This document shows positions 1-64,000 of a stretch of 64,000 nucleotides of DNA, piece by piece (the first letter of the stretch is position 1; each line of letters opens with the position of its first letter). Under the pieces are notes generated by a model. It was not told the origin of the DNA. It searched no databases and was given only the letters and a program-made list of their open reading frames with translations. Made by a program: the position numbers and the translations under genes. This stretch comes from Mesoterricola sediminis (GTDB lineage: Bacteria > Acidobacteriota > Holophagae > Holophagales > Holophagaceae). The DNA is taken from the NCBI RefSeq assembly GCF_030295425.1, contig NZ_AP027081.1, forward strand, positions 1-64,000, written 5' to 3'.

Positions 1-100
1 AGTAGATCTCCCGAATCCAGGATGGAGTCCAGGGGCCTCCCTTTCCCGGGGCGCAGACGCTCCGGGCCATCGCCGTTTCGGATCGAGGTGGGACGCACGA

Positions 101-1480
101 ATGCAGACGAATGACGCTCAGGACCTCTGGGAAACCCTGCGCAAGGGGCTGGCCAATCATCTGCCCGAGCGGACCTTCCACGACTGGATCGAACCGTGCC
201 GGCCCCTCAGCTTCGATGGCACCACCCTCCTGATCCAGGTGCCCTCCCCTTCCGCCCGGATCTGGATCGAGCAGCAGCTCGCCGAGGAGTTCCACGATGT
301 GCTCGTCCAGTGCGACCTGGCCAGCCTCCGGCTGGGCTTCATGGTCGCCGGCGACGCCAAGACCGCCCCGGCTCCGGCCAAGGGCCGCCCCGCCGTCACC
401 GCGCCGGCCGAGACGCCCCTGGACAGCCCCTTCCCCCAGGGCTTCCAGCGCTACACCCTGGACCGCTTCGTCGTGGGCCCCAGCAGCCAGCTGGCCTTCG
501 CCGCCGCCAACGCGGTGGTCGAGAACCACGGGCGGAGCAACTCCACCCTCAACATGAACCCCCTGTTCATCTATGGGGGCTCCGGCCTGGGCAAGACCCA
601 CCTGATGATCGGCATCGGCAAGGGCATCCTGGCCAAGTCGCCGGGCGTGAAGGTGGCCTACCTGAAGGTGGACAACTTCTTCAACGAGCTCACCATCGCC
701 ATCCGGGCCAAGAACACCGAGCCCATGCGCAAGAAGTACCAGCAGAACGACCTGCTGCTCCTGGACGATGTGCAGACCCTGGGCCGCATGGAGCGCACCC
801 AGGAGGAGATCTTCTACATCCTTGAGTACCTCCTGCAGTACGGAAAGCAGATCGTCATCACCTCGGACAAGCCGCCCCAGAAGCTGGAAGGCTTGCACGA
901 CCGCCTCATCACGCGGTGCAAGTGGGGCCTCACGGCGGACATCCAGCCCCCCGACTTCGAGACCCGGGTGGCCATCCTCCGCAAGAAGCTCGAGGACGAG
1001 GTCTTCAAGGACCTGCCCCACGTGCCCGAGGACGTCATCACCTTCATCGCCCACAAGGCCAAGGGCAGCGTCCGCGACCTGGAGGGCCTCCTCACCCGCG
1101 TCGTCTTCCAGAGCAGCTTCCTGGGCGTCGCGCCCAGCCTGGACGTGGCGCAGCAGGCCTTCATGGGCCAGACGGGCTCCGAGGCCACGGCGTCCATCTC
1201 CATGGAGAAGATCTGCCGGACGACGGCGGAGACCTACGGCATCTCCTTCACCGACCTGATGAAGAAGAAGTCCCGGCACCAGAGCATCCTCCTGCCCCGC
1301 CAGGTCGCCATGTACCTCACCCGCGAGCTCACGGCGGCGTCCTTCACGGAAATCGGCCGGAATTTCAACGATATGCACCACAGCACGGTGATGAACGCCA
1401 TCGAGTCCGTGAAGAACCGCATGCAGAAGGATGCTGATTTCCACAAGCTCGTCCACTCCCTCCTGAATAGCATCCAGTGA
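101..1480 (+). CDS. dnaA: Chromosomal replication initiator protein DnaA
   Basis: ATP-dependent initiator that binds DnaA boxes at oriC, melts the origin and loads the helicase. The 459-aa product has the usual four-domain layout: an N-terminal helicase-interaction domain (about 1-85), a short Ala/Pro linker, an AAA+ domain with Walker A (GGSGLGKTH, K165) and Walker B (LLLLDDV, D222-D223), and a C-terminal DNA-binding domain with the signature HHSTVMNAI near residues 426-434. Length and motif spacing are normal. The ATG at 101 is preceded by GAGGTGGG. It heads the classical dnaA-dnaN-gyrB-gyrA order, placing this window at the replication origin region. Only 100 bases of upstream sequence are present, so its promoter and autoregulatory sites cannot be judged. 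Confidence 0.98.
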   Translation: MQTNDAQDLWETLRKGLANHLPERTFHDWIEPCRPLSFDGTTLLIQVPSPSARIWIEQQLAEEFHDVLVQCDLASLRLGFMVAGDAKTAPAPAKGRPAVTAPAETPLDSPFPQGFQRYTLDRFVVGPSSQLAFAAANAVVENHGRSNSTLNMNPLFIYGGSGLGKTHLMIGIGKGILAKSPGVKVAYLKVDNFFNELTIAIRAKNTEPMRKKYQQNDLLLLDDVQTLGRMERTQEEIFYILEYLLQYGKQIVITSDKPPQKLEGLHDRLITRCKWGLTADIQPPDFETRVAILRKKLEDEVFKDLPHVPEDVITFIAHKAKGSVRDLEGLLTRVVFQSSFLGVAPSLDVAQQAFMGQTGSEATASISMEKICRTTAETYGISFTDLMKKKSRHQSILLPRQVAMYLTRELTAASFTEIGRNFNDMHHSTVMNAIESVKNRMQKDADFHKLVHSLLNSIQ

Positions 1481-1706
1481 AATGATTAACTTTGCGGAAC
1501 CACTCCGCAGACCTCCCCCCGTCCGCCCTGCGGATCCGCGGCGGAAATCCGCAGCGGCCAGGGGGTCCCACCTGGATCCGCACCTCCTTTCCGCGAACCC
1601 GCCGCTGGTACCCGCATCTGCCCCGAGGGCTCTTTTCCAGCTACACTAAGGGTTTGACCGTCATTTCCGCAGGGTAGGCCGCCACTCAGCATAATCAGGG
1701 TGATTC
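1481..1706. repeat. dnaA-dnaN spacer with repeated TGCGGA motifs and two inverted repeats
   Basis: The 226-bp spacer holds six copies of TGCGGA or its complement (1493-1498, 1504-1509, 1529-1534, 1548-1553, 1577-1582, 1666-1671). The first two form a stem with a 5-base loop. CTGCGGAT at 1528-1535 and ATCCGCAG at 1547-1554 form a perfect 8-bp inverted repeat. I see no DnaA-box consensus TTATCCACA. The stems could terminate dnaA transcription, or the repeated hexamer could be a protein-binding array; the sequence alone does not decide. Confidence 0.6.
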
Positions 1707-5397
<3,691 letters not shown>

Positions 5398-5426
5398 CAA
5401 GTCCTTGAATGACAGTAATACCCAGC

Positions 5427-5442
5427 TGTTCCACGTGGAACC
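5427..5442. other. parS-like palindrome between gyrB and gyrA
   Basis: TGTTCCACGTGGAACC contains the perfect 14-bp palindrome GTTCCACGTGGAAC (5428-5441). The general bacterial parS consensus is TGTTTCACGTGAAACA, so this site differs by the symmetric T/A to C/G change in each arm and by the last base. The same 14-bp core recurs at 15609-15622. Such sites cluster near oriC and load the ParB partition protein. No parA or parB gene lies in the window. Confidence 0.72.
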
Positions 5443-5454
5443 ACGGAAGCCTGA

Positions 5455-8070
5455 ATGACCCAGAACGCCCGAATCGAGCCCATCGAGATTGAAAAGGAAA
5501 TGCGGAAGTCCTACCTCGATTACGCCATGAGCGTGATCGTGGGCCGGGCCCTTCCGGATGTGCGGGACGGCCTCAAGCCGGTGCACCGCCGCGTCCTCTA
5601 CGCCATGCGGGAGGGCGGCAACGACTGGAACCGCCCCTACAAGAAATCCGCGCGCACCGTCGGCGACGTGATGGGCAAGTACCATCCCCACGGGGATTCC
5701 GCCATCTACGACACCCTCGTCCGCCTGGCCCAGCCCTTCTCCATGCGCCACGTGCTGGTGGACGGCCAGGGCAACTTCGGCTCCATCGACGGCGACAGCG
5801 CCGCGGCCATGCGCTACACCGAGGCCCGGCTCTCCCGCCTGGCCAACGAGATGATGTCCGACCTGGACCAGGACACGGTGGACTGGGGCCCCAACTACGA
5901 CGACAGCCTGGAGGAACCCCTCACCCTCCCCACCCGGTTCCCCAACCTGCTCGTCAACGGCAGCCAGGGCATCGCCGTGGGCATGGCCACCAGCATCCCG
6001 CCCCACAACCTGCGGGAGTGCTGCAACGCCCTCATCGCCATGGTGGACGACCCCACCCTGGGGCTGGACGCCATCATGGGCTACATCCACGGGCCGGATT
6101 TCCCGGGCGGCGGCATCATGCTCGGCACGGAGGGGGTCTACGACGCCTACCGCACCGGCCGGGGCCGCTGCATCGTCCGGGCCAAGGCCCACGTGGAGCA
6201 GATCAAGCGGGCCGGTGACCGTGAGCAGCTGGTGTTCACCGAGCTGCCCTACCAGGTGAACAAGGCCACCCTGCTCGAGAAGATCGCCGAGCTGGTCCAC
6301 GAGAAGAAGATCGAAGGCATCAGCGACCTCCGGGACGAAAGCGACCGCGAGGGCATCCGCATGGTGGTGGAGCTGAAGAAGGGCGAGCCCAGCGACATCG
6401 TCCTGAACCAGCTGTACCAGCTGACGGCCCTCCAGAGCTCCTTCGGCATCACCATGCTCTGCATCGTGAACGGCCAGCCGCGCATCCTGAACCTGCGCGA
6501 GATCCTCCGGGAGTTCATCGGCTTCCGCCGCGAGGTCGTCACCCGCCGCACCATGTTCCAGCTGCGCAAGGCCGAGGAGCGCCACCACATCGTGATGGGC
6601 CTCGTCATCGCCCTGGACCACCTGGACGCCGTGATCAAGCTGATCCGCGCCGCCGCCAGCCCCGAGGAGGCCAAGCAGGGCCTCATGGAGGGCGCCTTCG
6701 CCACGGCCGCGGCCCTGAAGAAGAACCCGGCCCTCCGCCTCTCCGACAAGCAGGCCCAGGCCATCCTGGACATGCGGCTGCAGCGCCTCACCGGCCTGGA
6801 GCGGGAGAAGATCCTGGAGGAACTGCGGGAACTGGAGGCCACCATCGCCGGCCTCAAGGCCATCCTGGCCGACGATCACCTCCTGATGAAGGTCATCCGC
6901 GACGAATTCCAGGCGGTCGCCGACCAGTTCGGCAACGACCGGCGCACCGAGATCACCGCCTTCTCCGGCAACATCCGCATGGAGGACGTGGTCCCCGACG
7001 AGGAGATGGTGGTCACCATGTCCAAGGCCGGGTACATCAAGCGCACGGCCCTGGCCGCCTACCGGCGCCAGAAGCGGGGCGGCAAGGGCAAGCTGGGCAT
7101 GAAGACGAAGGATGAGGATTTCGTGGAACGCCTCTTCCTCACCAAGGCCCACGACACCCTCCTCGTCTTCACGGACCGGGGCTACGCCTACGCCCTCAAG
7201 GTGTACGACCTGCCGGAGGCCGCCGCCTCCACCCGCGGCAAGCACATCAAGAACCTGATCAGCCTCAAGGACGAGGAGAAGGTCGTCACCCTCCTGGCCC
7301 TCCGCGAGTTCCCCGAGGAGCACCACCTCGTCTTCGCGACCGCCGACGGCACCGTCAAGAAGACCAGCCTCAGCCTCTACGCCAATATCCGGGCCAACGG
7401 CCTCATCGCGCTCAACATCGAGGAGGGCAACAGCCTCGTGAGCGTGCGGGTGTCCACGGGGAACCAGCAGATCCTCCTCGTGAGCGCCCTGGGCAAGGCC
7501 ATCCGCTTCCCCGAGGAGGACGTCCGCGCCATGGGCCGCACCGCCACCGGCGTCCGGGGCATGCGCCTGGGCTCCGGCGACGAGATCGTGGACATGGAAG
7601 TCATCGACGCCCTGCCCGACCTGGCCGAGGGCGAGGAGGCCGACGAGGCCACCGCCGCCCACGGGCTGCTCCTCACCGTCACCGAAAAGGGCTACGGCAA
7701 GCGCAGCCTCCTCCAGGACTACCGCCTGCAGGGCCGGGGCGGCACGGGCGTGATCAACATCCGCGCCGGCGTCCGGAACGGCAAGGTGGTCGGCTCCGTG
7801 CTCGTGAAGCCGGGCGAAGGCTGCCTCCTGATCTCCCAGGAGGGCATGGTCATCCGCTTTGCCACGGACGACGTGCGCAAGACCGGCCGCGCCGCCCTGG
7901 GGGTGCGCCTCCTGAACCTCCCCACCGAATCGGACCGCGTCGTCGGCCTGGCCAAGATCGACGCCAGCGCCCAGGCCCTGGACGAGGAGGAGGACGTGGA
8001 CCTCGTGGTGGACGCCGAGCACGCCAACCCTGGACCGGATGAGTCCGGCGAGCCCCAGCGCCTCCTCTAG
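5455..8070 (+). CDS. gyrA: DNA gyrase subunit A
   Basis: DNA-breakage and reunion subunit of gyrase. The 871-aa protein starts with the typical segment leading to [20 protein letters not shown], has the quinolone-resistance region [17 protein letters not shown] with Ser and Asp at the positions of E. coli S83 and D87, and the active-site tyrosine Y121 in [11 protein letters not shown]. The C-terminal half carries the beta-pinwheel repeats and the GyrA box (QKRGGKGK). The tail is acidic ([11 protein letters not shown]). The ATG at 5455 is 57 bp after gyrB, with the parS-like palindrome in that gap. A terminator hairpin follows the stop codon. Confidence 0.97.
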
Positions 8071-8091
8071 GCGCCTATCCGCCGGCAAGAC

Positions 8092-8119
8092 GAGGGCCGC
8101 CCCCCGGGGCGGCCCTTTC
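8092..8119 (+). terminator. Rho-independent terminator after gyrA
   Basis: Starting 22 bases after the gyrA stop, AGGGCCGCC and GGCGGCCCT form a GC-only stem around a short C/G loop, followed by TTCCTCGT. The T tract is interrupted, but stem strength and location support termination of the gyrB-gyrA transcript. Confidence 0.75.
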
Positions 8120-8192
8120 CTCGTACCCCCCGAAACAGCGGCGCGGGCACGCCGTGGAACCGATACTGGAGTACAGGGAACAGGAGGACCGT

Positions 8193-8333
8193 ATGCACTT
8201 CCACGTCCCTCACCCCCACTTCCAGCACACCGCCCTCTTCAGCCACGTCTCGGACGTGATGAACGTGGTGCTCATCCTGCTGGGCCTCCTCGTGGCGCTG
8301 CTGGCCGCGGGCGGCTACACCGTCCACGACTGA
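8193..8333 (+). CDS. Small single-pass membrane protein (46 aa), His-rich N terminus
   Basis: A short reading frame whose ATG at 8193 lies five bases after a good ribosome-binding site (AGGAGG-like, in CAGGAGGACC). The product starts with a His-rich stretch (MHFHVPHPHFQH), then has a hydrophobic helix NVVLILLGLLVALLAAGG (about residues 24-41) long enough to span a membrane once, and ends GYTVHD. Its stop codon TGA (8331-8333) directly abuts the stop codon of the convergent GGDEF gene, giving the palindrome TGATCA. I do not recognise the family. The ribosome-binding site, hydrophobic segment and use of all the available space argue for a real gene; the histidines suggest possible metal contact, which is speculation. 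Confidence 0.6.
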   Translation: MHFHVPHPHFQHTALFSHVSDVMNVVLILLGLLVALLAAGGYTVHD

Positions 8334-10451
8334 TCAGCTGTTCCAGGCGATGGGCCGTTCCGCCATGGCTTCCGCGCGCAGGATGCCGTCCGCGACGAGC
8401 TTGGCCACATCCGGATAGGCGCCCAGGCGCTCCTTGAGGTCGGCGTCCGGGCCATCCTCCGCCTCGTGCACACCCACCCAGGTGTTGCGACCAGAGGCCT
8501 TGGCGGCGTACAGACACTGGTCCGCCACTTCGGCCACCTTCTCCCAGGCCACCAGCGCGGGGTCCTTGCGGAAGAAGGGGTAGGTGGCGAAGCCCACGGA
8601 GCAGGTCTTGTGGACGATCCGGCCCTCCCCGATATCGAAGGGGAAGGCTTCGACCCGGGACCGGATGCGCTCGGCGACGATGTGGGCCTCGGTCCGGGAG
8701 GTGTGCTTGGCCACGACGAAGAACTCCTCGCCCCCCCACCGGACGACCGTATCCGAGTCGCGCATGGTGCTGGAGAGGATGGAGGCGAACTGGCGCAGGA
8801 CCTGGTCCCCGGCGGCGTGGCCGTGGGTATCGTTGACTTGCTTGAAATGATCAATATCGATCATGAAGAAGATCACGTCGATGTTGAGGGGCATGCGGGT
8901 CTTGCCCGCCTCGGTGAGGCCTGAGCGCTGGAGGCGGTGGATCTGGGCGAGGTCCTCGGCGATGCGGGAGGTCAGGTAGCGGCGGTTGGCCAGGGAGGTG
9001 AGGGGATCCCGCAGGCTCATGTCGGCCAGGGCCTTGTTGGCGGCCTGGAGCTTCTTCCGCCCCGCCACCAGGACGGCCGCGGTGCCCAGGCCCAGCAGGC
9101 CGATGGCGGTCCAGAGGAAGCGGAGCCGGAGCTGGTTGCGCCGCTCGCGGTTGAGGGCATCGATCTGGAGCTGCTTCTTGTCGATCTCGAAGGCGGCGCT
9201 GGCATCGGCGATGTGCTTCTGGTCCTGCACCCGCTTCAGGTCGTCGCTGAGGGCCTTGAACTGGAGTTCCGTCTCGTAGGCCTTGCGCCACTCCCCCGCG
9301 AAGGCGTACTCCTCGGCGAGGATGCCCACGATCTCGGCGGTGTCGTTCCGGGCCTGGGAGGCCTTGAAGTGCTCCAGGCCGGCCACGATGGCCTTGAGTC
9401 CCTCGGCGCTGTTGCCCAGGCGGTTGAGGGCGATGCCCTGGTTCACCTGGCTCACGGCGATGGAGGCGGCGTTGCCGGCCTCCCGGGCCAGGCGGAGGCC
9501 GGCCTCGGCGTACTTCAGGCAGGTGCGGTAGTCCTTCTTCCGGAGGTAGGCGTCGGCCATGTTCACGGCCACGGTGAGTTCGATGTCCGGATCCTGGGAG
9601 ATCCTGGCCAGCTCCCGGCTCTTGGCCAGCTCCTCCAGCTGATGGTCCGTGTCGTTGAGGAACCCGTAGGTGTTGGCGAAGTTCAGGTGGATGGTGGCGA
9701 GGAGTTCCGGGTTCTTGAGGGGCTCCGCGGTGGCGATGGCCTGGCGGTGGTAGGACACGGCCTCGTCGAGGCGCCCGAGGAGCTGAAGGAGGGTCCCCAT
9801 CTGGTCCAGCACGTTGCTGAGGCCGGCGGAATCCTGGGCTTCCTGGTAGGTCTTCATGGCCCGCTGGTACCAGCCGATGGCCTCCGGGAAGCGGCCCAGG
9901 TCCCGGTTGGCGGTGCCCAGGGAACGCTGGGCCCGGCCGAGGAGGCGATGGATCTCGCTGTCCTCGGGCTGCTTCTTCAGGTAGCCCTCCATGGCGGGGA
10001 TCAGGCCCTCCAGGACGGGCCGGGCGTCACCGGGGCGCTCCTTCAGGATGAGGACGAGGGCGCCCTCCATCCCCACCAGGAAGTGGTCCCGGGGCTGGCC
10101 GGCATGGGCGACCTGGGCCCGCGCTTCGGCGAGCCGGGCCTCGGCCTCCGGGATGCGGAGCAGGACGTTGAGGTCGCGCACGAGGCCGATGAGGAGCGCG
10201 GTGCGGATGGCAGGCTCCTCGTCGGGTTTGAGGAGCTGGAGGGCCTCCTGGGCGAGGGCGACGGAGGCCACGGGGTGGTTGCGGTTGTCCGCGTCGATGC
10301 GCTTGCGCAGATCCGCGATCCGCTTCGCGGTGGCCGCGGGCACCGCCGCCGCCAGGGGCTGGGACACACCCGTCCCGCCCAGCAGGCCGATGGCGAGGGC
10401 CACGGGACAAGCTGCTCTTCGGATAATCGCCAGCCGAGGGATGGATCCCAT
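8334..10451 (-). CDS. TPR-domain diguanylate cyclase (GGDEF) with signal peptide
   Basis: Predicted enzyme making cyclic di-GMP from two GTP. The 705-aa product has an N-terminal signal sequence (cleavage region near ...SQPLAAAVPAATA), a long periplasmic array of tetratricopeptide repeats (about 40-400), a coiled segment, one membrane helix (LWTAIGLLGLGTAAVLVAG, about 443-463) and a cytoplasmic GGDEF domain. The active site is GGEEF (about 571-575), preceded at the canonical distance by RDSD, an RxxD product-inhibition site, so the domain looks active and feedback-controlled. No EAL or HD-GYP domain is present. The ATG at 10451 is chosen because it starts the signal peptide. No Shine-Dalgarno lies near it, and a TATACT box ends seven bases upstream, suggesting a leaderless mRNA. 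Confidence 0.9.
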   Translation of the reverse strand: MGSIPRLAIIRRAACPVALAIGLLGGTGVSQPLAAAVPAATAKRIADLRKRIDADNRNHPVASVALAQEALQLLKPDEEPAIRTALLIGLVRDLNVLLRIPEAEARLAEARAQVAHAGQPRDHFLVGMEGALVLILKERPGDARPVLEGLIPAMEGYLKKQPEDSEIHRLLGRAQRSLGTANRDLGRFPEAIGWYQRAMKTYQEAQDSAGLSNVLDQMGTLLQLLGRLDEAVSYHRQAIATAEPLKNPELLATIHLNFANTYGFLNDTDHQLEELAKSRELARISQDPDIELTVAVNMADAYLRKKDYRTCLKYAEAGLRLAREAGNAASIAVSQVNQGIALNRLGNSAEGLKAIVAGLEHFKASQARNDTAEIVGILAEEYAFAGEWRKAYETELQFKALSDDLKRVQDQKHIADASAAFEIDKKQLQIDALNRERRNQLRLRFLWTAIGLLGLGTAAVLVAGRKKLQAANKALADMSLRDPLTSLANRRYLTSRIAEDLAQIHRLQRSGLTEAGKTRMPLNIDVIFFMIDIDHFKQVNDTHGHAAGDQVLRQFASILSSTMRDSDTVVRWGGEEFFVVAKHTSRTEAHIVAERIRSRVEAFPFDIGEGRIVHKTCSVGFATYPFFRKDPALVAWEKVAEVADQCLYAAKASGRNTWVGVHEAEDGPDADLKERLGAYPDVAKLVADGILRAEAMAERPIAWNS

Positions 10452-10457
10452 GGCAGC

Positions 10458-10463
10458 AGTATA
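10458..10463 (-). promoter_or_regulatory. -10 element TATACT just upstream of the GGDEF start
   Basis: On the minus strand TATACT is followed by GCTGCC and the ATG, so transcription from this box would start on or next to the initiation codon. No convincing -35 box is visible at the expected distance. Confidence 0.4.
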
Positions 10464-10465
10464 GC

Positions 10466-10912
10466 TTATATCTCCCCGGGGCCGAGGTAGGCTTTCCAGT
10501 CGCCGGACGGAAGTTCGACGGCCTCGCGCTCCAGGCGGGGAAGCCGGTCCGCCGGGAATACGTAGGCCCAGGCCGCGTACCGGTGCCCGGAGTCCAGGAC
10601 CACGGGGAGGGCGATCCGCTCGAAGAGCCCCGTGTCCGCCCCTTCGAGGGGATCCAGGTCCGCGACGGCCGAGGCCAGGGCGTCCGCATCCTCGTAGCCC
10701 ACGAAGACCCCCCGCACCCAGCCCGGGCCGGGCGGGTCCCCGCCGGGGTCCTCCCCGGGCACGAGGGCGGGGTAGCCGTGGGCCGGCAGGTGGAAGAGGC
10801 GCCCCGGCGCGAACGCGCCGATGGTGCCCTCCGGGTGGGTGCGGAGCAGCCACCGGTGGTGCCGGCCCCCCTCCCGGAGGGTGCCGTAGACGAAGAGGCC
10901 GTCGGGCTCCAT
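10466..10912 (-). CDS. Gamma-glutamylcyclotransferase (AIG2/GGACT)-like protein
   Basis: A 148-aa single-domain protein of the gamma-glutamylcyclotransferase-like fold. It opens with the diagnostic FVYGTLREGG (about 7-16), which forms the substrate pocket, and has the acidic motif LDPLEG, in which the Glu matches the general acid/base of the family. The family removes gamma-glutamyl groups as 5-oxoproline, but bacterial members have varied or unknown substrates, so the reaction is inferred only at fold level. It is followed on the same strand by the GGDEF gene and preceded by the response-regulator gene with 4 bp between them, so these probably share a transcript. The tyrosine usually following the motif is Phe here (LFERI). 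Confidence 0.8.
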   Translation of the reverse strand: MEPDGLFVYGTLREGGRHHRWLLRTHPEGTIGAFAPGRLFHLPAHGYPALVPGEDPGGDPPGPGWVRGVFVGYEDADALASAVADLDPLEGADTGLFERIALPVVLDSGHRYAAWAYVFPADRLPRLEREAVELPSGDWKAYLGPGEI

Positions 10913-10916
10913 CCGC

Positions 10917-11312
10917 TCAGGCCGCCGGGCCTGAGTCCTGGAGCAGGCGGTGCACCCGCTCGAGCAGGTCCTTGCTTCGGTAGGGCTTGGCGAGGAAGGC
11001 GGTGGTGGCCGTCGGGCGGGTCAACTCGGGCCGGCTGTCCGGGGAGAAGCCGCTGCTGATGAGGAAGCGCGTGCGCGGCGCGACCTGGAGGATCCGGTCC
11101 ATCACCTGGAACCCGTGAAGCCGGGGCATCACGAGATCCAGGATGATGAGATCGAACTGGGCCTGCCGGTCCATCCAGACATCGAGGCCGTCCTGGCCGT
11201 CCACCGCCTCCGTGACGGCATACCCCTGCCCTTCCAGGATCTCCCGGGCCATTTCTCTGATAAGTGGCTCATCGTCCACCACCAGGATGCGACCTTGGGG
11301 CCGGTCGGGCAT
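10917..11312 (-). CDS. Single-domain response regulator (CheY-like receiver)
   Basis: A 131-aa stand-alone receiver domain with no output domain. Phosphorylation residues are intact: the acidic pair in ILVVDDEP (about 9-16), the phospho-acceptor Asp in LIILDLVMP, the Ser in FLISSGF at the switch-Thr position, and the Lys in FLAKPY. Such proteins relay phosphoryl groups or act by protein-protein contact. No cognate histidine kinase is adjacent; it lies between glyA and the GGCT-like gene, all on the minus strand. The partner cannot be told from the sequence. Confidence 0.9.
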   Translation of the reverse strand: MPDRPQGRILVVDDEPLIREMAREILEGQGYAVTEAVDGQDGLDVWMDRQAQFDLIILDLVMPRLHGFQVMDRILQVAPRTRFLISSGFSPDSRPELTRPTATTAFLAKPYRSKDLLERVHRLLQDSGPAA

Positions 11313-11328
11313 GGGGGCTCCGGGGAAG

Positions 11329-12573
11329 CTACTCGGGAATGGGGAACTGGGCCGTGAGGGCGAAGACCTCGTCCCGGATGCGGGCGATGGCCGCCTCGTC
11401 GGCGCGGGAGCGGAGGGCGCTGTCGATCCAGCCGGCGATGCGCACCATCTCGGGCTCCTTCATGCCGCGCGTGGTGATGGCGGGGGAGCCGATGCGGACG
11501 CCGGAGGGCTTGAGCGGGGGATTGGGGTCGAAGGGGATGCCGTTCTTGTTGACGGTGATGCCGGCCTTGTCCAGGGCCTGCTCGGCCTCGTTGCCCAGGA
11601 TGCCCTGCTGGAAGACGTCCACCAGCATGAGGTGGTTGTCGGTGCCGCCGGAGACGATGCGCCAGCCCTTGGCCTGGAGCGCGGCGGCCAGGGCCGCGGC
11701 GTTGCGGACCACCTGGTCCTGGTAGGCCTTGAACCCGGGCTGGAGGGCCTCGCCGAGGGCCACGGCCTTGGCCGCCACCACGTGCATGAGCGGGCCGCCC
11801 TGGACGCCGGGGAAGAGGGCGCGGTCCAGGTCCTTGGCGAAGCGCTCGCGGCAGAGGACCAGGCCGCCCCGGGGCCCGCGCAGGGTCTTGTGGGTGGTCG
11901 TGGTGACGAAATCCGCGAAGGGCACGGGGCTGGGGTGGTGGCCCGTCGCGACGAGGCCGGCGATGTGGGCCATGTCGACCATCATGAGCGCGCCCACCTC
12001 GTCGGCGATGGCGCGGAAGGCGGCGAAGTCGAAGATGCGGGGATAGGCGGAGGCGCCCACCACGATGAGCTTGGGCTTGTGCTCGCGGGCCAGGCGGCGG
12101 ACCTCGTCCATGTCGACGCGCTCGGTCTCGCGGCTCACGTGGTAGCCGACGAACTTGTACAGGATGCCGGAGCTGTTCAGGGGGTGGCCGTGGGTGAGGT
12201 GGCCGCCGTGGGCCAGGTCCAGGCCGAGGACGGTGTCGCCGGGCTTGAGCACGGAGAAGTAGACGGCCATGTTGGCCTGGGCGCCGCTGTGGGGCTGGAC
12301 GTTGGCGTGCTCAGCGCCGAAGAGCTGCTTGGCGCGGGTGCGGGCCAGGTCCTCGACCTTGTCCACGTTCACGCAGCCGCCGTAGTAGCGCCGGCCGGGG
12401 TAGCCCTCGGCGTACTTGTTGGTGAAGTGGCTGCCCATGGCCTGCATGACGGCCAGGGAGGCGTAGTTCTCGGAGGCGATGAGCTCCAGGTGGTGGCGCT
12501 GTCGCGTGACTTCGAGCTCCAGCGCCTGGTAAACGGAGGGATCTGCGGCTTTCAGGGTTTCGTAATAGGACAT
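11329..12573 (-). CDS. glyA: Serine hydroxymethyltransferase
   Basis: PLP enzyme interconverting serine plus tetrahydrofolate with glycine plus methylene-THF, the main one-carbon source. The 414-aa length is normal. The PLP-binding lysine is in [13 protein letters not shown] (K229), and the N-terminal segment [12 protein letters not shown] and [10 protein letters not shown] are diagnostic. The ATG at 12573 lies after an AGGTGAGG-type ribosome-binding site on the minus strand. It is divergent from purB, whose ATG is 108 bp away, so the spacer must hold both promoters; both genes serve one-carbon or purine metabolism. Confidence 0.97.
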
Positions 12574-12681
12574 GGCCTCACCTCAAAGGTTGACGCCGTA
12601 AATCTTCTCACAAGCCGGGACGATGCACATGGAAAAGCGGGAAGGCCCTACATCTGCCAAAATGGAGGGGAAAGGTGACCC

Positions 12682-14133
12682 ATGTCCATCCTTCCCTCCA
12701 GCGCCGAAGCCGACCTCGAAAGCTTCGAACACCCCCTGGCCTCCCGGTATGCCTCCAAGGCCATGGTGCGCCTGCTCTCCCCCTTGTACCGGATGCGCGT
12801 CTGGCGGCGCCTCTGGATCGCCCTGGCGGAGAGCGAGCGGGAACTGGGCCTCCCCATCACCGAGGACCAGGTCCGCGAGATGCGCGCGACGCAGGACGCC
12901 GTGGACCTGGAGGCCATCGCGCGCCACGAGGCGGCCCTCCGCCACGATGTCATGGCCGCCATCCACGCCTGGGGCGAGCAGGCTCCGTCCGCGCGCCCGA
13001 TCATCCATTTGGGTGCCACCAGCTGCTTCGTCACCGACAACGGCGACCTCCTGATCGCCCAGGAGGCCTTCCGCCTCCTCCGCCGGCGCCTCCAGGACGT
13101 CCTCGCGGCCCTGCGGGACTTCGCCGCGACCTGGGCCGACACCCCCTGCCTCGGCTTCACCCATTTCCAGCCGGCCCAGCCCACCACGGTCGGCAAGCGC
13201 GCGACCCTCTGGATCCAGGACCTGCTCCTGGACCTGGCGGACCTGGACCATGTCCTGGCGACCACCCCGGTCCGGGGCGTCAAGGGCGTCACGGGCACCC
13301 AGGCGAGCTTCCTCGAACTCTTCGACGGCAACGGCGCCCAGGTGGAGGCGCTGGAGCGCCGCTTCTGCGAGAAGGTGGGCTCCCCCGCCATCCCGGTTTC
13401 GGGCCAGACGGCCACCCGCAAGCTGGAGGACCGCCTCGGGCAGGTGCTGTGCGGCCTGGCGGCCTCCGCCTCCAAGTTCGGATGCGACCTCCGGCTCCTC
13501 CAGCACCTCAAGGAGGTGGAGGAGCCCTTCGAATCCAAGCAGATCGGCTCCTCGGCCATGCCCTACAAGCGCAATCCCATGCGCAGCGAGCGGATCTGCA
13601 GCCTCGCCCGCTTCGTCACGGGCCTGATGCCGAGCTCGTACCAGACCACGGCCACCCAGTGGATGGAGCGGACCCTGGACGATTCCGCCCACCGCCGCCT
13701 GACCCTCAGCCAAGGGCTGCTGGCCGTGGACGCCATCCTCGTGCTCTACCGCAACGTCGCCCGCGGGCTGGTGGTCCACCCCCGCATGATCGAGGCCCGG
13801 CTCCAGTCCGAACTGCCCTTCATGGCCGCCGAGGTGCTCCTCATGGAGGGCGTGAAGCGCGGTGGGGACCGCCAGGACCTCCACGAGCGCTTCCGAGTCG
13901 CCAGCCTGGAGGCTGGCCGTCGCATCAAGGCCGAGGGCCGGCCCAACACCCTCCTGGCCCTCCTCGCCGAGGACCCGGCCTGGAACATGACTGAAACCGA
14001 GCTGGCAGCCCTCCTGGACGGGCGCCGGTTCACCGGGCGCGCCGGAGACCAGGTGCGCGCCTTCCTGGCTGGCGAGGTGGCCGCCGCCCTGGCGGATCAC
14101 ATTCCGGCCGACGAAGCCACTGTTCGCGTATAG
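12682..14133 (+). CDS. purB: Adenylosuccinate lyase
   Basis: Catalyses two fumarate-releasing steps of purine synthesis (SAICAR to AICAR and adenylosuccinate to AMP). The 483-aa protein belongs to the fumarase/aspartase superfamily: IHLGATSCFVTDN near residue 110, the His-containing FTHFQPAQPTTVGKR near 160, and the superfamily signature GSSAMPYKRNP at residues 289-299. The long form and the MPYKRNP context resemble the eukaryotic-like PurB branch. The ATG at 12682 has GGAGGGGAAAGGTGA upstream. It is followed after 11 bp by the semialdehyde-dehydrogenase-like gene, suggesting an operon. Confidence 0.95.
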   Translation: MSILPSSAEADLESFEHPLASRYASKAMVRLLSPLYRMRVWRRLWIALAESERELGLPITEDQVREMRATQDAVDLEAIARHEAALRHDVMAAIHAWGEQAPSARPIIHLGATSCFVTDNGDLLIAQEAFRLLRRRLQDVLAALRDFAATWADTPCLGFTHFQPAQPTTVGKRATLWIQDLLLDLADLDHVLATTPVRGVKGVTGTQASFLELFDGNGAQVEALERRFCEKVGSPAIPVSGQTATRKLEDRLGQVLCGLAASASKFGCDLRLLQHLKEVEEPFESKQIGSSAMPYKRNPMRSERICSLARFVTGLMPSSYQTTATQWMERTLDDSAHRRLTLSQGLLAVDAILVLYRNVARGLVVHPRMIEARLQSELPFMAAEVLLMEGVKRGGDRQDLHERFRVASLEAGRRIKAEGRPNTLLALLAEDPAWNMTETELAALLDGRRFTGRAGDQVRAFLAGEVAAALADHIPADEATVRV

Positions 14134-14144
14134 AAAGGTTCACC

Positions 14145-14963
14145 ATGCAGAAGATCGCCGTCCTGGGCGCCGGTTCCCTCCTGGGCCGGGAGCTCGTCGA
14201 GACGCTGGAAGCGAAGGATTGTTCCGTCCTTCCCCTGACCACCGGCCCCACCACCCTGGACGAGGAGCTCAGCGACACCGTCATGTTCGCGCCCCAGCCC
14301 GAACTCCTGGAGGAGATCGAACTGGTGATCCTCGCCGAGACGCCCGCCTCTCCCGACCTCCTGGCGGACTTCACGGGGGCCATCCTGGACCTGCGCCCCG
14401 ACGCGGATCCCGCCCTGCCCCTCCTGCCCGTGCTGGGCCGCTGGCCCGAAGGCACCAAGGCCTTCCGGAACCGGCCCGCCGTGGACCAGGTGCTGGCCCT
14501 CCTGCCGCGCCTGGTGAGCGGCCTCGGGGACGTGGCCGGCACCCACCTGCGGTCCGTGGCCTTCCTGGGCGACCAGGGCCTGGACGGCCTGATGGAGCAG
14601 ACCGTGGCCATCCTCAAGGGCGAGGATCCGGATATCGAGAAGCTGGGCTACCGGGCCGCCTTCGAGGTGGTCCCCCAGGTCCCCCGGGGCCGACTCCTGG
14701 AGATCCGGGTGCCCGCCTTCCACGGCGATCTCCTGGTGCTCCACCTCACCGCGGCCCCCGGCGCCGTCCTCGCGCCCCTGGCGGCCCCGGAAGGCGTGCA
14801 GTGGACCGACCATCCCGCCACGAGCCGGGAGGTGGCGGTGTCGCCCCACCTGCTGGCCCACCTGAACCTGGCCGACGAGGGCCGGGCCGGCATCCTCACC
14901 CTGGGCTTCGATCCCATCCTCTGGGGCACCCTCATGCCGGTGCTCCGGCTTCTCGGCCTGTAG
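14145..14963 (+). CDS. Aspartate-semialdehyde-dehydrogenase-like protein without catalytic Cys/His
   Basis: A 272-aa protein that begins with a nucleotide-binding motif (IAVLGAGSLLGRELVETL) and retains family landmarks, namely YRAAFEVVPQV and EIRVPAF near residues 165-195, typical of the dimerisation domain of aspartate-semialdehyde dehydrogenases. However, the only cysteine is C26 near the N terminus, so the catalytic Cys (usually in an NPGC or NCTT setting) is missing, and the GH of the usual VPVxxGH is GD here (AFHGDL). It is also about 60-80 residues shorter than the enzyme. I infer a non-catalytic or redirected relative. It sits between purB and a polyferredoxin gene whose ATG is 7 bp after its stop. 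Confidence 0.7.
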   Translation: MQKIAVLGAGSLLGRELVETLEAKDCSVLPLTTGPTTLDEELSDTVMFAPQPELLEEIELVILAETPASPDLLADFTGAILDLRPDADPALPLLPVLGRWPEGTKAFRNRPAVDQVLALLPRLVSGLGDVAGTHLRSVAFLGDQGLDGLMEQTVAILKGEDPDIEKLGYRAAFEVVPQVPRGRLLEIRVPAFHGDLLVLHLTAAPGAVLAPLAAPEGVQWTDHPATSREVAVSPHLLAHLNLADEGRAGILTLGFDPILWGTLMPVLRLLGL

Positions 14964-14970
14964 GCGCCCC

Positions 14971-15609
14971 ATGGCCAAGAAGCTGGAGGAACCCCACGAT
15001 CGCTCGGACTTCTTCAAGTCCCTGGGCACGCTGATGGCCGGGTTCGTGGCCATGCGCGTGGAGGACGCGGTGACCGGGGCCGGCCCGTCCCTCCTCCGGC
15101 CCCCCGGCGCCCTGGACGAGTTCGATTTCCTCATGGCCTGCACCCGCTGCGACCTGTGCGCCAAGGCCTGCCCCCAGGATTCCATCCTCCAGGCCGGCCC
15201 CGGGGCCCCCCTCGCGGCCAACACGCCCCACATCCTCCCCCGCAACATGCCCTGCTTCCTGTGCACCTCGCTGCCCTGCATCCCCGCCTGCCCCGAGGGG
15301 GCCCTGGTGTGGCCGACGCGGAAGGTGGGGGACGAGGTCCTGGAGGGCCCCGCCGCCGTGAAGATGGGCACCGCCCGGGTGAAGCGCCGCCTCTGCCTCA
15401 CCTGGGAGCACGAGGACGAGCCGGCCCAGCCCTGCACCACCTGCGTGGACCGCTGCCCCTACCCGGGCAAGGCCATCCGCATGGGCGAGGCGCCCGAGGG
15501 CGAGCTCCCCCATCCCGAGGTGATCGCCGATTTCTGCACCGGGTGCGGCCTCTGCACCTTCGGCTGCCCCTCCCCGAACCCCGCCATCGTCGTGGATCCC
15601 CGCGAATAG
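14971..15609 (+). CDS. Four-cluster 4Fe-4S ferredoxin-type protein (NapG/MauM-like)
   Basis: A 212-aa electron-transfer protein with four cysteine groups: CTRCDLCAKACP (about 51-62), CFLCTSLPCIPACP (about 93-106), CTTCVDRCPYP (about 153-163) and CTGCGLCTFGCPSP (about 190-203). The order and the loosely spaced second cluster match NapG/MauM-type polyferredoxins that pass electrons in membrane-associated reductase chains. The N terminus has a hydrophobic stretch (SLGTLMAGFVAMRV) but no clear Tat motif, so location is uncertain. No nap or mau partner is in the window. It follows the semialdehyde-dehydrogenase-like gene by 7 bp. Its stop codon overlaps the second parS-like palindrome. Confidence 0.85.
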   Translation: MAKKLEEPHDRSDFFKSLGTLMAGFVAMRVEDAVTGAGPSLLRPPGALDEFDFLMACTRCDLCAKACPQDSILQAGPGAPLAANTPHILPRNMPCFLCTSLPCIPACPEGALVWPTRKVGDEVLEGPAAVKMGTARVKRRLCLTWEHEDEPAQPCTTCVDRCPYPGKAIRMGEAPEGELPHPEVIADFCTGCGLCTFGCPSPNPAIVVDPRE

Positions 15610-15623
15610 TTCCACGTGGAACA
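15608..15623. other. parS-like palindrome overlapping the ferredoxin stop codon
   Basis: AGTTCCACGTGGAACA contains the same perfect 14-bp core GTTCCACGTGGAAC (15609-15622) as the gyrB-gyrA site. Eighteen bases downstream a degenerate version, GTTCACCCGTGGAAC (15641-15655), is also present. Two copies of a 14-bp palindrome within 10.2 kb of each other beside dnaA fit ParB loading sites. Confidence 0.7.
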
Positions 15624-15722
15624 CGGGCAGTTGTGCCGCTGTTCACCCGTGGAACGGAGCGCCTTTGGTATCCTGCGGTCTGCGCGTCGCCCGATTTGCG
15701 GCTCGCCCGGGGAGTTTCCGCC

Positions 15723-17660
15723 ATGGCGTACAAGGTTCTCATCATCAACCCAAGGGCGGAGGAGCTGGCCGGGGAACTGCAGGAGCTGGAGGCCCGGGGG
15801 CTGCCCGCCGTGGGCGCGGCCACCTTCAAGGAGGCCTACGACCTCCTGGTCAAGGACGGCGCCATCCACGTCATCCTCACCGAGTGGATCCTGCCCCTGA
15901 AGAAGCGGAGCCGGGAGACCATCTCGGGCGCCGAGCTGTTCAGCCGCTTCCTGGCCCTGCGCTACGAAGTGAACATCTTCCTGTTCACCCATGAGACCGA
16001 CTGCGCCACCTTCAACACGGGCGGCCTCATCAACGGGTACTTCCACAAGGGCGAGGAGAGCTGGGACGACATCGCCAGCAAGGTCCGCGCCGAGGTCATC
16101 AGCAGCAAGGACCGGGCCCCCTTCTTCGACGCCCTCGTCGCCTACGCCCAGGCGGCCAAGGACGCCTGGCACACGCCGGGCCACTCCTCCGGCGATTCGG
16201 TGAAGAACTCCGAGTGGGTGGGCGACTACTTCCGGTTCTTCGGGGAGAACCTCTTCCAGTCGGACGTGTCCGTGTCCGTGCCCGGCCTGGATTCCCTCCT
16301 GGAGCCCAAGGGCGTCATCAAGGAGGCCCAGGAGCTGGCCGCCCGCGCCTTCAACGCCCGGTACACCTACTTCACCACCAACGGCACCAGCACGAGCAAC
16401 AAGGTCCTCATCCAGACCCTCCTCAAGCCGGGGGACGCCATCCTCCTGGACCGCAACTGCCACAAGTCCGTCCATTACGGGGTCATCGTCGCCGGGGCCG
16501 AGCCCCTCTACCTCATGCCCAGCGTCAACAACCGCTACGGGATCTTCGGGCCGGTGCCCAAGCAGCGGATCGTGGAGAGCATGGACGCCGCCCTGGCGGC
16601 CGGCAAGCGCCTCAAGGTGCTCATCCTGACCAACTGCACGTACGACGGCCTCATCTACGACATCAAGGACATCGTGGACCAGGCCCACGCCCGGGGCATC
16701 AAGGTCATCGTGGACGAGGCCTGGTTCGGCTACGCCAACTTCCACCGGGCCTTCTACCCCTCGGCCATGGCGGCCGGGGCCGACTACAGCACCCAGAGCA
16801 CCCACAAGACCATGAGCGCCTTCTCTCAGGCCTCCATGATCCATGTGCAGGATCCCGAGTTCGAGTCCATCCGGGAGTTCTTCCAGGAGAACTTCAACAT
16901 GCAGGCCTCGACCTCCCCCCAGTACCCCATGATCGCCAGCCTGGACGTCGCCCGCCGCCAGATGGCCATGGAGGGCTATGCCCTGCTCCAGCGCACCCTG
17001 GAGATGGCGGCCGCCCTCAAGAAGTCCATCAACAGCCTCAAGAAGTTCCGGGTCCTGGAACTGGAGGACCTCCTGAGCGACGAGGTCCGGGCGGACGGCA
17101 TCCGCCTGGACCCCACCAAGCTGACCATCGACGTCTCCGGCTCCGGCTACACCAGCAAGGAGATCGAGTACCTCCTCCTCACCAAGCACAACATCCAGAT
17201 CGAAAAGAGCACCTTCAACACGATCACCGTGCTCATCACCATCGGCAGCACGTACTCCAAGCTCAACCGCCTGGCCCTGGCCCTGGCGAACATCCAGCGC
17301 ATGAGCGGCGCCCGCCGGGAGAGCGGCGCCGCCAAGATCCTCCAGGATTTCACCCTGTCCCTGTCGTCCATCAAGTACCTGCCCCGCTACGCCTTCTACG
17401 CCGAGGGCGAAAGCGTGCCCATGCGGGACGCCGCCGGCCGCGTGGCGACGGCCATGGTGGTGCCCTACCCGCCCGGCATCCCCCTCCTGGTCCCCGGCCA
17501 GATCATCACCGAGGACATCGTGAACGCCCTCATGACCTACCGGGACTACGGCGTGGAGATCCACGGCGCCTCCGAGGGCCTGCTCAAGGTCATGACCCCC
17601 GCCGAGGAGCAGCGGCTCACGGCCCAGGGCCGGGAGATGATCCCGCTGCCGGTGGGGTAG
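15723..17660 (+). CDS. Orn/Lys/Arg decarboxylase (fold-type I PLP enzyme)
   Basis: PLP-dependent basic amino acid decarboxylase yielding a polyamine or its precursor; the exact substrate cannot be read from the sequence. The 645-aa protein has an N-terminal receiver-like wing domain (about 1-140, starting AYKVLIINPRAEELAGEL), the large PLP domain with WHTPGHSSGD at its start, DEAWFGYANFHRAFYP, and the PLP lysine K362 in STHKTMSAFSQAS, and the C-terminal domain. The ATG at 15723 starts the wing domain and follows GGGGAG; upstream in-frame sequence lacks coding character. The nhaC-type antiporter gene follows after 4 bp, so proton-consuming decarboxylation and Na+/H+ exchange appear co-transcribed, suggesting pH homeostasis. 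Confidence 0.92.
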   Translation: MAYKVLIINPRAEELAGELQELEARGLPAVGAATFKEAYDLLVKDGAIHVILTEWILPLKKRSRETISGAELFSRFLALRYEVNIFLFTHETDCATFNTGGLINGYFHKGEESWDDIASKVRAEVISSKDRAPFFDALVAYAQAAKDAWHTPGHSSGDSVKNSEWVGDYFRFFGENLFQSDVSVSVPGLDSLLEPKGVIKEAQELAARAFNARYTYFTTNGTSTSNKVLIQTLLKPGDAILLDRNCHKSVHYGVIVAGAEPLYLMPSVNNRYGIFGPVPKQRIVESMDAALAAGKRLKVLILTNCTYDGLIYDIKDIVDQAHARGIKVIVDEAWFGYANFHRAFYPSAMAAGADYSTQSTHKTMSAFSQASMIHVQDPEFESIREFFQENFNMQASTSPQYPMIASLDVARRQMAMEGYALLQRTLEMAAALKKSINSLKKFRVLELEDLLSDEVRADGIRLDPTKLTIDVSGSGYTSKEIEYLLLTKHNIQIEKSTFNTITVLITIGSTYSKLNRLALALANIQRMSGARRESGAAKILQDFTLSLSSIKYLPRYAFYAEGESVPMRDAAGRVATAMVVPYPPGIPLLVPGQIITEDIVNALMTYRDYGVEIHGASEGLLKVMTPAEEQRLTAQGREMIPLPVG

Positions 17661-17664
17661 CGCC

Positions 17665-19149
17665 ATGTCCTTCCTCTCCCTGGTCCCCGCCCTGGTGACC
17701 ATCGCCGTGGCCCTGGTCTGGCGCCGGGTCGCCCTGGCCCTGTTCTGCGGGGTGGTCGCCGGCGCCCTCGTGCTGGCCGGCTTCCAGCCCCTGCCGGCCC
17801 TGGCCGGGCTCGGACGCAGCCTCCTGCACGCCTTCACGGATGCCGACCGGCTCAAGATCGTCGTGTTCATCCTCCTGATCGGCGGCCTCCTGGAGCTCAT
17901 TTCCGCCAGCGGGGCCTACCTGGCCTTCGGGCAAGCCGTTGGGCGTACCCTCCGCACGGGCCGCAAGGCGCGGCTCGCGGCCTGGGGGCTCAGCTTCTGC
18001 ATGTTCTTCGACGACTACGCCAACGTCCTCATCTCCGGCTCCGCCATGCGCAGCGTCATGGACCGGAACAAGGTGCCAGCCTCCGTGCTGGCGTACATGG
18101 TCGATGTGGTGGCCCTGGTGGCCAGCGTCATGCTCGTCTCCACCTGGGCCGCCTTCGAGGGGGCCCTGATGGTGGACGCGGGCCGGGACCTGGGCCTCCA
18201 CGGCAGCCTCTCGGACTTCTTCCTGCGGGCCCTGCCCTACCACTACTACACCTTCCTCGCCCTCTTCCTCTCCCTGATGGTGGCCTGGACGGGCCGCTGG
18301 TTTGGCGCCGGCCTGGACGACCACGCCTACCGCCTGGCCGAGGAGGCCGAGGTCGCGGGCGAGGGCGCCGGCGCCCGTCACGTGGTCGCGCCCGTGGCCG
18401 TGCTGGTGGGCTCCGCCATCCTGGGGCTCTTCGTGTTCGGCGTCCGCGCCCTCCAGGCCCAGGGCGAGCCCGTGACCCTCATCCGCATCCTGGGCGCCGC
18501 GCCCTCCGTGGAGATCCTCATCGGCGCCACGGTGCTGGCCATCGGGGTCGCGGCCGTGACCCTCGTGCGGGACGGCGTCCTCCCCCACCGCCACGCGCCC
18601 GCGCACTTCGGGCGGGGGCTGGGCTCCATGGTCTCCATCGGGCTCATCGTCCTGCTGGCCACCGCCCTCAGCCAGATGGCCAAGGACCTGGGCACGGGCC
18701 TCTACATCGCCCACGCCTTCGAGCGCTTCCTGAGCCCGGCCACCCTGCCCTTCATCGTCTTCTTCATCTCCCTCCTGGTGACCGTCACCACCGGCTTCAG
18801 CTGGGGCGCCATGGCCATCGTCATGCCCGTGGCCTTCCAGCTGGCGGGGGCCCAGTCCGGGGCCCTGATTCCCGTCGTCTCCGCCGCCGTCATCACCGGC
18901 GCCGTGAGCGGCGAGCACGTCGTCCCCTACTCCGAGAAGGCGGTCATGACCGCCGCCGCCTGCGGCGTGGCCCCCCTCTACCACGTGCGCACCCAGGCCT
19001 TCCAGACCCTGGCCGTCATCACCGCCGCCGGCATGGCCTTCCTCCTGGTCGGCTTCCACGTGAGCCTCGTGTGGACGTACGTCCTGCCCGCCGCCTTCCT
19101 GGCGGGTCTCCACCTGCTCTTCGCGCGGGAGGCGGGCTTCCGCGCCTAG
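17665..19149 (+). CDS. NhaC-family Na+/H+ antiporter
   Basis: A 494-aa polytopic inner-membrane protein with roughly 11-12 hydrophobic segments. Conserved features of the NhaC/ion-transporter superfamily are visible: FCMFFDDYANVLISG (about 111-125) with paired acidic residues, TGFSWGAMAIVMPVAF, and GAVSGEHVVPYSEKAVM in the C-terminal half. The family exchanges cytoplasmic Na+ for external H+, but related members carry amino acids or organic acids, so substrate is inferred. The ATG is 4 bp after the decarboxylase stop with GGTGGGG as ribosome-binding site, implying translation from the same mRNA; an antiporter serving the decarboxylase product is a possible alternative. Confidence 0.82.
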   Translation: MSFLSLVPALVTIAVALVWRRVALALFCGVVAGALVLAGFQPLPALAGLGRSLLHAFTDADRLKIVVFILLIGGLLELISASGAYLAFGQAVGRTLRTGRKARLAAWGLSFCMFFDDYANVLISGSAMRSVMDRNKVPASVLAYMVDVVALVASVMLVSTWAAFEGALMVDAGRDLGLHGSLSDFFLRALPYHYYTFLALFLSLMVAWTGRWFGAGLDDHAYRLAEEAEVAGEGAGARHVVAPVAVLVGSAILGLFVFGVRALQAQGEPVTLIRILGAAPSVEILIGATVLAIGVAAVTLVRDGVLPHRHAPAHFGRGLGSMVSIGLIVLLATALSQMAKDLGTGLYIAHAFERFLSPATLPFIVFFISLLVTVTTGFSWGAMAIVMPVAFQLAGAQSGALIPVVSAAVITGAVSGEHVVPYSEKAVMTAAACGVAPLYHVRTQAFQTLAVITAAGMAFLLVGFHVSLVWTYVLPAAFLAGLHLLFAREAGFRA

Positions 19150-19153
19150 CGCA

Positions 19154-19296
19154 GCGTCCGCAAAGCAGCCTGAATCATCCGAGGGGAGCGGCCGCTGCGC
19201 GTCCATCGGGGGCATCGCCCCCCCTGGCGGGCCCCCAGACCCGCGGCAAGCGCCGCTCCCCTTGCGTCCGGATTGTTCAAGAGACTTGGCGGACGC
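19154..19296. repeat. Nested inverted repeats between convergent genes
   Basis: Three inverted pairs nest: GCGTCCGC (19154-19161) with GCGGACGC (19289-19296); AGGGGAGCGGC (19182-19192) with GCCGCTCCCCT (19252-19262); and GGGGGC (19208-19213) with GCCCCC (19217-19222). The array fills the gap between the convergent antiporter and UbiD-like genes. It could be a bidirectional terminator or a REP-type extragenic palindrome; no T tract is present. Confidence 0.6.
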
Positions 19297-19305
19297 GGCA
19301 CAAGG

Positions 19306-20772
19306 CTATAGGCCGTACTCCTTCCAGCGGCGGGTGACGCGGTCCAGGACCTCCTCGGGGAAGGCCAGGTCGCCGGGCCACTCGCGCTGGAAGCCGTCCA
19401 GCTTCGCGCTCTTGCGGGTGGCGTCGATGCCGACCTTGCTGCCGAAGGCGAACCGGTCGCTGCTGTGGTCCAGCACGTCCAGGGGGCCCTCCGTGAAGAG
19501 CATGTCCCGCCGGGGGTCCACGTTGCTGGTGACCCGGAAGAGCACCTCGTTCATGTCGTGGGGATCGATGTCCGCGTCCACGATGACCACGGCCTTCGTG
19601 AACATCATCTGCCCCGTGCCCCACACCGCGTTCATGACCTTCTGGGCGTGGCCCGGGTAGGCCTTGCGGATGGAGAGGATGGCGAGGTTGTGGAAGCCGC
19701 CCGCGGGCGGCAGGTGCATGTCGACCACCTCCGGCAGGATCATGCGGAGAAGGGGCAGGAAGATCCGCTCCGTGGCCAGCCCCAGGTAGGTGTCCTCCTG
19801 GGGGGGCCGGCCCACGAGGGTGGCCGGGTAGACCGGGTCGCGGCGGTGGGTGATGGCCTCCACGTGGAGGACGGGATAGTCGTCGGCCAGGGAGTAGTAG
19901 CCGGTGTGGTCGCCGAAGGGCCCCTCCCGGCGCAGTTCCCCGGGATCGACCCAGCCCTCGATGACGATCTCCGAATCGGCGGGCACCTCCAGGTCGTGGG
20001 TGACGCACTTGACCATCTCCACGCCCTCGCCGCGCAGGAAGCCCGTGAACATCACCTCCGAGAGGAAGGGGGGCAGCGGCGCCGTCGCGGCGTAGGTGAG
20101 GGCCGGGTCGCCCCCGAAACTCACCGCCACGGGCATCCGCTCCCCGGGCGCGTAGCCGTGCCGGGCCCGGGCCCCGTCATGGTGCAGCTGGGTGTGGAAG
20201 CCGAGGGTGTGGTCGTCGAAGACCTGCAGGCGGTACATGCCCATGTTGCGCATGCCGTTCTTGTGGCGCGTGTGGCTGAGCCCCAAGGTGATGAAGGGGC
20301 CGCCGTCCTCGGGCCAGGTGGTCAGGACGGGCAGCCGGGAGAGCCTGGCCTCCGCCCCCGTGTGGATCACCTCCTGGCAGAGGCCCTTCCGGACGGTCTT
20401 CGGCATCCAGGCGCTCACCTCGGCGAGCATGGGGAGCTTGGAGAGCTTGTCCAGGAACCCCGCGCCGGGCTTGGGCATGGCCTCCTGGATCAGCTTCTCG
20501 ATGCGGTCGCCGATGGCGTCCAGGCCCCGGGGCTCCCGGTCCACCCCCAGGGCCATGGCCATCCGCCGGTAGCTGCCGAAGACGTTCGTGGCCACGGGCA
20601 GGGCCCCGCCCTTCACCTGCTCGAACAGGAGGGCGCTGCCGCCGCCGGGGAGCTTGCACACGCGGTCCGTGATGGCCGCCGCCTCCAGGTACGGGTCCAC
20701 CTCCGCCCGGACCCGCCGCAGTTCGCCGGCCTCCTCCAGGCGCTTGAGGAAGGCTCTGAAATCCTGACCCAT
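19306..20772 (-). CDS. UbiD-family (menaquinone-type) decarboxylase
   Basis: Prenylated-FMN-dependent decarboxylase of the UbiD family, which removes the carboxyl group from aromatic or polyprenyl-aromatic acids in quinone synthesis. The 488-aa length is normal. Family segments are clear: GLSHTRHKNGMRNMGMYRLQ (about 165-184) in the prFMN domain, EGPFGDHTGYYS with the active-site glutamate region (about 282-293), and the C-terminal TSNVDPRRDM and WPGDLAFPEEVLDRVTRRW. Menaquinone synthesis by the futalosine route also uses a UbiD homologue, so the quinone is not certain. No ubiX partner is adjacent. Divergent from the glutathione peroxidase gene. Confidence 0.88.
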   Translation of the reverse strand: MGQDFRAFLKRLEEAGELRRVRAEVDPYLEAAAITDRVCKLPGGGSALLFEQVKGGALPVATNVFGSYRRMAMALGVDREPRGLDAIGDRIEKLIQEAMPKPGAGFLDKLSKLPMLAEVSAWMPKTVRKGLCQEVIHTGAEARLSRLPVLTTWPEDGGPFITLGLSHTRHKNGMRNMGMYRLQVFDDHTLGFHTQLHHDGARARHGYAPGERMPVAVSFGGDPALTYAATAPLPPFLSEVMFTGFLRGEGVEMVKCVTHDLEVPADSEIVIEGWVDPGELRREGPFGDHTGYYSLADDYPVLHVEAITHRRDPVYPATLVGRPPQEDTYLGLATERIFLPLLRMILPEVVDMHLPPAGGFHNLAILSIRKAYPGHAQKVMNAVWGTGQMMFTKAVVIVDADIDPHDMNEVLFRVTSNVDPRRDMLFTEGPLDVLDHSSDRFAFGSKVGIDATRKSAKLDGFQREWPGDLAFPEEVLDRVTRRWKEYGL

Positions 20773-20860
20773 GGTTCACCTCGCTTCCAGTTTCACCCGA
20801 AATGGCCCCGGGGCGGTAACGCCGGGCCGGCGGCTGGCGTCCCAGTATCCAGGAGGTACC

Positions 20861-21403
20861 ATGCGCGCACCGATCCTCATGTCCGCCGCCCTGGCCCTCG
20901 CGGCCGTCACTCCCGCCCACGGAAAGGAACCCATGTCCCTGCATGAATTGACGACCCGCACCCTGGACGGGAAGCCCCAGAACCTGGCGGCCTACAAGGG
21001 CAAGGCCGTGCTCGTCGTGAACGTGGCGAGCGAATGCGGCTTCACCCCCCAGTACGCCGGCCTCGAATGGCTGTACGAGACCTACCGGGACCGGGGCCTC
21101 GTCGTCCTGGGATTCCCCTGCAACCAGTTCGGCGGGCAGGAACCCGGCAGCCCGGAGACCATCCAGGCCTTCTGCACCACCAAGTTCAAGGTCACCTTCC
21201 CCATGATGGAGAAGGTGGAGGTGAAGGGGCCCGGCCAGTCCCCGGTCTACGCCTTCCTGACCCGGGACGCCGGCGTCCCCAAGTGGAACTTCACCAAGTA
21301 CCTGGTCGGGAAGGACGGCCGCGTGATCCGCGCCTTCCCCAGCCAGGTGGCCCCGGAGAGCAAGGAACTGAAGGACGCCGTGGAGGCGGCCCTCCGGGAT
21401 TGA
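20861..21403 (+). CDS. Glutathione peroxidase family protein, exported
   Basis: Thiol peroxidase of the glutathione peroxidase fold (180 aa). It has a predicted signal peptide (MRAPILMSAALALAAVTPAHG) and the conserved catalytic tetrad setting: NVASECGFTPQY with the peroxidatic Cys (a TGC codon, not selenocysteine), GFPCNQFGGQEPG with Gln, and KWNFTKYLVGKDG with Trp and Asn. Cys-type bacterial members mostly use thioredoxin-like reductants. The ATG at 20861 has AGGAGG eight bases upstream; an in-frame start further up is rejected because it lacks a ribosome-binding site and breaks the signal peptide. It converges on the nucleoside phosphorylase gene. Confidence 0.93.
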   Translation: MRAPILMSAALALAAVTPAHGKEPMSLHELTTRTLDGKPQNLAAYKGKAVLVVNVASECGFTPQYAGLEWLYETYRDRGLVVLGFPCNQFGGQEPGSPETIQAFCTTKFKVTFPMMEKVEVKGPGQSPVYAFLTRDAGVPKWNFTKYLVGKDGRVIRAFPSQVAPESKELKDAVEAALRD

Positions 21404-21411
21404 TCGGGCCG

Positions 21412-21442
21412 CGCGGAGACCCGGCCGCGCCGGGTCTCCGCG
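21412..21442. terminator. Perfect 14-bp hairpin between convergent genes
   Basis: CGCGGAGACCCGGC (21412-21425) and GCCGGGTCTCCGCG (21429-21442) pair perfectly around the loop CGC. It begins eight bases after the peroxidase stop and ends six bases before the stop of the convergent phosphorylase gene, so it can serve both transcripts; there is no T tract on either side. Confidence 0.7.
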
Positions 21443-21448
21443 GAAGGC

Positions 21449-22741
21449 CTAGATCGTCTCGAGGAGCCAGGGCGCCTTGGGGCAGGGCTCGGGGCGGATG
21501 TCGATCCAGCCCTTGGGCAGCGGGTTGCCCAGCTTGCCGTTGTGGTGCTGGGTGAGGATCGCCTCGCCGCGCTCCACCCGGTCGCCCACGTTCCGGTGGA
21601 TCGTGAGGCCGACGCCCAGGTCCAGCACATCGTCCTTGGAGGCGCGTCCCCCGCCCATCTCCATGGCCAGGATGCCCAGGCAGCGGCTGTCGATGGCGTG
21701 GATGTAGCCGCCCTCCTCCGCCAGGATGTCCTGGGTGTGGGCGGCCTGGGGCAGGAGGCTGAAGTCGTCCAGGGCCCGCGCGTCGCCGCCGTTGAAGGCG
21801 ACCCAGGCGCGGTAGGTGTCCATGGCCTTGCCGGAGGCCACCGCCTGGGCCACGCGCTGCTCGGCCTCGGCCAGGGTGGGGGCGGCGCCGCCCAGGATGA
21901 GCATCTCGGCGGCGAGCCGGAAGCTCTCCTTGGCCAGGTCGGAGTCCCCGTGCAGGCCCTTGAGGATCTCCACCGACTCCATGACTTCGAGGCTGTTGCC
22001 GATGGCGCGGCCCAGGGGCTCGGCCATGCGGGTGATGAGGGCCTTGATGTTCATCCCGTGGGCGCGGCCCACGGCCACCATGCTCTGGGCCAGGGTCCGG
22101 GCGTCGTCGAGGGTCTTCATGAAGGCGCCGGCGCCGCACTTCACGTCCAGCACGAGGGCGTCGGAGCCGCCCGCCAGCTTCTTGCTCATGATGCTGGCCG
22201 TGATCAGGGGGATGGATTCCACGGTGGCGGTCACGTCCCGGAGGGCGTAGAGTTTGCGGTCGGCGGGGGTGATGTCGCCGGTCTGGGCGCTGTTGGCGAA
22301 GCCCGTCTCCAGGAGGCTCTTCCGGAAGTCCTCCACGCTCAGTTCCACCTTGAGCCCGGGGACGGCCATGTACTTGTCCACGGTGCCGCCGGTGTGGCCC
22401 AGGCCGCGGCCGCTGAACATGGCGCAGGGGACGCCGCAGGCGGCCACGATGGGGCCGAGGATGAGGGTGGTCTTGTCGCCCACGCCGCCGGTGGAGTGCT
22501 TGTCCACCTTCACGCCGGGAACGGAGGAGAGGTCCACCCGGTCGCCGGAATCGCGCATGCCGAGGGTGAGGGCGAGCGTCTCCTCCACGTCCATGCCGCG
22601 CCAGCAGATGGCCATGAGGAGGGCCGCGCTCTGCTCGTCGGGGACGGTGCCCCGGGCAGCCCCTTCGACCCAGAAGGCGATCTGCTCGGGGGTGAGCTTT
22701 CCGCCCATCTTCTTGGTGTAGATCAAGTCATACATACGCAT
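21449..22741 (-). CDS. pdp: Pyrimidine-nucleoside (thymidine) phosphorylase
   Basis: Phosphorolyses thymidine/uridine to the base and (deoxy)ribose-1-phosphate in nucleoside salvage. The 430-aa protein shows MRMYDLIYTKKMGGKLT at the start, the phosphate-binding glycine stretch KHSTGGVGDKTTL (about 81-93), the family signature SGRGLGHTGGTVDK (about 109-122) and SKKLAGGSDALVLDVK. Uridine-accepting Pdp and thymidine-specific DeoA cannot be separated with certainty here. The minus-strand ATG at 22741 lies eight bases after GGAGG. Together with deoC at 34 kb it provides deoxynucleoside breakdown, though the two are not in one operon. Confidence 0.94.
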   Translation of the reverse strand: MRMYDLIYTKKMGGKLTPEQIAFWVEGAARGTVPDEQSAALLMAICWRGMDVEETLALTLGMRDSGDRVDLSSVPGVKVDKHSTGGVGDKTTLILGPIVAACGVPCAMFSGRGLGHTGGTVDKYMAVPGLKVELSVEDFRKSLLETGFANSAQTGDITPADRKLYALRDVTATVESIPLITASIMSKKLAGGSDALVLDVKCGAGAFMKTLDDARTLAQSMVAVGRAHGMNIKALITRMAEPLGRAIGNSLEVMESVEILKGLHGDSDLAKESFRLAAEMLILGGAAPTLAEAEQRVAQAVASGKAMDTYRAWVAFNGGDARALDDFSLLPQAAHTQDILAEEGGYIHAIDSRCLGILAMEMGGGRASKDDVLDLGVGLTIHRNVGDRVERGEAILTQHHNGKLGNPLPKGWIDIRPEPCPKAPWLLETI

Positions 22742-22807
22742 GGCATCTGCCTCCGCGCGGCCGCCGGGTCCGGACGCCGGACCCTGGCCAGGATTGCGAG
22801 TAGCGGC

Positions 22808-23485
22808 CTACACGCCCTGCAGCATGTGCTCCACGGCGGGGTCGGCCTGGGTCTTGAACCGGGACTTGTAGTCGGCGACGTCCTTCAGGGCCTGGGCCCG
22901 GTCACCCTTCAGACGGTCGGCGTCCAGGAGGGTGGTCCAGAAAACGGGCGCCCAGGCTTTGCCCGGGTCCGCGTCCTTGCGCAGGGGGGTGAGGGCCGCC
23001 AGGGCCTCGTCGGCGGAGCCCAGGGCGAGGTGCTTCTGGGCCGCGCGGAGGCGCCCCCAGGCGTCCTCCAGGTCGGCGGCCACGCCGCCCTTCCCGTCCA
23101 GCTGGAGCTTCCAGCTGGCGAGCACGCCTTCGGCGACCGCCTTCTCGGAGCCGGGGGCCCCCTTCACGAGGGTCTCGAGCTGCGGCAGCTTCTCCCGCAT
23201 GCGCTTCTCCACCTCGGCGGCGGGGACGGGCTCCATGGGGCTGCCCGTGACCTCGAGCTGGAGGGAGGCCAGGTCGGCCTCGAACCGCTCCACCACGGAG
23301 GCGCGCCAGCCACGGAAACCGAACACGGCGACACCCAGCCCCAGCACCACGCCGGCGCCGATGAGCATGGGCTTCAGGATCCCCGTGTTGACGTCGGCTT
23401 CGGAGGCCACCTTCTTCTGGAAGGCCTGGAGGCTCTGGGCCGGCTTCTGGACCTGGATCACCTTGTTCTTGTTGCTGGAAACCAT
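22808..23485 (-). CDS. Membrane-anchored protein of unknown function (225 aa)
   Basis: A polar N-terminal segment of about 35 residues rich in Lys and Gln (SSNKNKVIQVQKPAQSL) is followed by one membrane helix, PMLIGAGVVLGLGVAVFGF (about 40-58), and a helical, Ala/Leu-rich C-terminal domain with a repeat-like pattern (GSADEALAALTPL) that recalls TPR-type helices. The N-in topology and soluble external domain resemble YfgM/tetratricopeptide-type anchors, but I do not recognise a specific family. The ATG at 23485 is preferred over 23506 because GGAGTG lies just upstream. It follows the tRNA-Phe locus divergently and has deoA/pdp downstream on the same strand. Confidence 0.75.
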   Translation of the reverse strand: MVSSNKNKVIQVQKPAQSLQAFQKKVASEADVNTGILKPMLIGAGVVLGLGVAVFGFRGWRASVVERFEADLASLQLEVTGSPMEPVPAAEVEKRMREKLPQLETLVKGAPGSEKAVAEGVLASWKLQLDGKGGVAADLEDAWGRLRAAQKHLALGSADEALAALTPLRKDADPGKAWAPVFWTTLLDADRLKGDRAQALKDVADYKSRFKTQADPAVEHMLQGV

Positions 23486-23534
23486 GGAGACACTCCGAAC
23501 CTTCAATCATGCCCGACACCGCGCCATTTCGCAC

Positions 23535-23562
23535 TTGAAAATGGAGCTTTCCGTGCTACAGT
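23535..23562 (+). promoter_or_regulatory. Promoter of tRNA-Phe
   Basis: TTGAAA (23535-23540) and TACAGT (23557-23562), separated by 16 bases, form a sigma70-type promoter ending 10 bases before the first tRNA nucleotide. Confidence 0.65.
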
Positions 23563-23572
23563 TGAGTGCTCG

Positions 23573-23648
23573 GCCCGGATAGCTCAGTTGGTAGAGCAAT
23601 GGACTGAAAATCCATGTGTCGGCGGTTCAACTCCGTCTCCGGGCACCA
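23573..23648 (+). tRNA. tRNA-Phe (GAA), intact copy with encoded CCA
   Basis: A complete 76-nt cloverleaf: acceptor GCCCGGA pairs with TCCGGGC, the D arm is AGCTCAGTTGGTAGAGC, the anticodon stem-loop ATGGA-CTGAAAA-TCCAT carries GAA, and the T arm contains GGTTCAACTCC. CCA is encoded (23646-23648). It is the attachment site of the downstream integrative element: everything from tRNA position 5 onward is repeated at 27916. Confidence 0.97.
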
Positions 23649-23683
23649 ACAAACCCCTGAATCGCAAGGTTCGGGGGTTTTTC
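23577..23683 (+). repeat. attL: 107-bp direct repeat (tRNA-Phe and terminator)
   Basis: Matches 27916-28022 over 107 bp with a single difference (C at 23665, A at 28004). It runs from tRNA nucleotide 5 through the tRNA terminator. This copy keeps the native acceptor 5' strand and promoter and so is the functional tRNA end. Confidence 0.93.
23651..23682 (+). terminator. Terminator of tRNA-Phe
   Basis: AAACCCCTGAA pairs with TTCGGGGGTTT, followed by a run of T. This terminator lies inside the direct repeat, so a second copy exists at 27990-28021. Confidence 0.85.
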
Positions 23684-24359
23684 ATGTCGGGTCGCACGTC
23701 CTCAAAGAGCCTGTTGATATACCCATAATTCTACGCTTCTGACTGGTCATTCCCTACAAGATTCACTACATCCGGGTCTGGCTGGAACCGCACCAGATAA
23801 TGCTTTCCGTCAGGCAGCACCCACTGGGGAGGGTATTTGCCGGGGGTAAGGAAACGATCCAGAGAAGGCAGGGGTGGTCAACCTTGAAACCGATCTCCCG
23901 CCAGGAGCAGACCGGGGTGGGGTTTTTCTAGAATCCCCGCTTGCGTCCGCCAAAGACCACGGGTGCTTGATTTACCAACCGAGCACCCTCCAGTGGCGAG
24001 ATGGGACATTTGCGGGTGGTCGTGGAACACCATTCCGCCGGGAACGTTTCTACGCCGGAGTCCGGGTCCTCGTGGACTCAAAACAGGCGTTTTAACTCCT
24101 AATTGCCCATACGCCATCAAGTGGTCGGGGAGGCTTCTCTCTGTGCATCGGGTGTCATTTCGGCACATTCGGCATAGGTAAAAGCCTTTGTGCTCCAAGG
24201 CGAAGCCCTCGAATTAGGCGGGGCACCCACTGCTACAGCCGAGAGACGGAAGGGGGATTTCCAGGGGCAGAAGGGCGCTTCAGACGGCTGGTGGTAATCC
24301 ATATGGTCAGAGGGTTGCCCTCCTGACGCCACCCTTCAATGCGCCCGTCAGGAGACCGT
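23684..24359. other. Left end of the element: no intact gene, possible remnant
   Basis: About 680 bp without a convincing gene. On the minus strand, 23731-23877 reads as a 48-codon open frame with protein-like composition (contains VLPDGKHYLVRFQPDPD) ending at a TAG, but it has no start codon and an in-frame TGA at 23878-23880; it may be the tail of a decayed gene. An inverted repeat GGGTGCT...AGCACCC lies at 23961-23988. No excisionase-like gene could be recognised. Confidence 0.4.
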
Positions 24360-25406
24360 ATGACGCCCGAACAGACCCTCGATGAACACTCCCAGCAACC
24401 CGCACCAAAGGAAGATCTGACCGACAAGGTGTCGAAGGCGCTCCAGGAGCATGATGGTTGGCTTCGGAAGACGCCCAGCACAAGCAAGGAGATCGCCGGA
24501 CGCCTCTTCCCTGCGGAGGACAAGCGTCAGGAGGTGGACCGGGGCTTGATTCTCACCATCACCGCTCTGATGTGGGACAACGGCTTTACGCCTTCTTCCC
24601 GGGGCAAGGGGCACAGCCGCTGGTATTGGCGGGAAGGGACCATCCCATCAATGCCTGTGGTGCGGTCAGAGGTGCTCAATCAAGGGCGTACCCTGATTGA
24701 GACCGCGCCGTCTCATCCGGTTGTGAAGCCCATCAAGGTCAAGCAGTATCTTGGGCGACCTCTCACCAGCCGGAAGCGCCGGAAGCCATGGGTGACCGCT
24801 GCTGGGAGTCTTGAGTCCCGGTTGACCATGGCTGCCTTCTATTTGAATGGGTTCAACCACAATGAAGCCGCAATCTTCGACCTGCCGGAAATGACCATGG
24901 CAAAGGTGGTCTGCAACCTGCGCAACTACTTCCGGCTCAATGCACGGCAGACTGCGGAATTGATGATCTCGCTCTTCAACCCCAAAGCCCGTTATCGGTG
25001 GTCAGAGGAGGGCATCTTGCTCACCTGGGAACTGGTGGAAGGGTTCACTCCCTCCCTTGGGCTATCGGACAAGGATGCCGTCGCCAAACACCTGCTGGCT
25101 GACTTGGAAGAGGATGTGATCGACCTGCTAGCCCACACCCTCCCGGGTGGGCGGGTTCCGGTGGAAGACCTCTACCGCCGCTTCAAGGCGTGGAACCCGG
25201 ATGTGGAAACCAATGAGATCGCCTTCGGTCGGGTGGTTACCGCCCTGACCGGCATCAAGAGCAAGTCCTCGAAGGGCAAGCGTTACTACTCGGGCTTCCA
25301 TCTTCCCCTGGTCGCCGAGGAAGCAGCGGCAAGCCCGGTTGTCACCGTCATGGAGCCGAAGGTCTTGGCAGCCGATTGTTCCCCGCAACCTATGAGTGCA
25401 GCTTAG
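24360..25406 (+). CDS. Element-encoded replication-like protein with winged-helix ends, no ATPase
   Basis: A 348-aa protein of no family I can name with certainty. Residues about 30-90 look like a winged helix (TSKEIAGRL, then FTPSSRGKGHSRWYW). The middle (about 185-235) has the pattern FRLNARQTAELMISLFNP followed by RWSEEGILLTWEL, resembling the segment between primase and helicase domains of phage/plasmid primases. The C-terminal part (VPVEDLYRRFKAW, IAFGRVVTALTGI, GKRYYSGFHL; about 262-325) resembles the winged helix that ends D5/P4-type replication helicases. No Walker A motif is present. The ATG at 24360 is chosen because CAGGAG lies five bases upstream. I infer a replication or regulatory protein of the element. 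Confidence 0.6.
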   Translation: MTPEQTLDEHSQQPAPKEDLTDKVSKALQEHDGWLRKTPSTSKEIAGRLFPAEDKRQEVDRGLILTITALMWDNGFTPSSRGKGHSRWYWREGTIPSMPVVRSEVLNQGRTLIETAPSHPVVKPIKVKQYLGRPLTSRKRRKPWVTAAGSLESRLTMAAFYLNGFNHNEAAIFDLPEMTMAKVVCNLRNYFRLNARQTAELMISLFNPKARYRWSEEGILLTWELVEGFTPSLGLSDKDAVAKHLLADLEEDVIDLLAHTLPGGRVPVEDLYRRFKAWNPDVETNEIAFGRVVTALTGIKSKSSKGKRYYSGFHLPLVAEEAAASPVVTVMEPKVLAADCSPQPMSAA

Positions 25407-25453
25407 CCATCGGTTGAGGGGACACAGATTCCCCTATGCTTTGTAAGAATTGA

Positions 25454-26482
25454 TCAAGGACTCTGCTCTCCAATTTCAAAATGCCCTCGAACAGAGATCA
25501 TCCCTCTGACCATTGGTGGTGCACCCGGGCATTGATCTGGCTTGAATTCCCACATAAGTGCACTTTTCAGCACGCTGATGGCTAATTGCGGTGGTCCAGA
25601 AATATACCTCGCGCACCTTACTTTCCCGGAATTCGTGATTGCAACCTCGATTGACAGCAAACCTACAATTCTTGCAACCTTAGCGAGTGGAGGATATGGG
25701 GGCAAATTAATCAAACTTCGCCGATCCAGCACGGTCTGAAGTGAAATCGTGGGAAGGGATTCAAAGTCGACGGTCTCTGAGCCTGTTGCACACTCCTGGT
25801 GTTTGAAGGAAGTTGGCTTGATGGCTGGTTCTTCAGGGACCACCATGAAGGCATATCGACTTTGAAACCATGGCACCAACTCGTCATGTGGTGTAAGAAC
25901 TGCTCCGGTGGCGAGGTCGATCCGTAATGGTGGGCACTCAGTCCCAGGCTGGATTTCTGGGCGCAATTGTCCGTGAGGAGTTAATAGGAGTTCTTGTGGT
26001 CCTTCGTTGATTGAGGCGGTCCAATAGGGTGCATGTGTCCATTTGGGGTAATATCCAAGTTCTGCCCTTGGAAGGATATTGGTCAAGTAATTCCATTTGA
26101 TCATGACGCCATCATTACGATAGATGGCAATTTCAAACTCGTCGCGGAGTTCATAGTTTCTCATGCCGATGGCAGCAGCGTATCGACCCGTATTTGATAC
26201 CAATAATTGGGCGGGAAGCCTTCTGATGGAGAAATCAGATTCGCCGAGCAAGCGCTTTCCCCACCATCGCTTCTGGAAAAACCTCCCACGCCAAGGTGTT
26301 TCCATATCCTTTCTGGCATTATAGCTAACTCGCAAACCGGTCGTTTTGTCCGGAGAATAAAAATACAGCTTTGAGGGGACCTGATCGCTGGAATTCAGTG
26401 GTGGAGTTGCTTTGACAAAGAACGCGGTTGGCACAAGCAATAGCACCAGCAAGACTCTGTAGATGGATCTCAACCGGCTCAT
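25454..26482 (-). CDS. Exported TonB C-terminal domain protein, low GC
   Basis: A 342-aa protein with an N-terminal hydrophobic signal or anchor (IYRVLLVLLLVPTAFFV), an uncharacterised middle domain with segments such as LLVSNTGRYAAAIGM that recall beta-propeller strands, and a C-terminal TonB-like domain (LPPYPPLAKVARIVGLLSIE ... ALMWEFKPD, about 262-340). TonB-C domains couple inner-membrane energy to outer-membrane receptors, but stand-alone versions like this one are of unclear role. Codon use and base composition are far more AT-rich than in neighbouring chromosomal genes, indicating foreign origin. The ATG at 26482 follows GAGG; a TTG 27 bases further up is less likely. It reads toward the replication-like gene (tail to tail). 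Confidence 0.75.
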   Translation of the reverse strand: MSRLRSIYRVLLVLLLVPTAFFVKATPPLNSSDQVPSKLYFYSPDKTTGLRVSYNARKDMETPWRGRFFQKRWWGKRLLGESDFSIRRLPAQLLVSNTGRYAAAIGMRNYELRDEFEIAIYRNDGVMIKWNYLTNILPRAELGYYPKWTHAPYWTASINEGPQELLLTPHGQLRPEIQPGTECPPLRIDLATGAVLTPHDELVPWFQSRYAFMVVPEEPAIKPTSFKHQECATGSETVDFESLPTISLQTVLDRRSLINLPPYPPLAKVARIVGLLSIEVAITNSGKVRCARYISGPPQLAISVLKSALMWEFKPDQCPGAPPMVRGMISVRGHFEIGEQSP

Positions 26483-26690
26483 CGGGATCGCCTCTTTCTC
26501 GACCAACAACTTGGGGAATGGATCAGTACTGATGGAATATCTCTCTGCAAACGCTACTACTCGTTCCCATCCATTACAATGTCACCCCCTCTGTGGAATC
26601 CAAGGACATGTCTCGGAAACGCCTTGGCGTGCCCTGATGACTCAGGCAGGTCTTATCTCCCACCTGAGTCCACCGAGGCGTCAAGGCTGG

Positions 26691-27773
26691 CTAGACAGCT
26701 GCTGTGGGGGTGCCTGGAGGGGCAGTGCTAAGCCCCAGGTACCTTCCGAGCCCCTCTTGCGCATCCCTGCGGGCATCCAGTGTCTGCTCGATATATCCCC
26801 AGAGGGTCTTGAAGTCCTTGTGCCCCATCATAGTCTGCAACTCGCTGAGGGGCGTTCCAGACGCAGCATGAAGGCTGGCGAAGCTTGCCCTCAGGCGGTG
26901 GGGTGTGAGGTGTCCCATCCCAAGTTCCTTGGCGGCTGCCATGAGGGGTTTGCGGAGGAACCCGGGGCAGTGAGGCTTGCCTTCACTGGTGGGGAACACC
27001 CACTCACTGAGGGTTCCCTTTGGCATCGCCTGGAGGGCAGTCCACAGCCAGGACGGGATGGGCAGCACCCGCGCCTCCTTGCCCTTGGCGCGTCCCACGG
27101 TATAGGTCCTCTGCTCAAGGTCGAGCCACTCCCACCTCATCCCTGCGACCTCGCTGGATCGGCATCCCAGCCCCAGCATGACTCGGACCATCACACGGAC
27201 CTGGGGGTTGTGGGTGGAGCGGTCAATAGCAGCAAGGAACTCTGATACTCGGCTGGCAGGGACGGTAGGGCGCGGTTTCCTCTGGACCCGCAGCAAATCC
27301 ACCTTGAGCGCCTTCCGCAGCCTCCCGCGCTTCACGGCGAAGTTCAGGAGGGTCCTGAGGGTCACCAGGACGTTGTTGGTGAAGACCTGGGAACGCCCCG
27401 CCCCGAGTAGCGCATTGCGCAACTGGTCCACTTGGGAATCATCAATCTTGTCAATGCGCGTCTTCCCAAGGCGGGGTTCCAGCCAGATCCGCCAGTGGGC
27501 AGACAGGGACGCAAGGTATAGAGGGCTGACCGAGGGTGTCTTGGATGCCAGGAATTCCTGATGGACCTCCTCCAGCGTCAAGGTCTTCCGGGTGTCCTTG
27601 AGGGCGAGTTTGCCCCGGGCGATGTCCAGGCGCAGCTGGTTGACGAACAGGGTCGCGGTCTTGAGGTCAGAGGTCCGGGTGGAACCCTGGTAGCGCACCC
27701 CGTCCACCAGGACGTCGTAGTGCCAGATGGTCCCGCCTCGCTTGACCAGTCCAGGGGTTTTGGTTCGTGCCAT
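26691..27773 (-). CDS. int: Tyrosine recombinase / integrase of the tRNA-Phe element
   Basis: Site-specific recombinase that integrates and excises the element. The 360-aa protein has an N-terminal arm-binding domain (RGGTIWHYDVLVDGVRYQGS), a SAM-like core-binding domain (about 65-160), and the catalytic domain with the full set: Arg in GLGCRSSEVAGMRW, HRLRASFAS (HxxR), the second His in MMGHKDFKTLWGYIEQ, and the nucleophilic Tyr in the same segment. The ATG at 27773 is chosen by homology-like start (MARTKTPGLVKRGG); an ORF extension to 27800 has no support. It lies about 140 bp from attR and is transcribed away from it, the usual geometry for tRNA-integrating elements. Confidence 0.95.
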   Translation of the reverse strand: MARTKTPGLVKRGGTIWHYDVLVDGVRYQGSTRTSDLKTATLFVNQLRLDIARGKLALKDTRKTLTLEEVHQEFLASKTPSVSPLYLASLSAHWRIWLEPRLGKTRIDKIDDSQVDQLRNALLGAGRSQVFTNNVLVTLRTLLNFAVKRGRLRKALKVDLLRVQRKPRPTVPASRVSEFLAAIDRSTHNPQVRVMVRVMLGLGCRSSEVAGMRWEWLDLEQRTYTVGRAKGKEARVLPIPSWLWTALQAMPKGTLSEWVFPTSEGKPHCPGFLRKPLMAAAKELGMGHLTPHRLRASFASLHAASGTPLSELQTMMGHKDFKTLWGYIEQTLDARRDAQEGLGRYLGLSTAPPGTPTAAV

Positions 27774-27915
27774 TGCGTCCTCCGAATGGAGGCGCTTCAA
27801 GGGGTGCGAGGGACCAATTCCCTACAAATTCCCTACATGGCAGTCCTGGGCACGGTCGGGGATCGAATCACTGATGACCAAGTGGAGTATTCAGGGTGGT
27901 TGCTGGTCACAACTG

Positions 27916-28022
27916 GGATAGCTCAGTTGGTAGAGCAATGGACTGAAAATCCATGTGTCGGCGGTTCAACTCCGTCTCCGGGCACCAACAAACCCCTGAA
28001 TCGAAAGGTTCGGGGGTTTTTC
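27916..28022 (+). repeat. attR: partial tRNA-Phe copy and terminator
   Basis: 107-bp copy of attL lacking the native first four tRNA bases. The acceptor 5' strand reads ACTGGGA, giving an A-C mismatch at the end and a G-G mismatch at pair 4 against TCCGGGC, so it is not expected to make a functional tRNA. A terminator copy is included. Confidence 0.92.
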
Positions 28023-28038
28023 GCGTGCGGGGGACCGG

Positions 28039-29478
28039 CTACTGCCCCCCACCAAGCTCTCCTCGACTGAGCCAGTAGCAGGCCAGGGGGGCCGGGATCT
28101 TGAGGATCGGCGTGCCCTGGAGGTCGGTGATCCCGAAATCGGCCATCTCGCGGGTCACCACGTAGCCGCGGCGCACCTGTCTTTCCTGACAGAACCGGGC
28201 CAGCCCCTTCAGATCCCGGGCGTCCGTGTGCTGGGACCGGTATTTAACCTCGAAGGGCACCAACTCGCCGCCGATGTCGGCGATGATGTCCACTTCCACG
28301 TCTTTCTTGCCCCGCCAGTAGGAGAAGCCGATGCTCTGCCGGTAGAAGCGCGTGAAGACGTGCTTGAAGAAGGCCGTCTCCACGGCTCGTCCGAGGGCAG
28401 GGCCATCCTCCAGCAGGGCCTTGCCCTTGAGCAGGACGCTGGGCGCGATGGCGGCGTCGGCCAGATAGATCTTGGACCGGCCCCGGAGCACCTCCTTGCC
28501 GTAGCCATAAGGCTTGAGCTGGTAGATCAGGTGGGTGGACTCCAGCAGGTCGATGAAGTTGCTCACGGTGGGGCGCTTCAGGCCGAGGCTGCTGCAAAGC
28601 TGGGGAAGATCCAACAGCTCTCCATCGTGCAGACACAGGTAAAGGAAGGTGTGTTCCAGCTCCACGATGCGGCGGACCCCGAACAGGGCCGTCATGTCCC
28701 GCTTGAGCACCTTGTCCACGATGTCCTCCCGCAGGAGTTTCTGGGCCAGGGTCATGGACTCGGTCAGGGCGCACTGGGGGAAGCCACCCCGAAGGAGGTA
28801 GTCGTGAAAGTTCCCCACCAGCGGGACGGCGTCGGCACCCACCCTCTGGAAGTCCGCAGGCTTCCAGTCGAACAGGGATTGCAGGGAGCCGACCTCGGGC
28901 AACGGGGGCTCGCCGATTCGCTTGATCTGCAGGAACTCGAAGAAGGAGAGGGTGGCCAGTTGCAGGGTGTGCCAGCGCCCCACCCCGGATTCCTGGCCCT
29001 GGAGGGTCAGGGGGGTTGCCGACCCGGTGACGGCGATCCGCTTGCGTTTGTCGAAGTCCACCTGATGCTTCAACCAGGTCTGCCAATCCTTGGTGGCCTG
29101 GATCTCGTCCAGGAACAGGTACTCCACGCCATCGGCGGCGGGCTCCACTTCGCGCCAGAGCTTGATGACGCCATCCAGGCCATGGAGCTTGAGAAGGGGG
29201 TGGTCGAAGGTGACGTAGAGGATATTGCTGGGAGGCACCCCCGACTTCAGCAGTCGGTCGATGCACTGGAGGAAGAGGGTGGTCTTCCCGATCTGTCGCG
29301 CACCGGCCAGGAGCAGGGCCCGGCCAACCGGAGGGGCCTGCATCCAGTCGAACAACTCCCCAAAGGCAGCCCGCTGCCATGTCGGCAGGTCGGGCATCCC
29401 GGTGCCGGTCCACCAGGGGTTGTATTGCCGGAGCACGGATGTGAGTTCAGCGTGGGTTCCGATCACCGCAGCCTCCAA
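28039..29478 (-). CDS. AAA ATPase with DUF4143 domain
   Basis: A 479-aa protein of the widespread AAA_14/DUF4143 group. It has Walker A in LLLAGARQIGKTTLF (about 54-68), a Walker B in VEYLFLDEIQ (about 117-126), the sensor region RKRIAVTGSATPL, a winged helix (LGLKRPTVSNFIDLLESTHL) and a C-terminal DUF4143 part containing a restriction-nuclease-like pattern (VEVDIIADIGGELVPFEVKYR). The family is abundant, often near mobile DNA, and its role is poorly known. It lies just outside attR of the integrative element. Its upstream region is AT-rich. It may belong to an older insertion at the same hot spot; this is inference. Confidence 0.85.
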   Translation of the reverse strand: MEAAVIGTHAELTSVLRQYNPWWTGTGMPDLPTWQRAAFGELFDWMQAPPVGRALLLAGARQIGKTTLFLQCIDRLLKSGVPPSNILYVTFDHPLLKLHGLDGVIKLWREVEPAADGVEYLFLDEIQATKDWQTWLKHQVDFDKRKRIAVTGSATPLTLQGQESGVGRWHTLQLATLSFFEFLQIKRIGEPPLPEVGSLQSLFDWKPADFQRVGADAVPLVGNFHDYLLRGGFPQCALTESMTLAQKLLREDIVDKVLKRDMTALFGVRRIVELEHTFLYLCLHDGELLDLPQLCSSLGLKRPTVSNFIDLLESTHLIYQLKPYGYGKEVLRGRSKIYLADAAIAPSVLLKGKALLEDGPALGRAVETAFFKHVFTRFYRQSIGFSYWRGKKDVEVDIIADIGGELVPFEVKYRSQHTDARDLKGLARFCQERQVRRGYVVTREMADFGITDLQGTPILKIPAPLACYWLSRGELGGGQ

Positions 29479-29972
29479 ACATACGATGCCGTCAAAATAG
29501 TGAAAGTATACCTCAACAAAAAATCAATTTTAGGCAGCAAACCTTTCGGAGAAGACCTTTCCCCTCAAGATGGCTCGATTCGCCCTCCGGAAGATTCCTC
29601 GACCGGCAGGAATGGCCAGGCGTGGGGCCCAGCCATGCGCGGCTGATCCCGACCCGCTGCCTCAAGCCTTCGCAGAGCCCCCCCGCTGGAGCTTTCTGAT
29701 CCTTCAAAATAATGCAGGCTACCGTTCGAGCGAGTGACAAGCCACCCCTCAAGTCGCCCAGGAACGCCAGGGGCTTCTCCCTGCTCCGCAACAGGGGGAT
29801 CCTCCTTCGCCCGGGCCGCGACGGCCGGCGGCAGCCGAGGCCCCCAGCGGACTTGGTGACCGCATGAAGATGAATGACGATCTGATCAAGACGGGGCGGG
29901 CCTACGCGTGGGAGCAAGCCTTCCCCCCCATCGCCAAGGTCGGAAAGGCCGGCCTGGGGATCGCCAGGCTGC
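29479..29972. other. Gene-free spacer between ATPase and VirK/YbjX genes
   Basis: About 490 bp. The first 60 bases are AT-rich (29500-29535) and probably hold the promoter of the minus-strand ATPase gene. The remainder returns to high GC; open frames here show no recognisable protein features, ribosome-binding site or domain, and no RNA gene was recognised. Confidence 0.5.
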
Positions 29973-30938
29973 CTAGGGCGAGTCCACCAGGTCCGTCGCG
30001 CGGCCTTGTTCGTCGGGGCCGGCGGCCATGGCGCGGCGGATCTGGGCGGCGAGGTCGTCCTGCATGGCGTAGCGCTTGGCGTAGAGGCTCCGCTTGTTGG
30101 GCTTGATCTCCTCGCGGGTGCGCTTGCGGGCGCGGCGGGGCAGGAAGAACCAGCCGTCGAAGGCCTCGCGGCCGCCCAGTTCGCTCCAGAAGGCGTCGTA
30201 GTCGAAGGTCAGCTGGTGGGCCCAGGCGATGTGGATGAGGTGCTTGCGGCGGTGGACCTGGATGGTGTTGCCGGCGCCGTAGAGCTCCCGGGCGCCGAGG
30301 CCCCGCGCCACCTCCTGGGCCGCGAAGACGACGAGGGCCTTGGGGCGCAGGCCGTGCATGGCCTTCCCCAGGGCCTTCATCCGGTCCTCGTCGCCCTCGG
30401 TGACGCCCTGGACGCAGCCCGCGAAGAGGGAGAGCCCGTTGTCCCGCCACTCCAGGGCGAAGGACAGGCTGCAGACGCGGCCGCCCAGGGCCGGCACCTC
30501 GAAGAGCACGGCGAACTCGCCTTCCTTGCGGAACCGGTTGTCGAAGCCCAGGAGGAGTTCGCCCTCGCCCAGCTCACCCAGGGGGACCCGGGCCAGGGGC
30601 ACGCCGCCGCCGGGCTTCAGCAGGGCCTCCCGGGCCGCCCCGCCCCGCCAGAGGACGAAGGCGTAGGTCTCCCGCATCACCTTGGTGCGCCGCTGCGCGC
30701 CCCAGCGGGTGGAGAGGTAGGTGCGCATGGGCTTGAAGGCGAGGATGGGGTTCGCCTCCTTGAAGGGGGAGAGGCCCTCCGTGTCCAGGCGCGCGAACCA
30801 GTCCAGGGCGGTGCCGGGATGCAGGGCCGCGGCGAGGGCCCAGCGGAGGTTCTGCTTGAGCCGCCGGGAAAGGCGCTCGCCCCGGTAGGCCTCGGTGCTG
30901 AGGCGCCAGGCCCGGGCGGCGGCCGCGAGGGCCTTCAA
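29973..30938 (-). CDS. VirK/YbjX (DUF535) family protein
   Basis: A 321-aa soluble-looking protein of the DUF535 family (VirK/YbjX), implicated in other bacteria in envelope stress or peptide resistance without a known reaction. Family-like segments include LSFALEWRDNGLSLFAGCVQ, followed by a GLRPKALVVFAAQEVARGLG stretch, AGNTIQVHRRKHLIHI and SLYAKRYAMQDDL. Start: a TTG at 30938 overlaps the TGA of the upstream kinase gene (sequence TTGA), the only start that fits the spacing, implying translational coupling. It is the last gene of the beta-barrel/kinase/DUF535 unit, so it may act in the same envelope pathway as the kinase. Confidence 0.78.
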   Translation of the reverse strand: MKALAAAARAWRLSTEAYRGERLSRRLKQNLRWALAAALHPGTALDWFARLDTEGLSPFKEANPILAFKPMRTYLSTRWGAQRRTKVMRETYAFVLWRGGAAREALLKPGGGVPLARVPLGELGEGELLLGFDNRFRKEGEFAVLFEVPALGGRVCSLSFALEWRDNGLSLFAGCVQGVTEGDEDRMKALGKAMHGLRPKALVVFAAQEVARGLGARELYGAGNTIQVHRRKHLIHIAWAHQLTFDYDAFWSELGGREAFDGWFFLPRRARKRTREEIKPNKRSLYAKRYAMQDDLAAQIRRAMAAGPDEQGRATDLVDSP

Positions 30939-32452
30939 GGCCGCACCAGGGCGCCGAGGACGGCGAGGATCCGCGCGTCGTCCGGGCGGAGTCCGGGATC
31001 CTTCCCGGCCAGGGACCGGATCAGGCCGACGAGGGGTCCGGGGGCCCCGGGGCGCAGCGGGGCGGGATCGGGCAGCTCGGTGCGGCGGTGCTGGTCGAGG
31101 ATCTCGAAGGGGGTGTCGCCCTGGAAGGGGGGCCGGCCCGTGAGCATCTCGAAGAGGATGATGCCGAGGGCGTAGGCGTCGGCGGAGGGGCCCACCTGGG
31201 TGAGGGTCTGGAGCTCCGGCGCCGCGTAGAGCGGCGTGCCGAGGAAGGCGTACGTGGTCGTGAGCGTCTCGGCGTCGACGACCCGGGCGATCCCGAAGTC
31301 CATCACCTTCACCCGGGTTCCCACGAGCATGATGTTCGCGGGCTTCAGGTCGCGGTGGACGATGCCGCGCGCATGGGCGCTGGCCATGGCCTCCGCCACC
31401 TGGAGGCCGATGTCGGCCACCCGCGCCAGGGGGAGGGGCGAGGTCTCCCGCAGGATCGCGTCCAGGCGCCGGCCTTCGACGTACTCCATGGCGAGCCAGG
31501 GCGCATCCTCCGCCTGGCCCTGGTCCAGGATGCGGACGATATTGGGATGGTCGAGGAGGGCCCCGAGGCGGGCCTCCTGGCGGAACCGGGCCTGGAATTC
31601 CGGGTCGTCCTGGCGGAAGGGGTGGAGGACCTTGAGGGCCACGGGCGAGGGATCGCCGTCCCGGCGGGCGAGGTACGTGGAGGCGAAGCCGCCCCGCCCC
31701 AGGAGCCGTTCGGTCCGGTAGGGGCCGAAGACGGGGGCGTCGGCGGCGGGGCGGGGCCTGCGGCGGCCCAGGAGGTAGGCTCCGCCCACGGCGGCCGCGG
31801 CCGCGGCCAGCCCCAGGAGGCCCCAGGGGACTTGCCGGACCGGGGGGGGCGGGACCGGGGCCGCGGCGGGCGGGGGGAGAACGGGGGCGGGTTCCGCGGC
31901 GCGGGAGGGCGGAGGGGCGGATGCCTGCCGGACGGGGAGGCGCGGCTCCGTTTGGACCGGGGCCGGGGTCAGGGCCTGGGCGGGCGCGGGGGAAGGCACC
32001 GGGTGGGGGGGAGCCGCCGGAGGGGGTGCCGTCTGAACGGCGCCCGCGGGGGCCGCGGCGGGGGCCGCGTCGCGGGGATGGGCGTCCCGGGCCGGGGCCT
32101 CCTTGGGTCGGAGGGCCGCCAGCCGCTGGGCCAGGGCATGGCCTTCGCCGGTGGGCTCCCCTTCCCGCTCCGCCTGGGCCAGGGCGGACGCTGCCGCATC
32201 CAGGCGGCCGAGCTCCAGGTTGCAGCGGGCGAGGCGGGTGTAGGGGTAGTAGCCCTCCAGCAGGTTGTTGCCGTAGATGATCACCCGGGCGGCGGGGGTG
32301 GGCCGCAGGGCGACGGCCCGCTGGTAGGCCGCGAGGGCGGCGGCCCAATGCCCATGGCGTTCGGCGTCCCGGCCGTCCTCCCAGGCCGCGTAGAAGGTCG
32401 GCTGGTTCTGGGCCACGAGGGCGGGCAGGAGCAGGAGGAGGCGCAGCGCCAT
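30935..32452 (-). CDS. Ser/Thr protein kinase with N-terminal exported domain (inverted topology)
   Basis: Hanks-type kinase, 505 aa. Catalytic residues are complete: glycine loop LLGRGGFAST, VALKVL lysine, HRDLKPANIM, VMDFGIAR and GTPLYAAPE. The arrangement is unusual: a signal peptide (MALRLLLLLPALVAQ), a TPR-like helical segment (about 20-105), a long Pro/Ala-rich linker (about 115-205), a membrane helix (WGLLGLAAAAAAVGGAYLL, about 209-227), then the kinase domain in the cytoplasm at the C terminus (about 243-500). PknB-type kinases have the opposite order. The ATG directly follows the stop of the outer-membrane gene (TGAATG), so the two are translated together. Confidence 0.9.
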   Translation of the reverse strand: MALRLLLLLPALVAQNQPTFYAAWEDGRDAERHGHWAAALAAYQRAVALRPTPAARVIIYGNNLLEGYYPYTRLARCNLELGRLDAAASALAQAEREGEPTGEGHALAQRLAALRPKEAPARDAHPRDAAPAAAPAGAVQTAPPPAAPPHPVPSPAPAQALTPAPVQTEPRLPVRQASAPPPSRAAEPAPVLPPPAAAPVPPPPVRQVPWGLLGLAAAAAAVGGAYLLGRRRPRPAADAPVFGPYRTERLLGRGGFASTYLARRDGDPSPVALKVLHPFRQDDPEFQARFRQEARLGALLDHPNIVRILDQGQAEDAPWLAMEYVEGRRLDAILRETSPLPLARVADIGLQVAEAMASAHARGIVHRDLKPANIMLVGTRVKVMDFGIARVVDAETLTTTYAFLGTPLYAAPELQTLTQVGPSADAYALGIILFEMLTGRPPFQGDTPFEILDQHRRTELPDPAPLRPGAPGPLVGLIRSLAGKDPGLRPDDARILAVLGALVRP

Positions 32453-33859
32453 TCAATCCCCGACGAAGAGGTGGTGCAGCAGGTCCTGGACGGGGCTCCG
32501 GTCGAACTGCACGATGAGGCTCAGGTCCACCCGGTGCTCCGTGAGCGTCTCGGTGCCGAGGGTGCGCACGCTGGTGCCGGAGAGGATCTGCTCGGGATCC
32601 AGGAACTGGCTGGCGGCGCGGCGGCCCCAGCCATAGCGGTAGGCCACGTCGAAGGTCCAGGCGCCGCGCTTGAGCCCCGTGCCGGCGCTCACGCTCTGGA
32701 TGACCCGCTGCTGGCCGGTGAGGCGGTCGGTGACGGGCTGGGGCTCGCGGCTCCAGCCCAGGCGAAGGGGGATGACGCGGCCGGAGCCGGGCAGGAAGAG
32801 GTGCTCGACGCCCAGGTGGACCTGGGTCGCGTCCGGGCTGGCCCCGCCCCGGTTCAGGTTGAAGAAGTTGACCCCGTCCAGGGCCGGCCGTCCGCTCATG
32901 TACCGGGTGTCGGACCATGGGGTGGAGACCACGTCGGCCGTCACGAGCCACCGGTCCGAGGGCCGGTAGGCGAAGCCGACGCCCGTGGTGCTGGGCCAGT
33001 GGAGGCCGGTGGTGTAGGGCTGCGAGGCCACGGGGTCGGGCCTGGCGCTGGTGGCGAGGCGCGTGGCGTAGGTGTAGTCGGCGTGGAAGCCGGTGCGCCG
33101 GGTGATGCCCAGGCTCCAGGTGGGCCAGCGCCAGAGGAGGCCCAGGTTGAAGTTGGCCCCCTCGAACCGGCTGGTCTGCCCGAAATCGAGGTAGGAGGAG
33201 CCCTGGGCCGAGGTGCTCGTGCTCCGGGAGGAGAGGCTCCAGGCGCCGCGCCAGAGGTTCGCGGAGAGCCCGAGGAGCACCCGCTGGGAGACCTCGTAGG
33301 CGGCGGCGAAGGAATAGAGGTCGATCTGCCCGTCCTGGGAGATGTCCTGCCGGAGCCTCCGGGCGGGGCTCCCGTCCGCGGGCTGCTCCTGCAGGTCCCG
33401 GGAGTCCCCTTCGCCCAGCGGGAAGATCCGCTGCACGGACAGCTGGATCGCCAGGGTGCGCCCGCCCACGCGCAGGGGCACGGTGGCGGCGGCCAGGAGG
33501 GGATCGAACCGGGTGTTGGAGATGAGGGAGTCGCCCGCGAGGAGGGTCCGCGATCCCGCCGTGGTCTCGGCGTCCTGGAAGGCGACGCCGCGGTTGATGC
33601 CGCGGCCGACGAGGCTCGCTTCGGGCCGCAGCATCTGGGCCAGGCCGGCGGGATTGAAGGAGACCGCGGTGGCGTCGTCGGCCAGGGCGATGAAGGCGCC
33701 CCCCAGGCCGAGGGCGCGGGCCCCGGCGCCCTGGATGCTGAACGCGGTCCGGGACTGCTCGGAGATGATGGAACCGATGGGCGCCATCTGGGCCCGGGAG
33801 GCGCCTGCGGCCCCCAGGAGGAGGAGGACGGGGCGGAGATGGCGGAAGGTCTGGAGCAT
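32453..33859 (-). CDS. Outer-membrane beta-barrel protein (FadL/PorV-like)
   Basis: A 468-aa protein with a signal peptide ([17 protein letters not shown]) and a mature part of alternating amphipathic strands ending in FVGD. The N-terminal pattern [20 protein letters not shown], followed by [13 protein letters not shown], is the hallmark of FadL/OMPP1 and PorV-type outer-membrane proteins, where it forms the plug/hatch region. Such proteins carry hydrophobic substrates or support secretion; which applies here is unknown. The ATG at 33859 is chosen for the signal peptide; an in-frame ATG at 33907 is possible. It is the first gene of the unit with the inverted-topology kinase and the DUF535 protein and is divergent from deoC. 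Confidence 0.82.
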
Positions 33860-33993
33860 GCCGGTCCGGAAGGGGTTGGGTGGGCGCGCCGGGCCCGCGG
33901 GGGCCATCCTGGAGCTGGTCCAGTTGTCCCAGGGTCCCAGACATGGTAACCCTGATACGCATCGACAAGAATTTTCACAACGAGGGAAAAGCC

Positions 33994-34692
33994 ATGACGA
34001 ACTCCGCTCCCACGAACCTCACGCCCCGGCAGCGGGATCTCGCCGCCATGATCGACCACACCCTCCTCAAGCCCGACGCCTCGGCGCCCGAGGTCGACCG
34101 GCTCTGCGCCGAGGCCCGCGCCTACGGCTTCTGCTCGGTGTGCGTCAACACCTACTGGGTGCCCTTCTGCCGCGAGCGCCTCGCCGGTTCCAGCGTGAAG
34201 GTCTGCACGGTGGTGGGCTTCCCCCTGGGCGCCATGGACAGCCGCTCCAAGGCCGCCGAGACGGCCGAGGCCGTGGCCCAGGGCGCGGGCGAGATCGACA
34301 TGGTCATCAACGTCGGGGCCATCAAGTCGGGCGACTGGGCCACGGTCGAGGCCGATGTCCGCGGTGTCGTGGAAGCCGCCTCCGGGCGGCCCGTGAAGGT
34401 CATCCTCGAGACCGGCCTGCTCACGGACGAGGAGAAGGTGCGGGCCTGCCAGGCGAGCGTCGCCGCCGGGGCCGCCTTCGTGAAGACCTCCACCGGCTTC
34501 TCCAAGGGCGGGGCCACCGAGGCCGACATCGCCCTCATGCGCCGCACGGTGGGCGCCGGCCTCGGGGTCAAGGCCTCGGGCGGGGTGCGCACCCTCGAGG
34601 ACGCCGAGAAGATGATCGCCGCGGGCGCCAGCCGCATCGGCGCCAGCTCGGGCATCGCCATCGTCACCGGCGGCGTCGGCTCCGGCTACTGA
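33994..34692 (+). CDS. deoC: Deoxyribose-phosphate aldolase
   Basis: Class I aldolase cleaving 2-deoxyribose-5-phosphate to glyceraldehyde-3-phosphate and acetaldehyde. The 232-aa protein has [20 protein letters not shown] at the start, [32 protein letters not shown] with catalytic Asp/Lys context, and the Schiff-base lysine K164 in [16 protein letters not shown], followed by [15 protein letters not shown] 33994 has CGAGGGA seven bases upstream. Gene order differs from the classical deo operon: the phosphorylase is 11 kb away on the other strand. The acyltransferase gene starts 17 bp after its stop. Confidence 0.97.
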
Positions 34693-34709
34693 TCCGGGCG
34701 GAGGCCGCC

Positions 34710-35327
34710 GTGGCCGAGGATCCCGCGCGCTACCGGGAGCAGCACAAGCTGCGCCTCTCCTGGATGCCCTGGCTCTACTTCGTCCTCAAGGACCGGCACC
34801 GCGCCTGGGCCCAGGCGTGGCAGGAGGAGGTGCAGGCGCGCCTCCGGGACCAGGAGACCGTGGAGATCGGGCCGGGCTGCTTCGTCGCCCCGGAGGCGCG
34901 GATCTTCGGGGAACCGGGCCGGCCCGTGGTGCTCGGCCCGGGCTGCGCCGTGGCGGCGGACGCCTTCCTCCACGGCCCCATCACCCTGGGGCGGGACGTG
35001 TCCGTGAACGCGCGGGCGGTCCTGGACGGCGGGGCCCGGGGCATCACGGTGGGGGATGGCACCCGCATCGCCTCGGGAGCCGCCCTCTACGCCTTCGACC
35101 ACGGCATGGACCCGGACCGGCCCGTGCGGGACCAGCCCGTCGCCTCCCGGGGGATCCGCATCGGGGAGGACGTCTGGATCGGCGCCAACGCCGGAGTCAC
35201 CGACGGGGTGGCCATCGGCGACCACGCGGTGGTGGGGATGGGGGCCGTGGTCACCCGCGACGTGCCCCCCTGGGCCATCGTCGGGGGGGTGCCGGCCCGG
35301 GTGATCGGGGACCGCAGGAAAAGGTAG
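34710..35327 (+). CDS. Left-handed beta-helix acyltransferase (hexapeptide repeat)
   Basis: A 205-aa acetyltransferase-type protein. After an N-terminal helical part with [18 protein letters not shown], hexapeptide repeats run from about residue 50 to 195 ([70 protein letters not shown]), ending [15 protein letters not shown] as in maltose/galactoside O-acetyltransferases (the ARVIG tail is typical). The likely active-site His is in [12 protein letters not shown]. The substrate is unknown. The GTG start at 34710 lies five bases after GGAGG. Close spacing suggests co-transcription with deoC. Confidence 0.85.
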
Positions 35328-35420
35328 GCGATCCCCGCGGGCCTCTCTATACTCTGTCCCTGTCATGGAACACCTTCTCATTGCAATGTCTGCGGATCCC
35401 GTCCGCCCCGGGGTCCGGCC

Positions 35421-37715
35421 ATGACCCGCCAGGGCGCCCTGCCGCGGGAGGGCCTGGAAGGGCGTGTGCTCCAGGAGGTCCTGGAGAGCCTGCCGCTCCC
35501 GGTCCACTACACGGACCTCCACGGCGCGGTGGCCGGATGCAACCGGGCCCTGGAGCAGTTCCTGGGGCGCCCCCGGCGGGAGATCATCGGCCGGCGGATC
35601 ACCGAGCTCTTCCCCGCCGAGGAGGCCCAGGTGCTCGCCCTGAAGGACGAGGGCCTGCTGCGTTCCGGCGGCCGCCAGGTCTTTCGGTTGGACCACCAGG
35701 GGCCCGCGGGCCCGCGCCACCTCCTGGCGGGCAAGGCGCTTTGGATCGACGCCCAGGGCGGCGTGGCCGGGGTGGTGACGCAGCTGCAGGACATCACGGA
35801 ATTCCGGGACCTGGAGGCCGAGCACCTGGAGAGCGAGGGCCGCATGCGGGCCCTGCTGGAGGGGCTCCAGGAGCGGGAGGCCCAGTTCAGGGCCCTCTTC
35901 GTGGCCGGGAACGGCATCAAGCTGCTCCTCGCCCCGGAGGGGGGCTGGATCCTGGACGCCAACCCCGCCGCCGAGGCCTACCTGGGATACGACCTGGGGA
36001 CGCTGCGCACCCTGAGCTTCCGGGACCTGGGGCCCGACGAGGCCGAAGGCGACATGCGGGGGGTGGTCGAGTCCGGCAGCGGGCGGTTCGTGCGCAAGTT
36101 GCGGACCGCGGCCGGGGAGGAGCGGAACGTGGAGGTCTACGCCGCCCCCGTCGAGATCAAGGGCCGGACCTACATCTGGGCGACCCTCCACGACATCACG
36201 GACGGGGTCCAGGCCGAGGCCGCCCTGCGGCTCAGCGAGGACCGGCTGCGGTCCCTGGCCGAATCCATCCAGGCCGTCATCTTCCGGTTCGAGCGGGACG
36301 GCGCCTGCACCTACGTGAACGGCCACTACGAGCGCCTCACGGGCCTGCCGCCGGGGCCGGTCCTGGCCCGGAAGTGGACGAAGGTCATCCATCCGCAGGA
36401 CCGGGAGCGGATCCTGGACGGGTGGCGGACGGCCCGCAAGCTGGGGCAGGTCCACGAGACCGAGTTCCGTCTCCTCGACGCCCGCGGCGAGGAGGTGTGG
36501 GTCCTGGGGCGCACCACGCCCGAGCGGGGTCCCGACGGCGCGATCACCGGGTTCCTCACCACCTGCACCGACATCACGCGGCTCCGCCGGGCCGAGGAGG
36601 CCCTGCGCCTCGCGGCGAAGCACGAGAGCCTCGGCCTCATGGCGGGGGCCATCGCCAACGACTTCAACAACATCCTGCAGGCCGTGTGGTCCAGCCTGGA
36701 CCTCCTGGAGTCGGGCGCCGGCGACGCCGGCCAGCGCGCCCAGGCCCTGGCCTGGGCCCGGGGCTCCCTCTCCCGGGGCAAGCGGATCACGCGCTTCATC
36801 GAGGAGTACAGCGGCCAGGGCGTGGGGAACCCCGTCTCCCTGGACCTGGGCCGGCACCTGCAGGCCTTCGTGGCGGACCAGGGCGTGCCGGGGGGCCAGG
36901 TCCGGCTCGCCTTCGAGGCCGAGCCCGGGCTGCCCCGGGTGCTCATCGACCCGGACCAGCTGACCCACTGCCTCAAGGCCATGGTGGCCAACGCGCTGGA
37001 GGCCCTGGGTCCGGGGCCGGGCTCCGTCCGGCTCCAGGCGCGGAAGCCCGCCCCCTGCGCCGACCGGGACGGCGTCTGGATCCTCCGGCCCCAGCCGGGT
37101 CCCTGCGTGGAACTGGCGGTGGAGAACGACGGGCCCGCCATCCCCCGGGAGGAGCTGCCGCGGATCTTCGATCCCTACTACACCACCAAGGAGGCCGGGC
37201 GCGGCCTGGGGCTCTCCTCGGTCCTGGGCATCCTCCGCGCCCACGGGGCCGGGCTGCACGTGGAGAGCCTGCCGGGGACGGGGGTCCGGATCCGGGTCGT
37301 CCTGGCCGTGGGGGGCCGGGTCTCCTCCGATCTGGCGGATCTCCCCGCCGGCCCCGGGGCCATCCTCGTCGTGGACGACCAGCCCGAGGTGCTCCTGGTG
37401 ATCTCCCACCTGCTGCAGGGCTTCCTGGACCGGCCCATCCTCACCGCCTCCAGCGGCGAGGAGGCCCTGGCCATCGCCCGGGAGCGCGGCGGCGACCTGG
37501 GGGCGGTGCTCATGGACGCCAACATGCCGGGCATGGACGGCACCGCCGCCTTCCAGGCGATGCAGGCCCTCGTGCCGGGCCTGCCGGGCATCCTCATCTC
37601 AGGCTGCGACCGGGAGCAGGGCCTGGCCCTCGCCCGGACCTACGGATTCTCGGGCTTCGTGAAGAAGCCCTTCGAATCCGAGGCCCTGCGGGAGGTCTTC
37701 GCGGCGCTGCTTTAG
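35421..37715 (+). CDS. PAS-rich hybrid histidine-kinase-like protein lacking the phospho-His
   Basis: A 764-aa cytoplasmic protein with three PAS domains (about 15-130, 155-265, 275-390), a dimerisation helix pair, an HATPase domain (N box in MVANALEALG, then DNGPAIPREELPRIFDPYY-type G1 and GRGLGLSSVLGI G2) and a C-terminal receiver (ILVVDDQPE, phospho-Asp in VLMDANMPGMDG, FVKKPF). In the H box the usual AHDFNN is replaced by ANDFNNIL: residue 413 is Asn (AAC at 36657-36659). The receiver looks intact. So it cannot autophosphorylate by the standard route and may act as a scaffold, phosphatase or nucleotide sensor. No membrane segment is visible. An upstream TATACT at 35348-35353 may be its -10 box. 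Confidence 0.88.
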   Translation: MTRQGALPREGLEGRVLQEVLESLPLPVHYTDLHGAVAGCNRALEQFLGRPRREIIGRRITELFPAEEAQVLALKDEGLLRSGGRQVFRLDHQGPAGPRHLLAGKALWIDAQGGVAGVVTQLQDITEFRDLEAEHLESEGRMRALLEGLQEREAQFRALFVAGNGIKLLLAPEGGWILDANPAAEAYLGYDLGTLRTLSFRDLGPDEAEGDMRGVVESGSGRFVRKLRTAAGEERNVEVYAAPVEIKGRTYIWATLHDITDGVQAEAALRLSEDRLRSLAESIQAVIFRFERDGACTYVNGHYERLTGLPPGPVLARKWTKVIHPQDRERILDGWRTARKLGQVHETEFRLLDARGEEVWVLGRTTPERGPDGAITGFLTTCTDITRLRRAEEALRLAAKHESLGLMAGAIANDFNNILQAVWSSLDLLESGAGDAGQRAQALAWARGSLSRGKRITRFIEEYSGQGVGNPVSLDLGRHLQAFVADQGVPGGQVRLAFEAEPGLPRVLIDPDQLTHCLKAMVANALEALGPGPGSVRLQARKPAPCADRDGVWILRPQPGPCVELAVENDGPAIPREELPRIFDPYYTTKEAGRGLGLSSVLGILRAHGAGLHVESLPGTGVRIRVVLAVGGRVSSDLADLPAGPGAILVVDDQPEVLLVISHLLQGFLDRPILTASSGEEALAIARERGGDLGAVLMDANMPGMDGTAAFQAMQALVPGLPGILISGCDREQGLALARTYGFSGFVKKPFESEALREVFAALL

Positions 37716-37726
37716 GGGCCGGGCGC

Positions 37727-38998
37727 CTAGCGCCGGGGCCGGGCGGGACCGCGGCCGGAGCCGGCGGGTCGCGCGCCTCCGCCGGGACGGGGACCGCGGC
37801 CGCCGCCCCTGCCGCCGCCGCGGCCCAGGACGATGGGCTCGGGCTTCTCGGCGGGGTCGGGCTCGAAGCCCGGCACCACCACGGCGGGCAGGTTGCGCTT
37901 GAGGAGCTTCTCGATGTCCTTGAGAAGCTTCTGCTCGTCCACGCAGACCAGGCTGAGGGCCTGGCCCTCCGTGCCGGCCCGGCCGGTGCGGCCGATGCGG
38001 TGGACGTAGTCCTCGGGGACGTAGGGCAGCTCGTAGTTCACCACGTGGGGCAGCTGGTCGATGTCCAGGCCCCGGGCGGCGATGTCGGTGGCCACCAGCA
38101 CGGTGATCTTGCCGTCCTTGAAGTCCTGGAGGGCCTTGATGCGCTGGGGCTGGCTCTTGTTGCCGTGGATGGCCATGGAGGCGATGCCGTCGGTCTCCAG
38201 CTGGTCGGAGAGGCGGTTGGCGCCGTGCTTGGTGCGGGTGAAGACCAGCACCTGGCTCATGCGGTTGGCGCGGACCAGGTGGCTGAGGAGGGCGCGCTTG
38301 CGGTCCCGGGCCACGGGGTGGACGATCTGGTCCACCAGCTCGGCGGGGGCGTTGCGCCGGGCCACGTCCACGTTGGCCGGGGACTTGAGGAAGGCGCTGG
38401 CCAGGTCCCGGATCTCGTCGCTGAAGGTGGCGCTGAAGAGCAGGTTCTGGCGGTTGGCGGGGAGCAGGGCCAGGATCTTGCGGATGTCCCGGATGAAGCC
38501 CATGTCCAGCATGCGGTCGGCCTCGTCCAGGACGAGGAAGCGCAGGTGGGAGAAGTTCAGGTTGCCCTGCTGGTGGTGGTCGAGCAAACGACCGGGTGTG
38601 GCCACCAGGATCTCGACGCCCGACCGGAGGGCCTTCACCTGGGGGTTGATGTTGACCCCGCCGAAGATGGAGGTGCTGCGCAGGGGAAGGTGGCGGCCGT
38701 AGGTGCGGACACTCTCCTCCACCTGCATGCACAGCTCCCGGGTGGGGGTGAGGATGAGGCAGCGCACGGGGTGACGAGCGGGGGAGGTGCTGCTGTTGGC
38801 GTCGGGGGCCAGCAGCTGCAGGATGGGCAGCACGAAGCCGGCCGTCTTGCCGGTCCCGGTCTGGGCGCCGGCGAGCAGGTCGCGGCCGGAGAGGATGATG
38901 GGAATGGCCTGGGCCTGGACGGGGGTGGGGGTCTCGTAGCCCTGGTCGCTGACAGCGCGCAGCAGCTCCGGCAGTAGGCCGAGTTCGTCGAACGTCAT
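37727..38998 (-). CDS. rhlE: DEAD-box RNA helicase, RhlE type
   Basis: ATP-dependent RNA helicase involved in ribosome assembly and RNA turnover. The 423-aa protein contains all signature motifs in order: Q motif region ([12 protein letters not shown]), motif [12 protein letters not shown], Ia PTRELCMQ, Ib TPGRLLDH, motif [11 protein letters not shown], motif [33 protein letters not shown] and [12 protein letters not shown]. The C-terminal tail is Arg/Gly/Pro-rich (about 385-423), typical of RhlE and useful for RNA contact. It converges on the hybrid kinase gene with only 11 bp between stops. The minus-strand ATG is at 38998. Confidence 0.93.
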
Positions 38999-39262
38999 GA
39001 ATGCTCCTGGAAGGGCCCGCCCGCCATACGCGGGCCCCGGTCAGGGCATGAAAGGGTTTTCGGAACAGGAACCCGGGCCTTCCCGGGTGAAGGACGCCGA
39101 CCGGGGGCTCCTTCCAGCACGAATGCTCCATGATAGCGAGAATTTGTCGCAATTTCCAGGGGAAGGCGTCCGGAGGCCTGCTGCGATGGGGATCACAAGC
39201 GGTTTGGCCCCGCGCGGGGACCCAGGTCACCCTGGTGGGACTGGATTTCCTGCGAGGCGGAC

Positions 39263-41113
39263 ATGGCCCACAAGGTCGTCGAATGCGTTCCCAATTTCTC
39301 CGAAGGCCGCGACATGGCCAAGATCCGGCAGATCACCGCGGCCATCGAGGCGGTGGCGGGCATCCGCCTGCTGGACGTGGACCCCGGGGCTGACACCAAC
39401 CGGACCGTGGTCACCTTCGTGGGCGCGCCCGACGCGGTGGTCGAGGCGGCCTTCCAGGCCGTGAAGGTGGCTTCCCGGATCCTGGACATGAGCGCCCATC
39501 ACGGGGCCCACCCGCGCATGGGCGCCACCGACGTGTGCCCCTTCGTGCCGGTGGAGGGCGTGACCCTCGCGGACTGCGCCGAGCTCGCCCGCAAGCTCGG
39601 TGAGCGGGTGGGCCGGGAACTGGCCCTGCCGGTGTACCTGTACGAGCACGCCGCCTCCCGACCCGAACGGCGGAACCTGGCCGTGGTGCGCAAGGGCGAG
39701 TACGAGGGCCTCGAGGAGAAGCTGAAGGATCCCCAGTGGGCCCCCGACTTCGGCCCCGCGGTCTTCAACCCCCGCGCCGGCGCCCTCATCACCGGGGCCC
39801 GGGAGTTCCTGATCGCCTACAACATCACCCTGAACAGCCGGGACAAGGCCCACGCCACCGACATCGCCTTCGAGCTCCGGGAGAAGGGCCGCGTGGCCCG
39901 CCGGGGCCAGAAGGACGCCTACTACAGCTCGGGGGAGATCCTCTTCTACCGGGAAGGCTGCTTCCCCTGCGGCAACTGCGCCGAGGACTTCCCCACCTTC
40001 GAGGCCGTGGAAGCCCACTGCCGGGAGGCCCACGGCTACGACCTGCGCCACCTGCTGAAGCTCAATGACATCGACGCCGCCAAGGGCGTGGTGGGCCGGA
40101 AGGTGCACCGGGCCGGCCGCTTCCAGGCCTGCAAGGCGATCGGCTGGTACGTGGACCAGTACAAGCGGGCCCAGCTCTCCATCAACCTCACCGACTACAA
40201 GGTCACGAGCCCCGTGGACGTGCTGGAGGCCACCCGGACCATGGCCGCCGAGCGCGGGCTGGTGGTGACGGGCAGCGAGATCGTGGGCCTGGTCCCCTTC
40301 TCCGCCCTCTTCGAAGCGGGCCGCCACTACCTGCGCGTCCAGGGCAAGAGCCCCTTCATCCCCGTGCCGGACGTGCTGGAGAACGCCGTCTTCTCCATGG
40401 GCCTGGCCGACGTGGCCCCCTTCGAGATCGAGAAGAAGGTGCTGGGGCTGCCCCGCGCCTACCCGGCGGGGCTCATGGCCATGACCGGCGCCGCCTTCGT
40501 GGACGAGGTCTCCCGGGACACCCCGGCCCCCGGCGGCGGCTCCATCGCGGCCCTGGCCGGCGCCCTGGGCGCCGCCCTGGCCTCCATGGTGGCCAACCTC
40601 ACCCAGGGCAAGGGCGCGCCCGGCTCCGAGCCGCACCTCCTGGCCGCGGCGGAGCGGGCCCAGCGGGCCAAGGACGCCCTGGTGCTGGCGGTGGACGAGG
40701 ACACCGAGGCCTTCAACGCCTACATGGACGCCCGCCGTCTGCCGGCTGGGACCCCCGCCGAGAAGGCCGCGCGGGAGGAGGCCATGCAGGCGGGTCTGAA
40801 GAGCGCCGTCGAGGTCCCCTGGGCCACCGCGAACGCCTGCTACGAGGCCATGGAGGCCGCCGAGACCGCCATGCACCACGGAAACCCCGCCTCCATCACG
40901 GACACGCTCGTGGGCTTCACCATCGCCTACGCCGGCGTCCGGGGCGGAATCTGGAACGTGCTGATCAACCTCAAGGACATCACGGACCGGGCCTACGTGG
41001 AGGCCATGCGTGCGCGCTGCGCCGGGCTCCTGGACCGGGCCAAGGCCCTCCTGGACCGGGCCACCGCCCACGGCGACGCGCGCCTGGAGGCCATGCTGGC
41101 GCCCAAGGGCTGA
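39263..41113 (+). CDS. ftcD: Bifunctional glutamate formimidoyltransferase / formimidoyl-THF cyclodeaminase with C2H2 insert
   Basis: Histidine-degradation and folate enzyme: transfers the formimino group from formiminoglutamate to THF, then releases ammonia to give methenyl-THF. The 616-aa protein starts with CVPNFSEGRD (formimidoyltransferase, N-terminal part, with HHGAHPRMGATDVCP about 79-93) and ends with the helical cyclodeaminase (about 425-616, starting near FVDEVSRDTPAPGGGS). It is about 75 residues longer than the roughly 540-aa mammalian enzyme; part of the excess is a segment near 225-275 with the classical zinc-finger spacing C236-x2-C239-x12-H252-x4-H257. The start ATG has a weak upstream site. 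Neighbouring hut genes are absent. Confidence 0.94.
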   Translation: MAHKVVECVPNFSEGRDMAKIRQITAAIEAVAGIRLLDVDPGADTNRTVVTFVGAPDAVVEAAFQAVKVASRILDMSAHHGAHPRMGATDVCPFVPVEGVTLADCAELARKLGERVGRELALPVYLYEHAASRPERRNLAVVRKGEYEGLEEKLKDPQWAPDFGPAVFNPRAGALITGAREFLIAYNITLNSRDKAHATDIAFELREKGRVARRGQKDAYYSSGEILFYREGCFPCGNCAEDFPTFEAVEAHCREAHGYDLRHLLKLNDIDAAKGVVGRKVHRAGRFQACKAIGWYVDQYKRAQLSINLTDYKVTSPVDVLEATRTMAAERGLVVTGSEIVGLVPFSALFEAGRHYLRVQGKSPFIPVPDVLENAVFSMGLADVAPFEIEKKVLGLPRAYPAGLMAMTGAAFVDEVSRDTPAPGGGSIAALAGALGAALASMVANLTQGKGAPGSEPHLLAAAERAQRAKDALVLAVDEDTEAFNAYMDARRLPAGTPAEKAAREEAMQAGLKSAVEVPWATANACYEAMEAAETAMHHGNPASITDTLVGFTIAYAGVRGGIWNVLINLKDITDRAYVEAMRARCAGLLDRAKALLDRATAHGDARLEAMLAPKG

Positions 41114-41163
41114 TTCCGGGCCCGTCCTGGCGTAGACTGGGGGTCCTTCCCCGGGAGAACCCC

Positions 41164-42027
41164 ATGTCCACGGTCCGGCCCACCCTGTGCCTGTGCGCGG
41201 TCCTCGCCAGTCTTTTCGTCCTGGGCTGCAGCCATCCCCGCACCACCGTGCACCGCACGGGCGTCATGGAGTACCTCTATCCCAAGCGCGAAGCCGCCCC
41301 CGCCCCCACCCCGGGCGGCGCGCGGCTTCACCTGCCCCTGAAGCTGGGCATCGCCTTCGTGCCGTCCCAGGGCTACGCCTGGCGCTCGGCATTGCCGGCG
41401 ACCAGCGAACGCCCCCTCCTGGACATCGTGCGCGAGGCCTTCCAGGCCAGATCCTGGGTGCAGGAGATCAAAGTGATCCCCAGCGCCTACCTGCGGGCCG
41501 GGGGCGGCTTCGATAACCTGGAGCAGGCGGCCAGGATGTACGGCGTGGACGTCATGGCCCTGGTGAGCGTCGACCAGATCCAGTACACCGACCCCAAGTG
41601 GTATTCCTTCGCCTACCTGACCATCGTCGGGCTCTACACCCTGCCGGCGGAGAAGAACGATACCCGGACCCTCATCGATGTGGCCGTCTTCGACGTGGCC
41701 ACCCGGACCTTCCTGCTGCGGGCCCCCGGCCAGAGCACCGTGAAGGGCTCGGCCACCCCCATCCGGGCCCAGGAGCAGCTCCGCCTGGACTCGGGCAAGG
41801 GGCTGGAACTGGCCTTGAAGGACCTGAACGGGAACCTGGCCCGGGAGGTGGAGGCCTTCAAGGCCGACGTGGCCTCGGGCGCCCGCAAGGACGTGGACGT
41901 GGTGGACCGGGAGGGCCGGTCCCTGCGCCAGACCGGCGGCCGCAGCTTCGGCGGGTCGATGGGGCTCGGGGAAGCGGTGGCCGGCCTGGCCCTGGCGGCC
42001 TTCGCCTGGCGGCGCCGGCGGCCGTGA
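41164..42027 (+). CDS. Rhombotarget-type lipoprotein with GlyGly-CTERM-like tail
   Basis: A 287-aa lipoprotein: signal peptide with lipobox VLGC (lipidated Cys C22), a globular domain (about 60-250), and a C-terminal sorting-like tail of GG-containing spacer, hydrophobic helix and Arg cluster (GGSMGLGEAVAGLALAAFAW then RRRR, about 258-286). Such tails are the substrates of rhombosortases, rhomboid-type intramembrane proteases; the next gene encodes one, overlapping by four bases (GTGA). A lipoprotein that is both lipidated and C-terminally processed matches the dedicated rhombotarget/rhombosortase pairs known from other bacteria. Function of the domain is unknown. Confidence 0.85.
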   Translation: MSTVRPTLCLCAVLASLFVLGCSHPRTTVHRTGVMEYLYPKREAAPAPTPGGARLHLPLKLGIAFVPSQGYAWRSALPATSERPLLDIVREAFQARSWVQEIKVIPSAYLRAGGGFDNLEQAARMYGVDVMALVSVDQIQYTDPKWYSFAYLTIVGLYTLPAEKNDTRTLIDVAVFDVATRTFLLRAPGQSTVKGSATPIRAQEQLRLDSGKGLELALKDLNGNLAREVEAFKADVASGARKDVDVVDREGRSLRQTGGRSFGGSMGLGEAVAGLALAAFAWRRRRP

Positions 42028-42521
42028 ACCCCTTCGTCCTGCGCGCGGGCGCCTGGGCCGAGCCCTGGCGCCTGTGGACCTGCCACGCCGTCCATTTCGA
42101 CGCCGTCCACGCCGGCCTGAACCTGGCCGCGCTGGCGGTCCCCTTCCTGCTGGTTCGGGACCGCGGGCGCCTGGCCCGGGGCCTCCTCGTGGCGGCCCCG
42201 GTCCTGGCCCTCCTCCTCCTGCCCGCCATCGGGCCGGGCACGTACCGGGGCGCTTCGGGCCTGGCCTGCACCGCCTGGGCGGCAGCGGGCCTCGGCCTCC
42301 TGGGGGACCGGCGGCGCCGGGGGGAGGGCCTCGCCCTCTGCGGCCTCCTGGTCGGAAAGCTGGCCTGGGAGGCCTTCCGGGGTGCCGCTTGGCTGCCAGG
42401 CGGCGAGGGTTGGACGGCCCTTCCGGCGGCCCACCTCTGGGGGGCGGCCCTGGGAGGCCTCCTGGCCGGGGTGGACCGCTTCCGGCGGCGGGGCGGCGTG
42501 CTTGACAGGAGTAATAATTAA
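42024..42521 (+). CDS. rrtA: Rhombosortase (rhomboid-family intramembrane serine protease)
   Basis: A 165-aa inner-membrane protease of the rhombosortase subfamily. The N-terminal WRLWTCHAVHFDAVHAGLN matches the family start, the nucleophile is S78 in YRGASGLACTAW, and the catalytic His is H137 in AAHLWGAALG. About six hydrophobic helices fit the size. It would cleave the hydrophobic tail of the preceding lipoprotein. The GTG start at 42024 overlaps the upstream TGA, so the two are co-translated. Its last codons are unusually AT-rich and hold the promoter of the following gene. Confidence 0.87.
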   Translation: MNPFVLRAGAWAEPWRLWTCHAVHFDAVHAGLNLAALAVPFLLVRDRGRLARGLLVAAPVLALLLLPAIGPGTYRGASGLACTAWAAAGLGLLGDRRRRGEGLALCGLLVGKLAWEAFRGAAWLPGGEGWTALPAAHLWGAALGGLLAGVDRFRRRGGVLDRSNN

Positions 42522-42529
42522 TTTATTTT
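42502..42529 (+). promoter_or_regulatory. Promoter inside the end of the rhombosortase gene
   Basis: TTGACA (42502-42507), then a 16-base spacer and TATTTT (42524-42529), in a short AT-rich island before the ATG at 42550. A perfect -35 box in such a GC-rich chromosome is notable; it should drive the 131-aa membrane protein gene. Confidence 0.6.
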
Positions 42530-42549
42530 ACGAGCGGAACCCTTCCGCC

Positions 42550-42945
42550 ATGACCCCTCCCCTGCCCTCCTTCGCCCGCCGCCTCCGCGCCTTCAACGAG
42601 CGGGTGGCCCGCCTCGGCACCGAAGCCTTCAGCTCCATCTGGGCCTTCTACGCCTTCCTGGTGTGGGGCCTGCTGGGCATGCTGCCCGGGGTGAACGCGG
42701 CCTTCAAGGAATTCGTCCTCCTGGTCAGTTCGGCCTGGATCCAGCTCTGGGCCCTGCCCCTGCTCATGGTGGGCAACGCGGTGCTGAACAAGGCCGGCGA
42801 ACGCAGGGCCATGCAGGATCACCAGATGCTCCTGGCGGAACTGAAGCTGCTGAAGCGCCAGATGGCGGAGCTCCATGCCCTGCACGGGGAGATCCTGGAG
42901 CTGGTGGCCCGGCTGAGACAGGAAGGGGCCCCTACGCCCCGATGA
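42550..42945 (+). CDS. Small two-helix membrane protein (DUF1003-like layout)
   Basis: A 131-aa protein with two hydrophobic helices ([18 protein letters not shown] about 30-47; [20 protein letters not shown] about 56-75) joined by a short loop, then a charged helical tail with heptad-like Leu/Glu pattern ([20 protein letters not shown]), probably a coiled coil. The pattern of a membrane hairpin ending [20 protein letters not shown] is reminiscent of DUF1003 and of low-affinity iron permease-like proteins, but neither can be assigned safely. The ATG follows GGAACCC and the TTGACA promoter above. It converges with yjbQ, the reading frames overlapping by 14 bp. Confidence 0.65.
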
Positions 42946-43366
42946 TCTTGATGAGCACCCGCTTGTCGCGGCGCCCGTCGAACTCGCCGTAGAAGATCTG
43001 CTCCCAGGGGCCGAAATCCAGGCGGCCCTTCGTGATGGCGACCACGACCTCGCGGCCCATGATCTGGCGCTTGTGGTGGGCGTCGCCGTTGTCTTCGCCC
43101 GAGCGGTTGTGCAGGTACCCGCCCCGGGCGGGGTCCGTGCCGGCGTTGAAGGGGGCCAGGTGCTCCAGCCAGCGCTTGTAGTCCTCGTGGAGCCCCGGCT
43201 CGTCGTCATTGATGAAGACGCTCGCGGTGATGTGCATGGCGTTCACGAGACAGAGGCCCTCCTGGACGCCGCTGGCCTCCACGGCCTCCTCCACGTCCGG
43301 GGTGATGTTCACGAAGCCCACCCGCTGGGGCTCGTGGAGGGTGAGGGTGACGCGATGGCTCTTCAT
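42932..43366 (-). CDS. yjbQ: YjbQ/UPF0047 family protein
   Basis: A 144-aa protein of the UPF0047 family. Conserved segments are all present: [53 protein letters not shown] with the His cluster, and [20 protein letters not shown] near the end. Some members can complement thiamine phosphate synthase mutants, but the physiological reaction is not established; it is of interest that thiG starts 53 bp away in divergent orientation, a thiamine-pathway neighbour. The ATG at 43366 fits the family start ([10 protein letters not shown]). Two His residues in HHKRQ plus one in MHITA are a likely metal or substrate site. Confidence 0.88.
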
Positions 43367-43418
43367 GGCTGGCTCCGCCCATACAGTAGACTGGAAGACG
43401 CAACGCTGGAGAAGTGCC

Positions 43419-44195
43419 ATGCTCACGATCGCCGGAAGGACCTTCGAGAACCGCCTCGTGCTGGGGACGGGCAAGTACAAGGATTTCGCCACCATGAAGG
43501 CCTGCTACGAGGCGGCCCGCGTGGAGATGGTGACCCTGGCGGTGCGCCGCTTCGACCTGTCCGCCCAGGGCGAGGACAACATCCTGAACTGGATCCCCAA
43601 GGGCATGGCCCTCCTGCCCAACACCGCGGGCTGCTATACCCGCGAGGACGCGCTGCGGGTGAGCCGCCTGGCCCGCGAGGCCCTGGACACGCCGTGGATC
43701 AAGCTGGAGGTCATCGGCGATCCCACCAGCCTCTACCCGGACGGCGAGGAGACCCTCCGCGCCGCCGAGGAGCTCGTGAAGGAGGGCTTCGTCGTCCTGC
43801 CCTACCTCAACGCCGATCCCATCCTGGCCCGGAAGCTCTGCGACGTGGGCGTGGCCGCCATCATGCCCCTGGGCAGCGCCATCGGCTCGGGCCTGGGCGT
43901 GCAGAACCCCTACGTCATCCAGATCATCCGGGAGATCGCGGCCTCGTACGGCCTGCCCCTGGTGGTGGACGCGGGCGTGGGCACCGCCAGCGACGCGGCC
44001 GTGGCCATGGAACTGGGCGCGGACGCGGTGCTCCTGAACACGGCCGTCGCCGAGGCCGCGGATCCGGTCCGCATGGCCCGGGCCATGGACCACGCGGTGC
44101 AGGCCGGGCGCCTCGCCTTCGAGGCGGGCCGCATGCCGAAGCGCCTCTACGCCAGCGCCTCGAGCCCGGTAGCCGGTGTGGTTGGCCGCAACTAG
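43419..44195 (+). CDS. thiG: Thiazole synthase
   Basis: Forms the thiamine thiazole ring from deoxyxylulose-5-phosphate, ThiS-thiocarboxylate and dehydroglycine. The 258-aa protein has [19 protein letters not shown], the Schiff-base lysine K95 in [26 protein letters not shown] and [20 protein letters not shown], all diagnostic. The usual ThiS, ThiF and ThiH/ThiO partners are not adjacent. No THI-box riboswitch was recognised in the 52-bp leader. A TAGACT at 43387-43392 could be its -10. Its stop lies three bases before the left inverted repeat of the IS630-derived element. Confidence 0.96.
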
Positions 44196-44198
44196 GGT

Positions 44199-44309
44199 AG
44201 GTAGATCGAATCACCGGAACGATCGTGTCCCTTGCTTCGTGACGGCAAGGGTAGGTAAAGAACCCGTACACCGAGTGCGCCGGGACACCGAGTCACGCTG
44301 AGGCAGCTT
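44199..44309 (+). repeat. Left inverted repeat of the IS630-derived element
   Basis: Pairs with 44735-44845 over 111 bp with nine mismatches by my alignment. The innermost part (44258-44309, ending CTGAGGCAGCTT) is the best matched. Confidence 0.88.
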
Positions 44310-44470
44310 CGCGGTTCTGCGCGCCGACCCATACCACCCAGGCCCTGGCCCGCTGGCGCGGGCCGCGATGCTGCGCATCGCTCGGCTGGGGGCTCCGGGC
44401 CTTCCGCATGCACGCCTGCGGGTGCCCTCCGCCCCCAGCCTTGGACGGGCCTGGGCTTGAGGTTCGGCCC

Positions 44471-44657
44471 ACCGCCGACCAGCTCCAGGTGGGTTACAAC
44501 ACCGTCCGGCGGTGGCGGGACCGGTTCCTGGAGGCCGGGGGCCACCCTCCCGGCGGAGCGCAAGGCCGGGATCGTGAGGATGACCACCCTGGCCAAGGCC
44601 TCGGGGCTGAGCCCCTTCGCGGTGTGGAAGATCTGGAAGGCCAACGGGCTCAAGCCT
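44471..44657 (+). pseudogene. IS630-family transposase fragment, frameshifted
   Basis: 44471-44543 encodes ADQLQVGYNTVRRWRDRFLE, a helix-turn-helix like the first one of IS630 transposases. From 44547 in another frame comes LAKASGLSPFAVWKIWKANG and LKP, matching the second one, which precedes the DDE domain. The linker is shortened, the frame changes near 44543-44547, and no DDE residues remain. Open frames across it are short and start with poor codons. I infer a decayed transposase retained inside a MITE-like unit. Confidence 0.72.
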
Positions 44658-44734
44658 CGTCCCAGGTCTTGGACCGGACTCGGCCCGGGCTGCCCCTGAA
44701 ACAGGGCCGCTGCGGAACGATGACCCACGACTCC

Positions 44735-44845
44735 AAGCTGCCTCAGCGTGACTCGGTGTCCCGGCGCACTCGGCGTCCGGGTTCTTTACTCACCCTTGCC
44801 GACACGAAGGAAGGGACACGATCGTTCCGGTGAGTTGATATACCT
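44735..44845 (-). repeat. Right inverted repeat of the IS630-derived element
   Basis: Reverse complement of 44199-44309; starts AAGCTGCCTCAGCG and ends with TGATATACCT. Confidence 0.88.
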
Positions 44846-45056
44846 GGACGAGGATAGGCCGCCAGTAGCCCAGGTGACAGCCTGCCTCACCCCGCCGGCC
44901 CGGGTCCGGATCAGGCCTTCGGGTTGACGCGTCGCTCAAGGCGGGCCCGCCTTCAACCCCGGGCGGGGCCGTCCGAATGGCTGCCGGTCTGCGCGGGGTC
45001 CGCCCCCGGGAGCGGACCGGCGCCGGCCCCGGTTATCCTGGAGGACTGGAGTCGCC

Positions 45057-45983
45057 ATGCCCCGCTTTTCCAAACGATCCGGTCGCGAAGTCCTGGAAGG
45101 CCACGTCCGCCTTCCGGCGTGGATCGTCCGGGAACGGATGAACCTGGGCGAGCTCCACGCCATGAAGAAGGACCTCCGGGCCTCGGACCTGCACACCGTG
45201 TGCGAGGAGGCCCGCTGCCCCAACCGGACCCACTGCTTCAACCACGGCACGGCCACGTTCCTGCTCATGGGCGACACCTGCACCCGGGCCTGCGGCTTCT
45301 GCTCCATCCGGAGCGGGAAGCCCGCGCCCCTGGATCCCCGGGAGCCGGAGGAGACCGCCCTGCGGGTCCAGGCCCTGGGCCTGCGCTTCGCGGTGCTCAC
45401 CTCGGTGAACCGGGACGACCTCCCCGACGGCGGCGCCGCCCACCTCGCACGCACCATCCGCGCCATCCGCGCCCACAACCCCGGCGTCGGGGTGGAGGTG
45501 CTCACGCCGGACTTCATGGGGAACCTGGAGGCGGTGGCGGAGGTGGTGGCCGCGGGCCCGGCGGTCTTCAACCACAACACCGAGACCGTGCCCAGCCTCT
45601 ATCCGGAAGTCCGGCCGGCCGGGAGGTTCGAGCGTTCCCTGGCGGTGCTCGCCAAGGCCAAGGAACTGGGCACGGCCCTCTTCGGGCCCGCCTTCGCCAC
45701 CAAGTCCGGCCTCATGCTCGGCCTGGGGGAGACGGAGGCGGAGCTCATGGCCGTCTTCGAGGCCCTCGCCGGCGCCGGGGTCGACATCCTCACCCTGGGC
45801 CAGTACCTCCGCCCGACCCGGCACCAGCTCCCCGTGAAGGCCTACGTGCATCCCGACGCCTTCGCGGAACTGGGGCGCAAGGCCAAGGCCCTCGGCTTCC
45901 GCGCCGTCTACGCGGGGCCCCTGGTCCGGTCGAGCTTCAACGCCCACGAAGTGAGCGAAATGGAAGGGATCTCCATCGCATGA
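45057..45983 (+). CDS. lipA: Lipoyl synthase
   Basis: Radical-SAM enzyme inserting two sulfurs into octanoyl-lipoyl-domain lysine. The 308-aa protein has the auxiliary cluster cysteines C49, C54, C60 (CEEARCPNRTHC), the radical SAM motif C75-C79-C82 (CTRACGFCSI) and the C-terminal RSSFNAHE whose Ser ligates the auxiliary cluster. The start at 45057 fits the family N terminus (VRLPAWIVRE). Its TGA overlaps the ATG of rlmN (ATGA), so both radical-SAM genes are co-translated; lipB is not adjacent. Confidence 0.96.
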   Translation: MPRFSKRSGREVLEGHVRLPAWIVRERMNLGELHAMKKDLRASDLHTVCEEARCPNRTHCFNHGTATFLLMGDTCTRACGFCSIRSGKPAPLDPREPEETALRVQALGLRFAVLTSVNRDDLPDGGAAHLARTIRAIRAHNPGVGVEVLTPDFMGNLEAVAEVVAAGPAVFNHNTETVPSLYPEVRPAGRFERSLAVLAKAKELGTALFGPAFATKSGLMLGLGETEAELMAVFEALAGAGVDILTLGQYLRPTRHQLPVKAYVHPDAFAELGRKAKALGFRAVYAGPLVRSSFNAHEVSEMEGISIA

Positions 45984-47041
45984 GCGCCAACGTCCAGCCC
46001 TGGGACCTGCCCGCCCCCGAGGGGGAGGGGCGGCCGTCGGCCTTCGGCCTCCTCCCCGAGGACCTGGAGGGCATCCCCGGCCGGGCCGCGCACGCCTTCT
46101 CCAGGCTCCAGCGCCCCTGGACCTGGCGCGAGGACGGGCTCGACCTGGCCCGGGCCGCCCGGGAATGGCTCGCCGCCTCCCATGACCTCGCCCTGCCGGT
46201 GCTTCTGGAGCGCCATCCCAGCGAGGACGGGGCCACCAAGGTCGTCCTGGGCCTGCGCGACGGGGAGCGCATCGAGGCCGTGCACATGCCCCGGGAGGTC
46301 CGGAACCCGCGGGTGACCCTCTGCATCAGCAGCCAGGTGGGGTGCGCCATGGGCTGCACCTTCTGCGCGACGGGCGCCATGGGCATCCGCCGCAACCTTT
46401 CGGCGGGCGAGATCGTCGGCCAGGTGCTGGCCCTCATCCGGGCCCTGGGCCCGGAACGGCCCCACGCCATCACCCTGGTCTTCATGGGCATGGGCGAGCC
46501 GCTCCACAACCTGGACAACGTGCACCGGGCGATCCGGATCCTCAACCACCCCCAGGGCCTCAACATCTCGACACGGCGGATCACGGTCTCCACCTCGGGC
46601 CTCGTGTCGGGCATCGAGCGCCTGAGCCGGATGACCCCGCGCCCCTGGCTCGCCCTGAGCCTCAACAGCACGACCGACGAGGCCCGGAGCGGGGTCATGC
46701 CCGTCAACCGGGTCTGGGGCCTGGCCCGGCTCCGGCAGGCGCTGGACGACTGGAACCTCGCGCCCGGGGAGAAGTTCCTCCTGGAGTACGTGCTCCTGGA
46801 CGGCGTGAACGACACCCCCGAGGACGCGGACCGCCTCGCGGACTGGCTCGGGGACCTGCGCGCCGGCCACAACATCAACCTGATCCGCATGAACGAGCAT
46901 CCGGCTTCCGCCTTCCGCACCCCGCCCCAGGCGCGCCTCCAGGCCTTCCTGGACCGCCTCAAGGCCCGGGGCTGCTTCGTGACCGTGCGCAAGAGCCGGG
47001 GCCGGGACGTCCAGGGGGCCTGCGGGCAGCTGCTGAAATAG
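45980..47041 (+). CDS. rlmN: Dual-specificity 23S rRNA/tRNA adenine C2-methyltransferase
   Basis: Radical-SAM methyltransferase that modifies A2503 of 23S rRNA and A37 of some tRNAs. The 353-aa protein carries C122-C126-C129 (CAMGCTFCATG), the GEPLHNLDNV motif, SLNSTTDEARSGVMPVNR, and the C-terminal methyl-carrier cysteine C348 (QGACGQLLK). C348 together with a sequence start MSANVQPWDLP is consistent with RlmN rather than Cfr, but the two share motifs. The ATG overlaps lipA's stop by 4 bases. Confidence 0.94.
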   Translation: MSANVQPWDLPAPEGEGRPSAFGLLPEDLEGIPGRAAHAFSRLQRPWTWREDGLDLARAAREWLAASHDLALPVLLERHPSEDGATKVVLGLRDGERIEAVHMPREVRNPRVTLCISSQVGCAMGCTFCATGAMGIRRNLSAGEIVGQVLALIRALGPERPHAITLVFMGMGEPLHNLDNVHRAIRILNHPQGLNISTRRITVSTSGLVSGIERLSRMTPRPWLALSLNSTTDEARSGVMPVNRVWGLARLRQALDDWNLAPGEKFLLEYVLLDGVNDTPEDADRLADWLGDLRAGHNINLIRMNEHPASAFRTPPQARLQAFLDRLKARGCFVTVRKSRGRDVQGACGQLLK

Positions 47042-47148
47042 GCCTTGCCGCCGGTCCGGGCGGGCGTCATATTGAGTCGCGATATCACCCGTTTGGGCCC
47101 CGGACACCGCCCGTGGTAGCCTCCCATCGACCAGTTTCGGGACCCGCC

Positions 47149-47280
47149 ATGATTCCATCGGACGACACCACACCATCCTGGGTACCCCCCGTCGAGGCCT
47201 GGCGCCCCGACGGGGCCCCGATCCCGGTGGATCCCTACTTCGAGGATCCGTACAACCCCGATCCCTACGCGAAGATGTAG
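47149..47280 (+). CDS. Small acidic proline-rich protein (43 aa), unknown
   Basis: An in-frame ATG at 47149 opens a 43-codon reading frame that ends exactly where rdgB begins (TAG then ATG). The product is rich in Asp and Pro: MIPSDDTTPSWVPPVEAW, then PIPVDPYFEDPYNPDPYAKM. There is no hydrophobic segment or known domain. It may be a leader peptide coupling translation into rdgB, or an independent small protein. The GGGA six bases upstream is a weak ribosome-binding site. Codon composition is like that of neighbouring genes. Confidence 0.5.
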   Translation: MIPSDDTTPSWVPPVEAWRPDGAPIPVDPYFEDPYNPDPYAKM

Positions 47281-47859
47281 ATGCGGATCCTCCTGGCCTC
47301 CCGCAACGCGGGCAAACTCCGGGAATTCGAGGCGCTCCTGCCGGGCGTCGAGCTGGTGCCCTGGCCCGCGGAGGCCCCGGACATCCCCGAGGACGGCGCC
47401 TTCTTCCAGGACAACGCCCTCCAGAAGGCCACCTTCGCCCAGGCCTGGTGGGCCGGGCAGGGCGCGGTCCCGGTGGACGGCGTCCTCGCCGACGACTCCG
47501 GCCTCTGCGTGGACGCCCTCTGGGGCGGCCCCGGCGTGCTGAGCGCGCGCTTCGCCCAGGGCCTCGCCCAGGACGCCAAGAACCGCAAGCTCCTGGCCCT
47601 CATGCCCGAGGGCGCCGCCCGGACGGCCCGCTTCGTCTGTGTCCTCGCCTGGGTTCCCCGGGGGGGAGCCGCCCGGACCTTCAGCGGCTCCGTGGAGGGC
47701 GCCCTCGCCCTGGAGCCCCGGGGCGCCGGCGGGTTCGGCTACGATCCCCTCTTCGTCCCCGAGGGCCACGCGGCCACGTTCGGGGAGCTGGGTCCCGAGG
47801 TCAAGCACGCCCTCAGCCACCGCGGACGCGCGGCGCGGGCCTTCCTGGCGGGCCTGTAG
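47281..47859 (+). CDS. rdgB: XTP/dITP pyrophosphatase
   Basis: House-cleaning nucleotidase of the Ham1 family that hydrolyses dITP, ITP and XTP to monophosphates plus pyrophosphate. The 192-aa protein has the substrate loop SRNAGKLREFEALL at residues 6-19, the metal site LADDSGLCVDAL, FGYDPLFVPEG and the C-terminal SHRGRAARAF, all as in the family. It begins immediately after the TAG of the 43-aa frame and ends just before a convergent gene. The ATG has no separate ribosome-binding site, so translation may be coupled to the small frame. Confidence 0.95.
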   Translation: MRILLASRNAGKLREFEALLPGVELVPWPAEAPDIPEDGAFFQDNALQKATFAQAWWAGQGAVPVDGVLADDSGLCVDALWGGPGVLSARFAQGLAQDAKNRKLLALMPEGAARTARFVCVLAWVPRGGAARTFSGSVEGALALEPRGAGGFGYDPLFVPEGHAATFGELGPEVKHALSHRGRAARAFLAGL

Positions 47860-47866
47860 GGGCCCC

Positions 47867-48289
47867 TCAGTCCTCGCCCCAGACCCCCCGCTCCCGGAGC
47901 GCCACCGCGGCCTGGTACGCGGCGAGCACCGCGCTGCGGACGCGCTGGTAGCCGTTCTCCGTCACCTTGGAGGAGAAGGTCAGGGTGGAGATGACATACC
48001 AGCCCTCCCCGTTGGGCAGGGGCTGGGGCGCGGAAAGCAGGACCTGGGGCGGTAGCACGGCGGAGGAGCTGTCCTCCCGCAGCCGGGTCGAGACGCGCTC
48101 GGACCAGGCCTGGAGGCGCGGCAGCGCGGCCTGGCCCGCGGCCTCGTCCGGCACGAGGACCCGGCCGTAGAGGGTGAAGTTCAGTCGCAACTGGGGCAGG
48201 TCCACGGCGCTGTTCAGGTACCCCGCCATGGAGGCCAGCTGCTGGAAATCCTTCTGGATGGCGAGGAGCTTGGGGCTCGCCTGGGTCAT
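47867..48289 (-). CDS. Unknown 140-aa protein
   Basis: A minus-strand frame of 140 aa starting TQASPKLLAIQKDFQQLASM, with helical N- and C-terminal parts (VRSAVLAAYQAAVALRERG) and a beta-like centre (QLRLNFTLYGRVLVPD, GWYVISTLTFSSKV). No signal peptide or membrane helix. I recognise no family. Start: ATG at 48289 follows CCGAGA; an upstream ATG at 48304 has a ribosome-binding site only one base away and is less suitable. It converges with rdgB and is divergent from the B12 riboswitch region. Confidence 0.6.
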   Translation of the reverse strand: MTQASPKLLAIQKDFQQLASMAGYLNSAVDLPQLRLNFTLYGRVLVPDEAAGQAALPRLQAWSERVSTRLREDSSSAVLPPQVLLSAPQPLPNGEGWYVISTLTFSSKVTENGYQRVRSAVLAAYQAAVALRERGVWGED

Positions 48290-48354
48290 GGGTCTCGGGG
48301 TCATGCCTCATTATGCACCTTGCGCGGGGGGGGACCTCCTGGGATGCTTGACCC

Positions 48355-48545
48355 CGACATCGTGTGCTGGATGTTCGGGAAGCAGGTGTGAATCCTGCGC
48401 TGCCCCGCAACGGTATGCACCCCGGTCCGCGCAGTCGGGAACGGGAGACCTCGCTGGAGCCACTGGGGCGCATCCCCGGGAAGGCGCCAGGGGTGCCGGA
48501 AGGCGCCTGTCGCGTGCGAGCCCGGAGACCGGTCCAGTGCCTACC
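48355..48545 (+). promoter_or_regulatory. Cobalamin (B12) riboswitch
   Basis: Contains the core of the class I cobalamin riboswitch: GTGTGAATCCTGCGCTG at 48386-48402 leading into CCCCGCAACGGT, GCCACTGGGG (about 48459), GGGAAGGCGCC and AGCCCGGAGACC at 48519-48530. Downstream, CCGCCGAGGGGGCGG (48551-48565) can form a hairpin that may be part of the expression platform. It precedes btuB by about 80 bp, so B12 binding should repress the whole btuBFCD unit. No gene lies between 48290 and 48623. Confidence 0.93.
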
Positions 48546-48623
48546 CAAACCGCCGAGGGGGCGGTCGGGAGGCCCTTCCGGGCCAACCCTGTCGTCCCCC
48601 GGCCCACATGCGCGGAGCATGCC

Positions 48624-50591
48624 ATGGGTCCCCAACCCTCCCTCCTCCTGGCCCTCGCGGCCACCTCCCTCTCGGCCATGGGCGCGCCCGAGCCGCCCCC
48701 CGGCAAGGCCGAGGCGTCGGCCACGGTCACCGTCACCGCCGAGGCCTCCCCCGTGGAGATCCTCAAGACGCCCAACCCCGTCAAGGTGCTCGACCGGGAG
48801 GCCATCCTGGCCACGGGCGCCCGCACCCTGGACGAGCTGCTTCCCGCCCTGCTCCCGGGGCAGATCCAGGCCTTCGGCGGGCCGGGCAGCGCCGCCAGCC
48901 TCTACCTGGGCGGGGGCCGCGCCCGGGACGTGGTGGTGCTCCTGGACGGCATCCGGATCACCGATCCCACCGCCCTGAGCGCCAACTTCGCCGACTTCAC
49001 CCTGGACGGGGTGGACCGCGTGGAGGTCCTCCAGGGGCCCTCCAGCACCCGCTACGGCAGCGACGCCCACGGCGGCGTCATCGCCCTCTGGACGGCGGCG
49101 CCGGCCAAGGCCGGCTTCAGCCTGGAGGCCCAGGGCGCCGCCGGCAACCGGGGCGCCCGGAAGGCCGGAGTGGCCCCCGCCTACGGCTGGGAGGGCGGCT
49201 GGGTCAAGGCCAGCGCCTCCGCCGCGCGGGAGGACGCCTCCATCCCCGCCGACGACCCCTTCCGCACCGCCAGCGCCTCCGTGAACGCGGGGCAGCGGAT
49301 CGGGGAGGACGGGCTCCTCACCCTCACCGGCCGCACCCACTTCCGCGGCACCCCCCTGCCCTTCACCGGCGACTACCTGCCCCCGACCTGGGCCTACACC
49401 CGCGTCTTCGACCCCGCCCGGGGCGAGACGGAGCGGGACAGCACCGTGGTGGCGGCCTGGCGCCAGGCCCTGGGCGCCGCCTGGGCCCTGGAGGCCAGCT
49501 TCGGCCACGTGGCCCAGGACCGCTTCGAGCCCGGCTACGGCGGCGGCGCCCCCGCCGAGCGCTACCGGGGCCAGCGCAACCAGGCGGTGGCCAACCTCAC
49601 CTGGGCCCCCGTCCGGGGCGTGAGCGCGGCCCTCATGCTGGACCACAGCGGGGAGTCCGCCGGCCTCGCCGGGGACGAGGCCCGGGCCACCCACGACGCC
49701 GTCGCCCTGGAAGGGGCCTGGGAAATGCCCACCGGCCTCCGGGCCGTGATCAGCGGCCGGTGGCAGCACGACACCGTCGCCTACACCTTCGCCTCGGGCC
49801 AGGCCCTCCCGGACCGGGCCTCCGACCGGTTCGTCTACAAGGCCGGCCTCAACTGGACCGGTGCCCAGGGCCTGCGGCTCTACGCCTCGTACGGGACCAG
49901 CTACAACGCCCCCGACCTCTTCAGCCTCACCCACAACCTGGCCAACGGCTACGGCGGCCTCGACGACGAGCGCAGCCACGGGGGCCAGGCCGGGGCGAGC
50001 CTCCGCCGCGGGGCCTGGACCTTCAAGCTGGAGGCCTCCCGCACCTTCTACGATCACGTCGTCGCCTACCAGGACCTGGGCTCCTACGCCTACAAGTACG
50101 TGAACGGGACGGACCTCCGGGTGCAGGGCCTCGAGGCCTCCGCGGCCCGCGAGGGCGCGTCGTGGCGCGCCGAGGCCTTCGTGCGCAGCCAGGAGGCCCG
50201 CAACATGAGCCAGCCCGGGGACGCCCAGCTCACCACGAGCGGGGCCACGGGGCGCCCGTTCTTCACGGCCGGGCTCCGGGGCGAGGCCGTCCTCGGCCCC
50301 TGGCGCGCCTCGGCCCGCTGGGCCCACACGGGGAGCAGCTACCAGTACTTCGACGACCTGGGCGCGGTGGACGGCCTCCGCACCCACCTCAACGACCTGG
50401 GGATCGCCCTGGGCCGGAGCGCGGGCCGGCACCTCACCTGGACCCTCCGCGGCGAGCACCTCCTGCAGCGGACCTGGAGCCGGGAAGACTGGCTTGCCGG
50501 CCGGCCCCTGAGGCGCAACGACGCCTACCTGGTGCCCGTATTCCCGGTCGCCGGTCCCACCTTCACCCTCGAACTGAAGTACCGTTCCTGA
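48624..50591 (+). CDS. btuB: TonB-dependent vitamin B12 receptor
   Basis: Outer-membrane transporter importing cobalamin with TonB energy. The 655-aa protein has a signal peptide, a TonB box-like TVTVTAEAS (about 35-43), a plug domain (PVKVLDREAILATGARTLDE; GGRARDVVVLLDGIRITDP; GPSSTRYGSDAHGGVIAL) and a barrel with a C-terminal Phe-Thr-Leu-Glu-Leu-Lys-Tyr run (FTLELKYRS) typical of BtuB family. The ATG at 48624 has GGAG nearby. It is the first gene under the B12 riboswitch. BtuB is preferred over other TonB receptors because of this context. Confidence 0.93.
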   Translation: MGPQPSLLLALAATSLSAMGAPEPPPGKAEASATVTVTAEASPVEILKTPNPVKVLDREAILATGARTLDELLPALLPGQIQAFGGPGSAASLYLGGGRARDVVVLLDGIRITDPTALSANFADFTLDGVDRVEVLQGPSSTRYGSDAHGGVIALWTAAPAKAGFSLEAQGAAGNRGARKAGVAPAYGWEGGWVKASASAAREDASIPADDPFRTASASVNAGQRIGEDGLLTLTGRTHFRGTPLPFTGDYLPPTWAYTRVFDPARGETERDSTVVAAWRQALGAAWALEASFGHVAQDRFEPGYGGGAPAERYRGQRNQAVANLTWAPVRGVSAALMLDHSGESAGLAGDEARATHDAVALEGAWEMPTGLRAVISGRWQHDTVAYTFASGQALPDRASDRFVYKAGLNWTGAQGLRLYASYGTSYNAPDLFSLTHNLANGYGGLDDERSHGGQAGASLRRGAWTFKLEASRTFYDHVVAYQDLGSYAYKYVNGTDLRVQGLEASAAREGASWRAEAFVRSQEARNMSQPGDAQLTTSGATGRPFFTAGLRGEAVLGPWRASARWAHTGSSYQYFDDLGAVDGLRTHLNDLGIALGRSAGRHLTWTLRGEHLLQRTWSREDWLAGRPLRRNDAYLVPVFPVAGPTFTLELKYRS

Positions 50592-50592
50592 T

Positions 50593-51411
50593 ATGCGCTT
50601 CCTGGCCCTTCTCCTCCTCGCCGCGTCCCTCGTCGCAGGGGCGCCCCGCCGGGTCGTGAGCCAGACCGTGGGCACGGATGAGCTGCTGGCCGCCCTGGCG
50701 GCCCCCGGCCAGGTCGCGGCCCTCAGCCACCTGGCCCGGGATCCGGCCTTCTCCCCGGACGTGAAGGGCCTTTCCCGCCACCCCTGCCTCCGCTCGGGCA
50801 CGGCGGAGGACGTGCTCTCCTTCCGCCCGGACCTCGTCCTGGCGGCCACCTACACGGCCCCGGAGACCCTCGCCCTCCTGCGGCGGGCCCGGGTGCCGCT
50901 GGTGGTGCTGGACCGGTTCGAGACCCTGGACGACCTGTACGATGCCTGCCGGCGCGTGGGGGCCGCCCTGGGGCGGCCGGCGCGCGCCGAGGAGCTGATC
51001 GCCCAGTGGCGGGCGCGGGTGGCGGACCTGGACCGCCGGCTGAAGGGGGTCCGGCCCGTGCGCGTCCTGGCGGTGGGGGCCTACCCCTTCACCGCCGGCC
51101 TGGGCACCACGTTCCAGGACCTCTGCGACCACGCGGGGGCCCTGAACGTGGCCGCCGAGCAGGGCCTGCGGGGCCACCAGCCCACGCCCTCCGAGAAGCT
51201 CCTCACCTGGAACGTGGAGTGCCTCGTCACCGACCGGAACGAGAACATGGCGGCGCGGCTCCGGGCCATGCCGCCCTACAAGTACATGCGCGCCATGAAG
51301 GAGGGCAGGCTGGTGGAGATCCCGGGACCCCTCATGTCGGCCACGGGCCAGGCGCGCCTCGAGGCCTACGAATGGCTGGCCCGGGCCCTCCATCCGGAGC
51401 GCTTCCGGTGA
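50593..51411 (+). CDS. btuF: Periplasmic cobalamin-binding protein
   Basis: Substrate-binding component of the B12 ABC importer (272 aa) with a signal peptide (MRFLALLLLAASLVAGAP) and a two-lobe fold typical of cluster III binding proteins: VGTDELLAALAAPGQVAALS, SFRPDLVLAATYTAPETL, LDRFETLDDLYDACRRVG, and a C-terminal domain from about 170. It starts 1 bp after btuB's stop and its TGA overlaps the GTG of btuC. The family binds cobalamin or Fe-siderophores; the riboswitch and gene order decide for cobalamin. Confidence 0.88.
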   Translation: MRFLALLLLAASLVAGAPRRVVSQTVGTDELLAALAAPGQVAALSHLARDPAFSPDVKGLSRHPCLRSGTAEDVLSFRPDLVLAATYTAPETLALLRRARVPLVVLDRFETLDDLYDACRRVGAALGRPARAEELIAQWRARVADLDRRLKGVRPVRVLAVGAYPFTAGLGTTFQDLCDHAGALNVAAEQGLRGHQPTPSEKLLTWNVECLVTDRNENMAARLRAMPPYKYMRAMKEGRLVEIPGPLMSATGQARLEAYEWLARALHPERFR

Positions 51412-52379
51412 AGGGGCGCGTCCTCGCCGCCCTGGTGCTCCTGCTGGCGGGGGCGGCCCTGGCCTCCCTGGCCCTGGGGGACGCCAACCTCGCGCCCCGG
51501 CAGGTGCTGGAGGCGGTGATGGGCCGCGGGGACGAACTCAACCGCACGATCCTCTGGGACCTGCGCCTCCCCCGGACCCTCGTGGGCATGGCGGTGGGCG
51601 CGGCGCTCGCGGCCTCCGGGGTCGCCATGCAGGCCTTCTTCCGGAACCCCCTGGCGAGCCCGGGCCTCCTGGGCGTGAGCGCGGGCGGCGCCCTCGGCGC
51701 CGTCGCGGTCCTGGCCCTGGGGACCTCGGCCAGCCTCCTCGCCCTGCCCTCCGCGGCGATCCTCGGCGCCTTCGCGGCGACCGGCGCGGTGATGGTCATG
51801 GCGCGCCGGGGCGCCAGCCCCGAGCACCTCCTGCTCACGGGCGTGGCCTTGAACGCCTTCTTCGGGGCGGGCACGAGCTTCCTGCTCTCCCTGTCGGCGG
51901 GCAAGTTCCAGGTCAGCGGCCAGATCCTCTTCTGGCTGATGGGGGGCATCGAGAACCGGACCTGGGAGCACGTGGCGATCGGCGTGCCGGGGATCCTCCT
52001 CTGCTGCGCGCTCCTGCTGCCCCTGGCGCGGCCCCTGAACCTGCTGAGCCTCGGCGAGACGTCCGCCCAGACCCTGGGGGTGGACGTGCGCCGGCTGCGC
52101 CGCCGCATCATCGTCCTCTCCACCGTCCTGACGGCCCTCGCCACGGCGGTGGGCGGCATCGTGGGCTTCGTGGGCCTCCTGGTGCCGCACCTCCTGCGGC
52201 TGGCCTTCGGCCCCGACCACCGCCGCCTCCTGCCCCTGTCCATGATCGGCGGGGCGGCCCTCGTGCTCCTCTGCGACCTGCCCACCCGCTTCGTGGCGGG
52301 GGGCATGCGCCTGGGCGTGGTCACCGCCCTCATCGGCGGCCCGTTCCTGGTGTGGATGCTCCGGAGGAACCCGTGCTGA
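51408..52379 (+). CDS. btuC: Cobalamin ABC transporter permease
   Basis: FecCD/BtuC-type inner-membrane permease, 323 aa, with about ten transmembrane helices. Family segments include LWDLRLPRTLVGMAVGAALA, FFRNPLASPGLLGVSAGGAL and VGFVGLLVPHLLRLAFGPDH, the last being the coupling-helix region that contacts the ATPase. The GTG at 51408 overlaps btuF's stop (GTGA). It overlaps the start of btuD by seven bases, showing tight translational coupling of the transporter genes. Confidence 0.93.
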   Translation: MKGRVLAALVLLLAGAALASLALGDANLAPRQVLEAVMGRGDELNRTILWDLRLPRTLVGMAVGAALAASGVAMQAFFRNPLASPGLLGVSAGGALGAVAVLALGTSASLLALPSAAILGAFAATGAVMVMARRGASPEHLLLTGVALNAFFGAGTSFLLSLSAGKFQVSGQILFWLMGGIENRTWEHVAIGVPGILLCCALLLPLARPLNLLSLGETSAQTLGVDVRRLRRRIIVLSTVLTALATAVGGIVGFVGLLVPHLLRLAFGPDHRRLLPLSMIGGAALVLLCDLPTRFVAGGMRLGVVTALIGGPFLVWMLRRNPC

Positions 52380-53098
52380 GCCCCGTGCTGGAGGCCGCGG
52401 GCCTCGACCTCCCCGGGCGGCTCCGGGACATCTCCTTCGCCTTCGAGGCGGGGGCGGCCGTGGCCGTGGTGGGCCCCAACGGGGCCGGCAAGTCGACCCT
52501 CCTCCAGGTCCTGGCCGGACTGCTCCACGCCAAGGGGCGGATCCGCTGGCGGGGCGAGGACCTGCCCCGCATCCCCTTCCTCGAGCGCGGGCGCATCCTC
52601 ACCTGGCTGGGCCAGGAGAGCCACGCGGACTTCGCCTACCCGGTCAAGGAAGTGGTGGCCCAGGGCCGCTTCGCCTGGGGCGACGACGGCCGGGGCGTGG
52701 AGGAGGCCATGGAGGCCCTGGACATCCGCCACCTGGCCACCCGTCCCATCACCGAGCTCAGCGGCGGCGAGCGGCGCCGGGTCTTCCTGGCCCGGGCCCT
52801 CGCCACCGGAGCGCCCATCCAGCTCTGGGACGAGCCCGCGGCCAACCTGGACGTGCGCCACGCCCTGGACGTGCTCCGCCTGGCCCGGGACCTGGCGGGA
52901 TCGGGCTCCACCCTCCTGGTGACCCTCCATGACCTGCGGAACGCCTACCGCTTCGACCGGGTCCTGGTGCTGGACCAGGGCGCCCTGGTGGGCGCGGGGA
53001 CCCCCGCGGAGATCCTGACCCCCGATCTCATCGCCCGCGTCTTCCGCGTCCGGGCGGAGCCCGGCGCGGGACTGGGGCTGGAGCTCCCGGACGCGTAG
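52373..53098 (+). CDS. btuD: Cobalamin ABC transporter ATPase
   Basis: ATP-binding subunit of the B12 importer, 241 aa. Walker A GPNGAGKSTLL (about 32-42), Q-loop region GQESHADFAYP, signature LSGGERRRVFLARALA, Walker B IQLWDEPAANLD and the switch His in LLVTLHDL are all present. GTG at 52373 is chosen because GGAGG lies five bases upstream; an in-frame GTG at 52352 would give a longer overlap with btuC. Its stop codon abuts that of the convergent IorB gene, forming TAGCTA. Confidence 0.93.
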   Translation: MLSPVLEAAGLDLPGRLRDISFAFEAGAAVAVVGPNGAGKSTLLQVLAGLLHAKGRIRWRGEDLPRIPFLERGRILTWLGQESHADFAYPVKEVVAQGRFAWGDDGRGVEEAMEALDIRHLATRPITELSGGERRRVFLARALATGAPIQLWDEPAANLDVRHALDVLRLARDLAGSGSTLLVTLHDLRNAYRFDRVLVLDQGALVGAGTPAEILTPDLIARVFRVRAEPGAGLGLELPDA

Positions 53099-55192
53099 CT
53101 ACTTCTTCCCGGCGGCGGCGAGGGCCTCGAGGACCCGGGCGGGGGTGAGGGGGACCTGGGCGACCCGGGCGCCCGTGGCGTCGAAGACCGCGTTGGCGAT
53201 GGCCGCCGCGACGGGCACCACGGGGGGCTCGCCGATGCCCTGGGAGGGCATGTCCGGACGGTCCGCCAGGATCACCTCGATGCGGGGGATCCAGGAGAAG
53301 CGGGGGATCCGGTAGGTGTCGAAGTTGCGGTCCAGGATCCGGCCGCCCTTGAATCGGACCTCGCCGGCGAGGGCCTGGCCCACGCCCATGGTCACCGCGC
53401 CCTCCACCTGCTGCCGCGCCCCGTCGGGGTTCACCACGAGGCCCACGTCCACCGCCTCCACCACGCGCTCGACCCGCACCTCGCCGGTGGCGCGGTCCAC
53501 CTTCACCTGGGCCGCGACGGCCACGAAGGCCTGGCGCCAGGCGCCGCAGGCGATGCCGATCCCCTGTCCGCTGGGTCCGGGGGCCGGATCCCAGCCCGAG
53601 CGTTCGAGGACGAGGTCCAGGAGGTGGAGCACCCGGGCGTCGTCCGCCAGCCGGCGCCGGAAGGTGACCGGATCGATGCCGGCCTTCGCGGCCAGCATGT
53701 CCAGGTGGCATTCCCGGGCGAAGGCGTTGGTGTGCGCGCTGGGGGCGCGCCAGGCGCCCGTGGGGAGGGGGTGCAGGCCGGGCACGAAGGCGGCCCGGTA
53801 GCGTTGGACGGGGATGTCGTAGGCGAACTCGGCCTCGCCCTGGTTGACGCCCGCGGCCTGGCAGTCCCAGAAGGTCACGCCCCCGGCCTTGTCCAGCCCC
53901 GCGCGGATCTTGACGACGGCGGCGGGGCGGAAGGTGTCCAGGAAGAAGTCCTCCTCCCGGTTCCAGGCCAGCTGCACCGGCGTCTCCGGGACGAGGCGGG
54001 CGATGCGGGCGGCCTCGACGGCCTCCGGCCCCACCAGCTTGCCCCCGAACCCGCCGCCCACGAACTGGCTGATGACGCGCACGTCCCGGGCCCCGGCGCC
54101 GATGGCCTTGGCCACGTCCTCCCGGATGCGGAAGGGGTTCTGGGTGGAGGCCCACACGGTCATCCGGCCCTTGGACCACTGGGCCACCGCGACGTGGGGC
54201 TCGAGGGTGGCGTGGCTCTCGTAGGCGTTGCGATATTCGGCTTCCAGGACCTCGGAGGCGCGGCGCTCGCCGCCCGCGAGGTCGCCCCGGGCCGAGGTGA
54301 CCACGAGGGCGGCGCCGGCCTTCGCGGCCAGGTGCGCGTAGAGGGTGTCGCCGTCCACGGCGGGCTCCGCGCCCTGGAAGGTGCCCTTGACCAGGGCCAG
54401 GGCCTTGCGGGCGGTGTCGGGCTGGGCGTGGAGCACGGCCAGCAGCGTCCCGTCCCGCACGATCCGCACCCCGGGCACCGCCTCGGCGGCCGCGGTGTCG
54501 GCCTGGGCCAGGGTGAGGCCGTGGGCCGGCGGCCGCAGGATGCAGGCGTGGAGGGTGCCCGGCAACCGCAGGTCGCCCACATAGCGGGCGGCGCCCGTGA
54601 GCTTGGCCAGGGCGTCCTTGCGGGGGGCCGGCTTGCCGATCCTTGTGCAGGCGGCCAGGGGCTTCGGCCGGACCCGGCCCAGGTGGCGCTCCAGGCGCCG
54701 GCCCTTCACCAGGTCACCGAAGCTGACCTTCCGGGAAGGCGCCGCCTTGACCCAGATGAGGCCGTCCTGGAGGGCGAGGTCGGCGGGGGCGGCGCCCAGG
54801 GTCCGCGCCGCCATGCCGAGCAGGACCGCCCGCGCCTCCGCGGCGGCGCCCCGGAGGGCCGGCGCCGTCTGCCACATGGTGAGGGACCCGCCGGTGGCGT
54901 TGTCCCAGGGACAGAGGTCGGTGTCGCCCATGAGCATGTCCACCTGGGCGGGGTCCACCTCCAGCTCCTCGGCCACCAGGACGGCGAGGGCGGTCATGAT
55001 GCCCTGGCCCAGTTCCACCTTGCCCACGAAGCACCCGATCCGGCCGTCCGCGCCGATCTTCAGGAAGGCGTTGAAATCCTGGGGGTAGTCCCCGGGGCGC
55101 GGGGCGACGACGGGGGCGGCTTCCGCCAGCCCGCTGAAGAAGAGGGTGAGGGAGCCGGCCGCGGCCCCCTGCAGGAACGATCGCCGCTTCAT
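53099..55192 (-). CDS. Tat-exported molybdenum hydroxylase large subunit (IorB type)
   Basis: Molybdopterin-containing subunit of an isoquinoline 1-oxidoreductase/aldehyde-dehydrogenase type hydroxylase, 697 aa. A Tat signal (KRRSFLQGAAAG) begins the protein, followed by tandem molybdopterin-domain parts: VGKVELGQGIMTALAVLVAE, GAARYVGDLRLPGTLHACIL, FVGGGFGGKLVGPEAVEAAR (the MoCo motif) and the catalytic Glu in GIGEPPVVPVAAAIANAVFD. The substrate is unknown. It follows the Fe-S subunit gene with ATGA overlap. The Tat signal implies folded, cofactor-loaded export of the complex, with the small subunit carried along. Confidence 0.88.
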   Translation of the reverse strand: MKRRSFLQGAAAGSLTLFFSGLAEAAPVVAPRPGDYPQDFNAFLKIGADGRIGCFVGKVELGQGIMTALAVLVAEELEVDPAQVDMLMGDTDLCPWDNATGGSLTMWQTAPALRGAAAEARAVLLGMAARTLGAAPADLALQDGLIWVKAAPSRKVSFGDLVKGRRLERHLGRVRPKPLAACTRIGKPAPRKDALAKLTGAARYVGDLRLPGTLHACILRPPAHGLTLAQADTAAAEAVPGVRIVRDGTLLAVLHAQPDTARKALALVKGTFQGAEPAVDGDTLYAHLAAKAGAALVVTSARGDLAGGERRASEVLEAEYRNAYESHATLEPHVAVAQWSKGRMTVWASTQNPFRIREDVAKAIGAGARDVRVISQFVGGGFGGKLVGPEAVEAARIARLVPETPVQLAWNREEDFFLDTFRPAAVVKIRAGLDKAGGVTFWDCQAAGVNQGEAEFAYDIPVQRYRAAFVPGLHPLPTGAWRAPSAHTNAFARECHLDMLAAKAGIDPVTFRRRLADDARVLHLLDLVLERSGWDPAPGPSGQGIGIACGAWRQAFVAVAAQVKVDRATGEVRVERVVEAVDVGLVVNPDGARQQVEGAVTMGVGQALAGEVRFKGGRILDRNFDTYRIPRFSWIPRIEVILADRPDMPSQGIGEPPVVPVAAAIANAVFDATGARVAQVPLTPARVLEALAAAGKK

Positions 55193-55665
55193 CGCGCACC
55201 TCCCAGGACCTGGCCCGCGGCTTCGATGGCGTCCAGGATCCGCACGTGGGCCCCGCAGCGGCAGAGATTGCCCTCCATGTGGGCGAGGATCTCCGCCCGG
55301 GTGGCCCGGGGCTTCGTGCGCAGCAGGGACCAGGCCGCCAGGATCATGCCCGAGGTGCAGTAGCCGCACTGGAAGGCGTGGTGGTCCTGGAAGGCCTTCT
55401 GGACGGGGTCGAGGCGCCCGTCCACGGCCAGGCCCTCGATGGTCAGCACCGATTTGCCGGCCACGTCCGCCACCGGAGTGGCGCAGGAGGGCACCGGCTC
55501 GAAGTCCACGAGGACGGTGCAGGCGCCGCAGAGGCCCGCCTCGCACCCGACCTTCGTGCCGGTGAGGCCCAGCTCGTCCCGGAGGACCCAGACCAGCATG
55601 CGGTCTCCGGGGCTCTGGACGGTGACGGGCTTGCCATTGAGTACGAACGACAGGGGTGCCGCCAT
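55189..55665 (-). CDS. [2Fe-2S] subunit of the molybdenum hydroxylase (IorA type)
   Basis: A 158-aa protein with two [2Fe-2S] clusters. The plant-type one is ligated by GCEAGLCGACTVL (about 51-63) plus a downstream Cys (VPSCATP), and the helical one by QCGYCTSGM and GNLCRCGAHV. It passes electrons from the molybdenum site of the large subunit. Unlike the large subunit it has no signal peptide. ATG at 55665 is preceded by AGGAGA; an upstream in-frame ATG at 55701 is rejected. Its stop overlaps the start of the large subunit by 4 bp. No medium FAD subunit is present, so electrons must go to another carrier. Confidence 0.92.
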   Translation of the reverse strand: MAAPLSFVLNGKPVTVQSPGDRMLVWVLRDELGLTGTKVGCEAGLCGACTVLVDFEPVPSCATPVADVAGKSVLTIEGLAVDGRLDPVQKAFQDHHAFQCGYCTSGMILAAWSLLRTKPRATRAEILAHMEGNLCRCGAHVRILDAIEAAGQVLGGAR

Positions 55666-55722
55666 GGCGCGATCTCCTACCTGGACGGGGGGAACGTCCA
55701 TGATAGCCGGGCCCCGGCCCCC

Positions 55723-56355
55723 TCAGCGACGCAGGAGGTGCGCTTCCAGGGGATGCCGGTGGTCCCAGCCCGCGGTCTGGAGCACGGGGACCTCCGGCTC
55801 CTCCTGGGGCCACCCGATGCAGAGGTAGCCCACCCAGTCCCAGGTGGGGGGCAGGCCCATGACCTCCCGGAGGCGCTCGGGCTCGAGGATGCTCACCCAG
55901 CCCACCCCGACGCCCTTGGCGCGGGCGGTGAGCCAGAGGTTCTGGATGGCGCAGACGGCCGAATCCCGCAGGGTGGCGGGCTGGGTCTGCCGGCCCAGGC
56001 CGTGCCCCGCGTCGGGGTCGGTCTCCACGCAGACCAGGAGGTGCACCGGCGCCTCCCGGAGGCCCGCGAGCTTGAGGCTCCGGTAGAGCCGGGCCCGCTC
56101 CGAGTCGTAGATGGAGGAGGCGGCGTCGTTGGCCCTCTGGAACTCGTCGATCACGGCCTGGCGGCGCCCCGGATCCTCGACCAGGATGAACCGCCAGGGC
56201 TGGCTGAGGCCGACCGACGGCGCCAGGTGGGCCGCGCCCAGGAGCTCCAGGACCAGTTCGTCGGGCACGGGATCCGTGCGGAACCTCCGCACGTCCCGGC
56301 GGAGACGGAAGAGCTCGCGGAGCTGGACCTGGAATTCGGAGGGGAAGGCGGGCAT
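55723..56355 (-). CDS. bluB: 5,6-dimethylbenzimidazole synthase
   Basis: Flavin-destructase of the nitroreductase fold that converts reduced FMN to dimethylbenzimidazole, the lower ligand of B12. The 210-aa protein matches BluB throughout: FRTDPVPDELVLELLGAAHL, APSVGLSQPWRFILVEDP with the DMB-forming Asp/Ser context, LYRSLKLAGLREAPVHLLV, SAVCAIQNLWLTARAKGVGV and WVSILEPERL. It is not in the riboswitch unit but lies 2.6 kb from it, pairing ligand synthesis with B12 uptake. Start ATG at 56355. Confidence 0.88.
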   Translation of the reverse strand: MPAFPSEFQVQLRELFRLRRDVRRFRTDPVPDELVLELLGAAHLAPSVGLSQPWRFILVEDPGRRQAVIDEFQRANDAASSIYDSERARLYRSLKLAGLREAPVHLLVCVETDPDAGHGLGRQTQPATLRDSAVCAIQNLWLTARAKGVGVGWVSILEPERLREVMGLPPTWDWVGYLCIGWPQEEPEVPVLQTAGWDHRHPLEAHLLRR

Positions 56356-56409
56356 GGGCGGGAGGCCCGCCCCGGCAAAGGGGGGCGGCGCCTCCAGTCT
56401 ACGCGACCC

Positions 56410-57135
56410 TCACTCCACCGTGATGCTTCCGTTGAGGGTGTGGAGCTTCACCTTGCCCTGGCCGTCGCCGAAGGTGGCCTCCATGTTGCGCTTGCCGATG
56501 ACCACGTCGCGGGCCCCGGGCGCGGTGATGCGCAGGTCCCCGTTGAGGGTGCTGGCCTCCAGGCGGCCCCTGAGCGCCTGGGCCTTCAGGGTGATGGCGC
56601 CGTTCACCGTCTTGCCCGAGATGTCGCCGGAGATCCGGCGGGCGCGGATGGAGCCGTTGACCGTCTCGGCCTTGAGGCCGCCGGCGGCGCCGTCCACCTC
56701 GATGGCGCCGTTCACCGTGCGGCAGTCGGCGCTGCCCTCCAGGTCGCGCACCTCGACGGCGCCGTTCACGGACTCCACCACGACGCGGGCCGTGCGGGGG
56801 ACCTTCAGGTCCATGTCGCAGGCCGGGCCGTTGTCGCTGTGCTTCGGATACTCGGCGGTGACCTCCACGCCGCCGCGGCGGGGCTCCAGGACCACCTTGA
56901 CCTGCTCCCCCCTCCGGGCGGGCTTGAAGGCGCCGGTGAACTCGGCCTCGGGGCGGTCCCAGACGGTGACGTGGACGTGGCCGTTCACGTTCTTGACCCG
57001 GAGGACCGCGCCGGCCGTGAAGGGCACGGTGCGCACCTCCCGGGCGGCGGCGCCGGGGGCGGGCTGGATGGTGACGGTCTGGGCCGCCAGGGGCAGGGCC
57101 AGGATGATGGCCGCAAGGGGGCGAAGCGGGTGCAT
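56410..57135 (-). CDS. Secreted protein with VNG repeats (DUF4097-like)
   Basis: A 241-aa protein with a signal peptide (AAIILALPLAAQ) and a solenoid-like body. The sequence [TSN][VL]NG recurs seven times: NVNGHVHV, SVNGAVEV, TVNGAIEV, TVNGSIRA, TVNGAITL, TLNGDLRI and TLNGSITV, spaced by roughly 20-30 residues, as in DUF4097 beta-solenoid domains of adhesin-like proteins. No catalytic motif. The ATG at 57135 has GGAGGGACCC upstream, better than an in-frame ATG at 57156. A surface or stress role is common for the family but not shown here. Upstream lies the CPA2 antiporter gene, same strand. Confidence 0.83.
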   Translation of the reverse strand: MHPLRPLAAIILALPLAAQTVTIQPAPGAAAREVRTVPFTAGAVLRVKNVNGHVHVTVWDRPEAEFTGAFKPARRGEQVKVVLEPRRGGVEVTAEYPKHSDNGPACDMDLKVPRTARVVVESVNGAVEVRDLEGSADCRTVNGAIEVDGAAGGLKAETVNGSIRARRISGDISGKTVNGAITLKAQALRGRLEASTLNGDLRITAPGARDVVIGKRNMEATFGDGQGKVKLHTLNGSITVE

Positions 57136-57181
57136 GGGTCCCTCCGTATGCCCCAAGTTACGGGGGGGGACGGGGGTCCGT

Positions 57182-58399
57182 TTATGGCCTGCCGAGGGTG
57201 CGGTCGAGCCCCAGGGGGCCGGCCAGGGTGGTGAGGAGGAGGGCGCCGACGATGCCGGCCTGGACCGGGGGCGGCAGCAGGGGGGCGCCCCCCAGCTCCA
57301 GGGAGGCGCCCGCCGCCACGAAGATGAGGCCGACTTCGCCCCGGGGGACCATGCCCCAGCCCACCACCCAGGGCCGCAGGCCCCGGCCGGCGGCGAACCC
57401 CGCCGCCAGCTTGCCCAGGGTGCCCAGGCCGGCCAGGACCAGGGCGAAGGCCAGGGTGCGGGGGGCGGCGAGCACGGCCACGTCCACCCGGGTCCCCATC
57501 AGGACGAAGAAGAGGGGGGAGAGGGCGACGACGAGGGGCTGGACCAGGTCTTCCAGGCGCCGCAGCTCCCGCTCCTGCAGGCTCTGGACGTGGGCCGGCT
57601 CCAGGATGAGGCCGGCGGCGTAGGCGCCCACGATGGCCGCCAGTCCGGCCAGGCTGCCAAGCCAGGCAAGCAGGAAGGCGAACCCCAGGGCGGAGGGCAG
57701 GAGCACCTGCTCGCTGCGGAAACGATTGGCCAGACGGAACAGGGGGGGGGTGACGAAGCGGCCCAGCCCCAGGGCGGCGGCGAGGAAGGCCAGGGCGAAG
57801 CCCAGCTCCCGGGCGAGCCGGCCCCAGGGCATCCCGCCCCCGGCGCCCGCGGCCAGGACGGCCCCGGAGACGCCGGTGAGGACGAGGAGGCCGAGGACGT
57901 CGTCCACCACGGCCGCGCCCACGATGACGCGGCCCTCCTCGGAGCGCGCCGCGCCCCGCTCCTTCAGCACCTGGGCGGAGATCCCGATGGAGGTGGCGCA
58001 GAGGCAGGCCCCCGCGAAGAGGTCCACCAGGAAGGGGGTTCCGGGCGGCAGGAGGAAGCGGGCGCCAAGCAGCCCCGCGGCCATGGGCGCGACGACCCCC
58101 ACCACGGCCACCCGGAGGGAGGGCAGGCCCACGCGCAGCATTTGCGGCAGGGTGGATTCCAGCCCCACCGCGAACATGAGGACGACGACGCCCAGGTCGC
58201 CCAGGAGCGCCAGGGCCGGGTGGGCCCCCAGGTCCGGAAAGGCGGGCAGGAACCGGTGGAGGGCCCCCAGGGCCATGCCGGCCGCGAGCTCGCCCGCGAC
58301 CGAGGGCAGGCGCAGGCGGACCGCCACCTCCCCGCCCACCTTGGCCGCGAGCCAGAGCAGGGCCAGGAGGGCCAGGATGGGGGCCAGGTCTCCGTGCAT
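57182..58399 (-). CDS. CPA2-family monovalent cation/H+ antiporter
   Basis: A 405-aa inner-membrane protein with about 12 hydrophobic segments, of the KefB/NapA-like (CPA2) family without a TrkA/RCK C-terminal domain. Characteristic parts: VAGELAAGMALGALHRFLPA, LLGDLGVVVLMFAVGLESTL, CLCATSIGISAQVLKERG and VIVGAAVVDDVLGLLVL, in which the double Asp is the ion site, and VVGWGMVPRGEVGLIFVAAG. It probably exchanges K+ or Na+ for H+. It ends 46 bp before the VNG-repeat gene, and the PilZ gene is just upstream with 1 bp between, so these genes probably share a transcript. Confidence 0.9.
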   Translation of the reverse strand: MHGDLAPILALLALLWLAAKVGGEVAVRLRLPSVAGELAAGMALGALHRFLPAFPDLGAHPALALLGDLGVVVLMFAVGLESTLPQMLRVGLPSLRVAVVGVVAPMAAGLLGARFLLPPGTPFLVDLFAGACLCATSIGISAQVLKERGAARSEEGRVIVGAAVVDDVLGLLVLTGVSGAVLAAGAGGGMPWGRLARELGFALAFLAAALGLGRFVTPPLFRLANRFRSEQVLLPSALGFAFLLAWLGSLAGLAAIVGAYAAGLILEPAHVQSLQERELRRLEDLVQPLVVALSPLFFVLMGTRVDVAVLAAPRTLAFALVLAGLGTLGKLAAGFAAGRGLRPWVVGWGMVPRGEVGLIFVAAGASLELGGAPLLPPPVQAGIVGALLLTTLAGPLGLDRTLGRP

Positions 58400-58400
58400 C

Positions 58401-59549
58401 CTAGGCGAAGAGCTTGAGGGTTTCGTCCAGCTTCCGGATCACGCTGAGGATCCGGAAGGGCTCCACGGGGAGGTAGTCCACGGCTCCCGCGGCCAGGGCC
58501 CGGTTCCGCTTCAGCCCTTCGTCCTCCTCGGTGCCGACCAGCACGATGGGGAGGGGGCAGCGCTCCTGCTCCACGATCTGCCGGGTGAGCTCCAGGGGGC
58601 TGGCGAGGCGCAGGTGGTTGTGGACGAGGATCAGCTTGACCCGGCCCCAGCCCCCGTCGCCCGCGCCGAAGGGCTTGAGGAGGGGCTTCACGGGCCCGGT
58701 GATGTAGTCGAGGCTCAGCACCCCGAACTTGCGGCCCAGGGCCTCGGACAGGTGCCGGGCGAAATCCTCCCGCTCCGTCAGCACGAGGACGGAGGGGTCG
58801 CGGTCCACCCACTGGCGGACCGCGGGCAGGGTGGCGCCCTTCTGGGGCATCCGGCCCGATTCCAGGCTCTCGCGGTCCCGCTGGGCCTGCAGGCGCTGCT
58901 GGGTGTCCAGCCAGGTCCGGTACTGGCCCAGGAGCGTGCGGTCCACGCGCTCCGTGAACTTCATGCCCACGTAGTTGGCGCCGAAGTAGGCGACGCGGGC
59001 CGAGGCGGTGAGGAGCAGGCCGTCCTCGAGGGCGAGGTCCAGGGTGGACTCCTCGCCCATGCGCAGGACCTCCTCGATGCGCCGGGAGGTGTCGCGCAGG
59101 GCAAGTTCGAAGCCGTCGTAGCCGAAGCCGCGGATCTCGCCGTCGAGGACCGCGTTCTTGCTGTTGCTGAAGGTGACGGGGGTGGCGGTGTCAGGCGCGA
59201 AATGGGCGAGGCGGTGGTCGTCGGCGCGGCGCAGCGTCCGGGGGAGGGTGAAGGCCGCGCAGGGCACGCCCTCCAGGTCCGCGGGGCCGATGAAGGCCAC
59301 GACCGTCTCGTACCGGAAACCGCGGTCCTCGAGGGTCACCGAGACGCTCTCCTCCGGCGCGAGGGCCCAGGCGTCCAGGTCCTGGGGGCCCAGGCGGACG
59401 CCGATCCGGCCGGCCTCCTGGAAGAGGATCTGGAAGAGGCCACGCTTGTCGCGGCACCCGAGCGACACCTTGGATCCGGCCATGCACAGCCGCTGGAGGG
59501 TCATCCGGATGGACCAGGTGTCTTCGATGGTGCGGACGGGATCGGGCAT
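58401..59549 (-). CDS. PilZ-like protein with C-terminal pseudo-receiver
   Basis: A 382-aa protein. Residues about 100-200 look like a PilZ domain (RTLRR, then DGEIRGFGYDGFEL), the cyclic-di-GMP module whose RxxxR is present but whose usual D/NxSxxG has Glu for Ser. The C-terminal part (about 260-380) has a receiver-like alpha/beta pattern (LVLTEREDFARHLSEALGRK, VKLILVHNHLRLASPLELTR, PIVLVGTEEDEGL, AVDYLPVEPFRILSVIRKL), but Asn-His replaces the phospho-Asp and no Lys-Pro follows the final strand. An N-terminal YcgR-like domain precedes (about 10-95). It would be a c-di-GMP-responsive, phosphorylation-independent output protein. Confidence 0.7.
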   Translation of the reverse strand: MPDPVRTIEDTWSIRMTLQRLCMAGSKVSLGCRDKRGLFQILFQEAGRIGVRLGPQDLDAWALAPEESVSVTLEDRGFRYETVVAFIGPADLEGVPCAAFTLPRTLRRADDHRLAHFAPDTATPVTFSNSKNAVLDGEIRGFGYDGFELALRDTSRRIEEVLRMGEESTLDLALEDGLLLTASARVAYFGANYVGMKFTERVDRTLLGQYRTWLDTQQRLQAQRDRESLESGRMPQKGATLPAVRQWVDRDPSVLVLTEREDFARHLSEALGRKFGVLSLDYITGPVKPLLKPFGAGDGGWGRVKLILVHNHLRLASPLELTRQIVEQERCPLPIVLVGTEEDEGLKRNRALAAGAVDYLPVEPFRILSVIRKLDETLKLFA

Positions 59550-59627
59550 CTCTGCGGGCTCGGGGGGGGCGGGGCTCCCCGGAAGGGGCTGCCTGTTTTT
59601 CCCGAGTATACCCCCCTTCCCCCGGTG

Positions 59628-62159
<2,532 letters not shown>

Positions 62160-62232
62160 GGGGCGCGGATCGGGCGAACCCATCCATACTATCGGTAGGA
62201 CCGGCGAAAGCCATGGCGGCCGACCTGGTCCG

Positions 62233-62278
62233 GAAAAAAATTCTTGTTTTTTTCGCTTTTTACCCCCATGCTTGGGGG
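62233..62278. promoter_or_regulatory. A/T tract and inverted repeat upstream of recA
   Basis: Long A and T runs (AAAAAAA, TTTTTTT, TTTTT) between 62233 and 62261 are followed by CCCCCA-TGCT-TGGGGG (62263-62278), a 6-bp inverted repeat 51 bases before the recA ATG. This is one of the few strongly AT-rich places in the window and probably contains the recA promoter. I see no CTGT-N8-ACAG SOS box. Confidence 0.45.
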
Positions 62279-62328
62279 GTCGGGTTCCAGTCCCCCTCGA
62301 AACCCCCCGCCGACTTCCGGAGTGATCC

Positions 62329-63375
62329 ATGGCCACCGCCAATGAGCAGGACGACCGTCTCAAAGTTTTGAACCGCACCCTGGCGGACATCGAACGGTCC
62401 TTCGGCAAGGGCGCCATCATGAAGCTCGGCGACACCCTGAACATGGATGGCATCGACGTCATCTCCACGGGCTCCATCTCCCTGGACGCGGCCCTGGGCG
62501 TCGGCGGCGTTCCCAAGGGCCGGGTGGTCGAGGTCTACGGCCCCGAGGCCAGCGGCAAGACGACCTTGGCCCTCCACATGGTGGCCCAGGCCCAGAAGAA
62601 GGGCGGCCTGGCCGCCTACATCGACGCGGAGCACGCCCTCGATCCCGATTACGCCCGCAAGCTGGGCGTCGACATCGACAACCTCTTCATCAGCCAGCCC
62701 GACAGCGGCGAGCAGGCCCTGGAGATCTGCGACCAGCTGGTGCGCAGCGGCGCCCTCGACATCATCGTCGTGGACTCCGTCGCCGCCCTCGTGCCCAAGG
62801 CCGAGATCGACGGCGAGATGGGCGAGATGCAGGTGGGCCTCCAGGCGCGCCTCATGAGCCAGGCCCTCCGGAAGATGACGGCCTCCATCAGCCGCACCAA
62901 CACCTGCGTCGTGTTCATCAACCAGATCCGCATGAAGATCGGCGTCATGTTCGGCAACCCCGAGACGACGACCGGCGGCAACGCCCTCAAGTTCTACGCC
63001 TCGGTCCGCCTCGACGTGCGGAGCATCCAGAGCATCAAGGGCAACACCGGCGATCCCCTGGTGGCGGCCAAGGACGAGGATTCCTCCGTCATCGGCAAGA
63101 AGACGAAGGTCAAGGTGGTGAAGAACAAGGTGGCGCCGCCCCTCAAGGTGGCGACCTTCGACATCATGTATGGCGAGGGCATCAGCCGCACCTCCGAGCT
63201 CGTCGAGCTCGGCACCCAGCTGGAGATCATCCAGAAGAGCGGCTCCTGGTACAGCTACAAGGATTCCCGCCTGGGCCAGGGCGCCGAGAACGTGAAGAAG
63301 CTCTTCGCCGACAACCCCGAACTGGCCGACGAGGTGGAAGGCCTCATCCGGGCCAAGGTCGGGCTTCGCGCCTGA
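62329..63375 (+). CDS. recA: Recombinase A
   Basis: DNA-dependent ATPase forming the strand-exchange filament and co-protease for SOS. The 348-aa length is standard. Walker [10 protein letters not shown] (71-79), catalytic Glu in [10 protein letters not shown], Walker [11 protein letters not shown], the loop motif [15 protein letters not shown] and [19 protein letters not shown] are present. The start at 62329 lies near GGAGTG. It is isolated from recX and followed by a strong GC hairpin (63379-63407). Divergent from the hybrid kinase gene. Confidence 0.98.
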
Positions 63376-63378
63376 GAT

Positions 63379-63407
63379 CCGGGGGCGTGCGGGGGGCATG
63401 CCCCCGG
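63379..63407. terminator. Hairpin after recA
   Basis: CCGGGGGCGTGC (63379-63390) and GCATGCCCCCGG (63396-63407) pair over 12 bp with one G-T pair and a 5-base G loop. It sits between the convergent recA and TPR genes and could stop transcription on both sides; no T tract follows. Confidence 0.6.
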
Positions 63408-63412
63408 GGGGT

Positions 63413-64000
63413 TCAGGAGCCGGTCCCGTTCTGGGACGGGCTTCTGAGCCGCAAGTGCCCCTCGGCCTCCTTCGCGGTGGCCTTGTCGCCAGCTTGTAGG
63501 CTCACGCGCCGGATGTCGGCCCACCACTCCAGGCGGTAGGGGGCATAGCGGAGGGCCACCCGGTAGTGCGCCACGGCCGCCTTCCCCCGGCCCAGGCTCG
63601 CCTCGCAGTAGGCCAGGCGGGCCCAGCTCTCCGCGTGGTCGCCCTGGAGGGCGAGTCCCTGCTCCAGGGCGGGGATGGCCTCCTGGAGGCGCCCGCTGTT
63701 GAGGAGGCTCGCCCCCAGGTTGAGCCAGGCCAGTCCGTAGTCGGGGCGGGCGGCGAGCGCGCGCCGGAACGCCGTCTGGGCCTCGGCGAAGCGGTTGAGG
63801 GAATCGAGGGCGGAGCCCAGGTTGTTCCAGGCCTTGGTGTAGCGGGGGTCCAGGTCCACGGCGCGCTGGTAGGCCTCCATGACCGCCCCGAGGAGGGCGG
63901 CGTCCTCCGGGTGGGCCCGGTAGCGGGTGTCCAGGGCGGTGCCCCGGGCATACCAGCCGGCCGCGTCGCGGGGGGAGCCCGCCACCCAGGCCCGGGTCAA
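63413..64000 (-). CDS. TPR protein, 5' end beyond the window
   Basis: At least 195 residues of tetratricopeptide repeats with no other domain visible: TKAWNNLGSALDSLNRFAEA and YGLAWLNLGASLLNSGRLQE, each followed by a second helix, then SWARLAYCEASLGRGKAAVA. The stop is at 63413. The start of the coding region lies beyond 64000, so its N terminus (signal peptide or other domain) is unknown. Converges with recA. Confidence 0.82.
   Translation of the reverse strand: MTRAWVAGSPRDAAGWYARGTALDTRYRAHPEDAALLGAVMEAYQRAVDLDPRYTKAWNNLGSALDSLNRFAEAQTAFRRALAARPDYGLAWLNLGASLLNSGRLQEAIPALEQGLALQGDHAESWARLAYCEASLGRGKAAVAHYRVALRYAPYRLEWWADIRRVSLQAGDKATAKEAEGHLRLRSPSQNGTGS

Follow-up and report, generated by a model that had tools for sequence, protein, structure and literature searches.

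The window (the whole stretch of DNA analyzed here, 64,000 nucleotides) contains two tRNA-Phe(gaa) genes, which ARAGORN placed at 23573-23648 and 27912-27987. A repeat search returned one family, a direct repeat of 107 nt at 23577-23683 and 27916-28022 with a spacing of 4339 nt. The two copies are 99% identical and run from nt 5 of the tRNA to the end of the terminator; the repeat search and ARAGORN together confirmed the extent and the single mismatch given in the first-pass annotation. The mismatch (C23665/A28004) falls within the terminator loop, and tRNA nt 1 to 4, which lie outside the repeat, read GCCC versus ACTG. A chance origin of this repeat is out of the question. The GC content was 57% between the repeats, versus 69 to 71% in the flanks, and 70% in the whole window. 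No third copy of tRNA-Phe was found in the single-contig genome (4.52 Mb, 100% complete). The features of the locus are the following.

23573..23648, forward strand: proximal tRNA-Phe(GAA), intact (ARAGORN; Rfam score, 72.8 bits)
23577..23683, forward strand: left copy of the 107-nt repeat (att), from tRNA nt 5 to the terminator end (repeat search)
23651..23680, forward strand: terminator hairpin and T run, the copy derived from the element (inverted repeat; fold, -20.4 kcal/mol)
23749..23770, forward strand: putative left arm-type site, tandem direct repeat ATTCCCTACAAGATTCACTACA, at the same place in relatives
24339..25406, forward strand: 355-aa protein (ORF355), C-terminal half resembling primase C-terminal winged-helix domains; ATPase not detected
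25454..26509, reverse strand: 351-aa cargo protein with a signal-like N terminus and a weakly TonB_C-like C terminus (TonB_C, E value of 1.6e-3, below the cutoff)
26691..27773, reverse strand: tyrosine integrase, divergent from the distal tRNA (PF00589, E value of 6.8e-24; phrog_1, 1.3e-56)
27817..27837, forward strand: putative right arm-type site, tandem direct repeat ATTCCCTACAAATTCCCTACA (repeat analysis)
27912..27987, forward strand: distal tRNA-Phe copy (Rfam score, 57.1 bits; fold, -20.6 versus -30.1 kcal/mol; promoter score, 1.86)
27916..28022, forward strand: right copy of the 107-nt repeat (att; repeat search)

The 4.3-kb segment is probably a mobile element inserted at the sole tRNA-Phe gene, with an integrase of a little-noticed lineage whose members usually leave a second full-length tRNA in place of the common half-copy. 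Direct repeats derived from the tRNA lie at both ends, and one functional tRNA has been rebuilt (ARAGORN, repeat search, and Rfam). The repeat and the PF00589 match bear out the earlier description of a small, integrase-borne element that carries nearly the whole tRNA and its terminator. An AAA_14/DUF4143 ATPase is encoded immediately after the element, at 28039-29478.

The PF00589 match of the integrase spans profile positions 6 to 167 of 172, and residues R214, H301, R304, H327, and Y336 are invariant (alignment A1), indicating a complete catalytic domain. The most likely start is the ATG at 27773, as in relatives; the listed open reading frame (ORF) extends to 27800. The three genes named in the first-pass annotation fared unequally: the integrase was supported by both PF00589 and phrog_1, the TonB_C match stayed below the cutoff, and the replication-like gene gave only weak primase signals. 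ORF355 had no match in Pfam, and the search of its profile against solved structures gave nothing convincing. It weakly resembles the C-terminal end of phage primases (phrog_1156, E value of 0.059; primase/Prim-Pol folds, E values of 0.02 to 0.1), and its structure model is confident at about residues 150 to 330 only. On this basis, the label "replication-like without an ATPase" is plausible with weak support, as both the resemblance and the modeled region are limited. The C-terminal half (about residues 143 to 330) is common to proteins of related elements (G021, G074, and the Arg element of G000) and also occurs in other regions of Holophagaceae genomes. At one such locus (L090; G001, 4.820-4.840 Mb), two tandem units about 91 to 92% alike each carry an ORF355 homologue; other integrases are nearby, there is no tRNA, and the units represent a different element family sharing the replication-like gene. 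A Prim-Pol identity was also considered for the replication genes of other elements and was rejected, as only the 411-aa protein of the G000 Met element matched PF09250.

The 351-aa cargo protein had no match in PADLOC, and no capsid, packaging, or known defense genes were found in the element with Pfam, PHROGs, and PADLOC. The sister element at tRNA-Phe in G021 (L077, 7865-18775; 19 kb) encodes type I restriction-modification, SIR2 (PDC-S65), caspase-like, and TIR proteins. The three ORFs of the window element matched none of the packaging or capsid-remodeling hallmarks of PICI/P4-like phage satellites in Pfam or PHROGs. The term "satellite-type" is therefore unsupported, since packaging, capsid, and helper-dependence genes were not found among these ORFs, and so is "minimal," since 4.3 kb falls inside the 1.8- to 19-kb range of the related elements.

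The genes upstream of the proximal tRNA-Phe are syntenic with those of relatives, and this copy retains the host promoter region. With an exchange inside the tRNA, it would consist of the host 5' part joined to the 3' part of the element. The distal copy is called full length and matches the proximal one over nt 5 to 76; it is not the tDNA fragment of a classic Islander island. Two positions of its acceptor stem are unpaired (A1xC72 and G4xG69), and promoter scoring found no -10 box upstream. For these two reasons the distal tRNA-Phe is probably silent or nonfunctional, which leaves the proximal copy as the one likely to function. The earlier expectation that termination and processing are kept "whichever copy is used" does not agree with the lower Rfam score of the distal copy (57.1 versus 72.8 bits), its unpaired acceptor positions, and the missing -10 box.

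Tandem repeats of 11 to 12 bp occur at both element ends in the window and in nearly all relatives, each with its own version, and in related elements the two ends often have identical repeat words. The distance from the proximal tRNA to the start of the left arm is +91 to +118 nt; the right arm precedes the distal tRNA by 51 to 54, 93 to 101, or 131 nt (window and relatives). These predicted sites flank the core in a lambda-type arm-site layout, and they may be bound by the integrase. In G036, a tRNA-Phe is followed by DNA matching the left end of the window element, including the arm-site stretch (L091, 7854-8054); a second tRNA-Phe was not found there, and the locus is possibly a remnant without a distal end.

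Integrases of this lineage were present in 17 of the 77 genomes of the family Holophagaceae (Geothrix and others), and the core of the lineage has the integrase divergent from the neighboring tRNA copy. A full-length tRNA was found at both ends of 11 of the 14 resolved elements, the window element included. These comprise four Phe, three initiator Met, one Pro, two Thr(tgt), and one Asn element. The remaining three carry a classic truncated distal copy (one Thr-cgt and two Arg-ccg), and two additional unpaired cases are truncated. Five further integrases adjoin a full tRNA whose partner would lie beyond the contig or the fetched region; these were kept out of the 14 as ambiguous. The Phe repeats span nt 5 to +31 in the window, -6 to +17 in G021, -18 to 76 in G076, and -16 to 76 in G025. 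The Met repeats span -9 to +4, -6 to +4, and -7 to +1, the Pro repeat -7 to +1, the Thr repeats 1 to 74 and -3 to 74, and the Asn repeat -25 to +3. The Met target bears the sequence marks of the initiator tRNA (C1xU72 and GGG/CCC), which is present as one full copy in element-free genomes and as two in three element-bearing genomes.

For comparison, the same genomes supplied 40 loci with PF00589 integrases from outside the lineage as a control. Among the 15 of these integrases with an adjoining tRNA piece, 14 left 3' fragments, most starting at nt 26 to 32, and one has a full tRNA directly at the integrase. This bears out the earlier statement that most tRNA-integrating elements carry the 3' half or less. 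The difference between the lineage (11 full and 3 truncated pairs) and the strict control count was significant (Fisher P = 1.2e-4), as it was when two further control loci with a full tRNA hundreds of bases away were counted as full (P = 8e-4), in a sample that is not phylogenetically independent because the Phe elements form one clade and the Arg-ccg elements likewise. Whole-tRNA duplication is a general trait of this integrase lineage, which the first-pass annotation had overlooked along with the arm-type sites at both ends.

Two further kinds of loci were observed in these genomes. In G035, two full tRNA-Thr(tgt) genes with 76 identical nucleotides lie 3.7 kb apart with a left arm site present (L239, 2287000-2294500) and no recognizable integrase; this pair is probably a decayed member of the lineage. 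The locus of the initiator tRNA-Met, both in the window's own genome (L082, 3.983-4.002 Mb) and in G001 (L089, 4.40-4.42 Mb), is a hotspot of insertion: a full-length pair stands in tandem with at least one older 3' fragment (29-77 or 28-76). In the own genome, a classic 29-77 fragment lies beside the full-length pair. Searches of plasmid and phage records for the integrase returned distant relatives only (best, 35%), and no tRNA was found near the integrase in viral contig relatives of 33 to 35% identity.

Empty sites were found for two of the related elements. The joined outer flanks of the G036 Thr element form a contiguous sequence with a single tRNA in six Geothrix genomes, and those of the G008 Asn element were found unbroken, with a single tRNA, in G025. 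For the window element, only one tRNA-Phe was found per genome in genus relatives, and the 4.3-kb body is absent from that gene, in keeping with the insertion first proposed. Its empty site was not found in these relatives, as there is no synteny on the right side of tRNA-Phe; none of the genus relatives checked has the right-flank gene (484 aa) close to tRNA-Phe, indicating that this side was rearranged or struck by other insertions. At one syntenic Geothrix locus, tRNA-Thr(tgt) occurs with two very different bodies (L221, L224, L225, and L226 versus L215 to L219). The differences lie in the acceptor, anticodon, and T stems, and the flanks are conserved, as though one tRNA gene had been exchanged for another.

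The locus is likely to have arisen when the tyrosine integrase of an integrative element inserted that element into the sole tRNA-Phe gene, with a nearly complete tRNA as attP and a crossover in the anticodon loop. The order in attP would be arm sites, tRNA 5' half, anticodon loop, 3' half, terminator, and arm sites, and recombination in the loop would swap the tRNA halves. The proximal tRNA would keep the host promoter and gain the 3' half and terminator of the element, and the distal tRNA would combine the 5' half of the element with the 3' half and terminator of the host. Most elements of the lineage have kept a matching 5' half, which gives two full-length tRNAs. The window element may still be mobile at present.

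The position of the exchange can be narrowed by other members of the lineage. In the Thr case, the distal copy has the host-encoded CCA and the DNA downstream of it, and the proximal copy terminates in CGG, which places the exchange 5' of nt 75. Truncated members start at nt 28 to 33 and share their arm geometry with full members, suggesting an exchange at or past the anticodon stem, and sister integrases differ in state, L094 being truncated and L105 full length but unpaired. Given the shared geometry, these starts, and the sisters of unlike state, the anticodon loop is most likely the best single crossover site for all members. It is also the class A site, one of the two crossover classes listed by Islander (PMC4383910), and the site reported for SSV1 (PMC8371274). 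A plain anticodon-loop exchange does leave one observation unexplained without gene conversion or recent capture, namely, that in G008, G076, and G025 the 5' identity extends to -16 to -25 and follows host-specific alleles. A crossover located at the 5' end of the tRNA or slightly upstream of it, by which the element replaces the whole tRNA body and terminator on the proximal side and the distal copy is the original host gene behind element DNA, would account for the match of both tRNA bodies and for identity that in most pairs extends as far as -25 to -6 and in some tracks host alleles. The repeats, however, begin at nt 5 in the window and at nt 1 in the G036 Thr element, and sister integrases with the same arm-to-tRNA geometry start at nt 28 to 33. 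These boundaries and truncated sisters disfavor the 5'-end crossover, which we consider unlikely. A plain tandem duplication with a coincidental integrase nearby would explain the presence of two tRNA genes and nothing more, whereas integrase-linked full tRNA copies at five amino acid identities, paired arm sites, and empty sites were found; such an origin is extremely improbable.

Within the model of an anticodon-loop crossover, the reason for keeping the 5' half can be read in two ways. In 9 of 10 pairs (the G070 row was left out), nt 1 to 27 are identical (27/27), while the DNA at -60 to -31 is near chance level. The distal copy has the same Rfam score as the proximal one in 8 of 10 pairs, indicating structurally intact distal copies. 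A -10 box resembling those of host tRNA genes lies ahead of 8 of the 15 full copies and 2 of the 19 truncated ones (P = 0.016). Some of these 15 have no paired copy and may be those of the host; among the ten pairs, a strong and well-placed box was present in four only. As judged from these sequence features, the intact distal copies and -10 boxes mildly favor selection for a second working tRNA. Tentatively, the lineage may use a complete tRNA gene, with its terminator and in some cases its promoter, as attP and keep the 5' half by selection for tRNA function. After integration, an essential tRNA that is otherwise present once, the initiator included, would then have two working copies, and such elements would be missed by the standard catalogue.

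An equally tentative reading, with the same crossover, is that the 5' half is functionless, either left over from recent target capture or kept identical through gene conversion between the paired copies, and is decaying, with the truncated members as the old state. The stem-breaking changes in the window and G001 copies, the unlike state of the sister integrases, and the scattered 5' boundaries among elements are consistent with such decay. The 5' identity into the promoter with host alleles in G008, G076, and G025 is likewise what gene conversion or recent capture would be expected to produce, which counts against selection. A functionless 5' half is, on the other hand, difficult to reconcile with the near-uniform identity over nt 1 to 27 next to chance-level upstream DNA, with the enrichment of -10 boxes ahead of full copies, and with a whole 5' half common to three Met elements that have integrases of about 50% identity. 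Truncated members were also examined for 5' halves left over from a former target, but only G013 resembled tRNA-Arg, and not significantly (P = 0.095).

If a whole-tRNA attP is a stable strategy, integrative elements directly alter tRNA gene copy number, and catalogues that require a tRNA fragment undercount islands. A lineage with full and truncated sisters of one arm geometry also offers a natural test of tight integrase-tRNA linkage.

Integration of tyrosine integrase elements into tRNA genes is textbook knowledge. Phage HP1, SLP1, and phage T12 have long att cores, with identity blocks of about 100 to 180 bp over tRNA genes; to our knowledge, these are isolated cases, whereas the present lineage shows whole-tRNA identity repeatedly and at several tRNA identities. 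No paper describing whole-tRNA att sites as a lineage trait was found in the open-access literature, where absence proves little; within that literature, the novel aspect is a lineage with whole-tRNA cores as the rule. Like Islander-class islands, the window element has a tRNA target, an integrase at one end, a regenerated proximal tRNA, and direct repeats at both ends, but those islands leave a tDNA fragment and the window element leaves a full-length tRNA (PMC4383910). The element is probably absent from an Islander-type catalogue, because the filter rejects hits inside full-length tRNA genes (PMC4383910). The phages of tRNA-dependent lysogeny also couple integration at a tRNA with an element-borne complete tRNA, but their att core spans about 10 bp, and instead of a rebuilt host tRNA there is a separate phage tRNA gene that complements it (PMC10865867); in the window element, the tRNA itself serves as att site, and the host gene is restored. 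Finally, archaeal pTN3-like integrases use only the 5' half of the tRNA gene as attB (PMC8371274), whereas the lineage of the window carries both halves.
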